Shown piece after piece: positions 1 through 64,000 of a stretch of 64,000 nucleotides of DNA (position 1 is the stretch's first letter; each line of letters begins with the position of its first letter). The notes under the pieces were generated by a model. The model worked only from the letters and a program-made list of their open reading frames with translations, did no database searches and was not told the DNA's origin. The translations under genes were made by a program, and so were the position numbers. Source of the DNA: Bacteroidales bacterium (GTDB lineage: Bacteria > Bacteroidota > Bacteroidia > Bacteroidales > UBA932). Location: contig JAFZUX010000007.1 in NCBI GenBank assembly GCA_017618115.1, positions 165,855-229,854 of the forward strand. The letters are read 5' to 3'.

Positions 1-1617
1 GAGGCGGAATATTTTATGTGGAAGGCATACGATGCTGGAGTGGATGCTCTAATTGTTCAGGATCTTGGAATCCTGAAGATGAACCGCCCGCCCATTCCGC
101 TCTTTGCCTCAACTCAGACGGATATACGCACTCCGGAAAAGGCCGCCCTTTTGGAATCATTGGGTTTTGAGAGACTGATTCTTGCCAGAGAACTCTCTTT
201 AAAGCAGATACGTGAGATTCGCCGGGCGGTAAACTGCCAGTTGGAGAGCTTTGTTCACGGCGCTCTCTGCGTCTGCTACAGCGGGCAGTGCTATCTCTCA
301 CAGTACCTTACCGGAAGAAGTGCCAATCGCGGAGAGTGTGCCCAGCCTTGCCGCTCGGATTACACTCTGGTAAATGATAAGGGTGAGGTGCTGGTAAAAG
401 ATTTTCCGCTCCTCTCCCTCAAGGATATGGACCGCTCTGAAAACCTTGAGGCACTGATAGATGCGGGCATTACCTCCTTTAAGATTGAGGGGCGTCTGAA
501 GGGTGCCTCATACGTAAAGAACATTGTTAAAAAGTATGACAACGCTCTCAACGCTCTTATAGAAAAAAGGCGGGGGAAGGGCGAGGAAATCCGCCGTATC
601 TCTCTGGGAGAGAGCACCTCTTCTTTTACTCCCGATAGTTCCAAAACATTTACCCGCGGCACCACCCCTTTCAACCTTGAGGGCAAAAGAGGAGATTGGG
701 CAAGCGGTGCAGCCGCTAAGGCTGTGGGAGAATTCATCGGGGAGATAGAGAGTGTTAAGACAAACGCAAAGGGTTTTATAACCTTCTCATACAAAGGAGA
801 TAAGAAGATCAATAACGGAGACGGTCTCTGCTTTATTTCAAAGAGGGGAGAGATTTTGGGTCAGAGAGCAAGCAGTTGCAGCGGCTCCTTTGTTGAACTT
901 TTTACCCATCGGTTGGAGATTCAAAAGGGAGATAAAATCTACCGCAATTATGACGCTCTCTTTGAAAAAGAGTTGGAAAAACCGGTGCGCAGAGTAATCA
1001 ATATTCCTCTGGATTTAACTCTTTCTCCAAAGGGTATTTCTGTTTCCTGTGATTTTTTTAAAGAGCCGCTCTTCTTTGATATAGAGGGAGATACACCGCA
1101 AAACAGAGAGAAGGCGGAAGATATAATCAAATCTCAGATAGGAAAAAGCGCCCTTCACTTTAAGTTTAAGGTAAGAAAGATTGAGGGAGAAATCAGGTTT
1201 TATAAAACGGCCGCACTTAACGCTATAAGAAACAGTTTGGCCGATGCGTTGGAGAGAGAGATTGTTGCTCTTCACAACAGAGAACGCACTGTAACAGTTA
1301 AAGGGGCTCCTTCAGAAAAGGAGATGGCCTTTGCTTCTGAAGAGTGGAGAAAAAAGGCTCCTTCAGATTATAGGTTAAATTGCTCTAACCGCCTCTCCTG
1401 CAGCCTTTACAAGGAACTGGGCGTTGACTCTCCGGCTCCCGCTTTTGAGTTGGAACCGCCAAAGGGTGCGGAACTTATGAGGACAAAATATTGCATCCGT
1501 CACCAACTGGGCCTCTGTCCTAATGACGGAGGCAAACTCTATCTTCTCAACGGCAAAAACCGTTTGGCTTTGGAGTTCGATTGCGCCAAATGTGAAATGG
1601 TTATCAAAGCTCTCTGA
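1..1617 (+). CDS. peptidase U32 family protein (RlhA/YhbU-like), 5' end missing
   Basis: The frame is open from base 1, so the true start lies upstream and at least 538 codons are present. The U32 signature is visible near residues 78-105: a Phe-Val-His-Gly-Ala-Leu-Cys segment, then CYSGQCYLSQ, then the cysteines of GECAQPC. U32 proteins of this type in other bacteria include RlhA, which hydroxylates a 23S rRNA cytidine, and protease-like members; the Cys cluster fits a metal-binding enzyme. The length after the core fits the long U32 class with an extra C-terminal domain, and further cysteines occur near the C-terminus. A promoter-like box for holB follows 22 bp later, so holB need not be co-transcribed. 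The family is secure; the substrate is unknown. Confidence 0.88.
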   Translation, partial: EAEYFMWKAYDAGVDALIVQDLGILKMNRPPIPLFASTQTDIRTPEKAALLESLGFERLILARELSLKQIREIRRAVNCQLESFVHGALCVCYSGQCYLSQYLTGRSANRGECAQPCRSDYTLVNDKGEVLVKDFPLLSLKDMDRSENLEALIDAGITSFKIEGRLKGASYVKNIVKKYDNALNALIEKRRGKGEEIRRISLGESTSSFTPDSSKTFTRGTTPFNLEGKRGDWASGAAAKAVGEFIGEIESVKTNAKGFITFSYKGDKKINNGDGLCFISKRGEILGQRASSCSGSFVELFTHRLEIQKGDKIYRNYDALFEKELEKPVRRVINIPLDLTLSPKGISVSCDFFKEPLFFDIEGDTPQNREKAEDIIKSQIGKSALHFKFKVRKIEGEIRFYKTAALNAIRNSLADALEREIVALHNRERTVTVKGAPSEKEMAFASEEWRKKAPSDYRLNCSNRLSCSLYKELGVDSPAPAFELEPPKGAELMRTKYCIRHQLGLCPNDGGKLYLLNGKNRLALEFDCAKCEMVIKAL

Positions 1618-1624
1618 TTTTTCG

Positions 1625-1632
1625 TAATTTTG
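1625..1632 (+). promoter_or_regulatory. TAnnTTTG -7 box just before holB
   Basis: TAATTTTG matches the Bacteroidetes -7 consensus and ends 7 bp before the holB ATG. Transcription would begin almost at the start codon, giving a leaderless or nearly leaderless mRNA. Confidence 0.5.
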
Positions 1633-1639
1633 TGCGGTT

Positions 1640-2839
1640 ATGATTTTTTCAGAAGTAGCAGGTCATAAAGAGCTTAAAGAATCCCTCAAGAAGATGGTTC
1701 AGGGGGGCAAGATGCCGCACGCGCTTCTCTTTTCAGAGCAGAGCGGATGCGGGGCACTTCCTCTGGTTCTGGCACTTACGCAGTATATCTTCTGCAAAAC
1801 GCGCCGTGCTCTTGCAAGCGGAGATGATACCTGGGTTGTAAAGGGGCTCTTTGGAGACGAGCCTGAGTCTCTTCCAACTGACGATGCCTGCCAGGTCTGC
1901 TCCTCCTGCATAAAAATCAGAAATCTGGCCCATCCGGATTTCCACTTCCTCTTCCCGATAAATACCACCCAACTGGTGGACAAGGGAAAGAAGGCCCCAA
2001 TGGATATGTACTATGAGATCTTCCGCAAGATTGTGGAGGAAAATCCCTATTTCTCTGAGCAAGACCTATATAGAGAGATGGGGCTGGAGAATAAGATGGG
2101 ACTTATAGGTGTGAACGAGGCCTCCTGGCTTATAGATAAACTGAACTTTACCGCATACGAGGGAGGAAGCAAGGTGGTGCTGATTCTCTATCCGGAGAGG
2201 ATGAATCTGGAGGCGGCAAACAAACTTCTTAAGAGTATTGAGGAGCCTACGGAAGATACCTTCTTCTTCCTCATTACCAATGATCCTGAGAAGATTATAA
2301 AGACCATTCGCTCTCGCTGCAGGCTCATAGAGGTTCCGCCTATAGAAAAGGAGGATTTACGTGAAGCCATCGAGAAAAAATATAAGATGAGTTCAGATGA
2401 GGCGCTTAAGTGGGCCGTCTGCGCTCAGGGTAGTTTTGGCAGGGCTATGGAGATGATAGATGAGAGCCAGCAGGAGAAGGAGGATTTTGAAGATTTCATC
2501 TCGCTCTTCCGTTTGGTTGATGAGCGTGACCTGACCGGATTACTTGCTCTGGGACAGGAGATTGCAAAGAGGGGGAAGGAGGAGCAGAAACTCTTCTGCC
2601 GCAATGCCCTAAAGAGTCTGCGCACAATGTTTATGCTTAAGATGGGGCAGGAAAATATCTCTTACGCCTCTCCAAATCACATTGAGCAGATGAAAACTCT
2701 CTCTGAAAGATTGAAGGAAGATTTCTTCCAGAAAGGATATGATATTTTTAACAATTCAATAGAGTGCATAGAGAGAAACGTGAACGCAAAATTTATCTTC
2801 TGTGACTTGTGTAATGCGCTCTACATAAACATAATATAA
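1640..2839 (+). CDS. holB: DNA polymerase III delta' subunit
   Basis: This is a clamp-loader subunit of the replicative polymerase, 399 aa. The N-terminal AAA+ fold has the zinc cysteines DACQVCSSC near residues 82-90 and the sensor/arginine-finger motif SRC in TIRSRCRLIEV near residue 226. The P-loop position lacks the Gly-Lys pair, as expected for the non-ATP-binding delta' subunit. The ATG at 1640 is chosen because the -7 box ends only 7 bp upstream. The stop overlaps the ricT start by one base (TAATG), so the two are probably translationally coupled. It heads the run holB-ricT-gldH-trmB. Confidence 0.93.
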   Translation: MIFSEVAGHKELKESLKKMVQGGKMPHALLFSEQSGCGALPLVLALTQYIFCKTRRALASGDDTWVVKGLFGDEPESLPTDDACQVCSSCIKIRNLAHPDFHFLFPINTTQLVDKGKKAPMDMYYEIFRKIVEENPYFSEQDLYREMGLENKMGLIGVNEASWLIDKLNFTAYEGGSKVVLILYPERMNLEAANKLLKSIEEPTEDTFFFLITNDPEKIIKTIRSRCRLIEVPPIEKEDLREAIEKKYKMSSDEALKWAVCAQGSFGRAMEMIDESQQEKEDFEDFISLFRLVDERDLTGLLALGQEIAKRGKEEQKLFCRNALKSLRTMFMLKMGQENISYASPNHIEQMKTLSERLKEDFFQKGYDIFNNSIECIERNVNAKFIFCDLCNALYINII

Positions 2840-3978
2840 TGGAAGCAGAAAAACTGACATATGATTGTCACCGTGGTTGTGAAGTAACCTCAAATGCGGA
2901 CGGTTCTCCGTGTGCGAGATATAATATGGGGTGCTGTAAGAGGGCCGTCTTTGACTGGCTTCAGGGAATTCCGGACGAGGAGATGGAGAAGCTCTTTGAG
3001 GTGCGCTTTAAGAATACTCACAAGGGGATTTATATTAATGATTCTCAGTTGGTTCTAAGAGAAGGAGACATTGTCGTTACCGAGGCTCAGAACGGCTATG
3101 ATGTTGGAATTATCACTCTTGCAGGTGCTGTGATTGCCCATCAGCTTAAGAGAAACAAAATAGAACATAAGTCCTACGAGTTCAAGAAGATATACCGCAA
3201 AGCCCGTCCGGCGGATATTCAAAAATGGCAGGAGGCTATAGCCAGAGAACATCAGACAATGATCCGCAGCCGTGTTCTGGCGGCAAACCTGGGACTTGAA
3301 ATGAAGATTGGAGACGTTGAGTTTCAGGGAGATGGAACCAAGGCAATCTTCTATTACATTGCAGACGGCAGAGTTGATTTCCGTCAGTTGATTAAAGATT
3401 TTGCGGAGGAGTTTCATATTCGTGTGGAGATGCGTCAGATTGGTGCACGCCAGGAGGCGGGCCTTATAGGAGGTATTGGTGTGTGCGGACAGGCTCTATG
3501 CTGCTCAAGGTATATAAATGATTTCCAGTCTATTACCACGGCGGCGGCAAGATGTCAGGATCTCTCTCTCAACCCTCAAAAACTTGCAGGACAGTGCGGT
3601 AAACTCAAATGCTGCATAAACTACGAGGCTCCGGTTTACATAGACGCCAAAGAGAAACTGCCTCAGATTAACGAGCCGCTCCACCTGGAAGACGGAGATG
3701 TTAACGTGGTGAAAACGGATGTCTTAAAGGGAGTTATGTGGTTCTCTTATCTGGAAAAAGAGGGAGATGACGCTTATCCTCTGAATGTGGATAAGGTAAA
3801 TGAGATTCTCTCTTTGAACCGTGAGGGAAAGAAGGCCGCCTCCATTGCAAAGGAGCCAAAGGAGAAGGTTATTGACTTTAAGAGTGCGGCCGGAGAGGAC
3901 AGCATTACCAGATTTGATGAGGTTAAACGCAAGAAGAATAATTCCCGTCAACGCTTTAAGCAAAGAAGATCAAAATGA
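2839..3978 (+). CDS. ricT: PSP1-domain Fe-S protein RicT (YaaT-like)
   Basis: A 379-aa PSP1 domain protein. It has a Cys-rich N-terminus (CHRGC, CARYNMGCCK) and the conserved C-terminal PSP1 cysteines in GVCGQALCCSR and GQCGKLKCC. In Bacillus the RicT homologue belongs to an iron-sulfur complex acting on RNA processing and sporulation signalling; in Bacteroidota the role is not settled. The last ~60 residues are a low-complexity Lys/Arg tail. It overlaps holB by 1 nt and gldH by 4 nt (ATGA), indicating one operon. The ricT-gldH adjacency is common in Bacteroidota. Confidence 0.9.
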   Translation: MEAEKLTYDCHRGCEVTSNADGSPCARYNMGCCKRAVFDWLQGIPDEEMEKLFEVRFKNTHKGIYINDSQLVLREGDIVVTEAQNGYDVGIITLAGAVIAHQLKRNKIEHKSYEFKKIYRKARPADIQKWQEAIAREHQTMIRSRVLAANLGLEMKIGDVEFQGDGTKAIFYYIADGRVDFRQLIKDFAEEFHIRVEMRQIGARQEAGLIGGIGVCGQALCCSRYINDFQSITTAAARCQDLSLNPQKLAGQCGKLKCCINYEAPVYIDAKEKLPQINEPLHLEDGDVNVVKTDVLKGVMWFSYLEKEGDDAYPLNVDKVNEILSLNREGKKAASIAKEPKEKVIDFKSAAGEDSITRFDEVKRKKNNSRQRFKQRRSK

Positions 3979-4460
3979 TCTCCAAACGCAACGCCCTAAT
4001 ATTATCTTATCTTATTCTCTTTCTTGCGGCAGGTTGCCACGAGCCTCTTAAGCACTTCAGTTTCAGAAGTCTGCAGGGTGACGGCTGGCTGCCAGAAGAT
4101 ACCCTTTGTTTGGAACTGGATCTTAGAAAGTCAGATGAGGGGAAGAACATTTACATCTCTTCTTCTTTCAGAGAGTTTGAAGAGAAGCAGGTGATGAAAG
4201 AGAGGCCGTTTGGTTTCTACATTACGATGGTTTCTCCCTCCGGAGCAACGCAGAAGGATACCCTTTCACTTCCTTTTAACTCCCTTCAGATGAAGAGCAA
4301 AAGAGATGGGAAGATAATTCAATTGCAGTGGCCCTACCTTTTAGACGTTAAACCTAACGAGGAGGGACTTTGGAAGATAGAACTAACCCGCCCAAAGGGA
4401 GACAATACCGTTTACGAAAAAGTCAGAGGCGTTGGAATAAGCTGTAAGGCAAGACCTTAA
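3975..4460 (+). CDS. gldH: gliding-motility lipoprotein GldH family
   Basis: A 161-aa lipoprotein with a signal peptide and lipobox ending at Cys21 (LAAGC). The spacing and the acidic WLPEDTLCLELDL-type segment match GldH. In Flavobacterium GldH is needed for gliding and type IX secretion-linked functions, but the family also occurs in non-gliding Bacteroidales, where it is probably an envelope lipoprotein of other use. It overlaps ricT by ATGA and lies 6 bp before trmB. The family assignment rests on the size, lipobox and neighbourhood as well as the sequence. Confidence 0.82.
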   Translation: MISKRNALILSYLILFLAAGCHEPLKHFSFRSLQGDGWLPEDTLCLELDLRKSDEGKNIYISSSFREFEEKQVMKERPFGFYITMVSPSGATQKDTLSLPFNSLQMKSKRDGKIIQLQWPYLLDVKPNEEGLWKIELTRPKGDNTVYEKVRGVGISCKARP

Positions 4461-4466
4461 AAGAAG

Positions 4467-5237
4467 ATGAGCACAGTAAATAAATTAGAAAAATTCCGTC
4501 AGAACGAGACCTTTGCCTGCCTTCTTCAACCAAAAATGGAGGAGCTTTTCCGCAAAGATTTCCGGCTCAAAGGAAAGTGGCAAAGTGAAGAGTTTAAGAA
4601 CTCCAGCCCAATCACATTGGAACTGGGTTGCGGCAAGGGGGAGTATACCGTTTCTCTGGCCAAACTCTTCCCGGAGAGAAATTTTATTGGAATGGACATT
4701 AAGGGTGCGCGTCTTTGGAAGGGGGCTAAAGAGGTGGAAGAGAACGGAATAAAGAATGTCAGATTCCTGCGCACAAACATAGATTTCATAGAGTGGATTT
4801 ACGGCAAAGATGAGGTGAGTGAGATATGGATAACCTTTGCAGATCCGCAGTTGCGCTCTCCGCGTAAAAGACTTTCAGGCTCTATGTTTTTGGAGAGATA
4901 CCGCAAGTTTCTAAAGCCGGGCGGAGTGATTCATCTTAAGACAGACAGCCGTTATCTTCACGAGTATACAAAGGCTTTGGCTCAGCAGAATAATCTTAAT
5001 ATAATCTGCTGCAGCACTGACGTTTATAAGGAGGCGGAAAACACTCTGCAACCATTCCCGAAAGAACTTACAACCGTTCAGACTTTTTACGAACAATACT
5101 TTTTGAAGATGGGTCTTCCAATTACCTATCTCTCTTTTCAAATAAGCAGTAACGAGCCAATTAAGGAACCTGATTGGGATTCGGATTACTGGCTGGGCAA
5201 AGAGAATGAAGGACGCATCTTAGGAAGAATAAGATAG
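4467..5237 (+). CDS. trmB: tRNA (guanine-N7-)-methyltransferase
   Basis: A 256-aa class I methyltransferase that would make m7G46 in tRNA using SAM. Motif I is ELGCGKGEYT near residue 52, followed by the acidic GMDIKG strand. The family's FPDP-type motif appears as FADPQLRSPRKRL, and a KTD segment follows, both typical of TrmB. It starts 6 bp after gldH and ends 1 bp before the M20 gene, so it sits inside the same operon. Confidence 0.93.
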   Translation: MSTVNKLEKFRQNETFACLLQPKMEELFRKDFRLKGKWQSEEFKNSSPITLELGCGKGEYTVSLAKLFPERNFIGMDIKGARLWKGAKEVEENGIKNVRFLRTNIDFIEWIYGKDEVSEIWITFADPQLRSPRKRLSGSMFLERYRKFLKPGGVIHLKTDSRYLHEYTKALAQQNNLNIICCSTDVYKEAENTLQPFPKELTTVQTFYEQYFLKMGLPITYLSFQISSNEPIKEPDWDSDYWLGKENEGRILGRIR

Positions 5238-5238
5238 T

Positions 5239-6363
5239 ATGGAAGAAATCACCGCACTGCGTCATAAGATTCACCGTAGGCCCTCTCTCTCCGGAGAAGA
5301 GAGTGAGACGGCGGAAATTATCTGCTCGTTTTTAGCGGATTGCAAACCGGATAAGCTGGAGAAAAATGTTGGCGGATATGGTGTCGTTGCAACCTTCAAG
5401 GGTGGAGAGAACGGTCCTAAAATTCTTCTAAGATGTGAACTGGACGCCCTCCCTATAACAGAGAAGAGCGGCGTGGAGTATTCCTCTTTAAAAGAGGGTA
5501 AGGCTCACTCTTGCGGTCACGATGGACACATGGCGGTTCTTTGTGCCGTTGCGCGTGCTATCTCACTTAACCGCAGCCTTTTAGGAGAGGGAGAGATTAC
5601 CCTTCTCTTTCAACCGGAAGAGGAGATAGGAAGGGGAGCAAAGCGTATGGCTGAGGAGTTGACACAAAGAGGTGTTCACTTTGATTATGCCATTGCTTTT
5701 CACAACTGGCCGGGTAAAAAATATAAGAGCGTTATTCTCTATCCTGAGTGTTACGCCTGGGCATCTACAGGAATGAAGATAGAATTTAAGGGAAAACCCT
5801 CTCATGCCAGTGACCCGCAACTGGCTATAAATCCTACGCTTACAATAATGCGCCTTATTGAGAGAGTTCTCTCTTTAAATGAAAAACTCTCCTACTCCAC
5901 CATTGTAAATGTAAATATCGGAAGTGAAGATTACGGTATTACTCCGGGTGATGGATATGTTGCTCTTACCTTAAGAAGCAACTCTGACAAAGGCTTGCAA
6001 ACTCTTGTTTCTCAGATAGAAAAAGAGGCAAGGATTTTGGCGGCGGAGAATGCCCTTGGTATAAATATCTCTTACACAGACCATTTCCCGGCAACCGTCA
6101 ATAGCAAAGAACTCACTCAGATGATAGAAGAGGTGGCAAAGGAAGAGGGCTACAACACAGAGAGAGATTATGAAGGAACTCACGGAAGCGATGATTTTGT
6201 GTACTTTACAAAGATGAGTACTCAATCTTCCTTCTTTGACGTAGGTGCAGGAGAGAACCACCCGCAGCTACACGACCCTGCGTTTGACTTTGATGATTCT
6301 CTGATACCGGTATTTGTAAAAATTATTTGCTCCGTCTGCAGACGAATTCTGCAAACTCAATAA
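5239..6363 (+). CDS. M20-family amidohydrolase (hippurate hydrolase/AbgB-like)
   Basis: A 374-aa zinc-dependent amidohydrolase. Metal and catalytic motifs are visible: CGHDGHM near residue 93, PEEEIG near residue 123, and FHNWPG near residue 155. A dimerisation domain follows, and a GSDDF segment near the C-terminus carries a late ligand. Enzymes of this subgroup cleave N-acyl amino acids or small peptides; the substrate cannot be read from sequence. The gene starts 1 bp after trmB. Its 3' end overlaps the convergent polyprenyl synthase by 41 bp. Confidence 0.9.
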   Translation: MEEITALRHKIHRRPSLSGEESETAEIICSFLADCKPDKLEKNVGGYGVVATFKGGENGPKILLRCELDALPITEKSGVEYSSLKEGKAHSCGHDGHMAVLCAVARAISLNRSLLGEGEITLLFQPEEEIGRGAKRMAEELTQRGVHFDYAIAFHNWPGKKYKSVILYPECYAWASTGMKIEFKGKPSHASDPQLAINPTLTIMRLIERVLSLNEKLSYSTIVNVNIGSEDYGITPGDGYVALTLRSNSDKGLQTLVSQIEKEARILAAENALGINISYTDHFPATVNSKELTQMIEEVAKEEGYNTERDYEGTHGSDDFVYFTKMSTQSSFFDVGAGENHPQLHDPAFDFDDSLIPVFVKIICSVCRRILQTQ

Positions 6364-7315
6364 GCATCTTTTTAGCCGGACTGTCCGGCAGAACTTTCAA
6401 ACAGTCTATACCCATTGTCAGGTATTGATTTGCAGCCTCTTGCGCATACTCCAATCCCTTGTTGTCATTAACAAAGGCAAAGACATCGTCAATTATCTGT
6501 TTCTCTCTTTCCGGTGTGCAATTAGTCTCCGAGAGTTCTTTAATCTTGGAGATAATCTCCTCTCTCTTTTGAGGGGCGTTCTTGAAAGCACCCAGAAGCG
6601 GAAGAGTTATCTTTCTCTCTTTGAGGTCAATACCAAAAATCTTTCCGGTCTCCATGGATGGAGAGTAATCAAAGATATCATCCCTGATTTGGAAAGCCAA
6701 TCCGAGATATTTTGCAAAAGAAGCCACTCCGTCTATAACCTGCTGAGGAGCCTCAACTGCGTAAGCTGCAGATTTGACGGTAGTTTCAAAGAGAACGGCG
6801 GTCTTGCAGTATATGATGGTAAAATAATCCTCCTCCGTTGTATCCAGATTATCCGCCTTGTCTATCTGAAGAAGCTCTCCCTCGCTTAATTTTTTGGTAG
6901 CATTGGTAAAGAGTATAATGTGCTTTTTATCACACTTTTCCGCCAACAGAGCAAGTACGCCGCTAAGCCAGAAATCTCCCGTAAGAACCGCAACGAACGG
7001 GGAGAACTTTACTCCCACGGTAGGAGCGTTTCTTCTTTTTGGAGCCTGGTCTACAACATCATCGTGAAGAAGAGTTGCGGTATGCAACATCTCTGAAACG
7101 GCAGCACAGCAGTAACTCTTCTCCGTCAGATTACCGCAACATCTACCCACCAACAGGGAGAGGAGAGGTCTCATCTCCTTTCCCCTGTTGCCGAGTATAT
7201 ACTTGTTGACTCTGTCCAGGTAAGAACGGTCCGTTTTGAGAGCTTCATAGAGTACTCCGCGATAGCGGTCTACATCATCTCCCAGAAAAGCTCTTACCGC
7301 CTCAATGTCTGCCAT
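6323..7315 (-). CDS. polyprenyl diphosphate synthase (octaprenyl-type, isoprenoid chain)
   Basis: A 330-aa trans-prenyltransferase. The first Asp-rich motif is in HDDVVDQAPKRR (DDxxD) and the second in QIRDDIFDY. The subfamily resembles IspB-like long-chain synthases that supply the menaquinone side chain, but chain length cannot be fixed here. It is the last gene of a minus-strand run with a PorT-like barrel and thioredoxin, and it converges on the M20 gene with a 41-bp tail overlap. Confidence 0.9.
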   Translation of the reverse strand: MADIEAVRAFLGDDVDRYRGVLYEALKTDRSYLDRVNKYILGNRGKEMRPLLSLLVGRCCGNLTEKSYCCAAVSEMLHTATLLHDDVVDQAPKRRNAPTVGVKFSPFVAVLTGDFWLSGVLALLAEKCDKKHIILFTNATKKLSEGELLQIDKADNLDTTEEDYFTIIYCKTAVLFETTVKSAAYAVEAPQQVIDGVASFAKYLGLAFQIRDDIFDYSPSMETGKIFGIDLKERKITLPLLGAFKNAPQKREEIISKIKELSETNCTPEREKQIIDDVFAFVNDNKGLEYAQEAANQYLTMGIDCLKVLPDSPAKKMLIEFAEFVCRRSK

Positions 7316-7321
7316 TTCTCC

Positions 7322-7921
7322 TTAGAATATGAAGGCAAGTGAAACCTCCAGACCTTTCTGCTTGGAAGCTTTCCACTGATCGTATGTTGCCTTTTCTCCC
7401 TCTCCAACCTTTGAGATATCCCAGTTGTATCTTACGTTAACCTGGAACTTCCAAAGATCTGCTCCGAATCCAAGACCTACACCGCCGGTGAATCTGTTGA
7501 GATCATCCCAGGAACCTGCGTTGTGGTTCTTTCCAATAGCGTAGCTGATGTATGGAACAGCCTGAACATAAGGTCTTACCACAACCAGATTGAATCCGTA
7601 CTGGATGCTGAGAGGAATCTGGAGATACTGCAGTTCAATCTTCTCATTGGTTGCACCCGGAATGCTCTCTTTAGGTGCAATGGTTGCCGTTCTGTTAATG
7701 AAGAGCAACTCGGGCTGAACTACAAAGCCCGGAGTAACATGGTGGCTGTAAAGGATACCGGCCTGGTAACCAATGTTATCCTTAACCTTAAAGTTCTCAT
7801 TGACCTTTGAAAGGGAGGTGGTATAGATACCGCCCTTGATACCGAACTGTGCCTTAGCAACATTGGCCGTTGCTGCAAATGCAAAAGCTGCAATAAGTGC
7901 TATTGCTAAAATTCTTTTCAT
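7322..7921 (-). CDS. small outer-membrane beta-barrel protein (PorT/OmpW-like)
   Basis: A 199-aa protein with a signal peptide (ending near ANVAKAQ), then alternating hydrophobic/polar strands. Motifs include GIKGGIYT at the first strand, VQPELLF and a C-terminal strand ending in phenylalanine, as expected for BAM-inserted barrels. It matches the PorT-family 'outer membrane beta-barrel' group common in Bacteroidota. No enzymatic residue is apparent. It lies 6 bp before the polyprenyl synthase and 12 bp after thioredoxin. Confidence 0.82.
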   Translation of the reverse strand: MKRILAIALIAAFAFAATANVAKAQFGIKGGIYTTSLSKVNENFKVKDNIGYQAGILYSHHVTPGFVVQPELLFINRTATIAPKESIPGATNEKIELQYLQIPLSIQYGFNLVVVRPYVQAVPYISYAIGKNHNAGSWDDLNRFTGGVGLGFGADLWKFQVNVRYNWDISKVGEGEKATYDQWKASKQKGLEVSLAFIF

Positions 7922-7933
7922 AATATGTTTGGT

Positions 7934-8251
7934 TTATAATAATGCTTTCAATTTCTCTTCAATTGCCTCTTTTGTGTTGGAACCCACCATCTTATCCTTC
8001 AACTCTCCATCCTTGAAGAAGAGCAGTGTAGGGATGTTTCTGATGCCGTAGTTTACCGGAGCCTCTTCTGCCTCCTCTACGTTACACTTTGCAATTACTG
8101 CACGTCCTTCATACTCGGCAGCAAGCTGTTCTACTATTGGGGCAATCATGCGGCAAGGACCGCACCAGGTAGCCCAAAAATCTACCATAACCGGAAGTTT
8201 GCTCTCAAGAACAACCTCTTTGAAATTGGAATCAACAACCGTAATCTCCAT
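7934..8251 (-). CDS. trxA: thioredoxin
   Basis: A 105-aa cytosolic thioredoxin without a signal peptide. The active site is W29-C30-G31-P32-C33 followed by RM, and the conserved cis-Pro segment NIPTLLFF is present. It reduces disulfides using thioredoxin reductase, which is not in this window. It is the first gene of a three-gene minus run and is divergent from kbl. A weak box TAATTTAG (minus, 8293-8300) could be its promoter. Confidence 0.95.
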   Translation of the reverse strand: MEITVVDSNFKEVVLESKLPVMVDFWATWCGPCRMIAPIVEQLAAEYEGRAVIAKCNVEEAEEAPVNYGIRNIPTLLFFKDGELKDKMVGSNTKEAIEEKLKALL

Positions 8252-8321
8252 ATCAGTAACTTTATTTGAAAAAAACTTTAATTATCAGGTTGCTAAATTA
8301 GCATTTATTTTTCAGAAATCG

Positions 8322-8329
8322 TATTTTTG
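8322..8329 (+). promoter_or_regulatory. -7 box of kbl
   Basis: TATTTTTG fits TAnnTTTG and lies 34 bp before the kbl ATG, in the divergent gap with trxA. Confidence 0.6.
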
Positions 8330-8363
8330 TTAAAGCCAAACGGAAACTCAAAAACAAATCAAT

Positions 8364-9554
8364 ATGTATAAAGATTTTCAATCATACCTAAAAACAGAGC
8401 TGGGCTCTATTAAAAAGGCCGGCCTGTACAAAGAGGAGAGAGTTATTGTTTCCCCTCAGAGAGCTGATATAAAAGTTGCAGGCGGAAAAGAGGTTCTGAA
8501 CTTCTGCGCCAACAACTATCTTGGTCTTTCAGACAATCCTCGTCTTATTAAGGCCGCTAAAAAGGCCTTGGACACAAGAGGTTACGGAATGAGTTCCGTA
8601 AGATTCATCTGCGGAACCGGAGATCTGCAGAAAGAGTTGGAGAGGAAAATCTCCGAGTTCTTCGGCACCGAGGACACCATCCTTTACACCTCCTGCTTTG
8701 ATGCAAACGGCGGAGTCTTTGAGCCGCTCTTTAACGAGGAGGATGCAATCATCTCTGACGCCCTCAACCACGCTTCCATCATAGACGGTGTAAGACTCTG
8801 CAAGGCAGTTCGTTACAGATATGCCAACGCAGACATGAAAGAGCTTGAGGAGTGCCTTAAGAAGGCTCAGAAACAGCGCTACAGAATAATAGTTACGGAC
8901 GGTGTCTTCTCAATGGACGGCAACGTTGCTCCGGTAGATAAAATCTACGCCCTTGCAAAGAAGTACAATGCAATGGTTATGGTAGACGAGTCTCACTCTG
9001 CGGGAGTTGTAGGCAAGACCGGAAGAGGTACAACAGAGCTTTATAAACTGAGAGGCAAGATAGAGATTCTCACCGGAACACTCGGCAAATCCTTTGGCGG
9101 TGCAGTGGGCGGATTTACAACGGGTAAGAAGGAAATCATCGCGATGTTAAGACAGCGCTCCCGCCCTTACCTCTTCTCAAACTCCATCCCTCCTATGGTG
9201 GCCGCTGCAGGTATTGAGATGTTCAACATGATGAGCCAGACCAACAAGCTGCAGGACAAACTGCACGCCAACACCGCATACTTTGTGGATAAGATGAAGA
9301 AGGCCGGCTTTGACATCAAACCTACCCAGAGTGCAATCTGCGCCGTAATGCTCTATGATGCAAAACTTTCACAGCAGATGGCCGCAAAACTTCTGGATGA
9401 GGGAATCTATGTAGTTGGTTTCTACTATCCTGTTGTGCCTAAGGATCTTGCAAGAATCCGCGTTCAGGTTTCCGCAGGCCACTCAAAGAAGCAGTTGGAC
9501 AAGGCGGTTGCAGCCTTCACCAAGATTGCCAAAGAGCTCAAGGTTCTTAAATAG
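8364..9554 (+). CDS. kbl: glycine C-acetyltransferase (2-amino-3-ketobutyrate CoA ligase)
   Basis: A 396-aa PLP enzyme of the alpha-oxoamine synthase family. The Schiff-base lysine is K242 in TLGKSFGG; DESHSAG binds the cofactor, and NYLGLSDNP is the substrate-side motif. It would interconvert glycine plus acetyl-CoA with 2-amino-3-ketobutyrate in threonine breakdown. No threonine dehydrogenase gene is adjacent. A relative acting on other acyl-CoAs (serine palmitoyltransferase-like, important in Bacteroidales sphingolipid synthesis) was considered; the length and overall resemblance favour Kbl. Confidence 0.85.
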   Translation: MYKDFQSYLKTELGSIKKAGLYKEERVIVSPQRADIKVAGGKEVLNFCANNYLGLSDNPRLIKAAKKALDTRGYGMSSVRFICGTGDLQKELERKISEFFGTEDTILYTSCFDANGGVFEPLFNEEDAIISDALNHASIIDGVRLCKAVRYRYANADMKELEECLKKAQKQRYRIIVTDGVFSMDGNVAPVDKIYALAKKYNAMVMVDESHSAGVVGKTGRGTTELYKLRGKIEILTGTLGKSFGGAVGGFTTGKKEIIAMLRQRSRPYLFSNSIPPMVAAAGIEMFNMMSQTNKLQDKLHANTAYFVDKMKKAGFDIKPTQSAICAVMLYDAKLSQQMAAKLLDEGIYVVGFYYPVVPKDLARIRVQVSAGHSKKQLDKAVAAFTKIAKELKVLK

Positions 9555-9562
9555 AGCGCACT

Positions 9563-10432
9563 ATGACAGCACTACTTCAAAGCATATTGTTCGTCAAATG
9601 GGACGTAAGTCCCTACATCTTCTCCGTTGGACACTTCCAGGTAAGATGGTACGGCCTGCTCTTTGTGAGCGGCTTCATCTTTGGCTACTGGCTCTTCTCA
9701 AAGTTCTACAAGAGAGAGGGTATGCCGGCAAAACTCTTGGACCCAATGCTTTATATGCTTTTGATCTGTGCTTTGGTGGGTGCCCGTTTAGGACACGTTC
9801 TCTTCTACGATTTGGATTTCTACCTTGCCAATCCTTCTGAGATTCTAAAGGTTTGGCACGGTGGACTTGCCAGCCACGGAGGTGCTATAGCAATCCTCTT
9901 TGGAGTATGGTGGTATGTTCACAAGTACGGCAAGAAGTACAACATAGATTATATCTGGATTGTAGACCGCCTGGCAATTGCAATACCGTTTGCCGGAATG
10001 GCTATCCGTCTGGGAAACCTCATGAACTCAGAGATTTACGGCTTTGAAACAACCGTTCCGTGGGGCTTTATCTTTGTACGAGACGGCCAAACTGCGGCAC
10101 ATCATCCTACTCAGCTTTATGAGGCACTCTCATATCTTCTGATAGGAATCATAATGCTCATTCTCTACTACAAAAAGAAGGAATCAGAGCCAAATAAACC
10201 TCTCTACCGCGGCTTTTTATTCGGTCTCTTTTTGATTCTTCTATTTGGAGCAAGATTCTTTATTGAATACTTCAAACTGCCTCAGGAAGGGAGTGATGCG
10301 GTTGCAATGAGTGCCGGCAGACTGCTAAACAACGGCCAATTACTGAGCATACCTTTTGTTGTTGCCGGCATTGTAATAATCATCTGGAGTTACGTAGCCA
10401 AGAAGCCTCTTCTCCGCCAAGAAAACAAGTAA
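9563..10432 (+). CDS. lgt: prolipoprotein diacylglyceryl transferase
   Basis: A 289-aa polytopic inner-membrane enzyme that attaches diacylglycerol to lipobox cysteines. The signature WHGGLASHGG and the GRLGNLMNSE segment are present, and about seven membrane spans can be seen. Its client set is evident in this window, which encodes at least nine lipobox proteins. It lies 8 bp after kbl and directly abuts the next methyltransferase. Confidence 0.95.
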   Translation: MTALLQSILFVKWDVSPYIFSVGHFQVRWYGLLFVSGFIFGYWLFSKFYKREGMPAKLLDPMLYMLLICALVGARLGHVLFYDLDFYLANPSEILKVWHGGLASHGGAIAILFGVWWYVHKYGKKYNIDYIWIVDRLAIAIPFAGMAIRLGNLMNSEIYGFETTVPWGFIFVRDGQTAAHHPTQLYEALSYLLIGIIMLILYYKKKESEPNKPLYRGFLFGLFLILLFGARFFIEYFKLPQEGSDAVAMSAGRLLNNGQLLSIPFVVAGIVIIIWSYVAKKPLLRQENK

Positions 10433-11446
10433 ATGGAGAGACAGAATCACAACATATCAATTGAATCTCCCTCCGGTTGGAAAGATTATGAAATCATAGA
10501 CTCCGGAGAGGGCTACAAACTAGAGAGATTCGGTTCTTTCATACTCTCTCGTCCAGAGCCTAAAGCGCTATGGTCTAAGAGTTTGCCCGAGGCCAAGTGG
10601 AGAGAGTTGGCTCACACGGTTTTTCACCCGGGTGCAGGATTCGGCAAAGCGGGCAAGGAAGATGTCGGAACTTGGGAAATGCTCAAAAAGATGCCGGAAG
10701 GGTGGACCATTGAGTACAAGGGCAAGGAGAGAAAGGCTGCCGAGTGGAGTGAACTACGCCACGGAAGAGGTTCAAACAACGGACTTTACATAAAACTCCG
10801 CCTGGGACTCACCTCCTTCAAACATGTTGGCGTATTCCCTGAGCAGGCCTCCAATTGGGATTGGATTTATGATACCGTCCGCACTCTTAAAGTGCATCAG
10901 GCACCTTTTAAGGTTCTCAATCTGTTTGCATATACCGGAGCGGCCTCACTTGCAGCACGTTGCGCGGGTGCGGAGGTGACTCACGTAGATTCAGTAAAGC
11001 AGGTTGTCAACTGGGCAAAAGAGAATATGGCTCTCTCAAATCTGGAGAATATCAGATGGATAATAGATGACGCTCTTAAATTTGTTAAGAGAGAAATCAG
11101 AAGAGGGAACACCTATAACGGCCTCATATTGGATCCTCCGGCATACGGTCACGGCCCGGACGGTGAGAGGTGGAAGCTGGATGAGCTTCTTTTTGAGATG
11201 CTTACGGAGTGTTCAAAGATTGTGGCAAAGGAACATTCGTTTGTTGTTCTGAACCTCTATTCCAACGGTTATTCCGCACTTCTTGCAGAGACAATTTTGA
11301 AGAAGGCGTTTAACGCTCTTCCTTCAAATCTTTCAAAAACAGAGGATTCCAACCAGCCGACTTTTGAATGCGGAGAGCTGGCTCTTAAGGATAACTTTGG
11401 TAAAGTAATTCCACTCAGCGTCTTTGCCAGAATGGTAAATCAATAA
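10433..11446 (+). CDS. class I SAM-dependent rRNA methyltransferase (RlmI/RlmK-like)
   Basis: A 337-aa protein. A SAM-binding motif occurs at [12 protein letters not shown], followed by the acidic strand THVDSVKQ, then the catalytic LDPPAYGHG motif (N/DPPY class). This arrangement is typical of the 23S rRNA m5C methyltransferase RlmI-like group, although an N-terminal PUA domain is not obvious. It starts on the base after the lgt stop, so it is likely co-translated with lgt. Confidence 0.82.
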
Positions 11447-11452
11447 AATTAT

Positions 11453-11460
11453 TATTTTTG
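11453..11460 (+). promoter_or_regulatory. -7 box of pgk
   Basis: TATTTTTG matches TAnnTTTG and lies 23 bp before the pgk ATG, so pgk has its own promoter. Confidence 0.6.
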
Positions 11461-11483
11461 CGCATCCAATTTGTGATTTAATT

Positions 11484-12740
11484 ATGCAGAAGTTTATTGA
11501 CACTTACAACTTTGAGGGCAAGAAGGTTATTGCCAGAGTAGATTTCAACGTTCCGTTGGACAAGGATTTTAAAGTTACGGATGCTACAAGAATTCGTGCA
11601 GCCGTTCCTACAATCAAGAAAGTGTTGGATGGTGGCGGAGCCATTATCCTTATGTCTCACCTGGGAAGACCAAAGGGAGTGGACGAGAAGTTCTCCCTTA
11701 AACATATCATTTACAAGGTAGAAGAGCTGCTGGGCGTTAAGGTTCTCTTCTGTCCGGATTGTATGAAGGCAGACCAGATGGCTAAGGATCTTAAGATGGG
11801 AGAGGTTCTTCTTCTTGAGAACTTGAGATTCTATGCCGAGGAGGAGGGAAAACCAAGAGGATTGGCAGAGGATGCTTCAGATGATGAGAAGAAGGCTGCT
11901 AAGGCAAAGGTTAAGGAGAGTCAGAAGGAGTTTACAAAGCACCTGGCTTCTTATGCTGATTGCTACATCAATGACGCCTTTGGTACGGCACACCGCGCGC
12001 ACGCTTCTACAGCTCTGATAGCAAGTTACTTCCCTGAGGATAAGATGTTCGGTTACATTATGGAGGGAGAGATTAAGGCTATTGATAAAGTTGTTAAGAA
12101 TCCGCAGCATCCGGTTACCGCAATCATTGGCGGTTCTAAGGTTTCATCCAAGATAGGAATTCTTCAGAACCTTGTAGAAAAGGTTGACAATATGGTAATT
12201 GGCGGAGGTATGGCATTTACTTTTGTAAAGGCAAAGGGCGGAAAGATTGGTAACTCAATCTGCGAGGACGATCAGCTTCAGGTTGCTCTGGATATTCTTA
12301 AGGCAGCTGAGGATAAGGGAGTTAAGATATTCATTCCTAAGAGCGTTGTTTGTGCTGATAAGTTTGAGAATGACGCCAATACTCAGATTTGCCCAATTGA
12401 TCAGATTCCTGAAGGTTGGGAAGGAATGGACGGCAGCGCAGAGTTCCTTTCAGAGATTGAGGGCGTAATAATGGGCTCAAAGACAGTTCTTTGGAACGGT
12501 CCTATTGGCGTATTTGAGATGCCTAAATTTGCGGTCGGAACTCTTGAGATTGCAAAGACACTTGCAAAGGCTACTCAGGAGAAGGGTTGCTTCACCCTGG
12601 TTGGTGGAGGCGACTCCGTTGCCGCTGTTAACCAGATGGGTTATGCAGACAAAGTAAGCTACGTCTCCACCGGTGGCGGAGCAATGCTGGAATACCTTGA
12701 GGGTAAGGTTCTTCCTGGAATTAAGGCAATACTGGACTAA
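11484..12740 (+). CDS. pgk: phosphoglycerate kinase
   Basis: A 418-aa glycolytic kinase making ATP from 1,3-bisphosphoglycerate. Recognisable motifs are RVDFNVPLD near the start, the substrate-site [27 protein letters not shown], and the nucleotide-binding GGGDSVAA near the C-terminus. A roughly 20-residue acidic/Lys-rich insert (around [14 protein letters not shown]) is common in Bacteroidota. It converges on mgtC with a 4-bp overlap. Confidence 0.97.
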
Positions 12741-13366
12741 GAGATTTCTATCTTAAGTCCTTTAGATTTAGCAAGAAGATTTTCTGCAATATGCAGATAA
12801 TCTTTTTGTTTTATATGGAGTTCAAACAAAGATGCCGAGTCTGATACTGAGAAGTTCTTAATGTTATCTCCAATACCAAGCTCTCTGAAAATTGCAAAGA
12901 GTCTTGTAAGATCTTCCTGCTTCTCGGAAAGGAGAGAGATGGTGAGGATTTTTTCACCAACTCTTCTGGTGATGAAATGCATTGCCTCCAGACAGATTAC
13001 GGTAATCAGAGTTGCCGCAACCGCAAGCGTGTACATCTCTGAGCCACAGGTAAGTCCAATGGCGGCAGCTACCCAGAGACCGGCCGCGGTAGTGATACCG
13101 CGGACCGCATTCTTCTGGAAGATAATAACACCGGCACCTATGAAACCGATACCGGAAACTACCTGCGCAGCAACACGCGCTCTGTCATAAGTGGTATCTC
13201 CAAAAGCGAATTGAGAAACTACCATAAAAAGTGCCGAGCCGAGAGCCACAACAAAGTGGGTTCTCAATCCCGCCTCTTTTGCCCTCATTTCTCTTTCAAA
13301 TCCAATAAGTCCGCCTAGAAGTCCAGCTATGAAGATTCTAAGTATAAAATTCCATTCAATTGTCAT
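12737..13366 (-). CDS. mgtC: MgtC/SapB family membrane protein
   Basis: A 209-aa protein with four to five N-terminal membrane helices and an ACT-like cytosolic C-terminal domain. Family motifs are [30 protein letters not shown] and TTAAGLW. In Salmonella MgtC restrains ATP synthase and stimulates PhoR-dependent phosphate uptake, which fits the neighbourhood. It is the last gene of the minus-strand phosphate-linked run, 21 bp after the DASS transporter. Its role here is inference. Confidence 0.92.
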
Positions 13367-13387
13367 AATGCCGTTGTTTTTAATATT

Positions 13388-14962
13388 TTAGAAAAATCCA
13401 GGGGTGTAACCGAACCAATGCAGAACGGTCTGTCCCCAAAGTAAAATTACCAGCCAGCTGATAAACATCATGGTGATACCAAACTTAAATGTATCGCTCC
13501 AGCTGTATTGGTTTGTGGTATAGAGCAGTGCCGCAGGCTTGCTGTTGAAAGGCAGCACATATACGTGGCCTACAAGCATCGCGATAGGGAAGGCCAAACT
13601 CATAATCGGATAGTTGAAACTCTGCGCAACACCTATGGCGATAGGTACAAAGATAAGTGTCTGCATCGTTTTACTTTGGAATATGAGGGCGCTCAAAAGC
13701 ATGGTGCTTGTAAGTATCATGTACAGAGCCCAGTACGGTGTGTTTGCAGTTATCCCGATAGATGCAAAGGCAGCATTTACCGCAGTGCCCGGAAGTCCCG
13801 TTGCATCCAGTCCCGCACCGAGCGTATAGGCGCCGGCGGAGAAGAGCAGCAGGTGCCAAGGGATATCTACGTCATTCCACTTGACAACGCCGATCTTTGG
13901 CATCAGAGCCACAACGGCTCCGATGAATGCCACTGCCGTCTGGTTAATTCCGTGCTGTTTGTCCGTTGCCCAAAGTATGAGCACACAGAGGAAAATTGCA
14001 ATTGCTCTGAACTCCTCTCCCTTCATCTTGCCCATAGCGTCCAACTCCGTCTTCAACCTCTCCATACCTCCCGGAATCTGAGGCTTTTGCTCATCCTTCT
14101 TCATTGGGAAAATAACTTTTGTACCAATAAACCAACCAATGAAGATAAGGAGCACGCTCATAGGGAAGGCGCACTTGAACCAATCCTGATAACTGAATGA
14201 ACCAATGCCGATTGCGCCGGCAATGAGTGAGCCTGCAAGCAGGGTTGCACCGGAACCGGTAAGGAAGGCGTTGGCTCCCAGGTTAATCTGGAATAGGTTC
14301 TGTAACATGAGGTTACGTCCAAAGTTGTTTCTCTTCTCTCCTCCGGTGGCGCCGTAAATGGCACAGATTACCATCATTATCGGGAGCAGTATGGCAGCCT
14401 TTGCGGTAGTAGCCGAGATAAAGGCGGAAAGCACCAGATTGATGATGATAAAACTGAATATGACTCCACCGGCATTCTTTCCGAACTTGAGTACGAACCA
14501 CAGAGCAAAACGCTTGGCTACCTGAGTTTTAACCAGCATTGAGGCCAGAACGAAAGAGAGTATGTTCAGCCACATTACAGGGTGACCCAATTGAGCGTAA
14601 GCGGTTTTATCCGTGGTAATTCCGGTAAGCACAATACCAAGGATAACGATCAGTGAAGTTAGGTAGTTTGGAACAGCCTCCGTAATCCAGAGAATTATGG
14701 CTGCCACAAATATGGCCAGCATTGCATAGTTGGCCCTGATGAACTGAGCCAGACCGAGATCGTTAAAACGCTTGAGCGCACTTCCGGAGAGCGACTCCGT
14801 GTCCAGATGCTCCAGGAAAGGAATTTTTACAACATAATAAAGGAGGATGAACACCAAGATGGCGAGAGGCCCGCCGAAGCGCTGCATAGTCCGCTCAAAG
14901 CCGGATTTTTGCATCTTCGGCAGCTTCTCGATCTTGTAGTTGTTCATATCAAGAACATCCAT
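13388..14962 (-). CDS. SLC13/DASS-family sodium:anion symporter
   Basis: A 524-aa inner-membrane carrier with about 11-12 hydrophobic spans. It has the family's ITEAVPNYLTSL segment near residues 93-105 and the late HVYVLPFNSKP segment typical of DASS (SLC13) transporters. Members move dicarboxylates, sulfate or, in yeast Pho87/90/91, phosphate. The substrate cannot be deduced from sequence; the context (DUF47, porin O/P, CYTH, MgtC) makes phosphate a reasonable guess. The start ATG overlaps the CYTH stop by one base (TAATG), so the two are coupled. Confidence 0.88.
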   Translation of the reverse strand: MDVLDMNNYKIEKLPKMQKSGFERTMQRFGGPLAILVFILLYYVVKIPFLEHLDTESLSGSALKRFNDLGLAQFIRANYAMLAIFVAAIILWITEAVPNYLTSLIVILGIVLTGITTDKTAYAQLGHPVMWLNILSFVLASMLVKTQVAKRFALWFVLKFGKNAGGVIFSFIIINLVLSAFISATTAKAAILLPIMMVICAIYGATGGEKRNNFGRNLMLQNLFQINLGANAFLTGSGATLLAGSLIAGAIGIGSFSYQDWFKCAFPMSVLLIFIGWFIGTKVIFPMKKDEQKPQIPGGMERLKTELDAMGKMKGEEFRAIAIFLCVLILWATDKQHGINQTAVAFIGAVVALMPKIGVVKWNDVDIPWHLLLFSAGAYTLGAGLDATGLPGTAVNAAFASIGITANTPYWALYMILTSTMLLSALIFQSKTMQTLIFVPIAIGVAQSFNYPIMSLAFPIAMLVGHVYVLPFNSKPAALLYTTNQYSWSDTFKFGITMMFISWLVILLWGQTVLHWFGYTPGFF

Positions 14963-15432
14963 TACTTCCAGTTCTTGTACGGGTTCTTCATTAACATGGA
15001 GTTGTAATACTTCACATCTCCGGTTACCTCCTCACCCAACCACTCAGGTTTGTCAAAAGCCTCATTCTCGCTTCCGAGCTCAACCTCGGCAACAACCAGT
15101 CCGTCATTGTCTCCGTAGAACTCGTCTACCTCGAATGTGTGCTCTCCGGCTTTAACCAGATAGCGGGTCTTGTCTATAACGCCGGGCTCGCAGATCTTCA
15201 GAAGATCCTGAACCTCAGCAACAGGAATCTCTTTCTCCCACTCAAAACGGCTTGCTCCGCTGTCGGAACCAATACCCTTTATTGTGATGAAACCCTTCTC
15301 TCCCTTTACGCGTACGCGAACGGTTCTCTCAGGAATAGAGCAGAGGTATCCCTGGGTGATACGGGTTGCTTTGAAAGCGGCATCCTTAAAGTTGCCCTTT
15401 ACCAAAAATTTGCGTTCGATTTCCTGTGCCAT
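14962..15432 (-). CDS. CYTH-domain protein, probable inorganic triphosphatase
   Basis: A 156-aa triphosphate tunnel metalloenzyme. The signature EIERKF is at residues 4-9, the Arg strand TVRVRVKG and the Lys strand FITIKG line the tunnel, and acidic pairs (FEWEKEI, FEVDEF, VAEVEL) can bind metal. The length and the C-terminal KYYNSMLMKNPY match bacterial short CYTH proteins such as NeuTTM, which hydrolyse tripolyphosphate. It sits 2 bp after a second possible tunnel-fold gene and is coupled by TAATG to the DASS transporter. Confidence 0.9.
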   Translation of the reverse strand: MAQEIERKFLVKGNFKDAAFKATRITQGYLCSIPERTVRVRVKGEKGFITIKGIGSDSGASRFEWEKEIPVAEVQDLLKICEPGVIDKTRYLVKAGEHTFEVDEFYGDNDGLVVAEVELGSENEAFDKPEWLGEEVTGDVKYYNSMLMKNPYKNWK

Positions 15433-15434
15433 AA

Positions 15435-16073
15435 TTATTCGTTTGCTAGAGGTTTGTCACTCATTCCAATAACACGCTTGATAGCCTGCAGATAGTTGAT
15501 ATTCTCAACACCCTCAAGACCAACGTCTTTGATAGTCTTCTTAATATCCTCAATCTCTGTAGACTCGGAGTTGATGGTAACCACCTTTGCACCGTTGATA
15601 AGCACGTTACCAACCTCGCAAATAGTACCGTTTACCATATAACCGAAGCGCTGCTTGTGAACGCGCACTGCTGCAAGGTCCGGATTAGCCTTTACCATCG
15701 CGATGAACTCATCAAAAGTATAGGTATCCTTTGTAAGAGCCGGCATCTCTACCATGAAAGCAGGAAATACTTCTTTCTCAAGAACTTCCTTACTGATAGG
15801 GAATTCACCCTTCATCAAAGGATTCCACTGCTCCAATCCGTCTACGCTCTGGACAAATGTCTTGATGTCCATTTTGCCGTCACGAATCTTTGTATTGTTG
15901 ATGTCGTTCTTCTTAGAGATGATATAAATCTCATCGCTCTCTCTCTCCCAAACCTTCTCTGGTACAGGGGCTGAGAGGCGTGCCATTCTCTTATGAGCCT
16001 CACAGAAACACTGACCGAAACTGCGGAACTCAAAACGAGGCTTGCTTATCTCACCAATTTTTAATTCTCCCAT
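15435..16073 (-). CDS. uncharacterised protein, possible divergent triphosphate-tunnel fold
   Basis: A 212-aa soluble protein with no signal peptide. I do not recognise a named family. It opens with a charged strand PRFEFRSFG, continues with ESDEIYIIS and TKIRDGKMDIK, has a middle GLEQWNP segment, then RVHKQRFGYMVNG and ICEVGNV, and ends with ENINYLQAIKRVIG. Alternating basic and acidic strands in that order are what a CYTH/VTC-type tunnel would look like, and the next gene is a clear CYTH protein 2 bp away. The fold assignment is inference. A later internal Met (near residue 31) could also be used. Confidence 0.6.
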   Translation of the reverse strand: MGELKIGEISKPRFEFRSFGQCFCEAHKRMARLSAPVPEKVWERESDEIYIISKKNDINNTKIRDGKMDIKTFVQSVDGLEQWNPLMKGEFPISKEVLEKEVFPAFMVEMPALTKDTYTFDEFIAMVKANPDLAAVRVHKQRFGYMVNGTICEVGNVLINGAKVVTINSESTEIEDIKKTIKDVGLEGVENINYLQAIKRVIGMSDKPLANE

Positions 16074-16099
16074 ATTTCTGTGTTTTAGTAAGTTAATAA

Positions 16100-16927
16100 T
16101 TATTGAAGACCGGTTACAGGGTCTGAAGTATCGTTAGTGTTCTTTGCACCAGGGGTAGCGGTAGTGTAGTACCACTTACCTGATCCGTCAGGAACGCGGC
16201 TGTAAGATGCAGGAGCAGTCTTAGCTACTGTTACAAGGTTGAAGTCATCCAAATCCTTCTTAACAGGATCTGTAAGCTGTACTCTTACGGCTTTCTTTGC
16301 AGAGAGACCTGAAGTGAATACGAGCTCAGGATCATAACCCTCGTGCTTTCCGCCGGCACCTACAACATCCTCGCTGTAGAGGAGAAGGTATGCACCTGCT
16401 GCAAGTTCACGGTTAGGACCTGTCCATACATCCTTGGTATCCTTGAAGATCTTTATACCCTTAATGTTGATAGCTTTGCTACCTGTGTTGATAATCTCAA
16501 TAAACTTGTCGTTTCCGTTGATCTCATTGAGTTTCAAAGGAGTAAAGTCAATAGGAATTACACCTACTGTGTAAGATCCTTCAGAAGAAGTGGTTGTACC
16601 ACCCTTGGTCTTTGCTACTACGTTGTAGGTAACAACGGTACCCATTGCCTGAGCAGGGATAACGCCTGAGTAAACGTTAGAAGCACCGGTCATCTTAACT
16701 GTCTGAGCAGCACCGCCGCCAACCTTGTAAACAAGATTAACCTCTTCAACTGTAACGAAAGCGGTAACTGTTGCAGTAACTGTTACATCATCAAGCTCGT
16801 TATAAGCTATGGTGTTGGAAATATTTGAAATTGCAGGGAATGGATATACATCGTCCTTAACACAAGATGTGAAGGCAAATACCATTGCCAAAGCAGCTAT
16901 TATAAACTTTTTCATAATCCGTGACAT
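16100..16927 (-). CDS. lamin-tail-domain (LTD) lipoprotein
   Basis: A 275-aa lipoprotein. A second ATG at codon 5 gives a cleaner signal peptide with lipobox FTSC, so the true start may be 16915. After an Ig-like stretch (residues ~30-125) comes a lamin tail domain (about 130-265) starting LKLNEINGNDKFIEI and containing the LLLYSED and SYSRVPDGSG segments. LTD modules are often found with secreted nucleases, phosphatases or surface anchors. It begins just after the porin stop (2 bp with the upstream ATG), so it is probably a surface or periplasmic partner of the porin. Confidence 0.85.
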   Translation of the reverse strand: MSRIMKKFIIAALAMVFAFTSCVKDDVYPFPAISNISNTIAYNELDDVTVTATVTAFVTVEEVNLVYKVGGGAAQTVKMTGASNVYSGVIPAQAMGTVVTYNVVAKTKGGTTTSSEGSYTVGVIPIDFTPLKLNEINGNDKFIEIINTGSKAINIKGIKIFKDTKDVWTGPNRELAAGAYLLLYSEDVVGAGGKHEGYDPELVFTSGLSAKKAVRVQLTDPVKKDLDDFNLVTVAKTAPASYSRVPDGSGKWYYTTATPGAKNTNDTSDPVTGLQ

Positions 16928-16929
16928 TT

Positions 16930-18300
16930 TTAGAAGTTAATCTCAAGACGAACGCTGATCATATTGTAGTCTACACCTGCCTTGCCCTTCTTCTCAACAA
17001 CCTGAGTGTAGTCCTTTGTAGGTTTGCCGTCTGCATCGTGACCAACGAAGAGTTTGCCCTTACCGTTAGCATATCTGTCATTGTTGTTATGCTGGTAGTT
17101 AATCATAAACTTAACGTTGTTGTAGATCCACCAGTTGAGTCCGATTGTGTAAGCCTCTGCAGAACCACCGTAAACGGTCTTGCTGTTGAGGTCACAATAC
17201 TCGTAACGTCCTGCAATCTCAAGGTCTCCCCATTTGCGGCCGTATCTTACCTTGGTGTACTTGCCACCGTTAGCATCGTAACGCTGTGAACCACCGCAGA
17301 GAAGGTAGCTTGCCTGAATGTATCCACCGCCAAAGTTCTTTACTGCATTATCTGCAGCGGTTTTCTTAAAGTGAACGTTGTCACCAATCCAAGCCATCTC
17401 ATAACGGAGTCCCTGCCAGTGACCTGCTAACTCAACAGTCCAGAGCCAGTTGTGGTCAAAACCAGGAAGGTTGTCTGTATCAAGATATTTCTTACGGTTG
17501 ATGCTTGTGGAGTTACGTGCGCTTGCGCGGTACATTCCCCAAGCACTAGGCTCTACGCTTGTAAGAGCTCTGCGGTAAGATGCTGCAAAGCCGATGTGAA
17601 GGCTTGCGTCCTGAAGTTTGTAGAGAGGGCGGAAAACAACCTTGGTTGTGATGGAGTAACCAGCATCACGGCCGTAATCCTTGTTGTTGTCTGCAACGTT
17701 TGTCCACTCTTCACTTCCTGCAACCTCCTGAGAGAAAGCGCCTATTGATCCCCAGAACCACTTGTCTGCATATTTTGCATTGATACCGAGGTGACGGGAA
17801 GGAGCCAATGCTGAAGTAACCATAGGTCTCTCCATGAACATCAGGTAACGAGAAGAGGTGTTACGCTGCATAGAGAAGTTCTCCTTAAAGTTACCGGCCT
17901 GGAGTTCCAGATTCTTAACACCGGTGTAACGAACAATAGCGTCCTTAAGTTCAACAAGACCGTTTGCGAGGTCCATATCGAACTCTCCGTACCACTTATT
18001 GGTTACCTGTGCCTTAACGGCGAAACGAGCACGGCGGATGCTTACTCCGTTGCCGATCTGATCGTAATCTTTGCTGTTCTTTCCAAAGAATACGGCTCCG
18101 TCAACTTGTGCACGTCCGTCAAACCAGAATTTGTAGCCACTCTTCTGTGACTCAAACACTGTAATACCGTCCTGAGCCTCAACATCCAGAACATCTGAAT
18201 TAACTGCGACTCCGTACTGGTTGCGTTTTACGTTTTCCTGGGCAAATACCGCTCCGAAAGTGAGCAGTAAAGTAATTGCCAGCAATAATGTTTTTCGCAT
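16930..18300 (-). CDS. porin O/P family (phosphate/polyphosphate-selective porin-like)
   Basis: A 456-aa outer-membrane barrel with a signal peptide ending near AVFAQ. The Porin_O_P signature is present: GVSIRRARFAVKA, EFDMDLANG, LELQAGNFKENFS and the MERP segment, with a final strand ending in phenylalanine (VRLEINF). Pseudomonas OprP/OprO bring phosphate and polyphosphate across the outer membrane; many Bacteroidota members are uncharacterised. It lies 26 bp after the HTH fusion gene and 2 bp before the LTD lipoprotein, which supports a phosphate-linked role. Confidence 0.85.
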   Translation of the reverse strand: MRKTLLLAITLLLTFGAVFAQENVKRNQYGVAVNSDVLDVEAQDGITVFESQKSGYKFWFDGRAQVDGAVFFGKNSKDYDQIGNGVSIRRARFAVKAQVTNKWYGEFDMDLANGLVELKDAIVRYTGVKNLELQAGNFKENFSMQRNTSSRYLMFMERPMVTSALAPSRHLGINAKYADKWFWGSIGAFSQEVAGSEEWTNVADNNKDYGRDAGYSITTKVVFRPLYKLQDASLHIGFAASYRRALTSVEPSAWGMYRASARNSTSINRKKYLDTDNLPGFDHNWLWTVELAGHWQGLRYEMAWIGDNVHFKKTAADNAVKNFGGGYIQASYLLCGGSQRYDANGGKYTKVRYGRKWGDLEIAGRYEYCDLNSKTVYGGSAEAYTIGLNWWIYNNVKFMINYQHNNNDRYANGKGKLFVGHDADGKPTKDYTQVVEKKGKAGVDYNMISVRLEINF

Positions 18301-18326
18301 AGTAATTAATTGTTTGGTTAAGTGTA

Positions 18327-19934
18327 TTAAATTGATTTAATGAATGTTATAAGGTTATCGCTGCGTCTTAAGCCCAATTTGGATCTAAGTCTGTAGCGGT
18401 TAATTTCTACGCTCTTTGGTGTAATGCTCATAAGTGAGGCAATGTACTTGCTTGAAAATCCTTGTCTTAGAAGGGTTGCAAGTTTTCTCTCATTCTCAGT
18501 AAGATGAGGGAAGGCCTCCATCAGTCTCATATTAAAGTCTTTGTGGAGTTCCTCGCTGCGGGAGTAGAAGTCGTTCATCTCTCTGGTGAAGTACATTCTA
18601 TCGTGAAGAGACTTAAGCAACTCCTCCGTGCGGGCGTCCTTCTCCGCGCCGTCCTTTGTTGAGCGCACAATCTTCAATTGGTCAAAGACGCTCTCCATAT
18701 AGTTTTTCTGCTCGCTTATTCCCATTGCAAAGTCTACCAACTCTTTACGCTTGTTTTCCAGCTTGTTGAGAAGATCTTTCTCCGTCATTTCCGCTCTTAC
18801 CTCCAGTGCGGAGAGAGATTTCTGTGTTGAATAGGAACGCTGCTGCTGAGAACGCAATATCTGTTTGTTGAGATTGTTCTTGTTCTGACGGCGTACAAAG
18901 AACATCACTCCGCCAACTGTGAGGAATATTCCCAAAACTATTACGGTTCCAAGTATCTCTCTGTCTAAAATCTTTCCGAGGCAGAAAGAGAAAAGCAGTG
19001 CCAAAATAGGTGAGAGATAGGTAGTTACGATGCCCTTTATTATCTCCGGTCCCTCGGTAAGAGTTCTCTTGCTGAAGATGCTTATGCCTGCAAGTGAGGC
19101 AATGAAGAGCGTTCCTGCAGGAAGCGGAGTTGCTCTCAATCCTACATACTGCGGAAGCGGAGAGGTGAATAGTGCAAAGCAAACCAAGAGTCCCATCATC
19201 AGTGAGAGTATGGACTGAGGGTTAGTATCCAACTCATAATCTGCAATATCCCACTTGTCTCTGTTAATACTGCGTGCTACAAACGGCATCAGAACTATAA
19301 CCGCACCAGCTGCAATATATGGAGCAAGAGTTTCATATTCAGACGGCAAATAGGTGAATATCATAGAGTTGTTGAGAGCTGCCGCAGGAATGAGCAGCAG
19401 CGCAACTATGGTTGCCAGTGAGAGCATTCTAGCCTCCGTCTTTGCAAAGTGTTTATTTCCTCCTCTCTGCATAAGGGCAAAGAGAAGGTAGAAAGTGGCG
19501 GAGATAAAGGCACAGAATAAAGGAGCCGCAATCCATGAGAGGATATACGGCATAGACTCCTTAAATGTTATGGTATCTCCGTTTGCCAGTCCCAATCCGG
19601 CAATTGCTGCTATAAAGGCAAACGGAACCGCAACAAAACGGCTCAGTTTCCACATAATTGCTGCGGTAAGGGCGGTGGCCATTCCCACGGGGAGTATGTT
19701 GGCTACAGATTTTGGAGAGAGAAGTCCCTCCGTCATCTGAGCAAAATATTCAGGATAGAAGCAAGGAAGTATAATTCCTGCAATTAACAAAAGAGGGGCT
19801 GCTACTCTTATAAAAATCCTCTCTCCGGCTCCGGAAGCCAGTACGCTGCCACCTATATATGGATAGTCCATCAGCATCAGGGCTGAGGCGGCAAGTAGCA
19901 AAGAGATGATAATATATAAGAGAGTAATATCCAT
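18327..19934 (-). CDS. PiT-like membrane domain fused to coiled coil and LuxR-type HTH
   Basis: A 535-aa protein with three parts. Residues ~1-345 are ten or so hydrophobic spans; segments such as SWIAAPLFCAFISATF resemble the conserved PiT (PHO4) phosphate-carrier core, although the GANDVANA-type signature is missing. Residues ~350-450 form a charged coiled coil. Residues ~475-535 are a LuxR/GerE-type helix-turn-helix (LTENERKLATLLRQG, ITPKSVEINRYRLR). The layout suggests a membrane-embedded one-component regulator that senses a ligand with a retired transporter. It is coupled by TAATG to the upstream DUF47 gene, a usual partner of PiT carriers. The HTH is secure; PiT ancestry is moderately supported. 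Confidence 0.75.
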   Translation of the reverse strand: MDITLLYIIISLLLAASALMLMDYPYIGGSVLASGAGERIFIRVAAPLLLIAGIILPCFYPEYFAQMTEGLLSPKSVANILPVGMATALTAAIMWKLSRFVAVPFAFIAAIAGLGLANGDTITFKESMPYILSWIAAPLFCAFISATFYLLFALMQRGGNKHFAKTEARMLSLATIVALLLIPAAALNNSMIFTYLPSEYETLAPYIAAGAVIVLMPFVARSINRDKWDIADYELDTNPQSILSLMMGLLVCFALFTSPLPQYVGLRATPLPAGTLFIASLAGISIFSKRTLTEGPEIIKGIVTTYLSPILALLFSFCLGKILDREILGTVIVLGIFLTVGGVMFFVRRQNKNNLNKQILRSQQQRSYSTQKSLSALEVRAEMTEKDLLNKLENKRKELVDFAMGISEQKNYMESVFDQLKIVRSTKDGAEKDARTEELLKSLHDRMYFTREMNDFYSRSEELHKDFNMRLMEAFPHLTENERKLATLLRQGFSSKYIASLMSITPKSVEINRYRLRSKLGLRRSDNLITFIKSI

Positions 19935-20593
19935 TAAAGAGCTCTTTTTATGGTCATTACAGAGAGTTGCTCAGCCACCTTTACAGCCGCTTTGGCCAGA
20001 TCTTCAATGTGGAGGGCAAAATAACGCAGGTGGAACTTCTCACTGAGTTTGAGGTTATCCATATTGTGAAATACCGTACGCTTGATTGACTGGCTCACTC
20101 TAACGGCCTCTTTCTCATAGAAATAGACCTGTGCGGTAGTTTCGGATACGCTCTTTGGGGAGGTGAAGTAAGCCTTGGTTGCAGGGATTGTATTCTCTGC
20201 CGCCATTGCTGCCAACTCGCTGAGTTTCACAAATTCACGCTTAAGTTCATTAGGAATTCTAGGAGACTCTATCTCAAACTGAATAAGGTCTGTGCTGATA
20301 ATCACAAAAATATGATCCAACCGCTCCAACAGACGCATGATGTCTCCTCTTGAACGAATAAGGTAGCCCCTGGAATAGAGCATGTTCTCTATCTCTCTGG
20401 TCTTGGAGGAGGCGTCGCTCTCCAAGGTTACCATCTTTCCCAAATTCTCCGTAAAACTATCCTCATCATCGTAAAGATAGTTCTTTACACCCTCTTTGAA
20501 GACTATTAAAGCGGCGTCTACGGTCTCCAGCAGGCAGCTTACAGACTTTTCAAGCCTATCTGATTTCCTGGAAAAAATTTCATTTAACCCCAT
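19934..20593 (-). CDS. DUF47 / PhoU-like phosphate transport accessory protein
   Basis: A 219-aa all-helical cytosolic protein. The opening MGLNEIFSRKSDRL and the acidic/helical pattern (EIENMLYSRG, LLERLDHIFV) match the DUF47 family, distant PhoU relatives usually encoded beside PiT phosphate transporters. It is the first gene of the minus run down to mgtC and its stop overlaps the next start by one base. A -7 box lies about 30 bp upstream. Confidence 0.85.
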   Translation of the reverse strand: MGLNEIFSRKSDRLEKSVSCLLETVDAALIVFKEGVKNYLYDDEDSFTENLGKMVTLESDASSKTREIENMLYSRGYLIRSRGDIMRLLERLDHIFVIISTDLIQFEIESPRIPNELKREFVKLSELAAMAAENTIPATKAYFTSPKSVSETTAQVYFYEKEAVRVSQSIKRTVFHNMDNLKLSEKFHLRYFALHIEDLAKAAVKVAEQLSVMTIKRAL

Positions 20594-20621
20594 AGCGTAA
20601 CTCTACATTGTTATTTGAATA

Positions 20622-20629
20622 CAAATATA
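20622..20629 (-). promoter_or_regulatory. -7 box of the DUF47-to-mgtC run
   Basis: On the minus strand this reads TATATTTG, matching TAnnTTTG, 28 bp before the DUF47 ATG. An inverted copy of TGTAGAGT lies between it and the start codon (20600-20607), and another copy sits upstream at 20657-20664. The latter pairs with TCTAC at 20678-20682 to form a small dyad. Confidence 0.6.
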
Positions 20630-20699
20630 CATTAATAGAGTCATATTTAAACCATATGTAGAGTTTAAATATATAAATCTACGCCGCCTAATGCGTATT

Positions 20700-20787
20700 T
20701 ATAGAGATTTTGTAGGGTGCTTGTAGAGTTTTTTGAGAGGTTTTTGAGGGCTATTTGAGGTGTTTTAAAAGTCTATTTGAGAAGTTT
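20700..20787. repeat. 11-bp-phased direct repeat array, about 8 units
   Basis: Read on the plus strand, units begin at 20700, 20711, 20722, 20733, 20744, 20755, (20766, degenerate) and 20777. Examples are TGTAGGGTGCT, TGTAGAGTTTT, TTGAGAGGTTT, TTGAGGGCTAT and TTGAGAAGTTT. The period is exactly 11 bp, one helical turn. The array fills the gap between the DUF47 promoter and the SGNH gene and runs into the last codons of the latter. It could be a multi-site operator, as 11-bp phasing is seen in Pho boxes, or a chance low-complexity tract. Confidence 0.6.
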
Positions 20788-21920
20788 GTGGTACCAAGGT
20801 CCGTCATGTGGTTGCCGTCTACGGTATCTTCATTACCAATACCCCTCTTTTTTGAGACGTCTATAAAGTGCAGATTCTTAAGCGGTCCCGTCTTTACACG
20901 CTCTCCGGTAACGGGATCTGTATATTCTGCACCCTTGGTTTTCAGGCGTTTATAAATATCTCTGATTAGTTTGTTCTCTTTCACCATATCATCATTGTTA
21001 CCCGGGAGGATAAACTGCTGAGGATATTCAAAGTTGTTTACAAGGTATACCGGAACGTTAGGATTGGCTGCTGCAATGGTACCTATAAAGTAGTCTGATG
21101 AGTCTCTGGTGGTGTTGTAGGTACAGTTTGGAAGGCAATCCAGCACGTATGCGCTTACTGGAATTGTCTTAATCCAGTCTGCCATATTGCCGTCCATTCT
21201 GCCGTTGCCTGAGAAGCCCAGGTTTATGGTCTCCTTACCCAGTTTTCTCTCTATAATTGCAGGGTATGCCATACCGGGACGAGAGACGCAACCTCCTTGT
21301 GTTATGGAAGTTCCGTAGAAAAGAATAGGAAGTCCGTTGTTTCCCGGGAGCAGTTCTCCCTGCGGAGGGAATATGGTTGCAGAGGAATCTATACCAATCT
21401 CCATCTTGTCAACTCCGTCATACAGAGGGAGATAGATCATATACTCCTTCTTTCCTCCATACATCTTTTTCACAAATATATTTGCCGAGTTCTTGCCGTT
21501 AGGGAAGGCGGTTCCGGCAAACTTCCACTCCTTTTTCTTAGGGTTGTTGAGTACGTAAAGATCCATTCCTTTTATGCCGGTATAGGCCATGTGGCTCATT
21601 CCAAAGTTGTATGTAAGTGTCCAGCGGGCACCAATACAGGTTGCATCCGTAGAGAATCTGATAGCTATTCCCGCTCCGTCACAGCCCAACTGCCATAGCT
21701 CTTTTCTTACAACATCCTTCAACCTGTTAGGAATTCTGTAGTAGTAACAACTGTCTGCCGTTGGCTTTTCTCCCTGGCCAATCATAACAGCATCTCCGCT
21801 CTCTATAAGCTGCTGAACGTTGTAAAACTTAAGCTCGGAAACCTTTTGTCCCCAGATAGTTACACTGAATAAAACCGCTGCAGTAAGCAGCACTCCCTTA
21901 AAGAATGAATCTCTTTTCAT
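20751..21920 (-). CDS. secreted SGNH/GDSL-type hydrolase
   Basis: A 389-aa secreted protein with a signal peptide ending near IWGQ. After an N-terminal beta-sandwich-like region (to about 195) comes an SGNH domain: block I is FYGTSITQGG with the catalytic serine, block II GFSGNGRM with Gly, block III CLPNCTYN with Asn, and block V DGNHMTDLG with the catalytic Asp and His. Such enzymes often deacetylate carbohydrates. It lies close after miaA and is probably transcribed with it. The substrate is unknown. Confidence 0.87.
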   Translation of the reverse strand: MKRDSFFKGVLLTAAVLFSVTIWGQKVSELKFYNVQQLIESGDAVMIGQGEKPTADSCYYYRIPNRLKDVVRKELWQLGCDGAGIAIRFSTDATCIGARWTLTYNFGMSHMAYTGIKGMDLYVLNNPKKKEWKFAGTAFPNGKNSANIFVKKMYGGKKEYMIYLPLYDGVDKMEIGIDSSATIFPPQGELLPGNNGLPILFYGTSITQGGCVSRPGMAYPAIIERKLGKETINLGFSGNGRMDGNMADWIKTIPVSAYVLDCLPNCTYNTTRDSSDYFIGTIAAANPNVPVYLVNNFEYPQQFILPGNNDDMVKENKLIRDIYKRLKTKGAEYTDPVTGERVKTGPLKNLHFIDVSKKRGIGNEDTVDGNHMTDLGTTNFSNRLLKHLK

Positions 21921-21925
21921 ATTGT

Positions 21926-22891
21926 TTATATTTTCTTATTAGCGGCCGTCAGCCATTCTATCTCTATCCCCCGTCTTTCCATTCCGCGGAGCCAGGTCAT
22001 CTGCCTCTTTGCAAACTGATGGATGGCTATTGCCAGATGCTCCTTCATATAGTCAAAATCTATCTCCCCGGTCAGATACTGAGTGATGAACTTGTACTCC
22101 AGTCCGTAGTAGATTAAATCCTCCGCCTTAATTCCTCTATCCAGGAGGGCTTTTACCTCCTCCACCATACCTTCACGGAGCCTGCTCTCAAGCCTTGCAT
22201 CTATCCTTTTATTGCGGATTTCTCTATCCGGATTCAAAGCCAGGTATTTTATCCTCTTTGGAGCAATCTTCTCATATTCTGCATCTTCCATTGTCCGCCC
22301 CCCATTGTCCGCCCCCTGGGAGAGCTCAATCTCTATGGCTCGGATAACTCTCTTTTTGGTATCAAAGTCCGTATTGTTGTGGGGCTCGCCTCCATGCTCT
22401 CTTTTTAGCGAAGTAAGCATCTCAATCAACTCCTCCATGTTCTTTTGCTCCAACTCTTGTCTCAGCACGGGATCCGGAGCAACCTCTTTAAGAGCGTAAT
22501 CTTTACATACCGCCTCAATATAAAGTCCGCTGCCCCCGCAGAGAATTGGGAAAACCTCTCTCTCTTTCAAATCTTTATAAACTCTTTGGAAATCTTTTTT
22601 GTAACGGAAGAGGTCATACTTCTCTCCCGCCTCCGCTATATCTATCAGATGGTAAGGCACTTCTGCATACTCTTTAAGATCCTTTCCGGTACCTATATTC
22701 ATATCCCGATAAACCTGACGGGAGTCTGCAGAGATAATCTCGCAACCCTTGAATGGGAGCAAACCCTCTTTGCAACAGCGGTTTACCTCTCTTGCCACGG
22801 AGACAGCAAAGGCGGTCTTTCCAGATGCGGTAGGCCCCATAATTACAAGCATATCACCTCTGCACCAATCTATGTTAAAGAGAGTTTTCAT
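21926..22891 (-). CDS. miaA: tRNA dimethylallyltransferase
   Basis: A 321-aa enzyme that adds the isopentenyl group at A37 of tRNAs. The P-loop GPTASGKTAFA is near the N-terminus, with ADSRQVYRDMNIGTGK and the substrate-site DARLESRLREGM. The ATG at 22891 is preferred over an in-frame TTG six bases upstream. A minus-strand box TAAGTTTG (22911-22918) fits the -7 consensus. The SGNH gene follows 5 bp later. Confidence 0.94.
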   Translation of the reverse strand: MKTLFNIDWCRGDMLVIMGPTASGKTAFAVSVAREVNRCCKEGLLPFKGCEIISADSRQVYRDMNIGTGKDLKEYAEVPYHLIDIAEAGEKYDLFRYKKDFQRVYKDLKEREVFPILCGGSGLYIEAVCKDYALKEVAPDPVLRQELEQKNMEELIEMLTSLKREHGGEPHNNTDFDTKKRVIRAIEIELSQGADNGGRTMEDAEYEKIAPKRIKYLALNPDREIRNKRIDARLESRLREGMVEEVKALLDRGIKAEDLIYYGLEYKFITQYLTGEIDFDYMKEHLAIAIHQFAKRQMTWLRGMERRGIEIEWLTAANKKI

Positions 22892-22910
22892 TCCCAAACG
22901 AATCTAAGAA

Positions 22911-22918
22911 CAAACTTA
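22911..22918 (-). promoter_or_regulatory. -7 box of miaA
   Basis: The minus strand reads TAAGTTTG. It lies only 13 bp from the plus-strand smpB box at 22932, so the two divergent promoters are nearly back to back and could compete. Confidence 0.5.
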
Positions 22919-22931
22919 ATGAAATAATCCA

Positions 22932-22939
22932 TATTTTTG
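22932..22939 (+). promoter_or_regulatory. -7 box of smpB
   Basis: TATTTTTG ends 7 bp before the smpB ATG, implying a leaderless or very short-leader transcript. Confidence 0.55.
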
Positions 22940-22946
22940 CAGGCGT

Positions 22947-23405
22947 ATGAAAAAGAGTAGCGCCAAAATAGATATCCGTAACCGCCGTGCAGGGTTTGAT
23001 TATGAATTCCTGGAGAACTACACGGCAGGAGTGGTGCTTGCCGGAACGGAGATAAAGTCTATCCGTGCGGGTAAGGCCTCTCTGGCAGATACCTATTGCT
23101 ATTTCAGCCGCGGAGAACTCTACGTTAGAAATATGCACGTGGCGGAGTACTTCTGGGCCTCCTTCAACCGCAAAGATCCCAAGAGAGACCGTAAACTCCT
23201 TCTCAACCGCAAGGAACTCAATAAATTGGAGCGTGCGGTAAAGGAAAAGGGACTCACCATAGTTCCAACCCGTCTTTTCATATCCGATAACGGATACGCA
23301 AAACTCAACATAGCCCTTGCAAAGGGTAAGAAAGAGTATGACAAGCGTGAATCTATAAAGGATAAGGACCGCCGCCGTGCAGAGCAGCGCGGCGACGATT
23401 ACTAG
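22947..23405 (+). CDS. smpB: SsrA-binding protein SmpB
   Basis: A 152-aa tmRNA-binding protein for trans-translation. Typical segments are [11 protein letters not shown], the [14 protein letters not shown] motif, and the basic C-terminal tail [14 protein letters not shown]. Its last 4 bp overlap the convergent LuxR-type gene. No ssrA RNA was seen in the window. The -7 box is unusually close to the ATG. Confidence 0.96.
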
Positions 23406-23641
23406 AGCAAATCCTTAATATCCGCCAGTTTGTTGATGATTACATAGACCGTCAATCCCGCAATGGAGTTGATGCCGGTCTTGTGTGAGATATTTTTGCG
23501 GTGGGTGATAACGGTGTGGATGGAGATATTCAAGCGGTCTGCTATCTCCTTGTTGGTAAGCCCTTTGGCAACCTCAACAAGAACCTCCTTTTCTCTGAGG
23601 GAAAGAGCCTCATTCTCCGTTGTCCGCTCTAGTTGATTCAT
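23402..23641 (-). CDS. stand-alone LuxR-type HTH regulator
   Basis: A 79-aa protein that is almost only a LuxR/GerE DNA-binding domain: [38 protein letters not shown]. There is no receiver or sensor domain, so it probably answers to a partner. Its ATG overlaps the hemerythrin stop (ATGA), so the upstream RIC-like protein is the obvious partner. Its 3' end overlaps smpB by 4 bp. Confidence 0.88.
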
Positions 23642-24333
23642 CTCACTCTATTATTCTGTTTCTCCAATCTTATCATAATAGGAACAAGAATCTTGCTCTC
23701 AATTATGGTGTGTTTTGTAAGATCACTCTCAATGGAGATGATATCTTTAAGTATGTCAAATCTCAAAGACTGTGAATACTCTTCCGGCAGATATTTTAGG
23801 ATAATGTTTCTCAGGTCTGCAAGTTTATCCTCTATACCTGAGTGGTTCTCAGTAAATTGCATAACCTTAAATGCAGTGTTGCCGTCACTCTTTCCTTTAA
23901 TCAGAGAGAGGAGATACGGGAATACCGTCTCCTCTTCAAAATTAAAGTGGTGCATAAGTTCCGCCTGATAATCATCATAGAACTTATTCAGAATCTTCTG
24001 ATTGTTAGGATCTTTTCCCTCCAACAGTTTGTGTATCTTAAGATGCAGGCTCTTAAAGATTTTCTTGGAGTAGTACTTGTGAGAAACCTTCAGGTAGTTT
24101 ACAAGGTGCTCAAGATCTTTGGCGGTAAGCAAATCTACCTGAGGCTCAAACTCGCTGGAAGAGAAAATGTTGCAAATGTTGGTAAAGAGGTGTGCGGAGA
24201 GTTTGTATCTATGGCAAATCTGCTCCACCGTGGCCTCGTGAAAGCCCAGTTTTACGTTCATTCTCTCCAAAACGGAGACAAGCAGCGGGTTGGACGCAAT
24301 GACGTCCGCAAGTTTTGATTTCTCTGTAATCAT
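23638..24333 (-). CDS. RIC-like di-iron (hemerythrin) protein
   Basis: A 231-aa protein. The ATG at 24333, 1 bp after the gcvP stop, is chosen over an upstream ATG inside gcvP. Residues ~1-55 resemble the DUF542/ScdA N-terminal domain, but the usual CCxG is replaced by LGFHE. Residues ~75-225 look like a hemerythrin four-helix bundle with candidate ligands in VSHKYY, MHHFNFEEETVFPY, TENHSGIE and TKHTIIESK. Relatives repair iron-sulfur centres damaged by nitric oxide or oxidants. It is coupled to a small LuxR regulator and follows gcvP. Confidence 0.8.
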   Translation of the reverse strand: MITEKSKLADVIASNPLLVSVLERMNVKLGFHEATVEQICHRYKLSAHLFTNICNIFSSSEFEPQVDLLTAKDLEHLVNYLKVSHKYYSKKIFKSLHLKIHKLLEGKDPNNQKILNKFYDDYQAELMHHFNFEEETVFPYLLSLIKGKSDGNTAFKVMQFTENHSGIEDKLADLRNIILKYLPEEYSQSLRFDILKDIISIESDLTKHTIIESKILVPIMIRLEKQNNRVR

Positions 24334-24334
24334 C

Positions 24335-27196
24335 TTATTCACAGTTGCAAACAAGGTTGCGGTCTCCGTAACCGTCATCAACGCGGGAGACTGCAGGCCA
24401 GAACTTGTTCTCTCTTATCCACTTAAGAGGATAAGCGGCAAGTTCTCTTGAGTATGGATGGCTCCAATTGTCTGAGCAGCACTCCTCTGCAGGGTGCGGT
24501 GCACAGCTTACAGGATTGTCCTTTGCATCAAATTCTCCGCTTGCAATCTTCTGGCACTCTGCCTTGATTGTCTTCATTGCCTCAATGAAGCGGTCCATCT
24601 CCTCCTTTGGTTCACTCTCCGTAGGCTCAACCATAAGTGTCTCGTGTACAGGGAATGAGAGGGTTGGTGCGTGGAATCCGAAGTCCATCAATCTCTTTGC
24701 AATATCTGTAGAACCCACTCCGAATTTCTCTTTGAAATCTCTGCAATCCAACAGACACTCGTGAGCAACTCTTCCGGTTACACCTGAGTAAACGGTTGGA
24801 TACTCGTTCTTTAGAGACTCTGCAATATAGTTGGCGTTGAGTATTGCAACCTGGCTGGACTCCTTAAGACCTTGTGCTCCCAGCAGCTTTATGTAAGCGT
24901 GAGTGATAGGGAGAAGGAGCGGATTTCCAAAGGCTGCAGCAGAAACTGCATCTGTTGTTCCCATACCGTTCTCTTCCGGATGTCCAGGAAGGTAAGGAGC
25001 CAGTTCTGCGGTTGAGCAGATAGGGCCAACTCCCGGACCGCCGCCGCCGTGAGGCATTGCAAATGATTTGTGGAGATTGAGGTGGCAGATGTCCGCACCT
25101 ATTGTTCCCGGATTTGTAAGACCAATCTGTGCATTCATATTTGCACCGTCCATATAAACCTTTCCGCCAAATTTGTGAATTGCATCTATAATCTCCTTAA
25201 TCTTAACCTCAAAAACTCCGTGAGTAGAAGGGTATGTAATCATCAGACCTGCAAGGCGTTCTCCCGCTTGCTCAGCCTTCTGAACCAACTCATCAACATT
25301 GATGTTTCCCTTCTCGTCACAACCAACCAGAACAATTTCAAAGCCCGCCATTGCAGCAGATGCAGGGTTTGTTCCGTGAGCGGATGTAGGGATAATCATC
25401 ACCTTTCTATCTGTCTGACCCTTAGCTTCAAAGAAGCGGCGGATGGTTGTAAGTCCAGCGTACTCTCCTGCAGCACCGGAATTTGGCTGAAGTGAGCAGG
25501 CTGCAAATCCGGTAATGGTCTCCAGATCCTGCATGAGTTCGTGAATCAGTTGCATGTATCCATCTACCTGATTCTTAGGTGCCAGAGGGTGAACGTTGGT
25601 AAGTTCGCTCCAACTCAGCGGCATCATCTCAACTGCTGCGTTAAGTTTCATGGTGCAGCTTCCCAGCGGAATCATTGAGTGAGCCAGAGAGATGTCCTTT
25701 CTCTCCAACATCTTGATAAAGCGCATCATAGCGCTCTCACTGTGGTAAGAATTGAAGACCTTCTGAGTAAGGATAGGAGTCTCTCTCTTCATAAAGGTTC
25801 TCTCCACAGGGCACTGATTGCCGCCGCAGCCGCAACCGCACTGGCAACTGACCTCTACTCCAAAAATACCCAGAATCTTATGAGCCTCTTCCTTGCAGCT
25901 GAGTTCGTCAAAACTCATTCTTATCTTACCGCACTTTGTATAGTAGAAGTTAAAACCGGCCTCAAGCGCTTTTGCTCTAATGGTATCAACATCAAGCTTT
26001 TGCATAACACCGGTAAGATCTCTTCTACCCTTAATCTCTATGGTGTCAAAGAACTCTTCATTTGAGAGAACATATCCAACCTCTTTGAGTTTTCCCGCAA
26101 CTTTGTGAGCAAACTTTTCACCATTCTCCGCGATGGATTTCAGCCCCTCCGGTCCGTGGTAAACTGCATACATTCCGCTCATTGTGGCCATAAGTGCAGT
26201 AGCGGTGCAGACGTTGGAAGTTGCCTTCTCTCTCTTGATGTGCTGCTCGCGAGTCTGAAGAGCCAACCTTACCGCCTTGTTTCCCAAGCGGTCTACGGTC
26301 ACACCTATGATACGGCCAGGCACGCTCCTCTTGTACTCCTCTCTGGTTGCAAGGTAGCCCGCCGTAGGTCCGCCATAACCCATCGGGAGGCCGAGTCTCT
26401 GAGTGCTTCCAACGGCAATGTCCGCTCCCCAGGCGGCAGGTTCTTTCAAAACGGCAAGAGCGAGAATGTCACAGTAAGCGGTTACCATGCAGCCCGCCTC
26501 GTGCATCTTTGCACAGAATGCGGAGTAGTCTCTGACCTCTCCGTTAGCTGCAGGGTACTGAACCATTGCGCCAAAGCACATAGGGTCTCCCTCAAACTTA
26601 TCCCACTCTCCCATAACTATCTTAATGCCAAGACCTTCTGCGCGAGTCTTAAGAACGCTCTTAACTTGTGAGAAGAGCTGGTCATCTACAAAGAGTACGT
26701 TTTTGCCCGCCTTTACCGCATCTCTGCTACGGAGGTTGAACATAACTCTCATTGCCTCTGCTGCAGCCTGAGCGTCATCCAACATTGAACAGTTGGAGAG
26801 GGCGAATCCGGTGAGTGAGCTGATGACTGTCTGGAAGATAAGAAGAGCCTCCAATCTGCCCTGAGAAATCTCTGCCTGATACGGAGTGTATGAGGTGTAC
26901 CAGCAAGGGTTCTCAAAGATATTTCGGATGATTACCGGAAGAACGCCGGTTCCGTAGTATCCGCATCCTATCATTGAACGGAAATTTTTGTTTTTGGAGA
27001 CCATCTCCTTAAGGTGAGCCAGGTACTCGTTCTCTCCCATCGGAGCATCCATCTTAAGATCTTCCTTTAAAAGGATGTTCTCAGGAACGGTCTGTTTTAC
27101 AAGCTCTTCCATTGAGTTAACACCAAGCACCTCAAGCATTGCCTTAATATCCTGCTCTCTTGGTCCGATGTGTCTTTGCGCAAAAGTATATGACAT
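24335..27196 (-). CDS. gcvP: glycine dehydrogenase (decarboxylating), P-protein
   Basis: A 953-aa PLP enzyme of the glycine cleavage system, a full-length single-chain form carrying both homologous halves. The Schiff-base lysine is about K710 in HLNLHKSFAMPHGG; an early YTPYQAEISQGRLE segment is also conserved. A Cys/Gly cluster CQCGCGCGGNQC near residue 460 lies between the halves and is unusual for the family, possibly a metal site. The other glycine cleavage genes are not in the window. A -7 box lies on the minus strand at 27237-27244. Confidence 0.95.
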   Translation of the reverse strand: MSYTFAQRHIGPREQDIKAMLEVLGVNSMEELVKQTVPENILLKEDLKMDAPMGENEYLAHLKEMVSKNKNFRSMIGCGYYGTGVLPVIIRNIFENPCWYTSYTPYQAEISQGRLEALLIFQTVISSLTGFALSNCSMLDDAQAAAEAMRVMFNLRSRDAVKAGKNVLFVDDQLFSQVKSVLKTRAEGLGIKIVMGEWDKFEGDPMCFGAMVQYPAANGEVRDYSAFCAKMHEAGCMVTAYCDILALAVLKEPAAWGADIAVGSTQRLGLPMGYGGPTAGYLATREEYKRSVPGRIIGVTVDRLGNKAVRLALQTREQHIKREKATSNVCTATALMATMSGMYAVYHGPEGLKSIAENGEKFAHKVAGKLKEVGYVLSNEEFFDTIEIKGRRDLTGVMQKLDVDTIRAKALEAGFNFYYTKCGKIRMSFDELSCKEEAHKILGIFGVEVSCQCGCGCGGNQCPVERTFMKRETPILTQKVFNSYHSESAMMRFIKMLERKDISLAHSMIPLGSCTMKLNAAVEMMPLSWSELTNVHPLAPKNQVDGYMQLIHELMQDLETITGFAACSLQPNSGAAGEYAGLTTIRRFFEAKGQTDRKVMIIPTSAHGTNPASAAMAGFEIVLVGCDEKGNINVDELVQKAEQAGERLAGLMITYPSTHGVFEVKIKEIIDAIHKFGGKVYMDGANMNAQIGLTNPGTIGADICHLNLHKSFAMPHGGGGPGVGPICSTAELAPYLPGHPEENGMGTTDAVSAAAFGNPLLLPITHAYIKLLGAQGLKESSQVAILNANYIAESLKNEYPTVYSGVTGRVAHECLLDCRDFKEKFGVGSTDIAKRLMDFGFHAPTLSFPVHETLMVEPTESEPKEEMDRFIEAMKTIKAECQKIASGEFDAKDNPVSCAPHPAEECCSDNWSHPYSRELAAYPLKWIRENKFWPAVSRVDDGYGDRNLVCNCE

Positions 27197-27236
27197 AATT
27201 GTATCTAATTTTAATTATTCTTTCATTCACAATCTA

Positions 27237-27244
27237 CAAATATA
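27237..27244 (-). promoter_or_regulatory. -7 box of gcvP
   Basis: The minus strand reads TATATTTG, about 40 bp before the gcvP ATG. The leader is too short to hold a glycine riboswitch. Confidence 0.6.
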
Positions 27245-27290
27245 GGATTTAATGGGGAATTCTCTAAATAGGCATAAATATGTTTTTTTG

Positions 27291-27298
27291 TATCTTTG
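27291..27298 (+). promoter_or_regulatory. -7 box of the carboxylase pair
   Basis: TATCTTTG matches TAnnTTTG and lies 25 bp before the ATG at 27324. Confidence 0.65.
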
Positions 27299-27323
27299 CC
27301 CGCAAGACCAAAACCTATTTTCT

Positions 27324-28871
27324 ATGAGTTTACTCACTAAAAAGATTACCGAACTCCAAGAGAGAACGGAACACGCTCAACAGGGCGGTGGAGACAAGGC
27401 CATAGCAAAACAGATTGCAATGGGAAAACTCCCGGCAAGAGAGCGTATCCGTAAACTTCTGGATGAGGGGACATTCTACGAGTATGACCTCTTTATCCAG
27501 CATGACGCCCGCGAGTTCGGAATGGAGAAAAAAGACCTTGCCGGAGACGGTGTAGTTATTGGAACCGGTAAGATAAACGGCAATCCTGTGGCCGTATATG
27601 CACAGGACTTTACCGTAGCGGGAGGCTCTCTGGGAAGCATGCACGCCCGTAAGATTACCAAGATTATGGATTATGCTCTCCGTATGCGTATTCCTTTGAT
27701 TGGTATCAACGACTCCGGAGGAGCCAGAATTCAGGAGGGTGTGAACTCTCTTGCAGGTTACGGTGAAATCTTCTTCCGCAACACTCTTAACAGCGGTGTA
27801 ATTCCGCAGATTTCAGTCATTTTGGGTCCTTGTGCCGGCGGCGCCGTTTACTCTCCGGCTCTTACAGACTACGTTTTTGTGGTAGACAAGATCTCCAAAA
27901 TGTTCATCACCGGTCCGGAGGTTATCAAATCAGTTCTGGGTGAGGAGATAGATATGGAGTCTCTCGGAGGAGCAAGAGTTCACTGCGAGACAACAGGTAA
28001 CGCCCACTTCTTTGCGGAGAGCGAGGACGAGTGCTTCAAACAGATAAAGACGCTTCTCTCCTATCTGCCTGCAAACAACAAGGTTAAGCCTACTCTGAAA
28101 AAGAGCGAGGAGCCTTTGAAGAAGTACAATATTGTAAAGATAGTTCCTGCAGATCCTACAGAGCCATACGACGTAAGAAACGTTATCAGAGCAATTGTAG
28201 ATAAGTCTGAATTCTTTGAAGTTCAGGAGCTTTGGGCAAAGAACATTGTGATTGGCTACGGCAGAATCGGCGGACGCACCGTAGGATTCATTGCTAACCA
28301 GCCTCTCTACCTTGCCGGAGTTTTGGATTGCGACTCTTCTGACAAGGCCGCACGCTTTATCCGCTTCTGCGATGCCTTTGATATCCCGATAGTTACACTT
28401 GAGGATATGCCGGGTTACCTCCCTGGCGTAGATCAGGAGCATGCCGGAGTTATCCGTCACGGAGCAAAACTTCTCTACGCTTATTCAGAGGCAACCGTTC
28501 CAAAGGTTACTGTTATTTTGAGAAAGGCTTACGGAGGAGGATACATTGCAATGAACTCCCGTCACCTGAGAGCAGATTTTGTATTTGCCTGGCCTACTGC
28601 AGAGATTGCAGTTATGGGTCCTCAGGGAGCAGCTAACATTATCTTCCGCAAGGAGATTATGGAGGCGGAGAATCCGGAGGCAATGCGTAAGAAGAAAGTT
28701 GAGGAGTACAAGAAGAAGTTTGCAAATCCTTATGTAGCAGCATCTAAGGGCTATATAGATTCTGTGATCAATCCTGCGGATACCCGTCAGTTCATACTCC
28801 AGTCTTTGGATATTTCACAACAGAAGAACGCCGGCGTTCCTAAGAAGAAACACGGCATTCCACCGTTTTAA
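27324..28871 (+). CDS. acyl-CoA carboxylase/decarboxylase beta subunit (propionyl/methylmalonyl-CoA type)
   Basis: A 515-aa carboxyltransferase subunit. The ATG at 27324 is chosen because the -7 box lies inside the longer upstream reading frame. Motifs include INDSGGARIQEGV, GPCAGGAVYSPAL (oxyanion-hole glycines), YAYSEATVPKV and RKAYGGGY of the crotonase-like fold. It transfers CO2 between biotin and propionyl-CoA or methylmalonyl-CoA, part of the succinate-propionate route common in Bacteroidales. The biotin carrier is the next gene; no biotin carboxylase or decarboxylase membrane subunit is nearby. Confidence 0.93.
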   Translation: MSLLTKKITELQERTEHAQQGGGDKAIAKQIAMGKLPARERIRKLLDEGTFYEYDLFIQHDAREFGMEKKDLAGDGVVIGTGKINGNPVAVYAQDFTVAGGSLGSMHARKITKIMDYALRMRIPLIGINDSGGARIQEGVNSLAGYGEIFFRNTLNSGVIPQISVILGPCAGGAVYSPALTDYVFVVDKISKMFITGPEVIKSVLGEEIDMESLGGARVHCETTGNAHFFAESEDECFKQIKTLLSYLPANNKVKPTLKKSEEPLKKYNIVKIVPADPTEPYDVRNVIRAIVDKSEFFEVQELWAKNIVIGYGRIGGRTVGFIANQPLYLAGVLDCDSSDKAARFIRFCDAFDIPIVTLEDMPGYLPGVDQEHAGVIRHGAKLLYAYSEATVPKVTVILRKAYGGGYIAMNSRHLRADFVFAWPTAEIAVMGPQGAANIIFRKEIMEAENPEAMRKKKVEEYKKKFANPYVAASKGYIDSVINPADTRQFILQSLDISQQKNAGVPKKKHGIPPF

Positions 28872-28886
28872 TGGAGGGAGAAAGAT

Positions 28887-29276
28887 ATGTCTGAAAATGA
28901 GAAACTTCAAACTATTGGTGAGGCTCAGGATGCCGTTGTGCTCCCGGGCCTGTCATCTCAGAAGAGGATGCGTTTTTCCGAGGGAGGGTTGGAATACAAG
29001 ACTTTCCTTACAAAGAAGTTTGTAGAGCGCAAGAGTTGGCAAGCCCCTGATCCTTACAAGGTTCTCTCACACATCCCCGGTTCCGTCATCGAGATATTCG
29101 TAAAGGATGGAGAGAAGGTGAAGAAGGGAGAGAAGCTTATGATTTACGAGGCGATGAAGATGATGAATGTTGTTCACGCTCCAATGGACGGCGTTATCAA
29201 AGAGGTGAATGCAAAAGTGGGAGAGCACCTTCCAAAAGGTGCTCTGTTGTTTACATTTAGAAAAGGCAAAAAGTAG
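28887..29276 (+). CDS. biotin carboxyl carrier protein
   Basis: A 129-aa protein whose last ~70 residues form a biotinyl domain with the biotinylation site YEAMKMMN and the hairpin MDGVIKEV. Residues ~1-55 are a charged extension of unclear use. It lies 15 bp after the carboxyltransferase subunit, which it must serve. Its stop codon directly abuts the GTG start of yraN. Confidence 0.92.
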   Translation: MSENEKLQTIGEAQDAVVLPGLSSQKRMRFSEGGLEYKTFLTKKFVERKSWQAPDPYKVLSHIPGSVIEIFVKDGEKVKKGEKLMIYEAMKMMNVVHAPMDGVIKEVNAKVGEHLPKGALLFTFRKGKK

Positions 29277-29675
29277 GTGAATTCTGTCCTTAAGGGAGCT
29301 GAGGCTGAGGCGATTGCTTGCAGTTGGTTGAGGGAGAGAGGTTTTAAGATTGTAGAACGGAACTTCCGCCACAATCATCTGGAGGTTGATATTATCGCCA
29401 TAGGCCCGATGCCCAAAAGGGTAGAAGAGCAGGTGATATTTCTTTCAACCCCGGTTCTTCATATTATTGAGGTTAGAAGCAGATCCTCTCAAATCGTTGA
29501 CCCGGCGCTTACCGTGGATGAGGAGAAGCAGAAACATCTCATTGACGCCGCCTCCTATTATGCAATCTCTCACAGATTGGATTTGGAACTCTTTTTTGAC
29601 ATAATCTCCGTGGAGTTTCTTCAAAGCGGTGAGCGTCTCAGATTTATCCCTGATGCCTTCAGAGCGGAGTGGTAA
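29277..29675 (+). CDS. yraN: YraN / UPF0102 family protein
   Basis: A 132-aa protein of the nuclease-like UPF0102 family. The core residues are visible: GAEAEAIACSWLRERGFKI, RNFRHNHLEVDII and HIIEVRSRS (E-D-ExK-type nuclease arrangement, though the usual VEVK lysine is an arginine here). It starts with GTG directly after the carrier stop. Biological role unknown; helper in recombination or DNA uptake has been proposed for relatives. Confidence 0.85.
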   Translation: MNSVLKGAEAEAIACSWLRERGFKIVERNFRHNHLEVDIIAIGPMPKRVEEQVIFLSTPVLHIIEVRSRSSQIVDPALTVDEEKQKHLIDAASYYAISHRLDLELFFDIISVEFLQSGERLRFIPDAFRAEW

Positions 29676-29730
29676 AAGTTATTGCGGATTACTCTTTATT
29701 TAGTATCTTGTGTAACTTTTCAGAACAATT

Positions 29731-30825
29731 ATGGGAACAAATAGATATTGTATAATAATGGCAGGAGGGGTAGGAAGTCGTTTTTGGCCGGTCTCCCGCA
29801 ACGCTCGTCCAAAGCAGTTTTTGGATATCCTGGGAACCGGACGCTCCTTCCTCCAGGCAACAGTAGACAGATTCAAAAAGATTGTTCCTCCGGAGAATAT
29901 TCTGATTGTATCCGCACAACAATATAAAGAACTTATTTCTGAGCAGGTTCCGGAGATTCCTCAGGAAAACGTTCTTTTGGAGAGCAGAAAGAGAAATACG
30001 GCACCATGCATTGCCTATGCAACCTATAAACTCTACAAGAAAGATCCGGATGCGGCAGTTGTGGTTACCCCTGCAGATCACCTTATTCTCAATGAAGAAC
30101 TCTTTTTGGAGACCGTAGATACGGTTCTTACAAATGCCTCCCAATCAGACAATCTTTTCACTTTGGGAATTAAGCCTACCCGTCCGGAGACACAGTACGG
30201 TTATATTCAGGCAAATAAGGCCAGAGCTAAAGTTGTAAACGGCCACGCCTCCTATCAGGTGAAGACCTTTACTGAGAAACCGGATGCAGAGATGGCAAAA
30301 GTTCTCTATGAAAGTGGCGAATTCCTTTGGAACTCAGGTATTTTCATTTGGAGCCTAAAGAGCATAAAGAGGGAACTTGAAACTCATCTGCCTGATTTGG
30401 CAACCTCATTCTCAGAGATTAACGACTTCTTCTACACCCCTAAGGAACAGGAGAAGGTGGATGAAATCTACAGCCAATGTGACGCCATCTCAATAGATTA
30501 CGGTCTTATGGAGAAGACCTCTGTCTGCTGGGTTTTTGAGGCTTCGTTCGGTTGGAGTGATTTGGGAACCTGGGAGAGTCTCTATGTTCAGAACAACAAA
30601 GATGAAAAGGGCAATATGGTAGTTGCCCCGTCATCTATGCTCACGGAGGTAAAAAACAGTATAATAGTAACTGACGAAAAAGATAAATTGGTGGTTGTTA
30701 AGGGAATGGAGAACTATATGATTATCAGTACAAAAGATGTTCTTCTGGTATGCCCTAGAGATGAGAAGGAGTTTAAGGCGCTTACCGCAGAACTGGCCAT
30801 TAACAACCTCTCCAAATATATGTAA
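29731..30825 (+). CDS. manC: mannose-1-phosphate guanylyltransferase
   Basis: A 364-aa nucleotidyltransferase making GDP-mannose for surface glycans. The pyrophosphorylase motif is AGGVGSRFWPVSR near residues 11-23; VVTPADHLI carries the metal-binding Asp; FTEKPDAE and LWNSGIFIWS are sugar-site motifs, and GWSDLGTW follows. It lacks the fused isomerase domain of long ManC-type enzymes. It ends 2 bp before arcA. Confidence 0.92.
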   Translation: MGTNRYCIIMAGGVGSRFWPVSRNARPKQFLDILGTGRSFLQATVDRFKKIVPPENILIVSAQQYKELISEQVPEIPQENVLLESRKRNTAPCIAYATYKLYKKDPDAAVVVTPADHLILNEELFLETVDTVLTNASQSDNLFTLGIKPTRPETQYGYIQANKARAKVVNGHASYQVKTFTEKPDAEMAKVLYESGEFLWNSGIFIWSLKSIKRELETHLPDLATSFSEINDFFYTPKEQEKVDEIYSQCDAISIDYGLMEKTSVCWVFEASFGWSDLGTWESLYVQNNKDEKGNMVVAPSSMLTEVKNSIIVTDEKDKLVVVKGMENYMIISTKDVLLVCPRDEKEFKALTAELAINNLSKYM

Positions 30826-30827
30826 TT

Positions 30828-32123
30828 ATGGAACCTATAAAAGTTAACGTTCAAAGTGAAATAGGAAGATTGCGCGGCGTGATTCTTCACACCCCGGGAG
30901 ATGAGGTTGAGAATATGACTCCGAGGATTGCTCAGAGAGCACTCTACAGTGATATCTTAAATCTCTCCATTGCACAGCGGGAATATGCTCAGCTTGCGGG
31001 AGTTCTGAACAAATGGACTACCACTTATCAGATTTCGGATCTGCTCTCCGTTGTCTTGGATGACCCGGGAGACAGAGGATTGCTTCTGAGCCGTATCTGC
31101 TCAATTGAAAACGTACCGGAGTATTTTGATATGCTTATGTCCACTCCTACCAAGAAGCTGGTAAAACTTCTTATTGAGGGACTTCCGGCAAAGATTGAGA
31201 CTCTTTCCGCCTTCCTTGCAGATGAGTATTACGCTCTGAGTCCTCTCTATAATTTCTACTTTACAAGAGACGCCTCCGCATCCATAGGAGAAGACGTGCT
31301 CATTTGTAAAATGGCCAACAAGGTGAGAGTCAGAGAGTCTCTGATTATGGAGGCAATTTTCTCCAACCCTCGTCTTTTTGAGTGCACCATTATTGATGCA
31401 AACGAGTTCTCCAAAGAGAGAGCGGGAGAGGGTGGTATTGCAGGCAGTGCAGTTAAGAACGGAGTAAGCGTAGAGGGTGGTGACATCATTGTTATAGATG
31501 ACAATATCCTCCTGGTAGGTAACGGATTACGTACAACCTCCAAGGGAATAGATATGCTCATTCAGCGTTTCTGCAAAGACAAATCAGACGGACAGAAGAA
31601 CATAATTGTTCAGCAACTGCCGGACGATGTTGAGTCCTTCATCCACATGGATATGGTCTTTACTATGTTGGACAAGGATGCCTGCTTAATTTATGAGCCT
31701 CTGATTCTTGGTGAAAATCAGTACCGTACCGTCCTCATTACAATAGAGAACGGAAGAGTTAAAAAGATCAGAGACGAGCAGAACGTGATTTCTACTCTCC
31801 GTAAACTTGGCAAGGATCTGCGTCCCGTTTATTGCGGCGGAAGCGAGGATGAGTGGAATGCAGATCGCGAGCAGTGGCACAGCGGTGCAAACAGTTTTGC
31901 AATTGCTCCGGGCAAGATTCTCTCATACGCCCGCAACGTTCATACCCTCAACGCTTTGGATGCTGCCGGATTTAACGTTGTAACTGCAGATGATGTAATT
32001 GCAGATAAGGTGGATCTTGAGAAGGAAAAACGCTGTGTTATCACCATTGAGGGAAGCGAACTTCCAAGAGGCGGCGGCGGAGCGCGCTGTATGACAATGC
32101 CGGTTGTAAGAGACAAGGTTTAA
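30828..32123 (+). CDS. arcA: arginine deiminase
   Basis: A 431-aa guanidino-modifying enzyme converting arginine to citrulline and ammonia. Seen are NFYFTRDAS, the GEGGIAG segment, IHMDMVFTMLD (His-Asp pair) and the C-terminal GGGGARCMTMP with catalytic Cys421. No ornithine transcarbamoylase, carbamate kinase or arginine-ornithine antiporter gene is adjacent, so it may give acid protection or feed citrulline elsewhere. It is 2 bp after manC. Confidence 0.92.
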   Translation: MEPIKVNVQSEIGRLRGVILHTPGDEVENMTPRIAQRALYSDILNLSIAQREYAQLAGVLNKWTTTYQISDLLSVVLDDPGDRGLLLSRICSIENVPEYFDMLMSTPTKKLVKLLIEGLPAKIETLSAFLADEYYALSPLYNFYFTRDASASIGEDVLICKMANKVRVRESLIMEAIFSNPRLFECTIIDANEFSKERAGEGGIAGSAVKNGVSVEGGDIIVIDDNILLVGNGLRTTSKGIDMLIQRFCKDKSDGQKNIIVQQLPDDVESFIHMDMVFTMLDKDACLIYEPLILGENQYRTVLITIENGRVKKIRDEQNVISTLRKLGKDLRPVYCGGSEDEWNADREQWHSGANSFAIAPGKILSYARNVHTLNALDAAGFNVVTADDVIADKVDLEKEKRCVITIEGSELPRGGGGARCMTMPVVRDKV

Positions 32124-32134
32124 TTTAGATTGAG

Positions 32135-32142
32135 TATATTTG
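32135..32142 (+). promoter_or_regulatory. -7 box of pheS
   Basis: TATATTTG, 16 bp before the first pheS ATG. Confidence 0.6.
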
Positions 32143-32158
32143 CCCGTTAAATTTCAGT

Positions 32159-33190
32159 ATGATGGAGAAAAAGGATATAGAACAGCTATTTGACAGAATA
32201 GACAAGTTCACTGCAGAAAAGCTTCAGGATGTTGAGGATCTGAGAGTAAAACTTTTGGGGAAGAAGGGCGAGATTACCCGTCTCTTTGATGAGTTCCGTA
32301 CCATTCAGCCGGAACTTAAGAGAGAGTTCGGAAAGCACCTTAACGAACTTAAGACAAAGGCTGCCGAGAAGATAGAGTCTCTGAGAGAGTCTTTTGCGGA
32401 TATCGTTGAGAAAGATACTCTTACAGACTTCACCAAGCCGGGCGATATGTTTGAACTGGGTACGCGCCATCCTATCTCCATCGTGAGAGCTGAGATACTT
32501 GATATCTTCTCAAGGTTTGGTTTTGCAGTGGCAGAGGGGCCGGAGATTGAGGATGACTGGCACGTTTTCTCCGCACTGAACTTCCCGCCTGAGCACCCTG
32601 CAAGAGATATGCAGGATACCTTCTTCATCAACCCGGAGGGAGATGATCCTATCCTGTTGAGAACTCACACTTCCAGCGTTCAGGTTAGGACAATGGAGCG
32701 TCAGAAGCCTCCTATCCGCGTTGTCTGCCCGGGAAGAGTTTTCCGTAACGAGGCAATCAGTGCAAGAGCACACTGCATATTCCACCAGGTTGAAGGTCTT
32801 TACATAGACAAGAACGTCTCTTTTGCAGACCTCAAACAGGCCATTCTGCTCTTTGTTCAGGAGATGTTCGGTCCTCAGACTCAGATTCGTATGAGGCCTT
32901 CATACTTCCCGTTCACAGAGCCTAGTACAGAGGTTGACATCAGCTGTAACATCTGCGGCGGAAAGGGTTGCAACATCTGCAAGGGTACTGGCTGGCTGGA
33001 GATTATGGGAGCCGGTATGGTAGACCCTAACGTTTTGGAAGCAAGCGGAATAGATAGCAAAGAGTACACCGGTTTTGCATTCGGTATGGGTATAGAACGT
33101 ATTGCAATGCTTAAGTGGATGGTAAACGATTTGCGTCACTACTTTGAGAATGACGTTCGCTTCTTGCGTGAGTTCCAGAGTGTTAAGTAA
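32159..33190 (+). CDS. pheS: phenylalanine-tRNA ligase alpha subunit
   Basis: A 343-aa class II synthetase subunit. Class II motifs are present: RTHTSSVQVRTME, FRNEAISARAHCIFHQVEG and a C-terminal AFGMGIERIAMLKW. A CNICGGKGCNICKGTGW segment near residue 265 holds four to five cysteines, which may bind zinc and is frequent in Bacteroidota PheS. Two adjacent ATGs (32159, 32162) are possible starts. The gene converges on a hydrolase with a 2-bp gap. Confidence 0.96.
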   Translation: MMEKKDIEQLFDRIDKFTAEKLQDVEDLRVKLLGKKGEITRLFDEFRTIQPELKREFGKHLNELKTKAAEKIESLRESFADIVEKDTLTDFTKPGDMFELGTRHPISIVRAEILDIFSRFGFAVAEGPEIEDDWHVFSALNFPPEHPARDMQDTFFINPEGDDPILLRTHTSSVQVRTMERQKPPIRVVCPGRVFRNEAISARAHCIFHQVEGLYIDKNVSFADLKQAILLFVQEMFGPQTQIRMRPSYFPFTEPSTEVDISCNICGGKGCNICKGTGWLEIMGAGMVDPNVLEASGIDSKEYTGFAFGMGIERIAMLKWMVNDLRHYFENDVRFLREFQSVK

Positions 33191-33192
33191 GC

Positions 33193-34833
33193 CTACTTAA
33201 CAAAGACAACGTTACTTGCATTAGATCTCATCTTACCTCGTACGGCAACTACGAGGTAATTTTTTCCCTTGGAGGTCTTCTTGAACTTGCACTGTTTTGT
33301 AAGTGCAACCATATTGGCTTTCCACACATCTCCCAGCATCCTCTGTGTATCTTTCTTTAGTTCAAGCTCATAGACGGCATACTGCTGTGCTCCCGGTACA
33401 TCATCCCAACGCAACGTTCCGGAGTGTTCTTTAACTACCGGTGGGTTTGGTGCCGGATATGTGCAGGTTCCCAGTGTCGGTGTAAGACTTCTGTATGGAT
33501 AAATCTCCGTCATCAGATAGGTCATAAACTCAGGTTTGAAGAGGGAATGAGTTGTGAACCAGATGTTTCCAAAAACAAAGCCCGCTTCTCTGCACTCCTT
33601 TACCTGAAGGCCGAACTCCTCCATACTCTCAAATCCCTTCTCCTTAAATCTGTATGCTGCGAGTCCCGGAAGAGTAGGTACCTCTTTCATTATAGGTTCC
33701 CAACTGTCCAGAACCAACTTAAAATCAGCAATCTGGTGGCCGTGCTGCCAGTAGATCTGAGGTGCAAGGTAATCTATTGAACCCTCTTCAATCCAGTGCT
33801 GTGGATCTGCATAGAGTCTCTGCGTATTTACCAGTCTTCCTCCCGGAGAGACACCGAACACTGCGTTAGGTTTTGCATCGTGAACGGCACGGTGCATTGC
33901 AGCAACCAGAGCATTCACGTTGCTCTCTCTCCACTCTCCTAAAGTACGACCGTTTCCGTACTTTGCAAAGTATTCCTCATCATTCCACACCTTGTTGTCC
34001 GAGAGTTTTTTTATCTCCTTCTTTATTGCATCTATCCTCTGTTTATCTCTCGGTTTTCCGTCCTGGCGGTTCATCTCCATATTAAGCTGCTCCTTGAGTT
34101 CCGGAATCTTCTCCGTCTTTACTCTCAATCCATCGGGATAAAAGAAATCATCTATATGCGCTCCGTCCAAATCATAGTTTGTCATCACCTCATTTATAAG
34201 GTCATAGAGGTATTGTACAACTTCCGGATTTCCCGGGTTCCAGTACATCACTTTACCGTAAGTAATCACTCTCTCCGGTTTGCGGTAGCAGAGATGATCC
34301 TTAACTCTGTTATAATCCACGCCTCCAATTCTCATCGGGTTAAACCATCCGTGTATCTCCATTCCCAGGGAGTGGGCGGTCTTAATTGCCAACTCCAGAG
34401 GGTCATAGCCCGGGTCCTCTCCCTGCACTCCGGTAAGGTTGTGATCCCACGGCAGTATGGATGAACGGTAATAAGTCTCTGAGTTGCAGCAAAGTTGCAT
34501 AATCACTACGTTGCAACCGGTATTGTGTATCTGCGTAATAACATCTACTAGTGCCTGTTTCTGAGAGTCTCTCTGCATCTCAATCCTCCGCTTCTGCTGT
34601 TTTTCACTCTCCCCCGGCTTCCTCTTCATCTCAATCTTTATCTTCCTTGGCCAGTCACTTCCCCTTACTGTTGTAAGCCACGCTCCACGGAACTCGTGGT
34701 TAAGTTCTATCTTGTCCGTCACCGGATTATAGACCCTTCCCTGCGAATACACCCTTTCTCCGTTCAGAAAGAGCAATCCAACCAATAGAAGTCCAACAAT
34801 TAAAGAAGCAGGTGAGAATAGATGTTTTTTCAT
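33193..34833 (-). CDS. GHL10/DigH-like glycosyl hydrolase (copy 1 of 3)
   Basis: A 546-aa secreted protein; ATG at 34833 gives a clean signal peptide ending near VYSQ. The GHL10 (PF02638) core has HEFRGAWLTTV, GWFNPMRIGG, LDGAHIDDFFYPDG, FGVSPGGRL and YLAPQIYWQHGH. The acidic pair in HIDDF and the conserved Glu positions form the putative active site. E. coli DigH of this family cuts denuded peptidoglycan strands. A C-terminal fibronectin-like domain (~450-546) follows. A minus-strand box TACTTTTG (34853-34860) precedes the gene. Paralogues are at 60100 and 61671. Confidence 0.9.
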   Translation of the reverse strand: MKKHLFSPASLIVGLLLVGLLFLNGERVYSQGRVYNPVTDKIELNHEFRGAWLTTVRGSDWPRKIKIEMKRKPGESEKQQKRRIEMQRDSQKQALVDVITQIHNTGCNVVIMQLCCNSETYYRSSILPWDHNLTGVQGEDPGYDPLELAIKTAHSLGMEIHGWFNPMRIGGVDYNRVKDHLCYRKPERVITYGKVMYWNPGNPEVVQYLYDLINEVMTNYDLDGAHIDDFFYPDGLRVKTEKIPELKEQLNMEMNRQDGKPRDKQRIDAIKKEIKKLSDNKVWNDEEYFAKYGNGRTLGEWRESNVNALVAAMHRAVHDAKPNAVFGVSPGGRLVNTQRLYADPQHWIEEGSIDYLAPQIYWQHGHQIADFKLVLDSWEPIMKEVPTLPGLAAYRFKEKGFESMEEFGLQVKECREAGFVFGNIWFTTHSLFKPEFMTYLMTEIYPYRSLTPTLGTCTYPAPNPPVVKEHSGTLRWDDVPGAQQYAVYELELKKDTQRMLGDVWKANMVALTKQCKFKKTSKGKNYLVVAVRGKMRSNASNVVFVK

Positions 34834-34852
34834 AGCAGGTGATTTAATTGTC

Positions 34853-34860
34853 CAAAAGTA
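34853..34860 (-). promoter_or_regulatory. -7 box of GHL10 copy 1
   Basis: The minus strand reads TACTTTTG, 19 bp before the ATG at 34833. Confidence 0.55.
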
Positions 34861-34941
34861 GCAAAACAACAGCAACAACACTAATGAAAGCCCCATAAAC
34901 TGCCCCTCAAAAAATTATTTTGCTCAATACAAAAGGATTAT

Positions 34942-34949
34942 TATCTTTG
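34942..34949 (+). promoter_or_regulatory. -7 box of tRNA-Gly
   Basis: TATCTTTG, 11 bp before the first base of the tRNA. Confidence 0.65.
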
Positions 34950-34960
34950 CAGTCCCAATT

Positions 34961-35033
34961 GCGGAAATAGCTCAGTTGGTAGAGCACAACCTTGCCAAGG
35001 TTGGGGTCGCGGGTCCGAGTCCCGTTTTCCGCT
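34961..35033 (+). tRNA. tRNA-Gly (GCC)
   Basis: A 73-nt cloverleaf. The acceptor arms GCGGAAA and TTTCCGC pair fully; the D arm has AGCTCAGTTGGTAGAGC; the anticodon loop CTTGCCAAG holds GCC; the T arm is GGGTCCGAGTCCC. No CCA is encoded. A terminator-like hairpin follows at 35043, and the hip module starts about 125 bp further on. Confidence 0.96.
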
Positions 35034-35042
35034 CAAAAAAAT

Positions 35043-35070
35043 AGCCGCCCTGATGGACGGCTTAATTTTT
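35043..35070 (+). terminator. rho-independent terminator after tRNA-Gly
   Basis: The hairpin AGCCGCCC-TGAT-GGACGGCT has one mismatch and is followed by a T-rich run. Confidence 0.7.
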
Positions 35071-35125
35071 TCTACCTAAAGTCTAATTTATTGTACTTTT
35101 TCTTGTTTTTTTAGAGAATACTATA

Positions 35126-35141
35126 TATTTTTGCGCCAAAA
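35126..35141 (+). promoter_or_regulatory. hip promoter with overlapping palindrome
   Basis: The -7 box TATTTTTG (35126-35133) overlaps the perfect palindrome TTTTG-CGC-CAAAA (35129-35141), itself flanked by ATACT (35119-35123) and AGTAT. A repressor bound here would block the promoter, so it is a candidate HipB operator. Confidence 0.5.
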
Positions 35142-35159
35142 GTATATTTTAATAGACTT

Positions 35160-35360
35160 ATGAACCTTGCAGAAGTAATAAAAAACAGAAGAAAGACACT
35201 TGCTATTTCGCAGCAGGACCTTGCAGAAATGGCCGGAATAGGATTGGCAACTATAAAGGACATTGAAAGAGGAAAAGGCAACCCTTCAATGGCAACGGTT
35301 TCCAAAATAATGGAAGTCCTTGGAATGGATATAATCTACAAGGTTCATAAGACCGTTTAA
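35160..35360 (+). CDS. hipB: HipB-like XRE antitoxin/repressor
   Basis: A 66-aa Cro/C1-type helix-turn-helix protein (ISQQDLAEMAGIGLATIKDIERG). As in other HipB proteins it should bind the palindrome in the promoter and repress the operon. It lies 11 bp before the HipS-like gene and is the first gene of a three-gene module that resembles HipBST rather than HipBA. Confidence 0.9.
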   Translation: MNLAEVIKNRRKTLAISQQDLAEMAGIGLATIKDIERGKGNPSMATVSKIMEVLGMDIIYKVHKTV

Positions 35361-35371
35361 ATCTTTTGAAT

Positions 35372-35698
35372 ATGAGACAATTGGAAGTATATATGAATAA
35401 TCTGAAGGCAGGAGTGCTTACAGAGCAGCGCCCCGGCACAGGTTATTCTTTTGTCTATAATCCTGAGTATCTGGCATCTGAAGCTCCCTCCATATCAGTA
35501 ACGTTGTCAAAAAGAAAAGAGAGTTATGAGTCCTCCACCCTGTTTCCGTTCTTTGCCAACATGCTGCCGGAGGGAGCCAACCGTAAGGTGATATGCCGCA
35601 CATTCAGGATTGATGAACATGATTTGTTCGGGATTCTTGCCGCAATGGCAGGAAAAGATTTCATAGGAGGAGTAAACATTAAAAGAGTAACCGAATGA
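35372..35698 (+). CDS. hipS: HipS-like protein (HipA N-terminal subdomain)
   Basis: A 108-aa protein equal to the N-terminal subdomain of HipA (couple_hipA). Typical segments are RQLEVYMNNLKAG, SISVTLSKRKESY and LPEGANRKVICR. The ATG at 35372 is chosen over a TTG six bases upstream. In E. coli O127 HipS acts as the antitoxin for HipT. It overlaps the kinase gene by ATGA. Confidence 0.87.
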   Translation: MRQLEVYMNNLKAGVLTEQRPGTGYSFVYNPEYLASEAPSISVTLSKRKESYESSTLFPFFANMLPEGANRKVICRTFRIDEHDLFGILAAMAGKDFIGGVNIKRVTE

Positions 35699-36699
35699 TT
35701 GAAATAAAACACTGTCCTTCATATCTTTCTGAAGGCTTTATTACATACAGCCCAAAGGCTCTCAGAGCGCTTTTTGACGGCCACAAAGTGAGCCATCAAT
35801 TGGATTTTGACTTAGACGGACTGCATAACAAATCGGAAATTGCCGCGGCTATGCACAGGATATCCGTCTCCGGTGTTCAAGAAAAGTTTCCTGCCGTCAT
35901 AGAGAAAGGGCACATCAGAATTGCCGGAGAAAACGAACAGTCCACTTATATCTTAAAGCCTGCACCTTGGGATGAAACACTGAGTGAGCGCAAACAAATT
36001 CCAGCTAATGAGAATCTTACCATGCAAATAGCATCTCAGGTTTATGGAATCCTAACGGCTGCAAACGGTCTGTGTTTTACCAAGAAAGGACAGATGGTTT
36101 ACGTTACCAAACGTTTTGATCTCCTTCCAAATGGAACTAAAATGTTGATGGAAGATTTTGCTGCAGTAATTGGGAAAAACGAACAGGCAGACGGAAAGGA
36201 ATACAAGTATTTCGGTTGCTATGAAGACATTGCAACTGCCATTAGAAAAAATGTCTCAGCGTGGATGGTTGATATGGAGAGATTCTTTGAACTGGTTCTC
36301 TTCAACTACATCTATGCAAACGGTGATGACCACCTTAAGAACTTCTCTTTAATTTTGTATGGACAGGATTACCGTCTTGCTCCTGCATACGATCTTTTGA
36401 ACACCAGTTTGCACGTACGTAGTGATGATTTTGGGTTGGACGGAGGGCTCTCTCAAAACATTACCAAGAGTGATGTGTACATCAACACAGGACACCCGTG
36501 CCGTATTGATTTTGAACGTTTTGGAGAACTTATTGGCTTGGTTAACTCCCGTCTCAACAAGATAATGGACAAGTATGCTCAAATGCCAAATTCTTCAATC
36601 TTGCTTGTCAAAAACAGTTTCCTGAACGAAAAGATGAAGCGAGACTACCTGCGAATAGTCAAAGAGCGCATAGCCAGATTCAACAGAGTTTCAGACTAA
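35695..36699 (+). CDS. hipT: HipT-like serine/threonine kinase toxin
   Basis: A 334-aa kinase lacking the N-terminal subdomain of HipA. The Gly-rich loop reads HRISVSGVQEK, with serines at residues 57 and 59, the positions reported as the SIS autophosphorylation sites of E. coli HipT. The catalytic Asp lies in NGDDHLKNFS and the metal-binding Asp in LAPAYDLLNT. E. coli HipT phosphorylates tryptophanyl-tRNA synthetase; the target here is unknown. No sign of disruption is seen. Confidence 0.88.
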   Translation: MIEIKHCPSYLSEGFITYSPKALRALFDGHKVSHQLDFDLDGLHNKSEIAAAMHRISVSGVQEKFPAVIEKGHIRIAGENEQSTYILKPAPWDETLSERKQIPANENLTMQIASQVYGILTAANGLCFTKKGQMVYVTKRFDLLPNGTKMLMEDFAAVIGKNEQADGKEYKYFGCYEDIATAIRKNVSAWMVDMERFFELVLFNYIYANGDDHLKNFSLILYGQDYRLAPAYDLLNTSLHVRSDDFGLDGGLSQNITKSDVYINTGHPCRIDFERFGELIGLVNSRLNKIMDKYAQMPNSSILLVKNSFLNEKMKRDYLRIVKERIARFNRVSD

Positions 36700-36748
36700 A
36701 AATAAATATTAGCTATTATTGTATGTAAGACTTCCTAACTTCTTTCTC

Positions 36749-38410
36749 TTAGAAGAGGTCTGTGTATTTTACTACCGGACCGCGGTTGGAGGCAAGACCT
36801 GGGTTGGTGTAGTGGTAGCTCTTTCCGTTAGGAAGAGCAAAGGTTATCTCTGCCACCTGTACAAAACTATCGCAAATAAAGAAGGAGGCGGTCTCCAATA
36901 TCTCTTTGGTTTTCAGAGTTGTGAAAGCCTCTTTAAAAGCAGGACCCTCCTCGTATGGAACGCTTAGTTCATAGATTGGAAGTGCGGAAACGGAGCATAC
37001 AAATGGGAATGTTTGATTGTCCATATTGTAGGTTCCTAACTTTATGTTGATTCCGCCCGGAGCTGCGGCTGCCGCCTTAACCTTCTGAACTATAAACTCT
37101 TTTGCGTATGAAGAGAGAGCGTTCTCAAGATACTCGGCCTCTCTCTGAGGATCATTTCTTCTGAGTTCAAACTGCTCCGTTGTCTCAAACTCACCCTTTG
37201 TATTCTTCAGTTGCTCAACCTGTTTGGCGGTTGCAAAGGTATAACTCTGAGATGGAAGAGTTCCCATATAGTAGAATCTCTTATTGTAATCTACAAGCAT
37301 CTCCGGCATAATGCAGTTTCCTTCCGGAGAATAGACTCCCCACTTGTTGTTTCTTTTTGCAAAGAGAACGGGTCCGTCGTATGCCTTATTGATTACTTCC
37401 GGATCCATCACTTCTCTTATAATAGTATCATACTGAGGCTCTAACACGGTCTTACCAAACTCCGTGTAAGTCCTGAATCCGTACTTGTCTCCCATGCGGA
37501 AGATGAATCCCTCTTTTACTTTGTTAGGAACTGCATCATAGATAAAGTCTGTGATGCTCTTGTCCTGGAAAGAGATTACTGCAAACTTGCCGTTGCCGCC
37601 GTCTTTCTTAACGGCTATTCCATAGTTGCCCATCTGAACAGTCTCATAGTCAAACGGAAATATCTCCTCATTGCTCTTGGCTGAGACAATACCAAAGTTT
37701 CCACCCTTCTCTTTTGTGGCGCAACACCACAGATTTTGAGCTGAATACGGAGGACTGAGAATGGTATACTGAGGTGCAATCTTTTCTACAAGTTTGACTC
37801 CTCTGATTCCGTTTTTATCTTTGTTCAAATCTATCTCCCAAAGACCGCTTTTTTCATTACCGTCTCTATCTTCCTTTGTCAGAACAACAAAGCCCCAGTC
37901 CAAGTCATATTTAACGCGGGTTGCTTTGAAAGGAGAGATTAAATCTGCACGGCCTTTGTCACAGAAAGTACCCAGGCCAACTGAGTAAACTTCCCACTCC
38001 TTCCACTTTTTGTCTCTCTTCTCCATCTCCTTGCATACCAGAGCGTAAGCGTGGGATGATTTTCCGCTGCCTGTCTTTATAAGACCCAGGATAATATCAT
38101 CATATTCAGGTTTCAAAACCCAGAATCCGTACACCTTCTGATGTGACGGAGAGCTAGGTCTGTCCGAGTAGAAAATGTAGGAGTTATGCCATACTCCAAC
38201 CTTCTTGGTGTGAGGGTCTTTCAAAACCACGAGAGTGTGATTGTCACTAGGATTCCATTGGAATGTGAATTTGACCATACCTCCCTCAAAGAGGTTTTTG
38301 TATAGATAATCATCTCTGCCGGATGTCTGTTTTACCGGCAGGGTAGGTTGTGCAATAACGGTAGAAGAGAAGAATGCCGCTAAGGCAAACAACAAAAGAA
38401 ATCGTTTCAT
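36749..38410 (-). CDS. secreted WG-repeat-like protein
   Basis: A 553-aa secreted protein with a signal peptide ending near TVIAQ. Between residues ~85 and 385 it has repeats of the WG (KWGxxD/G) kind, for example NKWGVYSPEGN, DKYGFRTYTEFGK and GNYGIAVKKDGG. The last ~160 residues (about 400-553) form another, unassigned domain beginning after a Glu/Arg-rich stretch. WG repeats are usually extracellular or envelope modules of unknown ligand. The gene lies 15 bp after the barrel gene upstream and is probably co-transcribed with it. Confidence 0.75.
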   Translation of the reverse strand: MKRFLLLFALAAFFSSTVIAQPTLPVKQTSGRDDYLYKNLFEGGMVKFTFQWNPSDNHTLVVLKDPHTKKVGVWHNSYIFYSDRPSSPSHQKVYGFWVLKPEYDDIILGLIKTGSGKSSHAYALVCKEMEKRDKKWKEWEVYSVGLGTFCDKGRADLISPFKATRVKYDLDWGFVVLTKEDRDGNEKSGLWEIDLNKDKNGIRGVKLVEKIAPQYTILSPPYSAQNLWCCATKEKGGNFGIVSAKSNEEIFPFDYETVQMGNYGIAVKKDGGNGKFAVISFQDKSITDFIYDAVPNKVKEGFIFRMGDKYGFRTYTEFGKTVLEPQYDTIIREVMDPEVINKAYDGPVLFAKRNNKWGVYSPEGNCIMPEMLVDYNKRFYYMGTLPSQSYTFATAKQVEQLKNTKGEFETTEQFELRRNDPQREAEYLENALSSYAKEFIVQKVKAAAAAPGGINIKLGTYNMDNQTFPFVCSVSALPIYELSVPYEEGPAFKEAFTTLKTKEILETASFFICDSFVQVAEITFALPNGKSYHYTNPGLASNRGPVVKYTDLF

Positions 38411-38425
38411 ATTATGTTTGTTTTG

Positions 38426-39142
38426 TTAAAAGTTCATACCAACGGTAACGGTGAAGGCACGGCTGTGTGTCTCATCAAAGAGATCATGACCAATGTTTCT
38501 CAATCCTACGTTGTAACTTAACTCCGTGTAGAACATTGAGATACCCAATCCGCAACCAATCTTAAGGCCAGCATCAAATCTCTTAAACTTATATTCACTA
38601 TCTCCGAATGAACTGTAGGCAACCCTGTCACCAAAGTCTTTAACGTGACCACCAACACCAAAAGCAAAGTAAGGACCCATAAATGGCTGAATGGAGAGTC
38701 CAACATTTGAAGGGATGCCGATTGCATACTTAAAGGTGAACGGAATTTCCAGATAATTAAGGTCGTATGTGAAGTGCTTTCCTCCATAGTCACTCTTTCC
38801 GCCCTTCTCCGTGTAGAAGAGTCCGCTCTCCAAAAATACCGGTGCGTTGGCAGCAATCTGAGTTCCCATTACAATACCGGCATTGAGTCCCAACTTGGAT
38901 TCATTGGCATCCATATAAGAGGACTCTGAATTTACCCAGGCAGCATTAAATCCCATACGGAATCCCAGATAGGTTCCGTACTGCAGATTGTTGTAGTCAA
39001 ATCTTCCGGGAGCAGGTCTTTGAGGTTTGCCCCTGCCCTGGTCATACATGTAAACGTGCCCCTGTGAGAAGGCAACCTGCTCTGAACCAAGTAAGATAAA
39101 AGCAGTCAGCGCAATAGTGAGCAAGCAAAAAATCCTTTTCAT
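38426..39142 (-). CDS. outer-membrane beta-barrel protein (PorT-like)
   Basis: A 238-aa protein; ATG at 39142 gives a signal peptide ending near VAFSQ. The mature part has alternating strands (FRMGFNAAWV, YLEIPFTFKYAIG, FYTELSYNVGL) and a final phenylalanine, as in PorT-family barrels. It precedes the WG-like protein by 15 bp, so the two may form an envelope pair. Confidence 0.8.
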   Translation of the reverse strand: MKRIFCLLTIALTAFILLGSEQVAFSQGHVYMYDQGRGKPQRPAPGRFDYNNLQYGTYLGFRMGFNAAWVNSESSYMDANESKLGLNAGIVMGTQIAANAPVFLESGLFYTEKGGKSDYGGKHFTYDLNYLEIPFTFKYAIGIPSNVGLSIQPFMGPYFAFGVGGHVKDFGDRVAYSSFGDSEYKFKRFDAGLKIGCGLGISMFYTELSYNVGLRNIGHDLFDETHSRAFTVTVGMNF

Positions 39143-39240
39143 ATAGCAAATCGTTTTAAAGTTCAACAAATAGATCCCTACAAAAGTAGTGCTAAGTTAA
39201 GTATTATCACTGAGAGTTTGACAAGAAATCCGTAATTGTT

Positions 39241-39248
39241 TATATTTG
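39241..39248 (+). promoter_or_regulatory. -7 box of the ORF6N gene
   Basis: TATATTTG, 25 bp before the ATG at 39274. Confidence 0.55.
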
Positions 39249-39273
39249 TGACGGTTCTTAATATTTGAAGGCT

Positions 39274-39837
39274 ATGAGTGATGAATTGATTCTTGTACAG
39301 AACCTCATCTATGAGTTTCGCGGGCAAAAGGTAATGTTGGATTTTGATTTGGCAAGGTTGTATCAAGTAGAAACCAAAGCATTAAACCAATCTGTAAAGA
39401 GAAATCTAAAAAGATTTCCTCCTGATTTTATGTTTCAATTAACGGCTGATGAATACAATCTTATGCGGTCACAATTTGTGACCGCCCTCAGTAGAAACAC
39501 TTCTGCGCCACCTTTTGCCTTCACAGAGCAAGGTGTTGCTATGCTTTCTGGCTTATTAAAAAGCGATGTTGCAATTGCCGCCAACATTGCTATTATGCGT
39601 GCCTTCGTGCAGGTGCGACAGTATCTTTCGGCAACAGACTCATTATCTACCGATGTAAAAGAACTCAAAGCTAAAGTGGATCTCTTACAACATCAACAAG
39701 AGGAAGATCTTTGTGCAGTCAATGATTTATCAGAAGATGTTAGGAAGGAGATAGACAACTTATATCTGGCGATTGGTGAACTCTCAACTAGAATTGAAGA
39801 GAGAAAGAAAACACCAAGAAGAAAAATAGGTTTTTAA
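39274..39837 (+). CDS. ORF6N domain DNA-binding protein
   Basis: A 187-aa protein; ATG at 39274 is preferred over a TTG nine bases upstream. Residues ~7-90 match the ORF6N domain: LIYEFRGQKVMLDFDLA, YQVETKALNQSVKRN, RFPPDFMFQLT. The rest is a coiled coil ending in basic residues. ORF6N proteins occur in phages and mobile islands and are thought to bind DNA. No phage genes adjoin it. It lies in an accessory stretch after the hip module. Confidence 0.87.
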   Translation: MSDELILVQNLIYEFRGQKVMLDFDLARLYQVETKALNQSVKRNLKRFPPDFMFQLTADEYNLMRSQFVTALSRNTSAPPFAFTEQGVAMLSGLLKSDVAIAANIAIMRAFVQVRQYLSATDSLSTDVKELKAKVDLLQHQQEEDLCAVNDLSEDVRKEIDNLYLAIGELSTRIEERKKTPRRKIGF

Positions 39838-39860
39838 AGGAAAGCTCTAATTGTCAGATT

Positions 39861-40109
39861 ATGCTTAAGAAGGTTATATTCTATGTTGTTGGTTGCTTGG
39901 TTTTGGTGGCAATTGCATATTTGCTTAAAAGAACGGCTAAGCAAAAAGATGAAGATTCTGATTCACTGTTTGATCTCGGTTACTCTTATATGTTTGGTGA
40001 GGGTGTGGAAAAGAACATAGAGAAAGCTATAATTTTGTTAAAAAGGGCTGCAGAGCAGGGATATGAGAGAGCGCAGATAATGCTAGAGTCTATCAACGAC
40101 AATAAATAA
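39861..40109 (+). CDS. small membrane-anchored Sel1-repeat protein
   Basis: An 82-aa protein with one N-terminal membrane helix (residues ~4-22) and one Sel1/TPR-like repeat (GYSYMFGEGVEKNIEKAIIL, KRAAEQGYERAQ). Such proteins usually mediate protein contacts. It follows the ORF6N gene by 23 bp. Confidence 0.78.
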   Translation: MLKKVIFYVVGCLVLVAIAYLLKRTAKQKDEDSDSLFDLGYSYMFGEGVEKNIEKAIILLKRAAEQGYERAQIMLESINDNK

Positions 40110-40128
40110 TTGTAAATTTGTGCGTTTT

Positions 40129-40136
40129 TATATTTG
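40129..40136 (+). promoter_or_regulatory. -7 box touching the serine hydrolase start
   Basis: TATATTTG ends 3 bp before the ATG at 40140, so transcription should start at or very close to the codon itself. Confidence 0.5.
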
Positions 40137-40139
40137 CGT

Positions 40140-41276
40140 ATGAGGAGAGTTTCTTTTGTAACGGTGGCTGCTCTGGTTCTTGCGTTTGGACTGGCGGGAT
40201 GTAAGGGCAGCGGAAAGGTTTCTGCGGAGAGGCAGAAGGCCTTTGAAGATTCACTTATTAGCATAATTACGGAAGCCAACATTCCTATGATTCAGGCCAT
40301 GTATACGGCGCCGGCAGATACTCTTTACTGCCAGGTGGGTATAACTCCGTGGGCCGAGGATTCTATAAGAAAGGCGGATTATGAGCATCAGGCAATATTC
40401 CAGGCGGCCTCTCTGAGTAAGGTGGTCTTTGCTTATATAGTGCTGAAAATGTATGATTTGGGAGAGATAGACATAGACCGTCCGCTGTATGAGTATACGG
40501 ACATTGAACGCTTTACTGATAAGGAGCAGGCAAAGAAACTTACTGCACGTCTTATTCTTATGCACCGCAGCGGAATAGACGATTGGGCGGCATCTCCTTC
40601 ATCTGACGAGTGGCCTACCGCTCCTATCAATTTCACCTTCCCGGTAGATTCCATATTCGGTTACTCCGGAGAGGGATATGCCTTTTTGCAGAGAGCTGTT
40701 GAGGCAATCAAAGGGGCGGATATTCAGACAGTTGCAAAGGAGTATGTCTTTGATCCGTTTGGAATGAATCTTACCGCATACGAGTGGATTCCTGAATTTG
40801 AGGGAATTACAACGGCCTCTACAAGACGCAACGGAGAGAGCCAGGGAGTAAGACAGTTTCCTCGCCAGAACGTGGCCTATACTCTCAGAACCTGTGCAAA
40901 GGATTACTCAAAGTTCCTCAGCGTAATACTCAACGGAACAGGCTTAAAGCCTTCTACTCACGCACTTATGATAACTCCTTGCAGCGGACCGGCAACCCAG
41001 TTCCCTCCAAAGGTTAGAAAGATAGATGAGAAACAGAGCATCTACTGGGGGCTCGGATTGGGAATTGAGGAGAATCCTCACTACGGCAGAGTTCTCTGGC
41101 ACTGGGGAGACAACGGCAACACAAAGGCTCTCTTTGTGATTCTGCCAAAGGAGAAGAAGACGCTTATTTACTTTGCAAACAGCGGAGCGGGTCACGATAT
41201 TGTAGAGAAGGTTACCTCTCTCTTCCTGGGTGATAATGAGCCGTTTGATATTGGAGAATGGATTAGGGAGGAGTAA
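40140..41276 (+). CDS. S12-type serine hydrolase (beta-lactamase-related) lipoprotein
   Basis: A 378-aa lipoprotein with lipobox LAGC (Cys21). The catalytic S91-x-x-K94 is in SLSKVV, a Tyr motif in GYSGEGYAF and a late HWGDNGN replaces KTG, as in class C/DD-peptidase-like hydrolases. It could act on cell-wall peptides or on esters; no resistance role can be inferred. Its stop lies 1 bp before the acyltransferase ATG, so it may be the first gene of the lipid-type run. The start is an ATG two codons into a longer TTG-initiated frame. Confidence 0.87.
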   Translation: MRRVSFVTVAALVLAFGLAGCKGSGKVSAERQKAFEDSLISIITEANIPMIQAMYTAPADTLYCQVGITPWAEDSIRKADYEHQAIFQAASLSKVVFAYIVLKMYDLGEIDIDRPLYEYTDIERFTDKEQAKKLTARLILMHRSGIDDWAASPSSDEWPTAPINFTFPVDSIFGYSGEGYAFLQRAVEAIKGADIQTVAKEYVFDPFGMNLTAYEWIPEFEGITTASTRRNGESQGVRQFPRQNVAYTLRTCAKDYSKFLSVILNGTGLKPSTHALMITPCSGPATQFPPKVRKIDEKQSIYWGLGLGIEENPHYGRVLWHWGDNGNTKALFVILPKEKKTLIYFANSGAGHDIVEKVTSLFLGDNEPFDIGEWIREE

Positions 41277-41277
41277 T

Positions 41278-42666
41278 ATGCACAAACCCACAAACAAAAT
41301 AGGACCTTCAGGAAAGAACCGCCACGGCGGCCTCTACTACAGAGGATTCAAGAAGTTTATCGCCCTTTTTTTCAACCACTACCTTTACAAGAAGGTTTAC
41401 TATCCAAATGTGGAGAATATACTGCCTGAGGGAAAACCTCAGATTATAATCTCCAACCATCAGAACTGTCTGGTGGATGCCATTGCGGTTATGCTGGCCT
41501 TCAGAGGGCCGGGACGCAAACCCTACTTCTGGGCAAGGGCGGATATTTTTGCAGTAAGCAAACTGATAGACAAGTACATAAGATTTTTGGGTCTGATGCC
41601 GGCCTTCAGAATGAGTCACGAGGGGGTGGATGCCGTTGGAGACAATGACTCCTCATTCCTGGAGAGCCGTGAACTTCTGGCTGACGATCAGTCTGTTATG
41701 ATATTCCCGGAGGCGGGTCACCAGGATAAGAGATTTCTTGGTCCGTTCCACGGAGGCTTCACAACTATGGCCTTCCAGGCTGCAGAGGATGCCAACTTTG
41801 AAAAGGATATCTACATTCTTCCGGTAGCCAACCACTACTCCAACTACTTTGGTATGAGGCGTGAGATGATGGTTAAGTTTGGAGAGCCAATCTCTCTGAG
41901 AGAGTACTATGATCTCTACAAGGAAAAACCGAGAACCGCAATGCGTCAGGTTAGCGAGCGTTTCTTTGGAATCATTCACTCTATGATGTTGGATATCAGA
42001 GATCTGGACAACTATGACGCAATAGATTTCTTACGCACCAACTACGGAGTTAAGTATGCTTCAATAAAGAATCTTCCTTACAAGATTTTACCGGAGAAAC
42101 TGGAGGCGGAGAAGAAACTGGTTGCAGAGTTGGCGGCGTTGGATGATAACAATAGAATGTTTTTCTACAACTCCGCAGCTCAACTTAAGAAGGGACTTGA
42201 GGATACAGGATTAAAGTTCAAAGACTTAAAGCGCAAGGTCTCAACCGCTCAGGTTTTGTTCAAAGGGTTGGCAAGCCTTATTCTGCTTCCTCTTTGGATA
42301 ATCTCCCTCTGGCCTCACGTTCTCATCTACAACATACCAAAGCCGTTTACCAAACGAATGAACGATAAGATGTTTGAGGCATCGTTCCTCTTGGGATTAA
42401 GCGTAGTTGTAACAATTCCGCTCTTCTATGTTATCTCATTCTTTGTAGTGTGGGGCGTTCTGACCATCTATATGGCGCTGATTTATTTGGCGTTACTGCC
42501 GTTCTTGGGCCTCTTCTGCTGGGAATACACGGAACTTTGGGACAGTTTTAAGCAGGATTTGAGACTGTGGAAATTTCAAAAACGGACAAAAAGTGCTATC
42601 TTGCGGGGCTTTAAGCAGACAAGTGAAACTATAGAAGACCGACTTTGGTCACTGTTCAGAATATGA
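41278..42666 (+). CDS. PlsC-type acyltransferase with C-terminal membrane domain
   Basis: A 462-aa protein; the ATG at 41278 has a strong RBS (GGGAGGAG). The acyltransferase motif is SNHQNCLVD (H61, D67; HX5D spacing) with FPEAGHQDKR as a later motif. Two or three C-terminal hydrophobic stretches (~355-440) suggest membrane anchoring. It would transfer acyl chains onto glycerol phosphate or another lipid head. It overlaps the ketosynthase by ATGA. Confidence 0.87.
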   Translation: MHKPTNKIGPSGKNRHGGLYYRGFKKFIALFFNHYLYKKVYYPNVENILPEGKPQIIISNHQNCLVDAIAVMLAFRGPGRKPYFWARADIFAVSKLIDKYIRFLGLMPAFRMSHEGVDAVGDNDSSFLESRELLADDQSVMIFPEAGHQDKRFLGPFHGGFTTMAFQAAEDANFEKDIYILPVANHYSNYFGMRREMMVKFGEPISLREYYDLYKEKPRTAMRQVSERFFGIIHSMMLDIRDLDNYDAIDFLRTNYGVKYASIKNLPYKILPEKLEAEKKLVAELAALDDNNRMFFYNSAAQLKKGLEDTGLKFKDLKRKVSTAQVLFKGLASLILLPLWIISLWPHVLIYNIPKPFTKRMNDKMFEASFLLGLSVVVTIPLFYVISFFVVWGVLTIYMALIYLALLPFLGLFCWEYTELWDSFKQDLRLWKFQKRTKSAILRGFKQTSETIEDRLWSLFRI

Positions 42667-43883
42667 AAAGAAGAGTTGTAATCACCGGAATGGGAATCTA
42701 CTCCTGCCTGGGAAAGACCCTGGAGGAGGTAAAAACCTCTCTGTATGAAGGGAAAAGCGGAATTATCTTTGACCCGGCAAGAAAGGAGATGGGATTCCTC
42801 TCCGCACTTACAGGACATGTAGATATTCCAAACCTCAAGGGAGTGCTGAGCCGCAACCAGAGAGTGTATATGCCGGAGCAGGCAATGTACGCCTACTGCG
42901 CTACTGCAGACGCACTCAAGAGTGCCAATATAGATCAGGATTATCTCGATAGTCACGAGGTAGGCCTTCTTTACGGAAACGACTCCAGTGCGGAGCCGGT
43001 TGTAACCTCTGTAGACACTATGAGAGAGAGGAAGGACACCTCCCTTATCGGAAGCGGCGGAATCTTCAAGAGCATGAACTCTACCGTTACCATGAACCTC
43101 TCCTGCATCTTCAAACTTAAGGGAATAAACCTTACGGTATCAGGCGCTTGCGCCAGCGGTTCCCACTCAATTGGGTGGGGAGCAATGCTCATTCAGAACG
43201 GCTTGCAGGATATGGTAATCTGCGGAGGAGCACAGGAGGTTAACCCGTTCTCCGTTTGCAGTTTTGACGGAATAGGCGCCTTCTCCAAGAGAGAGGCGGA
43301 GCCTGAAAAGGCCTCACGTCCGTTTGACAAGAACAGAGACGGACTTGTACCATCGGGAGGAGCAGCAACTGTAATACTGGAAGACTATGAGAGTGCAGTA
43401 AAGAGAGGCGCTCCAATCATTGCAGAGGTTTTGGGATACGGTTTCTCATCTAACGGAGACCACATCTCAGTTCCGAACGTAGACGGTCCGGCCCGTTCGC
43501 TCAAGATGGCTCTTCTGCATTCAGGCCTGAAATGCAACGAGATAAGTTACATCAACGCACACGCAACCAGCACAATGGTGGGAGACCAGAACGAGGCAAA
43601 GGCAATTTACCAGGTATTCGGAGATCAGATGCCGCCTGTAACATCCACCAAGTCACAGACCGGACACGAGATGTGGATGGCTGGGGCAAGTGAAGTAATC
43701 TACTCCATCCTTATGATGAAGAATGACTTTGTTGCAGCCAACCTCAACTTTGAAACTCCGGATGAGGATTCTGCAAAACTGAACATTCCGGCAAAGAGAA
43801 TCGAGAGAAAGTTCAACACCTTCCTCTCCAACTCCTTTGGTTTTGGAGGTACCAACTCTACGCTGGTTATCAAAGATTTATAA
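42663..43883 (+). CDS. beta-ketoacyl-ACP synthase (KAS I/II type)
   Basis: A 406-aa condensing enzyme. The C-H-H triad is intact: C163 in SGACASGSH, one His in NAHATSTMVGD and the second in TGHEMWMAGA. It resembles FabF/FabB but is placed away from the usual fab genes and beside an ACP, MMPL exporter and LolA-like gene, as in aryl-polyene and flexirubin clusters. It is coupled to the acyltransferase by ATGA and lies 13 bp before acpP-like. Confidence 0.88.
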   Translation: MKRRVVITGMGIYSCLGKTLEEVKTSLYEGKSGIIFDPARKEMGFLSALTGHVDIPNLKGVLSRNQRVYMPEQAMYAYCATADALKSANIDQDYLDSHEVGLLYGNDSSAEPVVTSVDTMRERKDTSLIGSGGIFKSMNSTVTMNLSCIFKLKGINLTVSGACASGSHSIGWGAMLIQNGLQDMVICGGAQEVNPFSVCSFDGIGAFSKREAEPEKASRPFDKNRDGLVPSGGAATVILEDYESAVKRGAPIIAEVLGYGFSSNGDHISVPNVDGPARSLKMALLHSGLKCNEISYINAHATSTMVGDQNEAKAIYQVFGDQMPPVTSTKSQTGHEMWMAGASEVIYSILMMKNDFVAANLNFETPDEDSAKLNIPAKRIERKFNTFLSNSFGFGGTNSTLVIKDL

Positions 43884-43896
43884 TAAACAGAAAGAT

Positions 43897-44145
43897 ATGA
43901 CAAAAGAAGAATTGATTGCAAAGGCAGTAGATGTACTTGCAGAAGAATTTGAAGTAGAAAAGGAAGAGATTACTCCGGATGCAGACATTAAGAAGACTCT
44001 GGATCTTGACTCTCTTTCACTTGTAGATCTCGTTGCTCTGATTGAGGAGACATTCGATATCAAGATAAAAGGTACAGACCTTGTGAAAACCACTACGTTC
44101 CAGGAGCTTTACGATTTCCTCTTTGAACGTATCCAGGCAAAATAA
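43897..44145 (+). CDS. acyl carrier protein
   Basis: An 82-aa acidic carrier with the phosphopantetheine serine S39 in LDSLSLVDL. It lies between the ketosynthase and the exporter and probably serves only this pathway. The ATG at 43897 is preferred over upstream in-frame starts inside the ketosynthase. The stop directly abuts the exporter start. Confidence 0.92.
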   Translation: MTKEELIAKAVDVLAEEFEVEKEEITPDADIKKTLDLDSLSLVDLVALIEETFDIKIKGTDLVKTTTFQELYDFLFERIQAK

Positions 44146-46638
44146 ATGACAAAAATTGCATTGGCCGCATACCGTTTCTTTCAAAAGAGACGTGCGGTCT
44201 TTTATCTGCTCCTTATAGGAAGTTTCGTTCTGCTGGCCCTACTTGCCAGCAGAATGTATTATGAGGAGGATATCTCAAAACTTCTGCCCCAGACGGAAGA
44301 GAACAAAGGGGCCCGTTTTGCGTTTGACCGCCTCAAGGTAAAAGACAAAATTTTTCTGGAATTCAGACTCTCTTCCAATGAGCAAATGGATGATTATGAG
44401 AGAGTTGGAACCATCATGGCGGCTTGTGGCTCTTTTTGTGATTCCCTTCTTTCTCACGATGGTGAAAAGGACATTGAGGGTATCTTTAAAAATGTAGACT
44501 CGGAGCTTTTACCTGCTGCCGCATCTCTCATTTTAGACAACGCCCCTCTCTTTTTAGACAGCACTTTTTATTCTAAGGTGGGATCTTTGCTGGGCGCACA
44601 ATCTGTAGATTCTCTTATGGCATCTAACGTCTCCCTTTTGGAGAATGATGCAACGGGGCTCTACTATGACATTGTATGCAAAGATCCGCTTGCCTTCAGA
44701 AACTTAATGATTGGAGAGGCACTCTCTTTAAAGGATAGCTCAGATAACGGCCTCTCTATGAGCGCCTCCAACAGTTTCTATCTCTTTACAAAAGACGGAG
44801 AGATGGCCTTTGCTTTTCTCACTCCTTCATTTAAGGCAATGGACAGCAAGGCGGGAACCCGTCTTGTAAATAAGATAAACGCAGAGATAAAAAGATTTGA
44901 AACGCTCCATCCGGATGTTGAGATTTTGTACTATGGCGCTCCCGTGCAGAGTGTATACAATGCAAAACGCATTAAGAAAGATTTGATATACACCGTCTCC
45001 TGTGCGCTGATTATCATACTCTTAATCATAGGTTTCTGCTTCAGGACTAAAGACACCGTACTCTATCTTCTGCTTCCGCTTCTATACGGAGTTGTCTTTG
45101 CAATTGCAATAGTCTATCTGATTCAGGGACAGATGTCTTTCATTGCACTCGGCATTGGATGTATAGTTGTTGGAGTGGCTCTCAGTTACTGTATCCACAT
45201 AATAACGCACCATAAATATATTGCTGATGTAGAGCGCGTTATAAGGGAGCAGGCAAAGCCGGTAACGCTGGGCTGCATAACAACGGTTGGCTCTCTGCTT
45301 GGTCTTATCTTTACCCGCTCTTCACTGCTGAGGGATTTTGGAATTACCGCCTCTTTGGTAATGATTGGAACCACGCTGTTTGCACTCTTCTTCCTGCCTC
45401 AGTTCTTCAGCGGAAAGCCGTCAAAGAAAAACGAGCAGGCCTTTGCAACTATTGAGAAGATAACAACTTACCCGTACTGGAAAAAAGGCTGGCTGGTTCT
45501 GCTTGCAGTAATACTTTTTGTTGCTAGCGCAATTTACACCAAGGGACGCGCTCACTTTGACGAGGATCTTCACCATATAGGTTACTTTGAACCGAGGGTA
45601 ATGCTGGCAGATTCCCTCTACCGTGCGAAGATAGACGGCGGCTGCAGAACCCGCTATTTTGCAGCCTTTTCCAAGGATTTGGATTCCGCTCTTATGCTCA
45701 ATTCTCTTCTGAATGAAGAGTGCAAAAAACTAAAGAGCGAGGGAAAGATATCCTCTTTTACCAACCTCTCATCTCTGCTTGTTGCAGGGAGTGAGCAGAG
45801 GGCAAGAATTGAGCGTTGGAATAATTACTTTACTCCTGAAAGGAAGAACTCTCTTGTTAGAACAACAAGGATTGCAGCGGAGAAGAACGGTCTAGATCCT
45901 GAGATGTTTGAGCCGTTCTATGAGGCTCTGGATAAGGAGTATACGCCGGTAGATATCTGCCGTTCGGATGTTATACCGGAGGAGATAATGTGCAACTTTA
46001 TTGAGCAGAGAGAGGACGGAACCTACCTTGTCTTTACCAACGTCAAGACGGCGGATATGGAAACATTGGAGGAGGTCTCTTCTCTTCTGGCTTCAAAAGC
46101 GGAACTCAAAGAGGGGCTCTTGGTTGTAGATCCGTTCTTCTATACAACTGATATGCTGGCTATTATGAATCACGATTTTAACACCGTGCTGATAATATCC
46201 TCACTCTTTGTGCTGCTGATTCTTCTTATTGCCTTCAGAAATATTCTCCACGCAATAATAGCCTTCCTCCCTATGTTTATGAGCTGGTATATTGTGCTTG
46301 GAGTTATGGCGGTTTTGAACATTGAGTTCAACCTAATAAACATTGTAATCTCCACCTTCATCTTTGGTATGGGCGTGGATTACAGCATCTTTGTGATGGA
46401 CGGCCTCATTAGAGGAGAGGGCGGCGGAGAACTTATCCGTTACCACCGCACCGCAATTTTCTTCTCTGCCGTAATGCTCATTCTTGCAATCGGTTCCCTG
46501 ATGTTTGCCCATCATCCGGCAATCCACTCCATAGGATTCTCAACTCTTATTGGAATGGCTTCTACAATTTTGATTACCTTTACCCTCCAGCCATATCTTT
46601 TCTACAAACTGCAAAGATTTAAGGCCAGGAAACAATAG
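44146..46638 (+). CDS. MMPL/RND-family lipid exporter
   Basis: An 830-aa inner-membrane protein with an N-terminal helix, a large periplasmic loop, five spans (~265-420), a second periplasmic loop and five more spans (~675-820). The proton-relay region GMGVDYSIFVMDG matches COG4258 'predicted exporter'. MMPL proteins move lipids or polyketides outward. It starts on the base after the ACP stop and ends 1 bp before the FAD gene. Confidence 0.88.
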   Translation: MTKIALAAYRFFQKRRAVFYLLLIGSFVLLALLASRMYYEEDISKLLPQTEENKGARFAFDRLKVKDKIFLEFRLSSNEQMDDYERVGTIMAACGSFCDSLLSHDGEKDIEGIFKNVDSELLPAAASLILDNAPLFLDSTFYSKVGSLLGAQSVDSLMASNVSLLENDATGLYYDIVCKDPLAFRNLMIGEALSLKDSSDNGLSMSASNSFYLFTKDGEMAFAFLTPSFKAMDSKAGTRLVNKINAEIKRFETLHPDVEILYYGAPVQSVYNAKRIKKDLIYTVSCALIIILLIIGFCFRTKDTVLYLLLPLLYGVVFAIAIVYLIQGQMSFIALGIGCIVVGVALSYCIHIITHHKYIADVERVIREQAKPVTLGCITTVGSLLGLIFTRSSLLRDFGITASLVMIGTTLFALFFLPQFFSGKPSKKNEQAFATIEKITTYPYWKKGWLVLLAVILFVASAIYTKGRAHFDEDLHHIGYFEPRVMLADSLYRAKIDGGCRTRYFAAFSKDLDSALMLNSLLNEECKKLKSEGKISSFTNLSSLLVAGSEQRARIERWNNYFTPERKNSLVRTTRIAAEKNGLDPEMFEPFYEALDKEYTPVDICRSDVIPEEIMCNFIEQREDGTYLVFTNVKTADMETLEEVSSLLASKAELKEGLLVVDPFFYTTDMLAIMNHDFNTVLIISSLFVLLILLIAFRNILHAIIAFLPMFMSWYIVLGVMAVLNIEFNLINIVISTFIFGMGVDYSIFVMDGLIRGEGGGELIRYHRTAIFFSAVMLILAIGSLMFAHHPAIHSIGFSTLIGMASTILITFTLQPYLFYKLQRFKARKQ

Positions 46639-46639
46639 T

Positions 46640-48139
46640 ATGCAAAAGTTTGATGCTCTGATAATAGGAAGCGGTATAGGAGGCTTGGAGTGTGCTTACA
46701 TTCTGGCCAAAAGGGGTATGAGGGTCTGCGTTGTGGAGAAGAACCCCGCCTTGGGCGGATGCCTTCAGAGTTTCAAACGCGGAGAGGATGAGTTTGATAC
46801 CGGTTTCCATTATGTTGGAGCGCTTGGAAAAGGGGAGATCCTGGAGCGCCTCTTTTCTTACTTTGGCCTTATGGAACTCCCTTGGCATCAACTGGATAGA
46901 GAGGGCTTTGACGAGGTGTTCCTTAAAGACAAAAGCTACCTTCTTTCCAACGGCCATACCGCCTTTGCAGAGAGACTCTCCTCTTATTTTCCCGATAGGT
47001 CAAATGAGATAAAGCGTTACTCCGCCTTTTTGAAAGAGGTGGGCGCCAAGATAACCGATCCTGTTTTAAAGGAGGGAAACGGTCTCTCTTCCGTTAACGA
47101 ACTATTCAGCCGCAACGCCTATAACTTCCTTAGGGAGAGCGTTGGAGAGGGGACGGCTTTGGATGTAATAAGCGGAACTTCTCTTAAGTTGGAACTTAAC
47201 CGTCCAACCCTTCCGCTCTATACATTTGCTCAGATTAACAACTCCTTTGTTCAGAGTGCCTGGAGGCTGAGGGGCAGAGGTTCTATGATAACGGATACCC
47301 TTGCAAAATCTATCGAGAAGATGGGTGGCGTTATAATGAAGGGGTGGCAAGCAGTTGAAATAAAGGAAGATGGAGGCGTCTGCTCCTTTGTTGAAGTTTG
47401 CAGGTTAAACACAAACGAGAGGCTTTTTGCAGATTACATTATTTCTGACCTTACTCCTCAGACCACTCTTAAACTGCTTAAGGAGAGCGGCTCCGTAAGA
47501 AAGATTTTCCGCCGCAGAATAAATAATCTGGAGCAGACATACGGCTTCTTTACCCTTAACCTGCGCCTTAAGAAAGAGAGGGTTCCTTATGTAAACCGTA
47601 ACCGCTATTACTATACTCCGGAACTTAATTCCGTGTGGGATGTTAAGGATGAGAGTGCAAAGGGGAGGGTTTGCGGACTTCTTATCACTCAGCAGGTTCC
47701 AAATGAGGGGGAGAAGTTTGCAACCTATATGGACATTCTTACTCCTATGAGTTACGCTGAGGTTGAAAAGTGGGGGGATAGTTGTGTGGGCCATCGAGGA
47801 GAAGAGTATAAAGAGTTTAAAGAGAGAAAGGCGGAGGAGTGCCTGAGGTTGGCGGAGAGGATTATTCCGCACCTTAGGGAGAGCGTAGAGAGGTGTTACA
47901 CAAGCACTCCGCTTACCTATCGGGATTACATAGGGGCTCCGGAGGGGACGGCATACGGCATAAGAAAAGATTGCAACAGCATAGAAAAAACACTTTTGGC
48001 GCCAAAGAGCCCATTGAAAAACCTCTTTTTTACGGGACAAAATCTTAACTTGCACGGGATTTTGGGAACGAGCCTCACGTCTCTTCTGACATGCTCCCAG
48101 ATATTGGGCAGGGAGAGTGTGGTAAGGTTCTTGAAGTAA
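46640..48139 (+). CDS. FAD/NAD(P)-dependent oxidoreductase (phytoene desaturase/RetSat-like)
   Basis: A 499-aa flavoprotein. The dinucleotide fold IIGSGIGGLECAYILAKRG is at the N-terminus, followed by VVEKNPALGG; FDTGFHYVG and a C-terminal FFTGQNLNLHGILG match the CrtI/retinol saturase group. It could introduce or remove double bonds in an acyl or polyene chain. It is embedded in the ketosynthase/exporter run, 1 bp after the exporter. Confidence 0.88.
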   Translation: MQKFDALIIGSGIGGLECAYILAKRGMRVCVVEKNPALGGCLQSFKRGEDEFDTGFHYVGALGKGEILERLFSYFGLMELPWHQLDREGFDEVFLKDKSYLLSNGHTAFAERLSSYFPDRSNEIKRYSAFLKEVGAKITDPVLKEGNGLSSVNELFSRNAYNFLRESVGEGTALDVISGTSLKLELNRPTLPLYTFAQINNSFVQSAWRLRGRGSMITDTLAKSIEKMGGVIMKGWQAVEIKEDGGVCSFVEVCRLNTNERLFADYIISDLTPQTTLKLLKESGSVRKIFRRRINNLEQTYGFFTLNLRLKKERVPYVNRNRYYYTPELNSVWDVKDESAKGRVCGLLITQQVPNEGEKFATYMDILTPMSYAEVEKWGDSCVGHRGEEYKEFKERKAEECLRLAERIIPHLRESVERCYTSTPLTYRDYIGAPEGTAYGIRKDCNSIEKTLLAPKSPLKNLFFTGQNLNLHGILGTSLTSLLTCSQILGRESVVRFLK

Positions 48140-48157
48140 CATTTGACGTTGATTAAA

Positions 48158-48778
48158 ATGAAGATGAAAAAGATATTGATGACGGTTGCGGGAATTCTTT
48201 TTTCCGTTCTCTGCTTTGCTCAGACAAAGGAGCAGGCTCTTGCTGCGGTTTTGAAGGCAAACGCCTCATACTCAACGGTTATTTCTCCGTTCAAACAGAC
48301 CAAGACGCTTAAGGGACTTAAGAAAGATGACGTTAGAGAGGGCACTCTGTACTTCTCTCCAAAGACCTCGCAGCTTAATATGCAGTACAGTAAACCTGCG
48401 GGAAATCAACTGCTTATCAACGGTGACAAACTGGTTGTCATTAACGGCAGCACCCGTACTGTTTACAACGCCAAGACCAACCAGATGATGAAGACTCTGA
48501 AGGGAACGCTGCTCAGCTGTGTGGCGGGAAAGGTTGAGGAGGCTGCTACGCTGAACAAGGCCACCATAGAGTATAAGGACTCAGACAAATACTATGTCTT
48601 TGTGCTGACCGTGGAGAAGCCGGTTCTGGGAGGACTTAATAACGTGGAACTCTCTTACAGCAAGAAGGACGGCTCTCTCTGCATTATGAAACTTACGGAC
48701 AAGAACTCCGTTACCGTTTATGATACTCCGGTAAAAGAGTTTAACAAACCTCTGGATGAGGGTATATTTAATAACTGA
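48158..48778 (+). CDS. LolA-like outer-membrane lipoprotein carrier
   Basis: A 206-aa periplasmic protein with a signal peptide ending near LCFAQ; the start ATG at 48158 is chosen over a TTG 15 bases upstream. The LolA-like beta sheet has FKQTKTLKGL, GTLYFSPKTSQLNMQYS, and NQLLINGDKLVVI. In aryl-polyene and flexirubin clusters a LolA-like protein accompanies the MMPL exporter and carries the lipid product to the outer membrane. It precedes the DUF5686 gene by 2 bp. Confidence 0.85.
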   Translation: MKMKKILMTVAGILFSVLCFAQTKEQALAAVLKANASYSTVISPFKQTKTLKGLKKDDVREGTLYFSPKTSQLNMQYSKPAGNQLLINGDKLVVINGSTRTVYNAKTNQMMKTLKGTLLSCVAGKVEEAATLNKATIEYKDSDKYYVFVLTVEKPVLGGLNNVELSYSKKDGSLCIMKLTDKNSVTVYDTPVKEFNKPLDEGIFNN

Positions 48779-48780
48779 TT

Positions 48781-51369
48781 TTGAGAAAGTTACTATACAT
48801 ACTGATTTTAACGGCCATCTCCTCTTCTCTGCTTGCTCAGAGCACAAAGATTAAGGGAAGGGTTACTGATGCGGAGACGGGTGAGGGACTCCCTTTTGCA
48901 AGCGTTTACTTCCCTGGCACCACCATTGGAGTCTCTACGGATTTGGACGGTTACTACACCCTGGAGACCAGAGATTTAACTGTGGAACTTCTGAAGGTGG
49001 AGATGATGGGTTATGATTTCTCTGAAAAGAAAATCAAGCCGGGGGTTTTTAATCAGGTGGATTTTGTTCTGAGGGCTCAGACCAACGTTCTGGATAAGAT
49101 TGTTGTTAAACCGGATTACCGTTACATCCGCTGGATTCTCTCCAACATAGATAACGCTAAAAAAATGAACAATCCGGAGGAGAGAGACCGCTACCAGTGC
49201 CGCCTATACACCAAGATGGAACTGGACCTTGTGAATGCTGACAAGCAGATACGTAACAAGCTGCTGCGCCGCAACTTTGGCTTTGTGTTCGAGTATATGG
49301 ACACCTCCGTTATTTCCGGTCAGCCGTACCTCCCTATAATGATTTCCGAGAACAACTCAATGTTCTACCGTCAGAAGGAGCCATCTTCTACAAAGGAGGT
49401 TATTGAGGCTACGAGAATATCCGGAGTGAAGGATGAGGCAACCGTTGCCCAGTTTACCGGTAACATGCACATTCGCACCAACTTCTATGATGACTTCATC
49501 AACCTTTTCAACGTGCAGATTCCATCTCCTGTACGCGGTCCTAACGTTTATTATGATTACTTCCTTATAGACAGTTTGCACATAAACGGAAGAAAGACTT
49601 ACCATATCCGTTTCCATCCTTCAAAGATGGTCTCCTCTCCAACTTTTGACGGTGAGATGAGGATAGATTCCGCAGACTGGGCAGTTAGGGAGATTCACGT
49701 TAAACTTAAGAAGGGATCCAATGTAAACTGGATTAGAGACCTTGTGCTGGATTCTGAGTATCAGTTGGTTGGCGGAAGGGGCTCTTACAAGGGCAAAGAC
49801 TCTCTGTGGTTCTTTAAGCAGGACAAGATGTATGCGGATTTCTCTGTTACAATGAGAGATTCTTCCAAGCTTATGTCCTTCCTTGGAAGAAGACAGTGTG
49901 ACTATCTGGATCCTTACTTTAACAAACAGATGCCGGAGAGTGTCTCTCATCTTCTGACAAGCGTTACAACGGCAACAAGCAATCCGCTGATTGATGATGA
50001 AAACTACTGGCAGCACAACCGTCCGTTCCCGCTCAGCAAGAAGGAGAGCAACATCTACAAGATGGTGGATTCCATTAAGAACGTTCCGCTTTACCGCAAC
50101 CTCTACACCATTGTAAATACCTTTGTTAACGGCTATTACAACTTCAAATATTTTGGAGTCGGACCATACTTCAAACTCTTCAGTTTCAACAATCTTGAGG
50201 GTGCACGCTTCCAGTTTGGAGGGCGTACTACGGAGGATTTCAGCAAGAAGTTAAGACTCTCCGGCCATATTGCATACGGTACCAAAGATCATGATTTCAA
50301 GGGCAAGATTATGGCCGAGTATATGTTTAACAATACTCCTACCAGAAAGTTGATTGTAAGTGCCAGCAGAGATGTGCTTCAGATGGGAAGAGGTGCCGGT
50401 GCACTTACTGAGGCAAACATTATGTCTTCATTGCTCAACAAGGGTAACAGTGAGAGAATCAGTCCGGTAAATGAATATACTCTGGGTTACATTCATGAGT
50501 GGAACCAGGGCTTCAACAACAGCATCTCCATGGAGGGACGCCGCGTTTACTCCAACCGTTACGTTCCTATGTACACTCCGGACAGCGTTCACGTAACCAG
50601 CGTTGCTTCCAACCAGTTACACTACACGGCCCGCTTCTCCTGGGATGAGACTGTAACCAGAGGAACCTTTGACAAACTCTATGTACTTACCCATTATCCG
50701 GTAATTACGCTGGATTTGATTTACGGCGTTAAGGGATTGGCGGATAATGACTTTGGTTACTTCAGAGTAGAATCCACCCTGGATTACAAACTGCAGCTTC
50801 CGCCGGTGGGAACATCCAAGTTCCAGTTTACTGCCGGAAAGATTATAGGCAAGGTTCCATATCCGCTCCTCAAACTCCACGAGGGTAACGGAACATACTT
50901 TTTGGACAAGACCTCCTTTGCCTGCATGGACTTCTACGAGTTTGCTTCAGACACCTGGACCACACTCTTTTACGAGCACAACTTCAAAGGATTCTTCCTG
51001 GGTAAAATTCCTCTTATGAAGAAACTTCAGTGGAGAGAGGTCTTCACTCTCAAGGCGGGATACGGTACGCTTTCTAAGCGGAACAACGGTATAACGGACG
51101 GTAAGATAGGCAATCCGGGCAGCACCATTCCGGGCACGGGACCGGGCGCTCTCTATGAAGGGATGAATGCAGTTATGCTCTTCCCGGAGGGTATGAGTTC
51201 ACTGAGAAAACCTTACGTGGAGATGGGAGTTGGTGTTACCAACATCTTCAGAGTCTTCAGAGTAGACTGCTTCTGGAGAATGACTCACCGCACCAAAGTG
51301 GTTAACGGCAAGACGGTTAAAGCAAAGCACCGCGCTGCAATAAACTTTGGTTTTGAGTGGAGCTTCTAA
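48781..51369 (+). CDS. DUF5686 / carboxypeptidase-regulatory-like outer-membrane protein
   Basis: An 862-aa protein read from TTG, the only start near a signal peptide (MRKLLYILILTAISSSLLAQ). Residues ~23-95 are a CarboxypepD_reg-like beta sandwich (KGRVTDAETGEGLPFASV), followed by the DUF5686 core and a large barrel ending in phenylalanine. Its large barrel points to the outer membrane. It may receive or expose the product of the preceding run; this is inference. TTG use is rare in this window. Confidence 0.82.
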   Translation: MRKLLYILILTAISSSLLAQSTKIKGRVTDAETGEGLPFASVYFPGTTIGVSTDLDGYYTLETRDLTVELLKVEMMGYDFSEKKIKPGVFNQVDFVLRAQTNVLDKIVVKPDYRYIRWILSNIDNAKKMNNPEERDRYQCRLYTKMELDLVNADKQIRNKLLRRNFGFVFEYMDTSVISGQPYLPIMISENNSMFYRQKEPSSTKEVIEATRISGVKDEATVAQFTGNMHIRTNFYDDFINLFNVQIPSPVRGPNVYYDYFLIDSLHINGRKTYHIRFHPSKMVSSPTFDGEMRIDSADWAVREIHVKLKKGSNVNWIRDLVLDSEYQLVGGRGSYKGKDSLWFFKQDKMYADFSVTMRDSSKLMSFLGRRQCDYLDPYFNKQMPESVSHLLTSVTTATSNPLIDDENYWQHNRPFPLSKKESNIYKMVDSIKNVPLYRNLYTIVNTFVNGYYNFKYFGVGPYFKLFSFNNLEGARFQFGGRTTEDFSKKLRLSGHIAYGTKDHDFKGKIMAEYMFNNTPTRKLIVSASRDVLQMGRGAGALTEANIMSSLLNKGNSERISPVNEYTLGYIHEWNQGFNNSISMEGRRVYSNRYVPMYTPDSVHVTSVASNQLHYTARFSWDETVTRGTFDKLYVLTHYPVITLDLIYGVKGLADNDFGYFRVESTLDYKLQLPPVGTSKFQFTAGKIIGKVPYPLLKLHEGNGTYFLDKTSFACMDFYEFASDTWTTLFYEHNFKGFFLGKIPLMKKLQWREVFTLKAGYGTLSKRNNGITDGKIGNPGSTIPGTGPGALYEGMNAVMLFPEGMSSLRKPYVEMGVGVTNIFRVFRVDCFWRMTHRTKVVNGKTVKAKHRAAINFGFEWSF

Positions 51370-51407
51370 TCGGGATAAAAGAGAAATTATCATAACAACA
51401 TACAAGT

Positions 51408-52754
51408 ATGAAACAATACATTGAGAAAAATAAAGAGAGGTTCTTTGAGGAACTCTTCTCCCTTATGAGAATTCCATCCATCAGTGCAAAAAAGGAGCAT
51501 AAGGATGATATGTTAAAGTGTGCCAACCGTCTGAAAGAATTGCTTTTAGAGGCGGGTGCAGATGAGGCGGGCGTTTACCCTACAGATGGTAATCCTGTGG
51601 TGTTCGGTAAAAAGACAGTCTCTCCCCAAGCCAAGACTGTAATGGTTTACGGCCACTATGACGTTCAGCCTGCAGAGCCGCTGGAGAAGTGGAAATCAGA
51701 TCCTTTCAAGCCTGAGGTTCATGACGGTGCAATTTGGGGAAGAGGTGCCAACGATGATAAGGGCCAGCTCTTTATGCACATTAAAGCATTTGAGTATCTT
51801 GTTAAGAGTAAGAAACTTAAACACAATGTAAAGTTCATATTTGAGGGTGAAGAGGAGATTGGAAGTCCTTCACTTCCTGCCTGGGTTGAGAAAAACAAAG
51901 AGCTTTTAAAAGCAGATGTCATCCTTGTTTCAGACACCACAATGATAAGCGAGAAGGTTCCTTCTATCAACTGCGGTATGAGAGGTCTTGCATATCTGGA
52001 AGTTACTGTGACCGGCCCAAACAAGGACCTTCACTCAGGCCACTACGGCGGAGCGGTTGCCAACCCAATCAACGTACTCTGCGATATGATCTCTTCTCTC
52101 ATAGACAAGGACGGCAAGGTAATGGTCAAAGGTTTCTATGATGATGTTGTGGAACTTTCAGAAGCAGACCGCGCACAACTTGCAAGAGCTCCTTTCAACA
52201 TTGAGGAGTACAAGAAGTTCCTGGATATAGACGAGGTTAAAGGCGAGAAGGGTTACACCACTCTGGAGAGAACCGGTATACGTCCTTGTCTGGATGTTTG
52301 CGGAATCTGGGGCGGTTACACCGGAGAGGGAGCAAAGACCGTTCTTCCTTCCACAGCTCACGCAAAGATCTCTATGAGACTTGTACCAAATCAGGACAGC
52401 GCAAAGATTACCAAACTCTTTACAGAGCATATCAAGGCTATTGCCCCTAAGTATGTGAAAGTTAAGGTGGATGCAAAGGAGGGAGGCAACGGCTTCCTTA
52501 TCCCTATAACCTCAGACTCATTTAAGGCTGCCTCAAAGGCAATGACAGAAGTCTTTGGTATTGAGCCGGTTCCTAGCCGCGGCGGAGGTTCCATTGCTGT
52601 CCTTGCAGAAATGCAGAGGATTCTTAAGACAGACCCTCTCCTTATGGGATTCGGTCTGGAGAGAGACACCATCCACTCGCCTAACGAGAGCTACCTGCTC
52701 AAGCAGTTCTTTGGCGGCATGGAGTCCATAGCCCTCTTCTACGAGTTCTACTAA
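51408..52754 (+). CDS. M20 dipeptidase (CNDP/PepV-like)
   Basis: A 448-aa zinc peptidase. Metal motifs are YGHYDVQPAEP, GRGANDDKGQ and EGEEEIGS; a later HSGHYGG and the C-terminal His in HSPNESYLLKQFF complete the site. It probably cleaves dipeptides. Its last ~85 bp recur downstream at 53563-53647 with one deleted base and a few changes, so the gene's 3' end seems to have been duplicated. Confidence 0.92.
   Translation: MKQYIEKNKERFFEELFSLMRIPSISAKKEHKDDMLKCANRLKELLLEAGADEAGVYPTDGNPVVFGKKTVSPQAKTVMVYGHYDVQPAEPLEKWKSDPFKPEVHDGAIWGRGANDDKGQLFMHIKAFEYLVKSKKLKHNVKFIFEGEEEIGSPSLPAWVEKNKELLKADVILVSDTTMISEKVPSINCGMRGLAYLEVTVTGPNKDLHSGHYGGAVANPINVLCDMISSLIDKDGKVMVKGFYDDVVELSEADRAQLARAPFNIEEYKKFLDIDEVKGEKGYTTLERTGIRPCLDVCGIWGGYTGEGAKTVLPSTAHAKISMRLVPNQDSAKITKLFTEHIKAIAPKYVKVKVDAKEGGNGFLIPITSDSFKAASKAMTEVFGIEPVPSRGGGSIAVLAEMQRILKTDPLLMGFGLERDTIHSPNESYLLKQFFGGMESIALFYEFY
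52669..52753 (+). repeat. direct repeat copy 1 (end of dipeptidase gene)
   Basis: It begins CCATCCACTCGCC and ends TACGAGTTCTACTA. This is the functional 3' end of the dipeptidase. Copy 2 lies 893-894 bp downstream. Confidence 0.95.
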
Positions 52755-52802
52755 ACGGCCGGTAGCAGCTCCCGCTCCCAATTATTATATCGAATTATTT
52801 TA

Positions 52803-52810
52803 TACATTTG
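52803..52810 (+). promoter_or_regulatory. -7 box of the 31-codon lipoprotein gene
   Basis: TACATTTG matches TAnnTTTG and lies 12 bp before the ATG at 52823. Confidence 0.5.
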
Positions 52811-52822
52811 GAAAAAAGTAAT

Positions 52823-52918
52823 ATGATGACGTTAAAAATTAATAATCTTTTTTTCTTTTCTTGTGTTCTACTTTTTGCAAGTTCCTGCTCCGTCGAAACA
52901 ATTAATGATATAGTTTGA
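52823..52918 (+). CDS. 31-residue putative lipoprotein
   Basis: A 31-codon frame encodes a signal peptide with a hydrophobic core (NNLFFFSCVLLFASS), a lipobox ending at Cys22, and only nine further residues. It has its own -7 box 12 bp upstream and a strong terminator starting at its stop. It could be a genuine tiny lipoprotein, comparable to bacterial lysis/entericidin-type peptides in size only, or a truncated relic. It sits in the AT-rich insert between the two repeat copies. Confidence 0.55.
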   Translation: MMTLKINNLFFFSCVLLFASSCSVETINDIV

Positions 52919-52952
52919 ATTGGAACTATCAAGGTTCCAATTACTCTTTTTT
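52918..52952 (+). terminator. rho-independent terminator after the tiny lipoprotein
   Basis: A perfect hairpin AATTGGAAC ... GTTCCAATT with a short loop is followed by a T-rich run (ACTCTTTTTT). Confidence 0.85.
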
Positions 52953-52996
52953 CAAAAAAATGTTTTATAACTTCGCCAGGAAAAACTAATTTAATC

Positions 52997-53539
52997 ATGA
53001 AACGATTATTTTCATATTTTTTACTAGTTCTATTAGCGGTATTCTTCATTTCATGCAGTAAGGATAAGGATGAAATACTTCGTTATGAGTATCCGGATGG
53101 TGCAGGTCCTGGGTGGCTAATTTTTACGGTGGAAGATCAAAATGGTAACTGTTTATTGAATCCAGACAATCCGAATAATATTCTATTAAACTCCACTCTT
53201 TCATACAAAAATAAGATTTATAGTTTTTTTGAAGACGTTATTCCTTACAATAGCTTACACCCACAACTTACTTATGGATTTCAAAGTATTACAGATAACA
53301 ATGGTTCCTATAGCTATATTTTTGGTAAATGGTCTGAAAATGGTAAAACAGAAGAAATTTTTACCATAAATATTGCAGGCAAAGCTTCCCATACCATTAT
53401 AGTAAGAAGTGAGTGGGTTGTTGAAAATATTATCAACAACACAGCTTATATGGTTCAGAAGAAGGAGTTTTACATGGATGGGGTAGAGTATAAATCTCCA
53501 AGGATAAATGAACCCCCTCTTTTTGTGATTGTTTTTTAG
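52997..53539 (+). CDS. hypothetical lipoprotein in AT-rich insert
   Basis: A 180-aa lipoprotein with lipobox FISC (Cys20). The mature part is rich in Asn/Tyr and beta strands; I do not recognise the family. The gene is clearly more AT-rich than its neighbours, suggesting transfer. A variant box TAACTTCG (52968-52975) could be its promoter. It lies between the two copies of the dipeptidase 3' end. Confidence 0.8.
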   Translation: MKRLFSYFLLVLLAVFFISCSKDKDEILRYEYPDGAGPGWLIFTVEDQNGNCLLNPDNPNNILLNSTLSYKNKIYSFFEDVIPYNSLHPQLTYGFQSITDNNGSYSYIFGKWSENGKTEEIFTINIAGKASHTIIVRSEWVVENIINNTAYMVQKKEFYMDGVEYKSPRINEPPLFVIVF

Positions 53540-53562
53540 ATTCTCTCCCTTGTAAGTCCATC

Positions 53563-53647
53563 CATCCACTCGCCTAACGAGAGCTACCTGCTCAAGCAGT
53601 TCTTTGGCGGCATGGAGTCCATAGCCCTCTTCTACGAGTACTACTAG
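53563..53647 (+). repeat. direct repeat copy 2 (relic of dipeptidase gene end)
   Basis: It repeats copy 1 but lacks one A in CTAACG-GAG (53575-53583) and reads TACGAGTACTACTAG at the end, so the reading frame is broken. Its end overlaps the stop of the convergent CAT-like gene. Confidence 0.95.
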
Positions 53648-54267
53648 ACCGTTAGGCTCTTAATTTCCTGTTGCAGTTCCTCCAGGAAACGGGTGGCCTG
53701 GCCTCCGTCCATAAGTACGTGATGGAAGTGAAGAGAAACGGGTAAAGTGGTCTTAAAGAAACCCTTACGGTACTTACCCCAGGCAATGAACGGGTTGTTG
53801 AAGATACCGCTGTATTGGTTAACGATGCAGTCCAGTTCAGTCTGAATCATAGCAGAGGTCCCCAGGATCATTGTATCCTCAACATAGAGGTTTTCACACT
53901 GGTTGGCAGCTTGAGAAGTAATCCTCAGATAGTCTTTATTAAACTGCTGCAAATCATCTGAATATGGGACATCACAGGAGTTGATGCCTCCTTTGCAATT
54001 ATCTACAATAACGTTGATTGCAAGCCTATCAAAGCGGTACAACTTCTCATTTTCAAGCAGCAGATAGAACTCATCCACTTTGCCGGCAGCCTTACCGATA
54101 CACCAGCAAAGCAGTATTGTAAACTTAATGCCGGTCCGCTTGTTAACCCTCAGCAAATGGGTGACATCCAGCGTCTTGACCAGTGTCACCATAGGCATAG
54201 GAGATTTCAGCCACATGCTGAAAGCCTGTGCCCTGCTGCTTTCCTGAGGATTGATTTCAGTTTTCAT
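53644..54267 (-). CDS. CAT-like acyltransferase
   Basis: A 207-aa protein of the chloramphenicol acetyltransferase fold. The catalytic His-Asp motif is HFHHVLMDGG near residues 184-193, and ILLCWCIGKAA fits the N-terminal helix. The family includes true CAT enzymes and many unrelated acyltransferases; resistance cannot be inferred. It lies beside the duplicated dipeptidase end and its start abuts a lipoprotein gene. Confidence 0.85.
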   Translation of the reverse strand: MKTEINPQESSRAQAFSMWLKSPMPMVTLVKTLDVTHLLRVNKRTGIKFTILLCWCIGKAAGKVDEFYLLLENEKLYRFDRLAINVIVDNCKGGINSCDVPYSDDLQQFNKDYLRITSQAANQCENLYVEDTMILGTSAMIQTELDCIVNQYSGIFNNPFIAWGKYRKGFFKTTLPVSLHFHHVLMDGGQATRFLEELQQEIKSLTV

Positions 54268-55047
54268 TTAAGCCATTCCTTCATCTTTCAAGACAACAAT
54301 ACCTTCATACTCAAGCTCCCACTTTTGACCGTTGCTTAAAGATACATTTACAACAGCCTTAAAGCCCTTAGGACCTGTGCTTAAGGAGAATGTTCCGGTA
54401 GGCGTTGCCGTTATGAAGTTCCAGAGATTGTCTACAATATATGGGTCTCCGTATTTACCCATCCAAAGTGAGTAGAAGTTCTCGTTCTGATTTCTGCATA
54501 CTGTGATATTGCACGTTCCTCCGTCCGGAAGATCCGTTACGGGCTTTGATACGTCTATAGTTTTGCCCAACATCTCTGCGGAGAGCATTATTCTTATATG
54601 CTCCGTTCCGTCTGTAAAGTCAATATCATAGTAATCTACGGTTGAAGTTCCCATATACATTTTGTAACCGCTGGCCTTTGTAACAGGATAGGCAACACCG
54701 TTCTTCTTCATTGTATGATAGACATTTACCTTTACATCCTTTCTGACTGTTCCGCAAATTGCAGTAAGATTGGCGTTTCCCACACTTACTCCCGTTACCT
54801 TTCCGTCCGCCAAAGTTGCAATCTCCGGCTTGCTGATGTTAACCGTCATTTCTCCAACATTGGTTGCATCCTCCGGAGCGGTTTTTACCGTAACGCTCAC
54901 ACTCTGACCAACACACAAATCTATTGGATTAGGCTGTATATCTATCTGATTTACAGGAATTACTTTCTTGCTTTTTCCGCAACCGCAAAGTACGGCAAAC
55001 ATAAGTGCCGTCATCAAAGTTGAAAAGAGAATCTTGTTGTACTTCAT
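54268..55047 (-). CDS. Big2/Ig-like domain lipoprotein
   Basis: A 259-aa lipoprotein with lipobox LCGC (Cys23). Residues ~30-110 look like a bacterial Ig-like (Big2) domain: VCVGQSVSVTVKTAPEDAT-type segment, then VTGVSVGNANLTAI. The rest is a beta-rich domain of unknown family. ATG at 55047 is chosen for the signal peptide. It is next to the CAT-like gene with no gap. Confidence 0.75.
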   Translation of the reverse strand: MKYNKILFSTLMTALMFAVLCGCGKSKKVIPVNQIDIQPNPIDLCVGQSVSVTVKTAPEDATNVGEMTVNISKPEIATLADGKVTGVSVGNANLTAICGTVRKDVKVNVYHTMKKNGVAYPVTKASGYKMYMGTSTVDYYDIDFTDGTEHIRIMLSAEMLGKTIDVSKPVTDLPDGGTCNITVCRNQNENFYSLWMGKYGDPYIVDNLWNFITATPTGTFSLSTGPKGFKAVVNVSLSNGQKWELEYEGIVVLKDEGMA

Positions 55048-55102
55048 AACTGTCAAATTTTTCAGAGGCCAAATATACAAAACAAATTGTTGCGTAATGT
55101 AT

Positions 55103-55110
55103 TATCTTTG
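55103..55110 (+). promoter_or_regulatory. -7 box of small lipoprotein gene
   Basis: TATCTTTG, 27 bp before the ATG at 55138. Confidence 0.65.
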
Positions 55111-55137
55111 CCTATAGAACAAAGTAATCATAACGCT

Positions 55138-55557
55138 ATGAAAAAGATACTACTGGTCTTAGCAGCAGTGCTGCTGGTTGCTTCTTGCAACAACTCAAAG
55201 AAACAGCAGACGGAAGAACAGACACCTACCACAGAACAAACGGAAAATCAGCAACAGGAAGCGCAGCAACCTCAGGAGGAACCTGATGTTACAGTTGCAG
55301 ACATAGTTGGTTATTATGACAGCTTCAACCAGGAGGGCGGCAATGAGGAACGTATCTCTATTTTGGAAGACGGTACGGCCACTTGGAATATGATTGGCAG
55401 CCTGAACTTTTCTGAGTATACCTATAAAATCAAGGGCAAGCGTATCTATATGACATTAACGATAGACGACTCAGAGCCCAGCTGTTATGTGTATGGCCCT
55501 GAGAAAAAGACCCTTACAAGTGAGGGGGGAACCGTTTATTTCTTCCAGAGTAAATAA
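55138..55557 (+). CDS. small lipoprotein with Gln/Glu-rich linker
   Basis: A 139-aa lipoprotein with lipobox VASC (Cys17), a linker rich in Gln, Glu and Thr (~20-60), and a compact C-terminal beta domain (~65-139) containing YYDSFNQEGG and GTATWNMIG. I do not recognise the family, although it resembles lipocalin-like small domains. A clear promoter and a terminator frame it as a single-gene unit. Confidence 0.8.
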   Translation: MKKILLVLAAVLLVASCNNSKKQQTEEQTPTTEQTENQQQEAQQPQEEPDVTVADIVGYYDSFNQEGGNEERISILEDGTATWNMIGSLNFSEYTYKIKGKRIYMTLTIDDSEPSCYVYGPEKKTLTSEGGTVYFFQSK

Positions 55558-55580
55558 CAGGGAAACAGAGAAGTGAATAC

Positions 55581-55613
55581 AAAAAAAAGAGATGCAAGCG
55601 CACCTCTTTTTTT
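55581..55613. terminator. bidirectional terminator between two convergent genes
   Basis: Poly-A and poly-T flank a GAGATGC...GCACCTC hairpin (one A-C mismatch). It ends both the lipoprotein gene and the convergent DUF4465 gene. A nearly identical hairpin lies after feoAB at 59228. Confidence 0.85.
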
Positions 55614-55638
55614 GTAATAGCAGAGAAAATTAGTTTGA

Positions 55639-56496
55639 TTATTTTGCTGTGTTTACAGGAATTGGAGACATGATGTTCTCCTTATTGGTCTTAACGGTTG
55701 TACCCTTATCAACTCTTACAACAATTCCGTCAAGTGCAACGTATGCAGGAGTGTTCATACCCCAGGCACCGTTATCACTGCTCTCCATATCTATCTTAAG
55801 ACCGTGAATTCTTCCCAAAGAGTAGAGAGGAACGGCGTTCCAACCCTGAAGCATTCCAAAAGTCTTGTAGTTTGCAAGATAAGCCTCAACTTTGCCGGTC
55901 TCTTTACCGTCTTTGTCCAGACCTATAAACTTAACCTTAAACCAGCCTCCGTTCTCCTTTGTCATAGGAACACCGCTTCCGAGGTCTGTAGTCATCTGAG
56001 CTACAGCGTATGAGGTGTTGCAGATGTAGAGACCCTCAATTACTCTTGTAGTAGTATCTGAGTCTGTGAAGTTGATAATTGGAGCATAGTTCCAACCGCT
56101 TGCGTCTGAATAGCCGAAAGATACAAGGCAGAACTCTGAGTTCTCAACTCCAGGATATTTCATCTGGTTGGTGTGTTCTACAGCCATCTGATATTTGTAC
56201 CAATTTGCGGCATCCTCCTTCTTAAGTTCAACTGCAGGGAAATGAGAAACTGCTACTCCGCCGGAATAGTACTGATCTCCAACAGGTTTTGATCCAAGAC
56301 CTGTAGTAGGATCCAACCAATAGTATCCCTTACCGTAAAGATTCTCTCCGTAAACATCGGAAGCAATCATAGATTTGTCCAAACCGTTAAAGGTTGTTGC
56401 AACCAGGTAGTAGTTAGGTTTGTCTGAGTGCTTGTTACATGAAGCAAAACTCAGGGCAGCAAAAAGTACAACTGCCACGAAAGTAAAACGTCTCAT
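55639..56496 (-). CDS. DUF4465 lipoprotein under B12 control (BtuH-like candidate)
   Basis: A 285-aa lipoprotein with lipobox FASC (Cys20); ATG at 56496 is chosen for the signal peptide. The mature part matches DUF4465: GVAVSHFPAVELK, FGYSDASGWNYAPIINF, EGLYICNTSYAV and VEAYLANYK. I recall DUF4465-type lipoproteins of gut Bacteroides (BtuH) as surface cobalamin binders; the riboswitch upstream supports that here. No TonB-dependent BtuB receptor lies in the window. Confidence 0.82.
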   Translation of the reverse strand: MRRFTFVAVVLFAALSFASCNKHSDKPNYYLVATTFNGLDKSMIASDVYGENLYGKGYYWLDPTTGLGSKPVGDQYYSGGVAVSHFPAVELKKEDAANWYKYQMAVEHTNQMKYPGVENSEFCLVSFGYSDASGWNYAPIINFTDSDTTTRVIEGLYICNTSYAVAQMTTDLGSGVPMTKENGGWFKVKFIGLDKDGKETGKVEAYLANYKTFGMLQGWNAVPLYSLGRIHGLKIDMESSDNGAWGMNTPAYVALDGIVVRVDKGTTVKTNKENIMSPIPVNTAK

Positions 56497-56533
56497 TTTT
56501 AATATTTTAAATGTTAATAATATTTCACTTATA

Positions 56534-56554
56534 AACTCCATTACCCGTAGAGTT
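56534..56554 (-). promoter_or_regulatory. hairpin downstream of riboswitch, possible expression platform
   Basis: AACTC pairs with GAGTT around a loop containing ACGGG on the minus strand. It lies between the riboswitch core and the DUF4465 ATG and could be the regulated element. Confidence 0.45.
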
Positions 56555-56561
56555 CAAACCA

Positions 56562-56735
56562 TAAACGCAAGGCAGGTCTTCTGACTTATCCCTTCCGGCG
56601 CCTTCCCGGCCTTGGCGGCCAGTGGCAGAGAATGCCTGGAAACACACGGGACTTACAGCAGCGGGTACTGTTCGGGATTTTCACCCGATTCCCTTTTAAT
56701 TCCTTTGCCCAAAAGGGCTACGGAAACCTCAACGC
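56562..56735 (-). promoter_or_regulatory. cobalamin riboswitch
   Basis: On the minus strand the conserved B12-riboswitch elements occur in order: GGTGAAAATCCCGAACAG, GTACCCGCTGCTGTAAG, TGCCACTGG, CCGGGAAGG, and AGTCAGAAGACCTGCC (the B12 box). It controls the DUF4465 lipoprotein gene. Boundaries are approximate. Confidence 0.95.
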
Positions 56736-56739
56736 GGCA

Positions 56740-56747
56740 CAAATATA
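56740..56747 (-). promoter_or_regulatory. -7 box for riboswitch transcript
   Basis: The minus strand reads TATATTTG, just upstream of the riboswitch. Confidence 0.6.
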
Positions 56748-56812
56748 TAAAAAAAACAATCACCCTGTAACAATACCAACAAATCGGGATTGCAACAGTT
56801 GTTCAAATGGCA

Positions 56813-56820
56813 TACCTTTG
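56813..56820 (+). promoter_or_regulatory. -7 box of feoAB
   Basis: TACCTTTG ends 8 bp before the feoAB ATG, implying a very short leader. An upstream TTG may be part of the -33 element. Confidence 0.5.
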
Positions 56821-56828
56821 CCGCAGAA

Positions 56829-59225
56829 ATGAAAAAATTATCAGATCTCAAAACGGGTGAAAAAGGGGTAATTGTGAAGGTCTTCGGTCACGGGGGCTTC
56901 CGCAAGAGAATAGTGGAGATGGGCTTCATTAGAGGAAAGGTTGTTGAGGTTCTCAACAGCGCTCCTTTGAAGGATCCTATTGAGTACGAGATAATGAACT
57001 ATCACATTTCTCTGAGAAGAAGTGAGGCCTCTCAGATAGAAATCATCTCGGTGGAAGAGGCGGAACACCTTGCAAGTGAGCACAATCCGCGCACCGGCAA
57101 CTTCCTTCCATCCTGCATCGGATGTACCGAGGCGGACTGCAAGTTCAAGAATCTGAGTGAGCATTCGGACCCGTTTGAGGATGCGCTTTACAGAGGTGCC
57201 GCAGAGAAGAGCAAGGAGATAACCGTTGCCCTGGTGGGAAATCCTAACTGCGGAAAGACCTCTCTCTTTAACCGTGCCAGCGGCTCTCACGAGAGGGTTG
57301 GCAACTACAGCGGCGTAACGGTTGGCGCAGTTAAGGGCAAGATGTACTACAGGGGCTACCGTTTCACTCTGATAGACCTGCCGGGAACCTACTCATTATC
57401 AGCCTATAGCCCGGAGGAGAAATATGTGCGCCGCTCCATTGTGAAAGACAATCCGGACGTTGTTCTCAATGTAATAGACTCCTCCAACCTGGAGAGAAAC
57501 CTCTTCCTCACCACTCAGCTCATTGATATGAATGTGAGGATGGTGATAGCCCTCAACATGTATGACGAGCTTACCCATCGCGGAGATGTGCTTGACTATG
57601 AGGCGCTTGAAAAACTTATAGGTGTCCCGATGGTTCCGGTAGTTTCCACAAAGGGAACTGGCATTGCCAAGCTATTTGACACTATAATAGACCTTTACGA
57701 GGAGGGAGAGAAAACCAAAAATATTGTAAAACACATTCACGTTGCTCACGGGCCGGTGGTAGAGAGAAGCGTAGAGCGCTTAAGGGAAGCCATTTACAAG
57801 AACCCTAACGCAATGGATGAGTTTACTCCAAGATACATTGCGCTGCGTCTGCTCCAACATGACAAGGAGATGGAGGAGGTACTCAACGCTTTCAGCAACA
57901 AGGATGAGATTCTGAAAATCAGAGACGTAGAGGTGGAGCGCATAGAACGTGAAACGGGAGACACGCCGGAGACCGTTATAATGGACTCCAAGTACGGCTT
58001 CATAGACGGCGCAATAAGAGAGACTTACAAGGCCGGAGAGAGAAAACCGGGAACCACTCCTACGGAAAAGATAGACAACATTGTAACCCACAAAATCTGG
58101 GGCTTTCCTATTTTCCTCATAGCCTTGTTTTTAATCTTCCAGGCAACCTTCTCGCTGGGTCAGTATCCTATGGATTGGATCAGCGCGGGAGTGGATTGGC
58201 TGGGTGAGACGGTAGGTTCCAAAATGAGTGAAGGATGGTTCAAGGCCCTTATAGTAGACGGTATAATTACCGGTGTCGGAGGTGTGTTGGTATTCCTTCC
58301 TAACATCCTCATACTCTTCTTCTTTATCTCCCTGATGGAGGCCAGCGGCTATATGGCCAGAGCCGCCTTCATTATGGATAAAATCATGCACAAGGTTGGA
58401 CTCCACGGCCGTTCATTCATTCCGCTTATGATGGGATTCGGCTGCAACGTTCCGGCGGTTATGGCAACTCGCACAATAGAGAACCGCAACGCCAGAATGA
58501 TAACCATCCTCATCAATCCTCTTATGAGTTGCAACGCCAGATTGCCTATATATCTGTTACTTGCAGGCATCTTCTTCCCAAAGAGCGCCGGTCTGGTAAT
58601 CTTCTGCATCTACCTGGGAGGCGTTATTCTGGCGGCCTTAATGGCAAAACTCTTTGGCAAGTTTATCTTCAATGAAGACGAGACTCCGTTTGTAATGGAA
58701 CTCCCGCCTTACAGAATACCAACCTGGAAGTCACTGCTCAGAGACACCTGGGACAAGGGCAAACAGTACATTCACAAGATAGCCACCGTCATACTCATAG
58801 GAACCCTAATTGTTTGGGCTTTAAGTTATTTCCCGAGCGGAGACCCGGACCCTGTGGCTCGTCTGGAACACTCCTACCTTGCAATGATAGGCAACTTTAT
58901 CTCTCCTATCTTGTCCCCGATAGGATTCCACTGGCAGGAGACCGTCTCGCTGCTGAGCGGCATGGCTGCTAAGGAGATTGTGGTGAGCACAATGAACATG
59001 CTCTACACCTTTAACGGTGAACTCATTATAGGAAGCGTGCTAACCCCTGCCATTGCCATAGCCTTTATGGCCTTCACTCTCATCTACTTCCCTTGCATTG
59101 CAACCATAGGTGCAATCAAGCACGAGACAGGTAGTTGGAAGTGGGCAATCTTTACGGTCTGCTACACCCTTATCCTCGCCTGGATAGTCGCCTTCCTCCT
59201 CTCTAAAATATTCGTACTACTGTAA
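56829..59225 (+). CDS. feoB: FeoA-FeoB fusion ferrous iron transporter
   Basis: A 798-aa protein; the ATG at 56829 is chosen because the -7 box lies inside the longer frame. Residues ~1-75 are a FeoA SH3-like domain (LKTGEKGVIVKVFG). A linker has CIGCTEADC. The FeoB G domain starts near residue 135 with GNPNCGKTSLFN (G1), DLPGTYSLS (G3) and NMYD (G4). The membrane part has gate motifs such as GFGCNVPAVMATRT and GMAAKEIVVSTMN. It imports Fe2+. A terminator follows. Confidence 0.95.
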   Translation: MKKLSDLKTGEKGVIVKVFGHGGFRKRIVEMGFIRGKVVEVLNSAPLKDPIEYEIMNYHISLRRSEASQIEIISVEEAEHLASEHNPRTGNFLPSCIGCTEADCKFKNLSEHSDPFEDALYRGAAEKSKEITVALVGNPNCGKTSLFNRASGSHERVGNYSGVTVGAVKGKMYYRGYRFTLIDLPGTYSLSAYSPEEKYVRRSIVKDNPDVVLNVIDSSNLERNLFLTTQLIDMNVRMVIALNMYDELTHRGDVLDYEALEKLIGVPMVPVVSTKGTGIAKLFDTIIDLYEEGEKTKNIVKHIHVAHGPVVERSVERLREAIYKNPNAMDEFTPRYIALRLLQHDKEMEEVLNAFSNKDEILKIRDVEVERIERETGDTPETVIMDSKYGFIDGAIRETYKAGERKPGTTPTEKIDNIVTHKIWGFPIFLIALFLIFQATFSLGQYPMDWISAGVDWLGETVGSKMSEGWFKALIVDGIITGVGGVLVFLPNILILFFFISLMEASGYMARAAFIMDKIMHKVGLHGRSFIPLMMGFGCNVPAVMATRTIENRNARMITILINPLMSCNARLPIYLLLAGIFFPKSAGLVIFCIYLGGVILAALMAKLFGKFIFNEDETPFVMELPPYRIPTWKSLLRDTWDKGKQYIHKIATVILIGTLIVWALSYFPSGDPDPVARLEHSYLAMIGNFISPILSPIGFHWQETVSLLSGMAAKEIVVSTMNMLYTFNGELIIGSVLTPAIAIAFMAFTLIYFPCIATIGAIKHETGSWKWAIFTVCYTLILAWIVAFLLSKIFVLL

Positions 59226-59227
59226 AT

Positions 59228-59260
59228 AAAAAAAAGAGATGCGCTTGCATCTCTTTTTTT
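59228..59260. terminator. bidirectional terminator after feoAB
   Basis: A perfect GAGATGC-GCTT-GCATCTC-type hairpin flanked by poly-A and poly-T. It serves feoAB on plus and the tRNA-Glu on minus, whose 3' end is 2 bp away. Confidence 0.9.
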
Positions 59261-59261
59261 G

Positions 59262-59333
59262 TAGGAGATAGGAGAATCGAACTCCTATTTAGGGAATGAG
59301 AATCCCTTGTCCTAACCGTTAGACGAATCTCCC
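59262..59333 (-). tRNA. tRNA-Glu (CTC)
   Basis: A 72-nt cloverleaf on the minus strand. Acceptor GGGAGAT pairs with ATCTCCT (one G-U); the D arm has TCGTCTAACGGTTAGGA; the anticodon stem AGGGA/TCCCT holds a loop with CTC; the T arm is TAGGAGTTCGATTCTCCTA. No CCA is encoded. Its 3' end abuts the feoAB terminator. Confidence 0.93.
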
Positions 59334-59405
59334 GTTAGTCCCCCTGTTGGGGAAATGGACTGCAAAGATATGAAATTCTTTTAATTCTGCAAGTCTTCTA
59401 TTATT

Positions 59406-60020
59406 TTACCTTACTCCAAGAGAGTAGAGGAAGTGGGAGAAGATGGCCGGCTGGCAGATAATAGGGAAGATAAAACCGTATACGGCTCCCCAGAAGTGGG
59501 CCGTGTGGCCTATGTTGTCTCTGTTTCTTCTGGCCATCCACTGGCAGTAAATCAAATAGAGCGGAGCAAAGATGTAGCCCGGTATTGGGACCGGGATAAA
59601 GTAGATGTAAATACCTATCCTTGGGTCAAACAGCACTGAGGCAAAGAGTACGGCAGATACTGCTCCTGATGCTCCAACTGCATTATAACTCTCTGTATTC
59701 TTATATTTTACAAGGTCCGCAAGGGTGCTTATTACTATCGCGGAGAGATACATTAAAACATAAAGTATTATGCCGAGGGGTTGCCCAAAGAAGAGGGAAA
59801 AATATTGCTCCACGTATGTTCCGAAGAAGTAGAGGGTGAGCATATTGAAGAAGAGGTGTCCCCAACTTCCGTGAACAAAGCCGTATGTGAGTAGGCGGTA
59901 GTACTGCCTGCGGTGGTAGGTGTTAAATGCGTTGAAGAGGGTTTTATCCAGGAACCCCTCTACATAAAAACCTAAGAGGCTGACAATTACAGTTGCGGCG
60001 ATAATAATGACGGTAACCAT
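59406..60020 (-). CDS. rhomboid-family intramembrane serine protease
   Basis: A 204-aa polytopic protein; ATG at 60020 is chosen because longer frames have no signal or conservation. Features are HGSWGHLFFNMLTLYFFG (rhomboid His/Asn region), the catalytic serine in GASGAVSAVLF and the catalytic His in GHTAHFWGAVYGF. Its substrates are unknown. A -7 box for the divergent GHL10 gene lies about 50 bp away. Confidence 0.93.
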   Translation of the reverse strand: MVTVIIIAATVIVSLLGFYVEGFLDKTLFNAFNTYHRRQYYRLLTYGFVHGSWGHLFFNMLTLYFFGTYVEQYFSLFFGQPLGIILYVLMYLSAIVISTLADLVKYKNTESYNAVGASGAVSAVLFASVLFDPRIGIYIYFIPVPIPGYIFAPLYLIYCQWMARRNRDNIGHTAHFWGAVYGFIFPIICQPAIFSHFLYSLGVR

Positions 60021-60067
60021 GGCGTTGTTGCTGTTGTCTGTTGTGCAAAGTTGCACATTTTTTTTGG

Positions 60068-60075
60068 TATATTTG
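60068..60075 (+). promoter_or_regulatory. -7 box of GHL10 copy 2
   Basis: TATATTTG, 24 bp before the ATG at 60100. Confidence 0.6.
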
Positions 60076-60099
60076 AGGGATAGAATCAAGTTGAAACTT

Positions 60100-61668
60100 A
60101 TGAAACGTACTATTCTTTTGATTGTGGCAATTGTGGGATGCTTCTCTTTGCAGGCTCGTAAGAAAGAGGTGGATCCGAGAACATTCAATGTCTCCAAGGA
60201 CAGCGTTGTCTTTCAGACCGAGTTCAGAGGGGCGTGGCTTTCTACGGTGGAGAGCATAGATTGGCCAAAGGTGCGCATACTGCTTAAGGCTCAGACAAGA
60301 GCGGATGGAACGGTGGAAAAATCGGGAGAGGTAAAGGCAAGAATTGATATGCAGAGAGATTCTCAAAAGAGGGCGTTGGTAAGTCTTATCACCAAGATTA
60401 AAAGAAGCGGTTGCAACGCTGTTATGTTTCAGATAGTCAGCAACTCAGACGCACTCTATCCTTCCAAAATTCTGCAGTGGGCGCCAACACTTACGGATAC
60501 TCCGGGCGAAGGGCCTGGATATGATCCTCTGGCTCTTGCAATTAAGACTGCTCACTCTTTGGGAATGGAGATTCACGGCTGGATTAATCCTTTGAGAATA
60601 GGAAAGGTTACGCTTCCCCGCCGTGAGGATAACATCTGCTACGTAAAGAACAATCTGGTTCAGGAACATAATGGTATGCTCTATTGGGATCCTGGATATC
60701 AGGAAGTTAAAGATTACCTGGGAGAACTTGCTACGGAGATTATGACCAAGTATGATTTGGACGGATTGCATATTGATGATTACTTCTATCCGTGGGGAGT
60801 TAAGGGAAAAGGAGAGCAGGTTAAACCTAAGAAGAATGAGAAGGTATGGAATGACGCTACTCTCTTTGCAAAATATGGAAACGGAAAGACGTTGGATGAG
60901 TGGAGAGAGAGCAACATCAATGATATAGTAAGAGTGCTTCACACCGCAGTTCACAAGGCAAAACCAAGCGCAGTGTTCGGAGTCTCTCCGGCAGGCAGAC
61001 TGGTTAATACTCAGGACCTTTACGCAGATCCAATCAATTGGGCAAAGGAGGGAACTATAGATTATCTTATCCCTCAGATTTACTGGCAGCACGGACATGA
61101 GATAGCAGACTTTAAGAAAGTTTTGGACAGCTGGGCCGGGATTCTCGGAGATACTCCGGTGATTGCAGGACTGGCGGCATACCGTTATCCGAGCAAGGCT
61201 TTTCCATCTATGGATGAGTTCAAACTGCAAGTTGAGGAGTGCCGTGCCGCTCCTTACGCAACGGACGGTACCGCTTACAACGTTGTGGGAGAGTGCTGGT
61301 TTACAACCCATAACATCATCACGGACGAGTTCACCAGTTATCTTTTAAACAACATTTACCAGGACGATCTGCCGACTCCTTCACTTGGAAGAGACAACTC
61401 AGATATAAGCGCACCGGAACTTACAAAGGTTGGCGGCTTGCTCCGCTGGAGTGAGGTTAAGGGTGCGAACAATTATGAAGTTTACCGTTTAATAGAGATT
61501 CCAGACCAAAAAACATCAGAGGGTGGACGCGTCTTTAAGGCTGTGAAAGAGAAGCGTTTGCGTGGATTCTCTTTGGGAAAGACGGAGAGGGGTTTCAACT
61601 ATTTTGTGGTTGCTCTTAAGGGCAGCCGCCGTTCAGAAAGAAGTAATATAATTTTTGTTAAAGAATAG
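60100..61668 (+). CDS. GHL10/DigH-like glycosyl hydrolase (copy 2 of 3)
   Basis: A 522-aa secreted protein; ATG at 60100 gives a signal peptide, with a weak lipobox IVGC at Cys14. Core motifs are TEFRGAWLSTVESIDWP, GWINPLRIG, LDGLHIDDYFYPWG, FGVSPAGRL and YLIPQIYWQHGH, with a C-terminal fibronectin-like domain. It is 2 bp before copy 3. Like the others it may act on denuded peptidoglycan or another glycan. Confidence 0.9.
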   Translation: MKRTILLIVAIVGCFSLQARKKEVDPRTFNVSKDSVVFQTEFRGAWLSTVESIDWPKVRILLKAQTRADGTVEKSGEVKARIDMQRDSQKRALVSLITKIKRSGCNAVMFQIVSNSDALYPSKILQWAPTLTDTPGEGPGYDPLALAIKTAHSLGMEIHGWINPLRIGKVTLPRREDNICYVKNNLVQEHNGMLYWDPGYQEVKDYLGELATEIMTKYDLDGLHIDDYFYPWGVKGKGEQVKPKKNEKVWNDATLFAKYGNGKTLDEWRESNINDIVRVLHTAVHKAKPSAVFGVSPAGRLVNTQDLYADPINWAKEGTIDYLIPQIYWQHGHEIADFKKVLDSWAGILGDTPVIAGLAAYRYPSKAFPSMDEFKLQVEECRAAPYATDGTAYNVVGECWFTTHNIITDEFTSYLLNNIYQDDLPTPSLGRDNSDISAPELTKVGGLLRWSEVKGANNYEVYRLIEIPDQKTSEGGRVFKAVKEKRLRGFSLGKTERGFNYFVVALKGSRRSERSNIIFVKE

Positions 61669-61670
61669 AG

Positions 61671-63197
61671 ATGAAAAAGTTCTTTAGTTTAGTTGCGGTA
61701 GTTTCCGCACTCTTTTCAATGAGTCTGCTTTCCGGTTGCGGAGGCGGTGGTTCTAAATCGTTGGATCCTACTCCAACTCCAACCCCAACCCCAACTCCTA
61801 CACCTTCCACAGATACATACAAGTACAACAGTGCAAAAGACAAGATTATTCTTAACCACGAATTCCGTGCGGCTTGGCTTACCACGGTTGGCGGATATGA
61901 CTGGCCTAACGGCGTTAAGGACGCATCCGTCCAGCAGCAGAATCTTAAGAATATGATTCACAGCATAAAAAGCGCCAACTGCAATGTTGTGGTTATGCAG
62001 GTTTGCTGTAACTCGGACGCTATGTGGGAGTCCTCCATACTTCCTTGGAGTTCAGTGCTTACCGGAACAATGGGCAAAGATCCGGGATACGATCCTCTGG
62101 CCATTGCGGTTCAGACAGCTCATAATGACGGAATGGAGATTCACGCCTGGCTGAACCCTCTGAGAGTTGGCTCAGCAAATACTGCACGTCCGGATACTCA
62201 CCCGTCAAAAGTTCATCCGGATTGGGTTCAGAAGTATGGTTCCAATCTCTATTGGGACCCGGGTAAGCCTGAGGTAATCAACTATTTAAAGAGTCTTGCC
62301 GTGGAACTTATGACCAAGTATGACTTGGACGGATTGCATATAGATGACTACTTCTATCCGGACGGATTGAAGGCGGATGAAAAGGAGTGGGATGACGAAG
62401 CACTCTATGCTCTCTACGGCAGCGGACTTACTAAAGAGAAGTGGAGAGAGAGCAACATCAACAAAGTTGTAAAGGCCCTCTATGACGGAGTTAAAGAGAC
62501 CAAGAAGGATAAGATATTCGGAGTCTCTCCTGCAGGACGTCTTCCTCTTACAAGATACCTCTATGCAGATCCTGTTCAGTGGGTTGAGCAGGGAACGGTA
62601 GATTATCTTGCACCTCAGGTATATTGGCCTCATTCTCACTCAACTGCACCGTTCCTCTCAACCATGAACACCTGGAAGGAGGTAACTCTTGCAGGGGGTG
62701 CAAACAATCAGATTCCGGTAATTACGGGACTTGCCGTTTACCGTCTGACGGAGAGCGGATTCTCTCTTGCGGAGTTCAAGCAGCAGGTTGAGGATTGCCG
62801 CAACGCAGACTGGGTAGTTGGAAACCTCTGGTTCCGTACCGCCCACCTTCTTGCATCCAACTTTGCACCTTATCTGAAGTCAGATATTTACACTCATGAG
62901 TCTCTTATTCCTAAACTCGGAAAGGGTTTCAAGGATAATACGGGTGCACCTGCCGTTCCGGCTATTCAGGTCAGTGGCAATAAGATAGAGTGGACAGCCG
63001 TTACCGGTGCGGAGGGGTACGCACTCTACGAACTTGTAAAGAAAACTTCTACCAGCAGCTCTACAACCTGGACTGCAGAACTTGTTACCAAGGGAGAACT
63101 CTTGAGTTATCCGGGTACTTCAAAGAAGAATTATGCCGTAATTTCATACAACGGAAAGAACAGAAGCGCACTCTCTGCCGTTGTTTATGTAGAATAA
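61671..63197 (+). CDS. GHL10/DigH-like lipoprotein hydrolase (copy 3 of 3)
   Basis: A 508-aa lipoprotein (lipobox LSGC, Cys23) with a Thr-Pro repeat linker at residues ~33-47. The core has HEFRAAWLTTVGGYDWP, AWLNPLRVG, LDGLHIDDYFYPDG, FGVSPAGRLPLTR and YLAPQVYWPHSHS. The second His of the QHGH motif is shifted (PHSHS), so specificity may differ from copy 2. The Pro-Thr linker suggests exposure away from the membrane. It is 2 bp after copy 2. Confidence 0.9.
   Translation: MKKFFSLVAVVSALFSMSLLSGCGGGGSKSLDPTPTPTPTPTPTPSTDTYKYNSAKDKIILNHEFRAAWLTTVGGYDWPNGVKDASVQQQNLKNMIHSIKSANCNVVVMQVCCNSDAMWESSILPWSSVLTGTMGKDPGYDPLAIAVQTAHNDGMEIHAWLNPLRVGSANTARPDTHPSKVHPDWVQKYGSNLYWDPGKPEVINYLKSLAVELMTKYDLDGLHIDDYFYPDGLKADEKEWDDEALYALYGSGLTKEKWRESNINKVVKALYDGVKETKKDKIFGVSPAGRLPLTRYLYADPVQWVEQGTVDYLAPQVYWPHSHSTAPFLSTMNTWKEVTLAGGANNQIPVITGLAVYRLTESGFSLAEFKQQVEDCRNADWVVGNLWFRTAHLLASNFAPYLKSDIYTHESLIPKLGKGFKDNTGAPAVPAIQVSGNKIEWTAVTGAEGYALYELVKKTSTSSSTTWTAELVTKGELLSYPGTSKKNYAVISYNGKNRSALSAVVYVE
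61768..61806 (+). repeat. short Pro-Thr codon repeat
   Basis: Tandem CCAACT/CCAACC-type hexamers encode six or seven Thr-Pro pairs in the lipoprotein linker; slippage could change the linker length. Confidence 0.85.
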
Positions 63198-63203
63198 AAA
63201 GTT

Positions 63204-64000
63204 ATGAAGAAACTATCCAAAGTGTTATTGCTTTTGATCCTCCTCTTTGGAGTGATCATGCCTGCTTCCGCCGTATTTGAGGAGCGTAATATGTCTCAGA
63301 CACTCAGGGTGTTAAAGCATGAGCTGAAACATATTTACAACCGTACGGCCCGTTCTCAGCAAAGGATGAAGGCTTCCAGACAGATGCAGCAGAAACAGAT
63401 GGTTGAGTTGATGGAAGATTGCAACGAACTCTCTCTGATGCTCTATTCTCAGAAGCAGGACTTCACCTTTGACCTTACCCACGCTTTGGAAGAGGTTTCC
63501 AAACAGTACAGAAATTTCAGTACCCATCGCCGTCCGTTCGTAACCATTATAAATCAGCTGGATATAGAGATTGAGAGATATCGCAGACTGATTTATACTC
63601 TAAAGAGAATTCCTCCGGTTTTAATTGAGGAGGGTGCAGACTCTCTTCAGCAGAGTGATTCCACCATACTGCTTGCCAGCAAGTTACAGGAGGAACTGGA
63701 ACTTCTGCATGAGAAGAATGTAAAGGATGAAAAGAAGATAGTTAAAGAGAGAGTGGCTGAGAGAGAGAAAGAGATAGACTCTCTGGAGACGGTAGATAGT
63801 TTAGAGATGGCCTCCGCTTATCATCATAAAAAAGCCAATCAGGATACTCTTACCGGCTTGCAGAAGAGCGGTAAGTTCTTCAAAAACCTTGCTACAACGG
63901 TACTTACAGGAAAGGTGTCCGGCAAGAAGCCGGGCGGTCTGGATTTGGGGCATCATGGTGAGGCAGAAGAAGATGATGATGACGATGATGACGACGATGA
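63204..64000 (+). CDS. secreted coiled-coil protein, 3' end missing
   Basis: The frame is open to the end of the window, at least 265 codons. It starts with a signal peptide (MKKLSKVLLLLILLFG, ending near PASA), then helices rich in Gln, Arg and Glu (~30-200), then a basic Lys-rich stretch, and ends in the window within a run of aspartates preceded by HHGEAEE. I do not recognise the family; the continuation could be membrane or periplasmic. It lies 6 bp after GHL10 copy 3 and may be co-transcribed. Confidence 0.75.
   Translation, partial: MKKLSKVLLLLILLFGVIMPASAVFEERNMSQTLRVLKHELKHIYNRTARSQQRMKASRQMQQKQMVELMEDCNELSLMLYSQKQDFTFDLTHALEEVSKQYRNFSTHRRPFVTIINQLDIEIERYRRLIYTLKRIPPVLIEEGADSLQQSDSTILLASKLQEELELLHEKNVKDEKKIVKERVAEREKEIDSLETVDSLEMASAYHHKKANQDTLTGLQKSGKFFKNLATTVLTGKVSGKKPGGLDLGHHGEAEEDDDDDDDDD

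Follow-up and report, generated by a model that had tools for sequence, protein, structure and literature searches.

The question raised by this locus is what a run of eight adjoining minus-strand genes accomplishes, and how it is controlled, in a 64,000-nt stretch of Bacteroidales bacterium GCA_017618115.1 (contig JAFZUX010000007.1, positions 165,855 to 229,854 of the forward strand), hereafter referred to as the window. The first-pass annotation had read the run as probably a single, tightly spaced operon with a phosphate/polyphosphate theme, and all eight ORFs were confirmed at the coordinates below.

19934..20593, minus strand: DUF47/PhoU-like accessory protein (PF01865), operon gene 1 (Pfam DUF47/PhoU_div, 30.7 bits, cut-off 24.4)
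18327..19934, minus strand: PiT-LuxR, proposed membrane-bound regulator of the operon (Pfam, clade identity, PiT signatures)
16930..18300, minus strand: Porin O/P outer-membrane porin (PF07396; Pfam, 131.1 bits, cut-off 20.9)
16100..16927, minus strand: lamin-tail domain (LTD, PF00932) protein (Pfam, 40.8 bits)
15435..16073, minus strand: P5, a protein without family (clade identity of at least 0.90; Ppx/GppA fusion and adjacency)
14962..15432, minus strand: CYTH/triphosphate tunnel metalloenzyme (Pfam, 58.3 bits, cut-off 23.2; nearest solved chains 3typ and 2fbl)
13388..14962, minus strand: DASS/SLC13 anion transporter (Pfam Na_sulph_symp, 191.5 bits; SAT/SKT motifs)
12737..13366, minus strand: MgtC family membrane protein, final operon gene in the rumen clade (Pfam, 134.5 bits, cut-off 31.4)

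The intergenic distances from DUF47 to MgtC were −1, 26, 2, 26, 2, −1 and 21 bp; the spacing is therefore as tight as claimed, with gaps of at most 26 bp and a 1-bp overlap at two junctions. The proposed families were recovered by Pfam for DUF47, GerE, Porin_O_P, LTD, CYTH, DASS and MgtC, whereas the partial PHO4 (PiT) match of PiT-LuxR stayed just under its cut-off (31.7 versus 33.7 bits). The mean pairwise identity of DUF47 within the window's clade was 0.75. Up to five LTD stretches were found in the LTD proteins of relatives; the LTD protein of the window had been labelled a lipoprotein in the earlier reading.

Gene order was widely conserved outside the window's strain, contrary to the earlier reading's own refuting condition, and gives good support to the single operon. 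Among 31 related PiT-LuxR loci, the order was kept in all as far as the contigs reach: 20 contained the full eight-gene set, nine were cut by contig ends and two (L038 and L039) had no MgtC match, profile search included. Further departures were one additional gene between CYTH and DASS in L043 and L053, and DASS called as two overlapping pieces in L045. Among the 14 distant Bacteroidales loci, 12 repeated the order of the first seven genes and the remaining two were cut by contigs. Rumen and other Bacteroidales share a fixed neighbour set of seven or eight genes, which is a conserved operon. The membership of MgtC held in the rumen clade and failed in distant Bacteroidales; since no MgtC follows DASS in the ten distant stretches that extend past it, MgtC is confined to the rumen clade. 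Another protein, X, occupied the post-DASS position in six of these ten, and a PHROGs search returned no useful match for X or P5. Other Bacteroidota also carry P5, CYTH and DASS together, as does a Citrobacter plasmid (order CYTH-P5-DASS), and in L079 and on this plasmid the three occurred without PiT and DUF47.

P5 matched no Pfam or NCBIfam family and is the most conserved protein of the operon, with pairwise identities of at least 0.90 in the window's clade. It is fused to a Ppx/GppA phosphatase in Cupriavidus and adjoins Ppx/GppA in another genome (G308). In 11 of 12 neighbourhoods from other Bacteroidota P5 adjoins CYTH, and in the twelfth it adjoins Ppx/GppA. The fusion to and adjacency with Ppx/GppA support phosphate chains as the substrate. 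The earlier suggestion that P5 might be a tunnel-fold protein found no support in profile comparison. Its alternating charged residues look CYTH-like by eye, and descent as a CYTH paralogue was considered and rejected after two hhalign comparisons, neither of which rose above controls: the probability against CYTH profiles was 0.3%, no better than for controls, with narrow profiles (Neff about 2-2.5). The enlarged CYTH set of the second comparison gained 15 rows, from 14 of 30 loci and Citrobacter, with 16 loci left out. A Pfam search with P5 gave no CYTH hit.

The CYTH translation carries an ExExK motif (E4-x-E6-x-K8), and its nearest solved chains, at E about 1e-20, were 3typ and 2fbl (NE1496), the latter of which we take to be NeuTTM, the PPPase of Nitrosomonas europaea. 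Residues Y29 and K52 aligned with 2fbl chain residues 29 and 53, corresponding to 28 and 52 if the chain has one extra residue. The catalytic residues of NeuTTM are given as Tyr28 and Lys52 in the accessible text of PMC3440374. We predict that the CYTH protein is a NeuTTM-like triphosphatase hydrolysing PPPi. The same text ascribes to ygiF, another CYTH triphosphatase (E. coli), a small contribution to PPPi hydrolysis (PMC3440374), which is a point against a polyphosphate operon.

In the alignment, the DASS protein showed SAT and SKT where the Na/citrate cotransporter has SNT and SNV, and the window protein did not show the SN(T/V) motifs of carboxylate-type carriers in both hairpins. SAT was present in 44 of 45 DASS rows (PAT in L088) and SKT in all 40 rows covering the site, five being too short. 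Its closest relatives of solved structure bear the names of dicarboxylate and citrate carriers, which also speaks against polyphosphate.

PiT-LuxR consists of a degenerate PiT membrane domain (about residues 1-340) with about nine hydrophobic segments in a simple hydropathy scan, a coil region (345-465) and a LuxR HTH (466-535; GerE, 29.0 bits, cut-off 23.5). This layout fits membrane-spanning LuxR regulators, which combine a polytopic N-terminal domain with a C-terminal LuxR HTH. Clade identity was 0.43 for the membrane part versus 0.85 for the HTH. The PiT signature is a duplicated GANDxAN/GANNxAN motif. Both copies were absent from all 30 PiT-LuxR members of the window's clade and from L077. 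Of 13 distant fused ORFs longer than 450 aa, 11 had both. The count excludes L134, whose PiT-LuxR is interrupted by a stop, as well as L058 and L063, which are truncated at their starts; the C-terminal piece of L134 was included in the tree. Ten unfused PiT ORFs were also inspected, six of them called from a late start so that the second signature alone was checkable; the first signature was not found in the unfused PiT of L086. Of the earlier description as a PiT-like membrane protein with a LuxR HTH, the fusion stands, and the transporter signatures proved lost in the window's clade. This loss makes the PiT domain better read as a sensor than as a transporter. PiT-LuxR is probably the operon's own membrane-bound regulator, derived from a phosphate transporter. 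The second DUF47 of this genome was considered as the site of a housekeeping PiT, a candidate rejected on finding a Na/H exchanger as its neighbour.

The region upstream of DUF47 contains the following elements.

20700..20728, minus strand: candidate operator array with an 11-bp period (CTCTACA 20722-20728, CCCTACA 20711-20717, CTCTATA 20700-20706)
20657..20663, minus strand: promoter-proximal CTCTACA copy, 34 bp above the -7 box (measured between first bases)
20622..20629, minus strand: TATATTTG, candidate Bacteroidota -7 box

The assignment of TATATTTG is based on TAnnTTTG, which we take to be the Bacteroidota -7 box consensus. All 15 non-redundant loci carried a helically phased CTCTACA array in their upstream regions; L047, which was short, and L058 and L063, which lacked DUF47, did not enter the upstream set. 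These regions held 32 copies of C[TC]CTACA, compared with a mean of 0.43 and a maximum of 3 in 500 shuffles, and 31 of 33 spacings were in helical phase for a 10.9-bp period chosen after the spacings were seen. The motif was spotted by eye and then tested on loci outside its definition set, where it reached 4.8 per kb versus 0.14. In its 11-bp form, the exact double motif has a single occurrence in the own genome, which lies at this operon's promoter; with one mismatch allowed it was no commoner than a reversed control (31 versus 28). This result counts against the operon model set out below, and so do L077, L139 and L143, three of the 14 distant Bacteroidales loci, whose upstream regions contained no copy. 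The phased upstream motif suggests that PiT-LuxR may activate the adjoining genes.

Distant relatives appear to be regulated differently. A trio of PhnD-like SBP, histidine kinase and sigma-54 regulator lies beside P5 in 11 of 12 loci from other Bacteroidota. The trio was found in none of 14 distant Bacteroidales stretches and none of 31 rumen loci at an E limit of 1e-8, nor in the window at 1e-3. Its presence in other Bacteroidota and absence from Bacteroidales support PiT-LuxR as the operon's own regulator.

The phosphate/polyphosphate theme is well supported by the P5-Ppx/GppA links, the NE1496-like CYTH and the PhnD-like sensor gene. On this comparative basis we lean somewhat towards a self-controlling operon that captures and hydrolyses short-chain inorganic polyphosphate (tripolyphosphate or alike) and handles the released phosphate. 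Porin O/P and the LTD protein would act at the outer membrane. CYTH and P5, as a polyphosphatase partner, would act on phosphate chains in the cytoplasm, as homology, fusion and neighbours indicate, and DASS, whose binding site differs from that of carboxylate carriers, would move the anion or its product. Phosphate status would be sensed at the inner membrane by PiT-LuxR with DUF47, and the LuxR domain would bind the CTCTACA array, whose phasing and position are observed, and activate the operon from about -42. In distant relatives, sensing would fall to the trio described above, with PiT serving as a normal transporter. In the Bacteroidales, that transporter would have turned into the regulator, its transport signatures then being lost in the window's clade.

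It is rather unlikely that the operon serves orthophosphate homeostasis alone, tuning Pi uptake and release while CYTH clears stray PPPi and no polyphosphate is imported, even though PiT, DUF47 and MgtC are all compatible with Pi or ATP balance. The own genome (89% complete) yielded no PPK1 and no Ppx/GppA match, so an intracellular polyphosphate source is not evident, and the lack of PPK1 suits Pi homeostasis; PPK1 was present in 21 of 26 other genomes bearing P5 or PiT-LuxR. The same reading gains from the yeast DASS carriers Pho87/90/91, described as moving Pi in the available part of PMC7381174, and from the proofreading role proposed for NeuTTM-type enzymes in that of PMC3440374. It is opposed by the ties of P5, the most conserved member, to Ppx/GppA, and by the P5, CYTH and DASS sets that lack PiT and DUF47. 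We consider it quite improbable that the phosphate family names mislead and that the cassette handles another oxyanion, such as phosphonate, phosphite or an arsenic or sulphur oxyanion. The annotated part of the neighbours contained no recurring oxidase, reductase, lyase or resistance gene, and Ppx/GppA and CYTH act on phosphoanhydrides. For CYTH, such substrates are described in the accessible portion of PMC3440374. Another oxyanion is favoured by the unusual DASS site and by a heavy-metal two-component pair located some 4 kb from the cassette in Citrobacter; the pair also weighs against polyphosphate. The same holds for the PhnD-like sensor of other Bacteroidota, since PhnD-like proteins include sensors of phosphite, arsenite and tetrathionate.

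A PiT-LuxR that continues to transport phosphate in the window's clade, with the HTH as a minor add-on, would agree with the partial PHO4 match, with the intact signatures of most distant fused ORFs and with the own genome having no other PiT match. The loss of signatures throughout the clade and in L077, the divergence of the membrane part relative to the HTH, the separate PiT of G224, matched over its full length, and the NptA-like carrier of the own genome make this reading very unlikely. A chance grouping of unrelated genes found no supporting point and is refuted by an order conserved across families and phyla; we give it practically no credence.

A search of the open-licence PMC literature found no description of the operon, P5 or the PiT-LuxR fusion. 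NeuTTM, compared by sequence, is a CYTH protein of the same size with ExExK and the catalytic Tyr/Lys kept; the window's CYTH gene differs in lying within a transport and regulation operon (PMC3440374, in part). The same source treats the cellular role of tripolyphosphate and short polyphosphates as an open question and the purpose of NeuTTM-type triphosphatases as unclear. By joining such an enzyme with a porin, two carrier-type proteins, a near-invariant partner and a putative dedicated sensor, the operon makes the triphosphatase question directly testable. Yeast Pho87/Pho90/Pho91, set beside the window DASS by description, are DASS carriers for Pi in a host with a polyphosphate polymerase, and carry SPX domains (PMC7381174, as far as accessible). 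PitA and PitR pair a PiT carrier with a PhoU-like protein, as do PiT-LuxR and DUF47, without DUF47 being equated with PitR; PitR acts on the PhoPR two-component system, whereas PiT-LuxR bears its own DNA-binding domain (PMC13170248, accessible part). DadR, HcdR and CadR, 10-12-TM LuxR proteins of Eggerthella lenta, likewise join a polytopic N-terminal membrane domain to a C-terminal LuxR HTH, lie near metabolic genes and activate enzyme genes, according to the available text of PMC9734109. PiT-LuxR differs from them in its PiT-derived membrane domain, its intervening coil region and its phylum, and in that both transporter signatures survive in some of its fused relatives. We tentatively entertain an undescribed tri- or short-chain polyphosphate pathway, in which the new family P5 works with Ppx/GppA or CYTH under a transport-dead, DNA-binding phosphate receptor that evolved via an intact transporter-transcription factor fusion. 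The series from unfused PiT through intact to degenerate PiT-LuxR would also offer a clear example of how a transporter can turn into a transcription factor.

The eight-ORF minus-strand run reported in the first-pass annotation was present with every ORF where it had been placed (12737..20593), and its tight spacing was borne out by gaps of -1, 26, 2, 26, 2, -1 and 21 bp. The family names (DUF47, PiT-LuxR, porin O/P, LTD, P5, CYTH, DASS and MgtC, in order) stood in part: Pfam backed all but two: the second gene's PiT match fell just below the cut-off, and the fifth gene, P5 (15435..16073), had no assignable family. The PiT-LuxR protein (degenerate PiT domain, coil at residues 345-465, LuxR HTH at 466-535) was used as a query and returned 31 loci; these come from MAGs of Bacteroidales or Bacteroidia, mostly ruminant-derived by their titles. 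The shared gene order was confirmed in this rumen clade, with the full set of eight, collinear and on one strand, at 20 of the 31 loci; nine were interrupted by contig ends, and two (L038, L039) had no MgtC match, profile search included. One additional gene separates CYTH from DASS at L043 (15355-16185) and L053 (15337-16134), encoding an SdiA-regulated/phytase-like protein. Seven genes flanking the window operon were tested; they were present on both sides at L033 and L035 and on the single available side at L034, and none was found at the remaining 28 loci. The mean pairwise identity within the clade was 0.95 for P5, 0.89 for CYTH, 0.78 for DASS, 0.76 for porin, 0.75 for DUF47, 0.64 for MgtC, 0.54 for PiT-LuxR and 0.52 for LTD.

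Gene neighbourhood confirmed PiT-LuxR in no fewer than 15 of 295 genomes of the order: the window's own genome, G224 and 13 others. The order from DUF47 to DASS was complete in G224 and 11 of the 13 others, and cut by contigs in two (L135, L138). PiT-LuxR of L134 is split by a stop, an SdiA-regulated-type gene is added ahead of P5 in L139 and L146, and L146 carries two copies of P5, a tandem pair of different subtypes (482-1786). SdiA-regulated/phytase-like proteins also lie beside LTD proteins at L083 1539-2318 and L139 1967-2737, and the distant relatives L136 (8070-10508) and L137 (8042-10507) encode LTD proteins of 812-821 aa with five lamin-tail stretches. MgtC followed DASS in none of the ten distant Bacteroidales stretches running more than 200 bp past DASS, and a protein named X (485-488 aa) lay directly after DASS in six; many relatives thus carry X at the eighth place, which MgtC occupies in the window's clade. 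L137 gave a weak MgtC-profile hit (16 bits) upstream of the cassette. Overall, X is a protein of 485-492 aa found repeatedly next to DASS, both in Bacteroidota and on a Citrobacter plasmid, with MgtC replacing it in the rumen clade. The two copies scanned (L077, L079) had no Pfam match, and the plasmid copy is 28% identical to X of G224 and L079.

Positions of X in relatives of the window operon
L077, 11664-13127, X directly after DASS
L178, 2804-4261, X directly after DASS
L181, 2522-3982, X directly after DASS
L182, 4462-5928, X directly after DASS
L183, 3940-5406, X directly after DASS
L186, 3570-5036, X directly after DASS
L079, 7030-8505, X between CYTH and DASS
L093, 11258-12718, X
L146, 8206-9684, X

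Across the phylum, P5 was present in 13 of 395 genomes, own included. CYTH and then DASS come after P5 in 11 of the other 12 (with X inserted at L079), and DUF47, PiT and porin follow in ten, DUF47 of L088 being a short piece. In the twelfth (G308, L081) P5 adjoins a Ppx/GppA phosphatase, and on a Cupriavidus plasmid it is fused to one (PF02541, E 8.5e-47); this adjacency and fusion are the best evidence that P5 may act on phosphate chains or similar phosphoanhydrides. A Citrobacter freundii plasmid carries the order LysR regulator, CYTH, P5, SLC13/DASS, X. The only solved structures matching the CYTH protein at E ≤0.01 were 3typ (uncharacterized) and 2fbl (NE1496, which we take to be NeuTTM). 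Excerpts of PMC3440374 describe NeuTTM as a specific tripolyphosphatase, and the window CYTH keeps ExExK as well as the Tyr and Lys named there. It is the single CYTH hit in its own genome. For the DASS carrier, 44 of 45 rows read SAT and all 40 covered rows read SKT at the sites occupied by SNT and SNV in the Na/citrate cotransporter, which makes a carboxylate an unlikely substrate; phosphate movement by DASS carriers is known from yeast according to excerpts of PMC7381174. PPK1 and Ppx/GppA had no match in the own genome (89% complete), and PPK1 was found in 21 of 26 other genomes bearing P5 or PiT-LuxR.

Genes for a PhnD-like binding protein, a histidine kinase and a sigma-54 response regulator adjoin P5 on the opposite strand at 11 of the 12 other-Bacteroidota loci, L079 being the sole exception. 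The assignment rests on Pfam for all three genes in L083 and one in L078, and on BLAST matches to L083 for the remainder; in L082 the third gene falls beyond the stretch. In the DNA covered, all 14 distant Bacteroidales stretches (extensions included), all 31 rumen loci and the window lack the trio, and PiT-LuxR therefore seems to have taken its place. Of 13 distant fused ORFs longer than 450 aa, 11 kept both PiT signatures; no clade member out of 30 had the pair, nor did L077 or L146. Mean identity of PiT-LuxR within the clade was 0.85 for the HTH, 0.66 for the coil and 0.43 for the membrane part. In a midpoint-rooted FastTree built from coil and HTH, the clade and L077 formed one group (support 1.0), which joined every distant fused protein bar L146 (0.96), apart from other coil-LuxR proteins. 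L146 fell among the latter, and its fusion may therefore be separate, perhaps independent. The own genome had no PiT match besides PiT-LuxR and encodes an NptA-like carrier; G224 has a separate PiT with a full-length match. A second DUF47 of the own genome (L090 7574-9494, C20) adjoins an Na/H exchanger, not PiT.

The motif CTCTACA lies upstream of DUF47 in 15 of 15 non-redundant regions, and C[TC]CTACA was counted 32 times where 0.43 were expected (500 shuffles, maximum 3). With a slightly looser motif, 31 of 33 spacings deviated by no more than 1.5 bp from multiples of 10.9 bp, the period being one picked after seeing the data. Motif density was 14.1 per kb in 29 upstream regions versus 0.26 elsewhere, and 4.8 versus 0.14 in the distant set, which is independent of the motif definition and has zero copies in three of 14 upstream regions. 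The own genome contains a single exact copy of the double repeat, located at the operon promoter; allowing one mismatch, the repeat was no commoner in that genome than its reversed control (31 versus 28). The proximal copy begins 34 bp above the TATATTTG box and so sits near -42, where class II activators usually bind; we infer direct binding at the array as well as the sign of regulation. An inverted motif, TGTAGAG, occurs just ahead of the DUF47 start codon (window 20601-20607), and also in L033, L034 and L035 (95-97% relatives).

In the mechanism we propose, a putative phosphorus substrate would enter across the outer membrane via porin O/P and be hydrolysed in the cytoplasm by CYTH with P5, DASS would move an anion in a presumed direction, and PiT-LuxR with DUF47 would autoregulate the operon. 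The observations beneath this proposal are the gene order, the family identities, the loss of the PiT signatures, the motif array and the exchange of regulators. No description of the eight-gene operon, P5 or the PiT-LuxR fusion was found in the open-licence PMC literature. PMC8115612, on phosphorus use in plant-associated Bacteroidetes, contains no word starting with lamin or triphosphat, and the main text of PMC13170248 has none starting with LuxR or fusion. According to excerpts of the respective papers, PiT with PhoU-like regulators is already known (PMC13170248), as are membrane-spanning LuxR activators in Eggerthella (PMC9734109).
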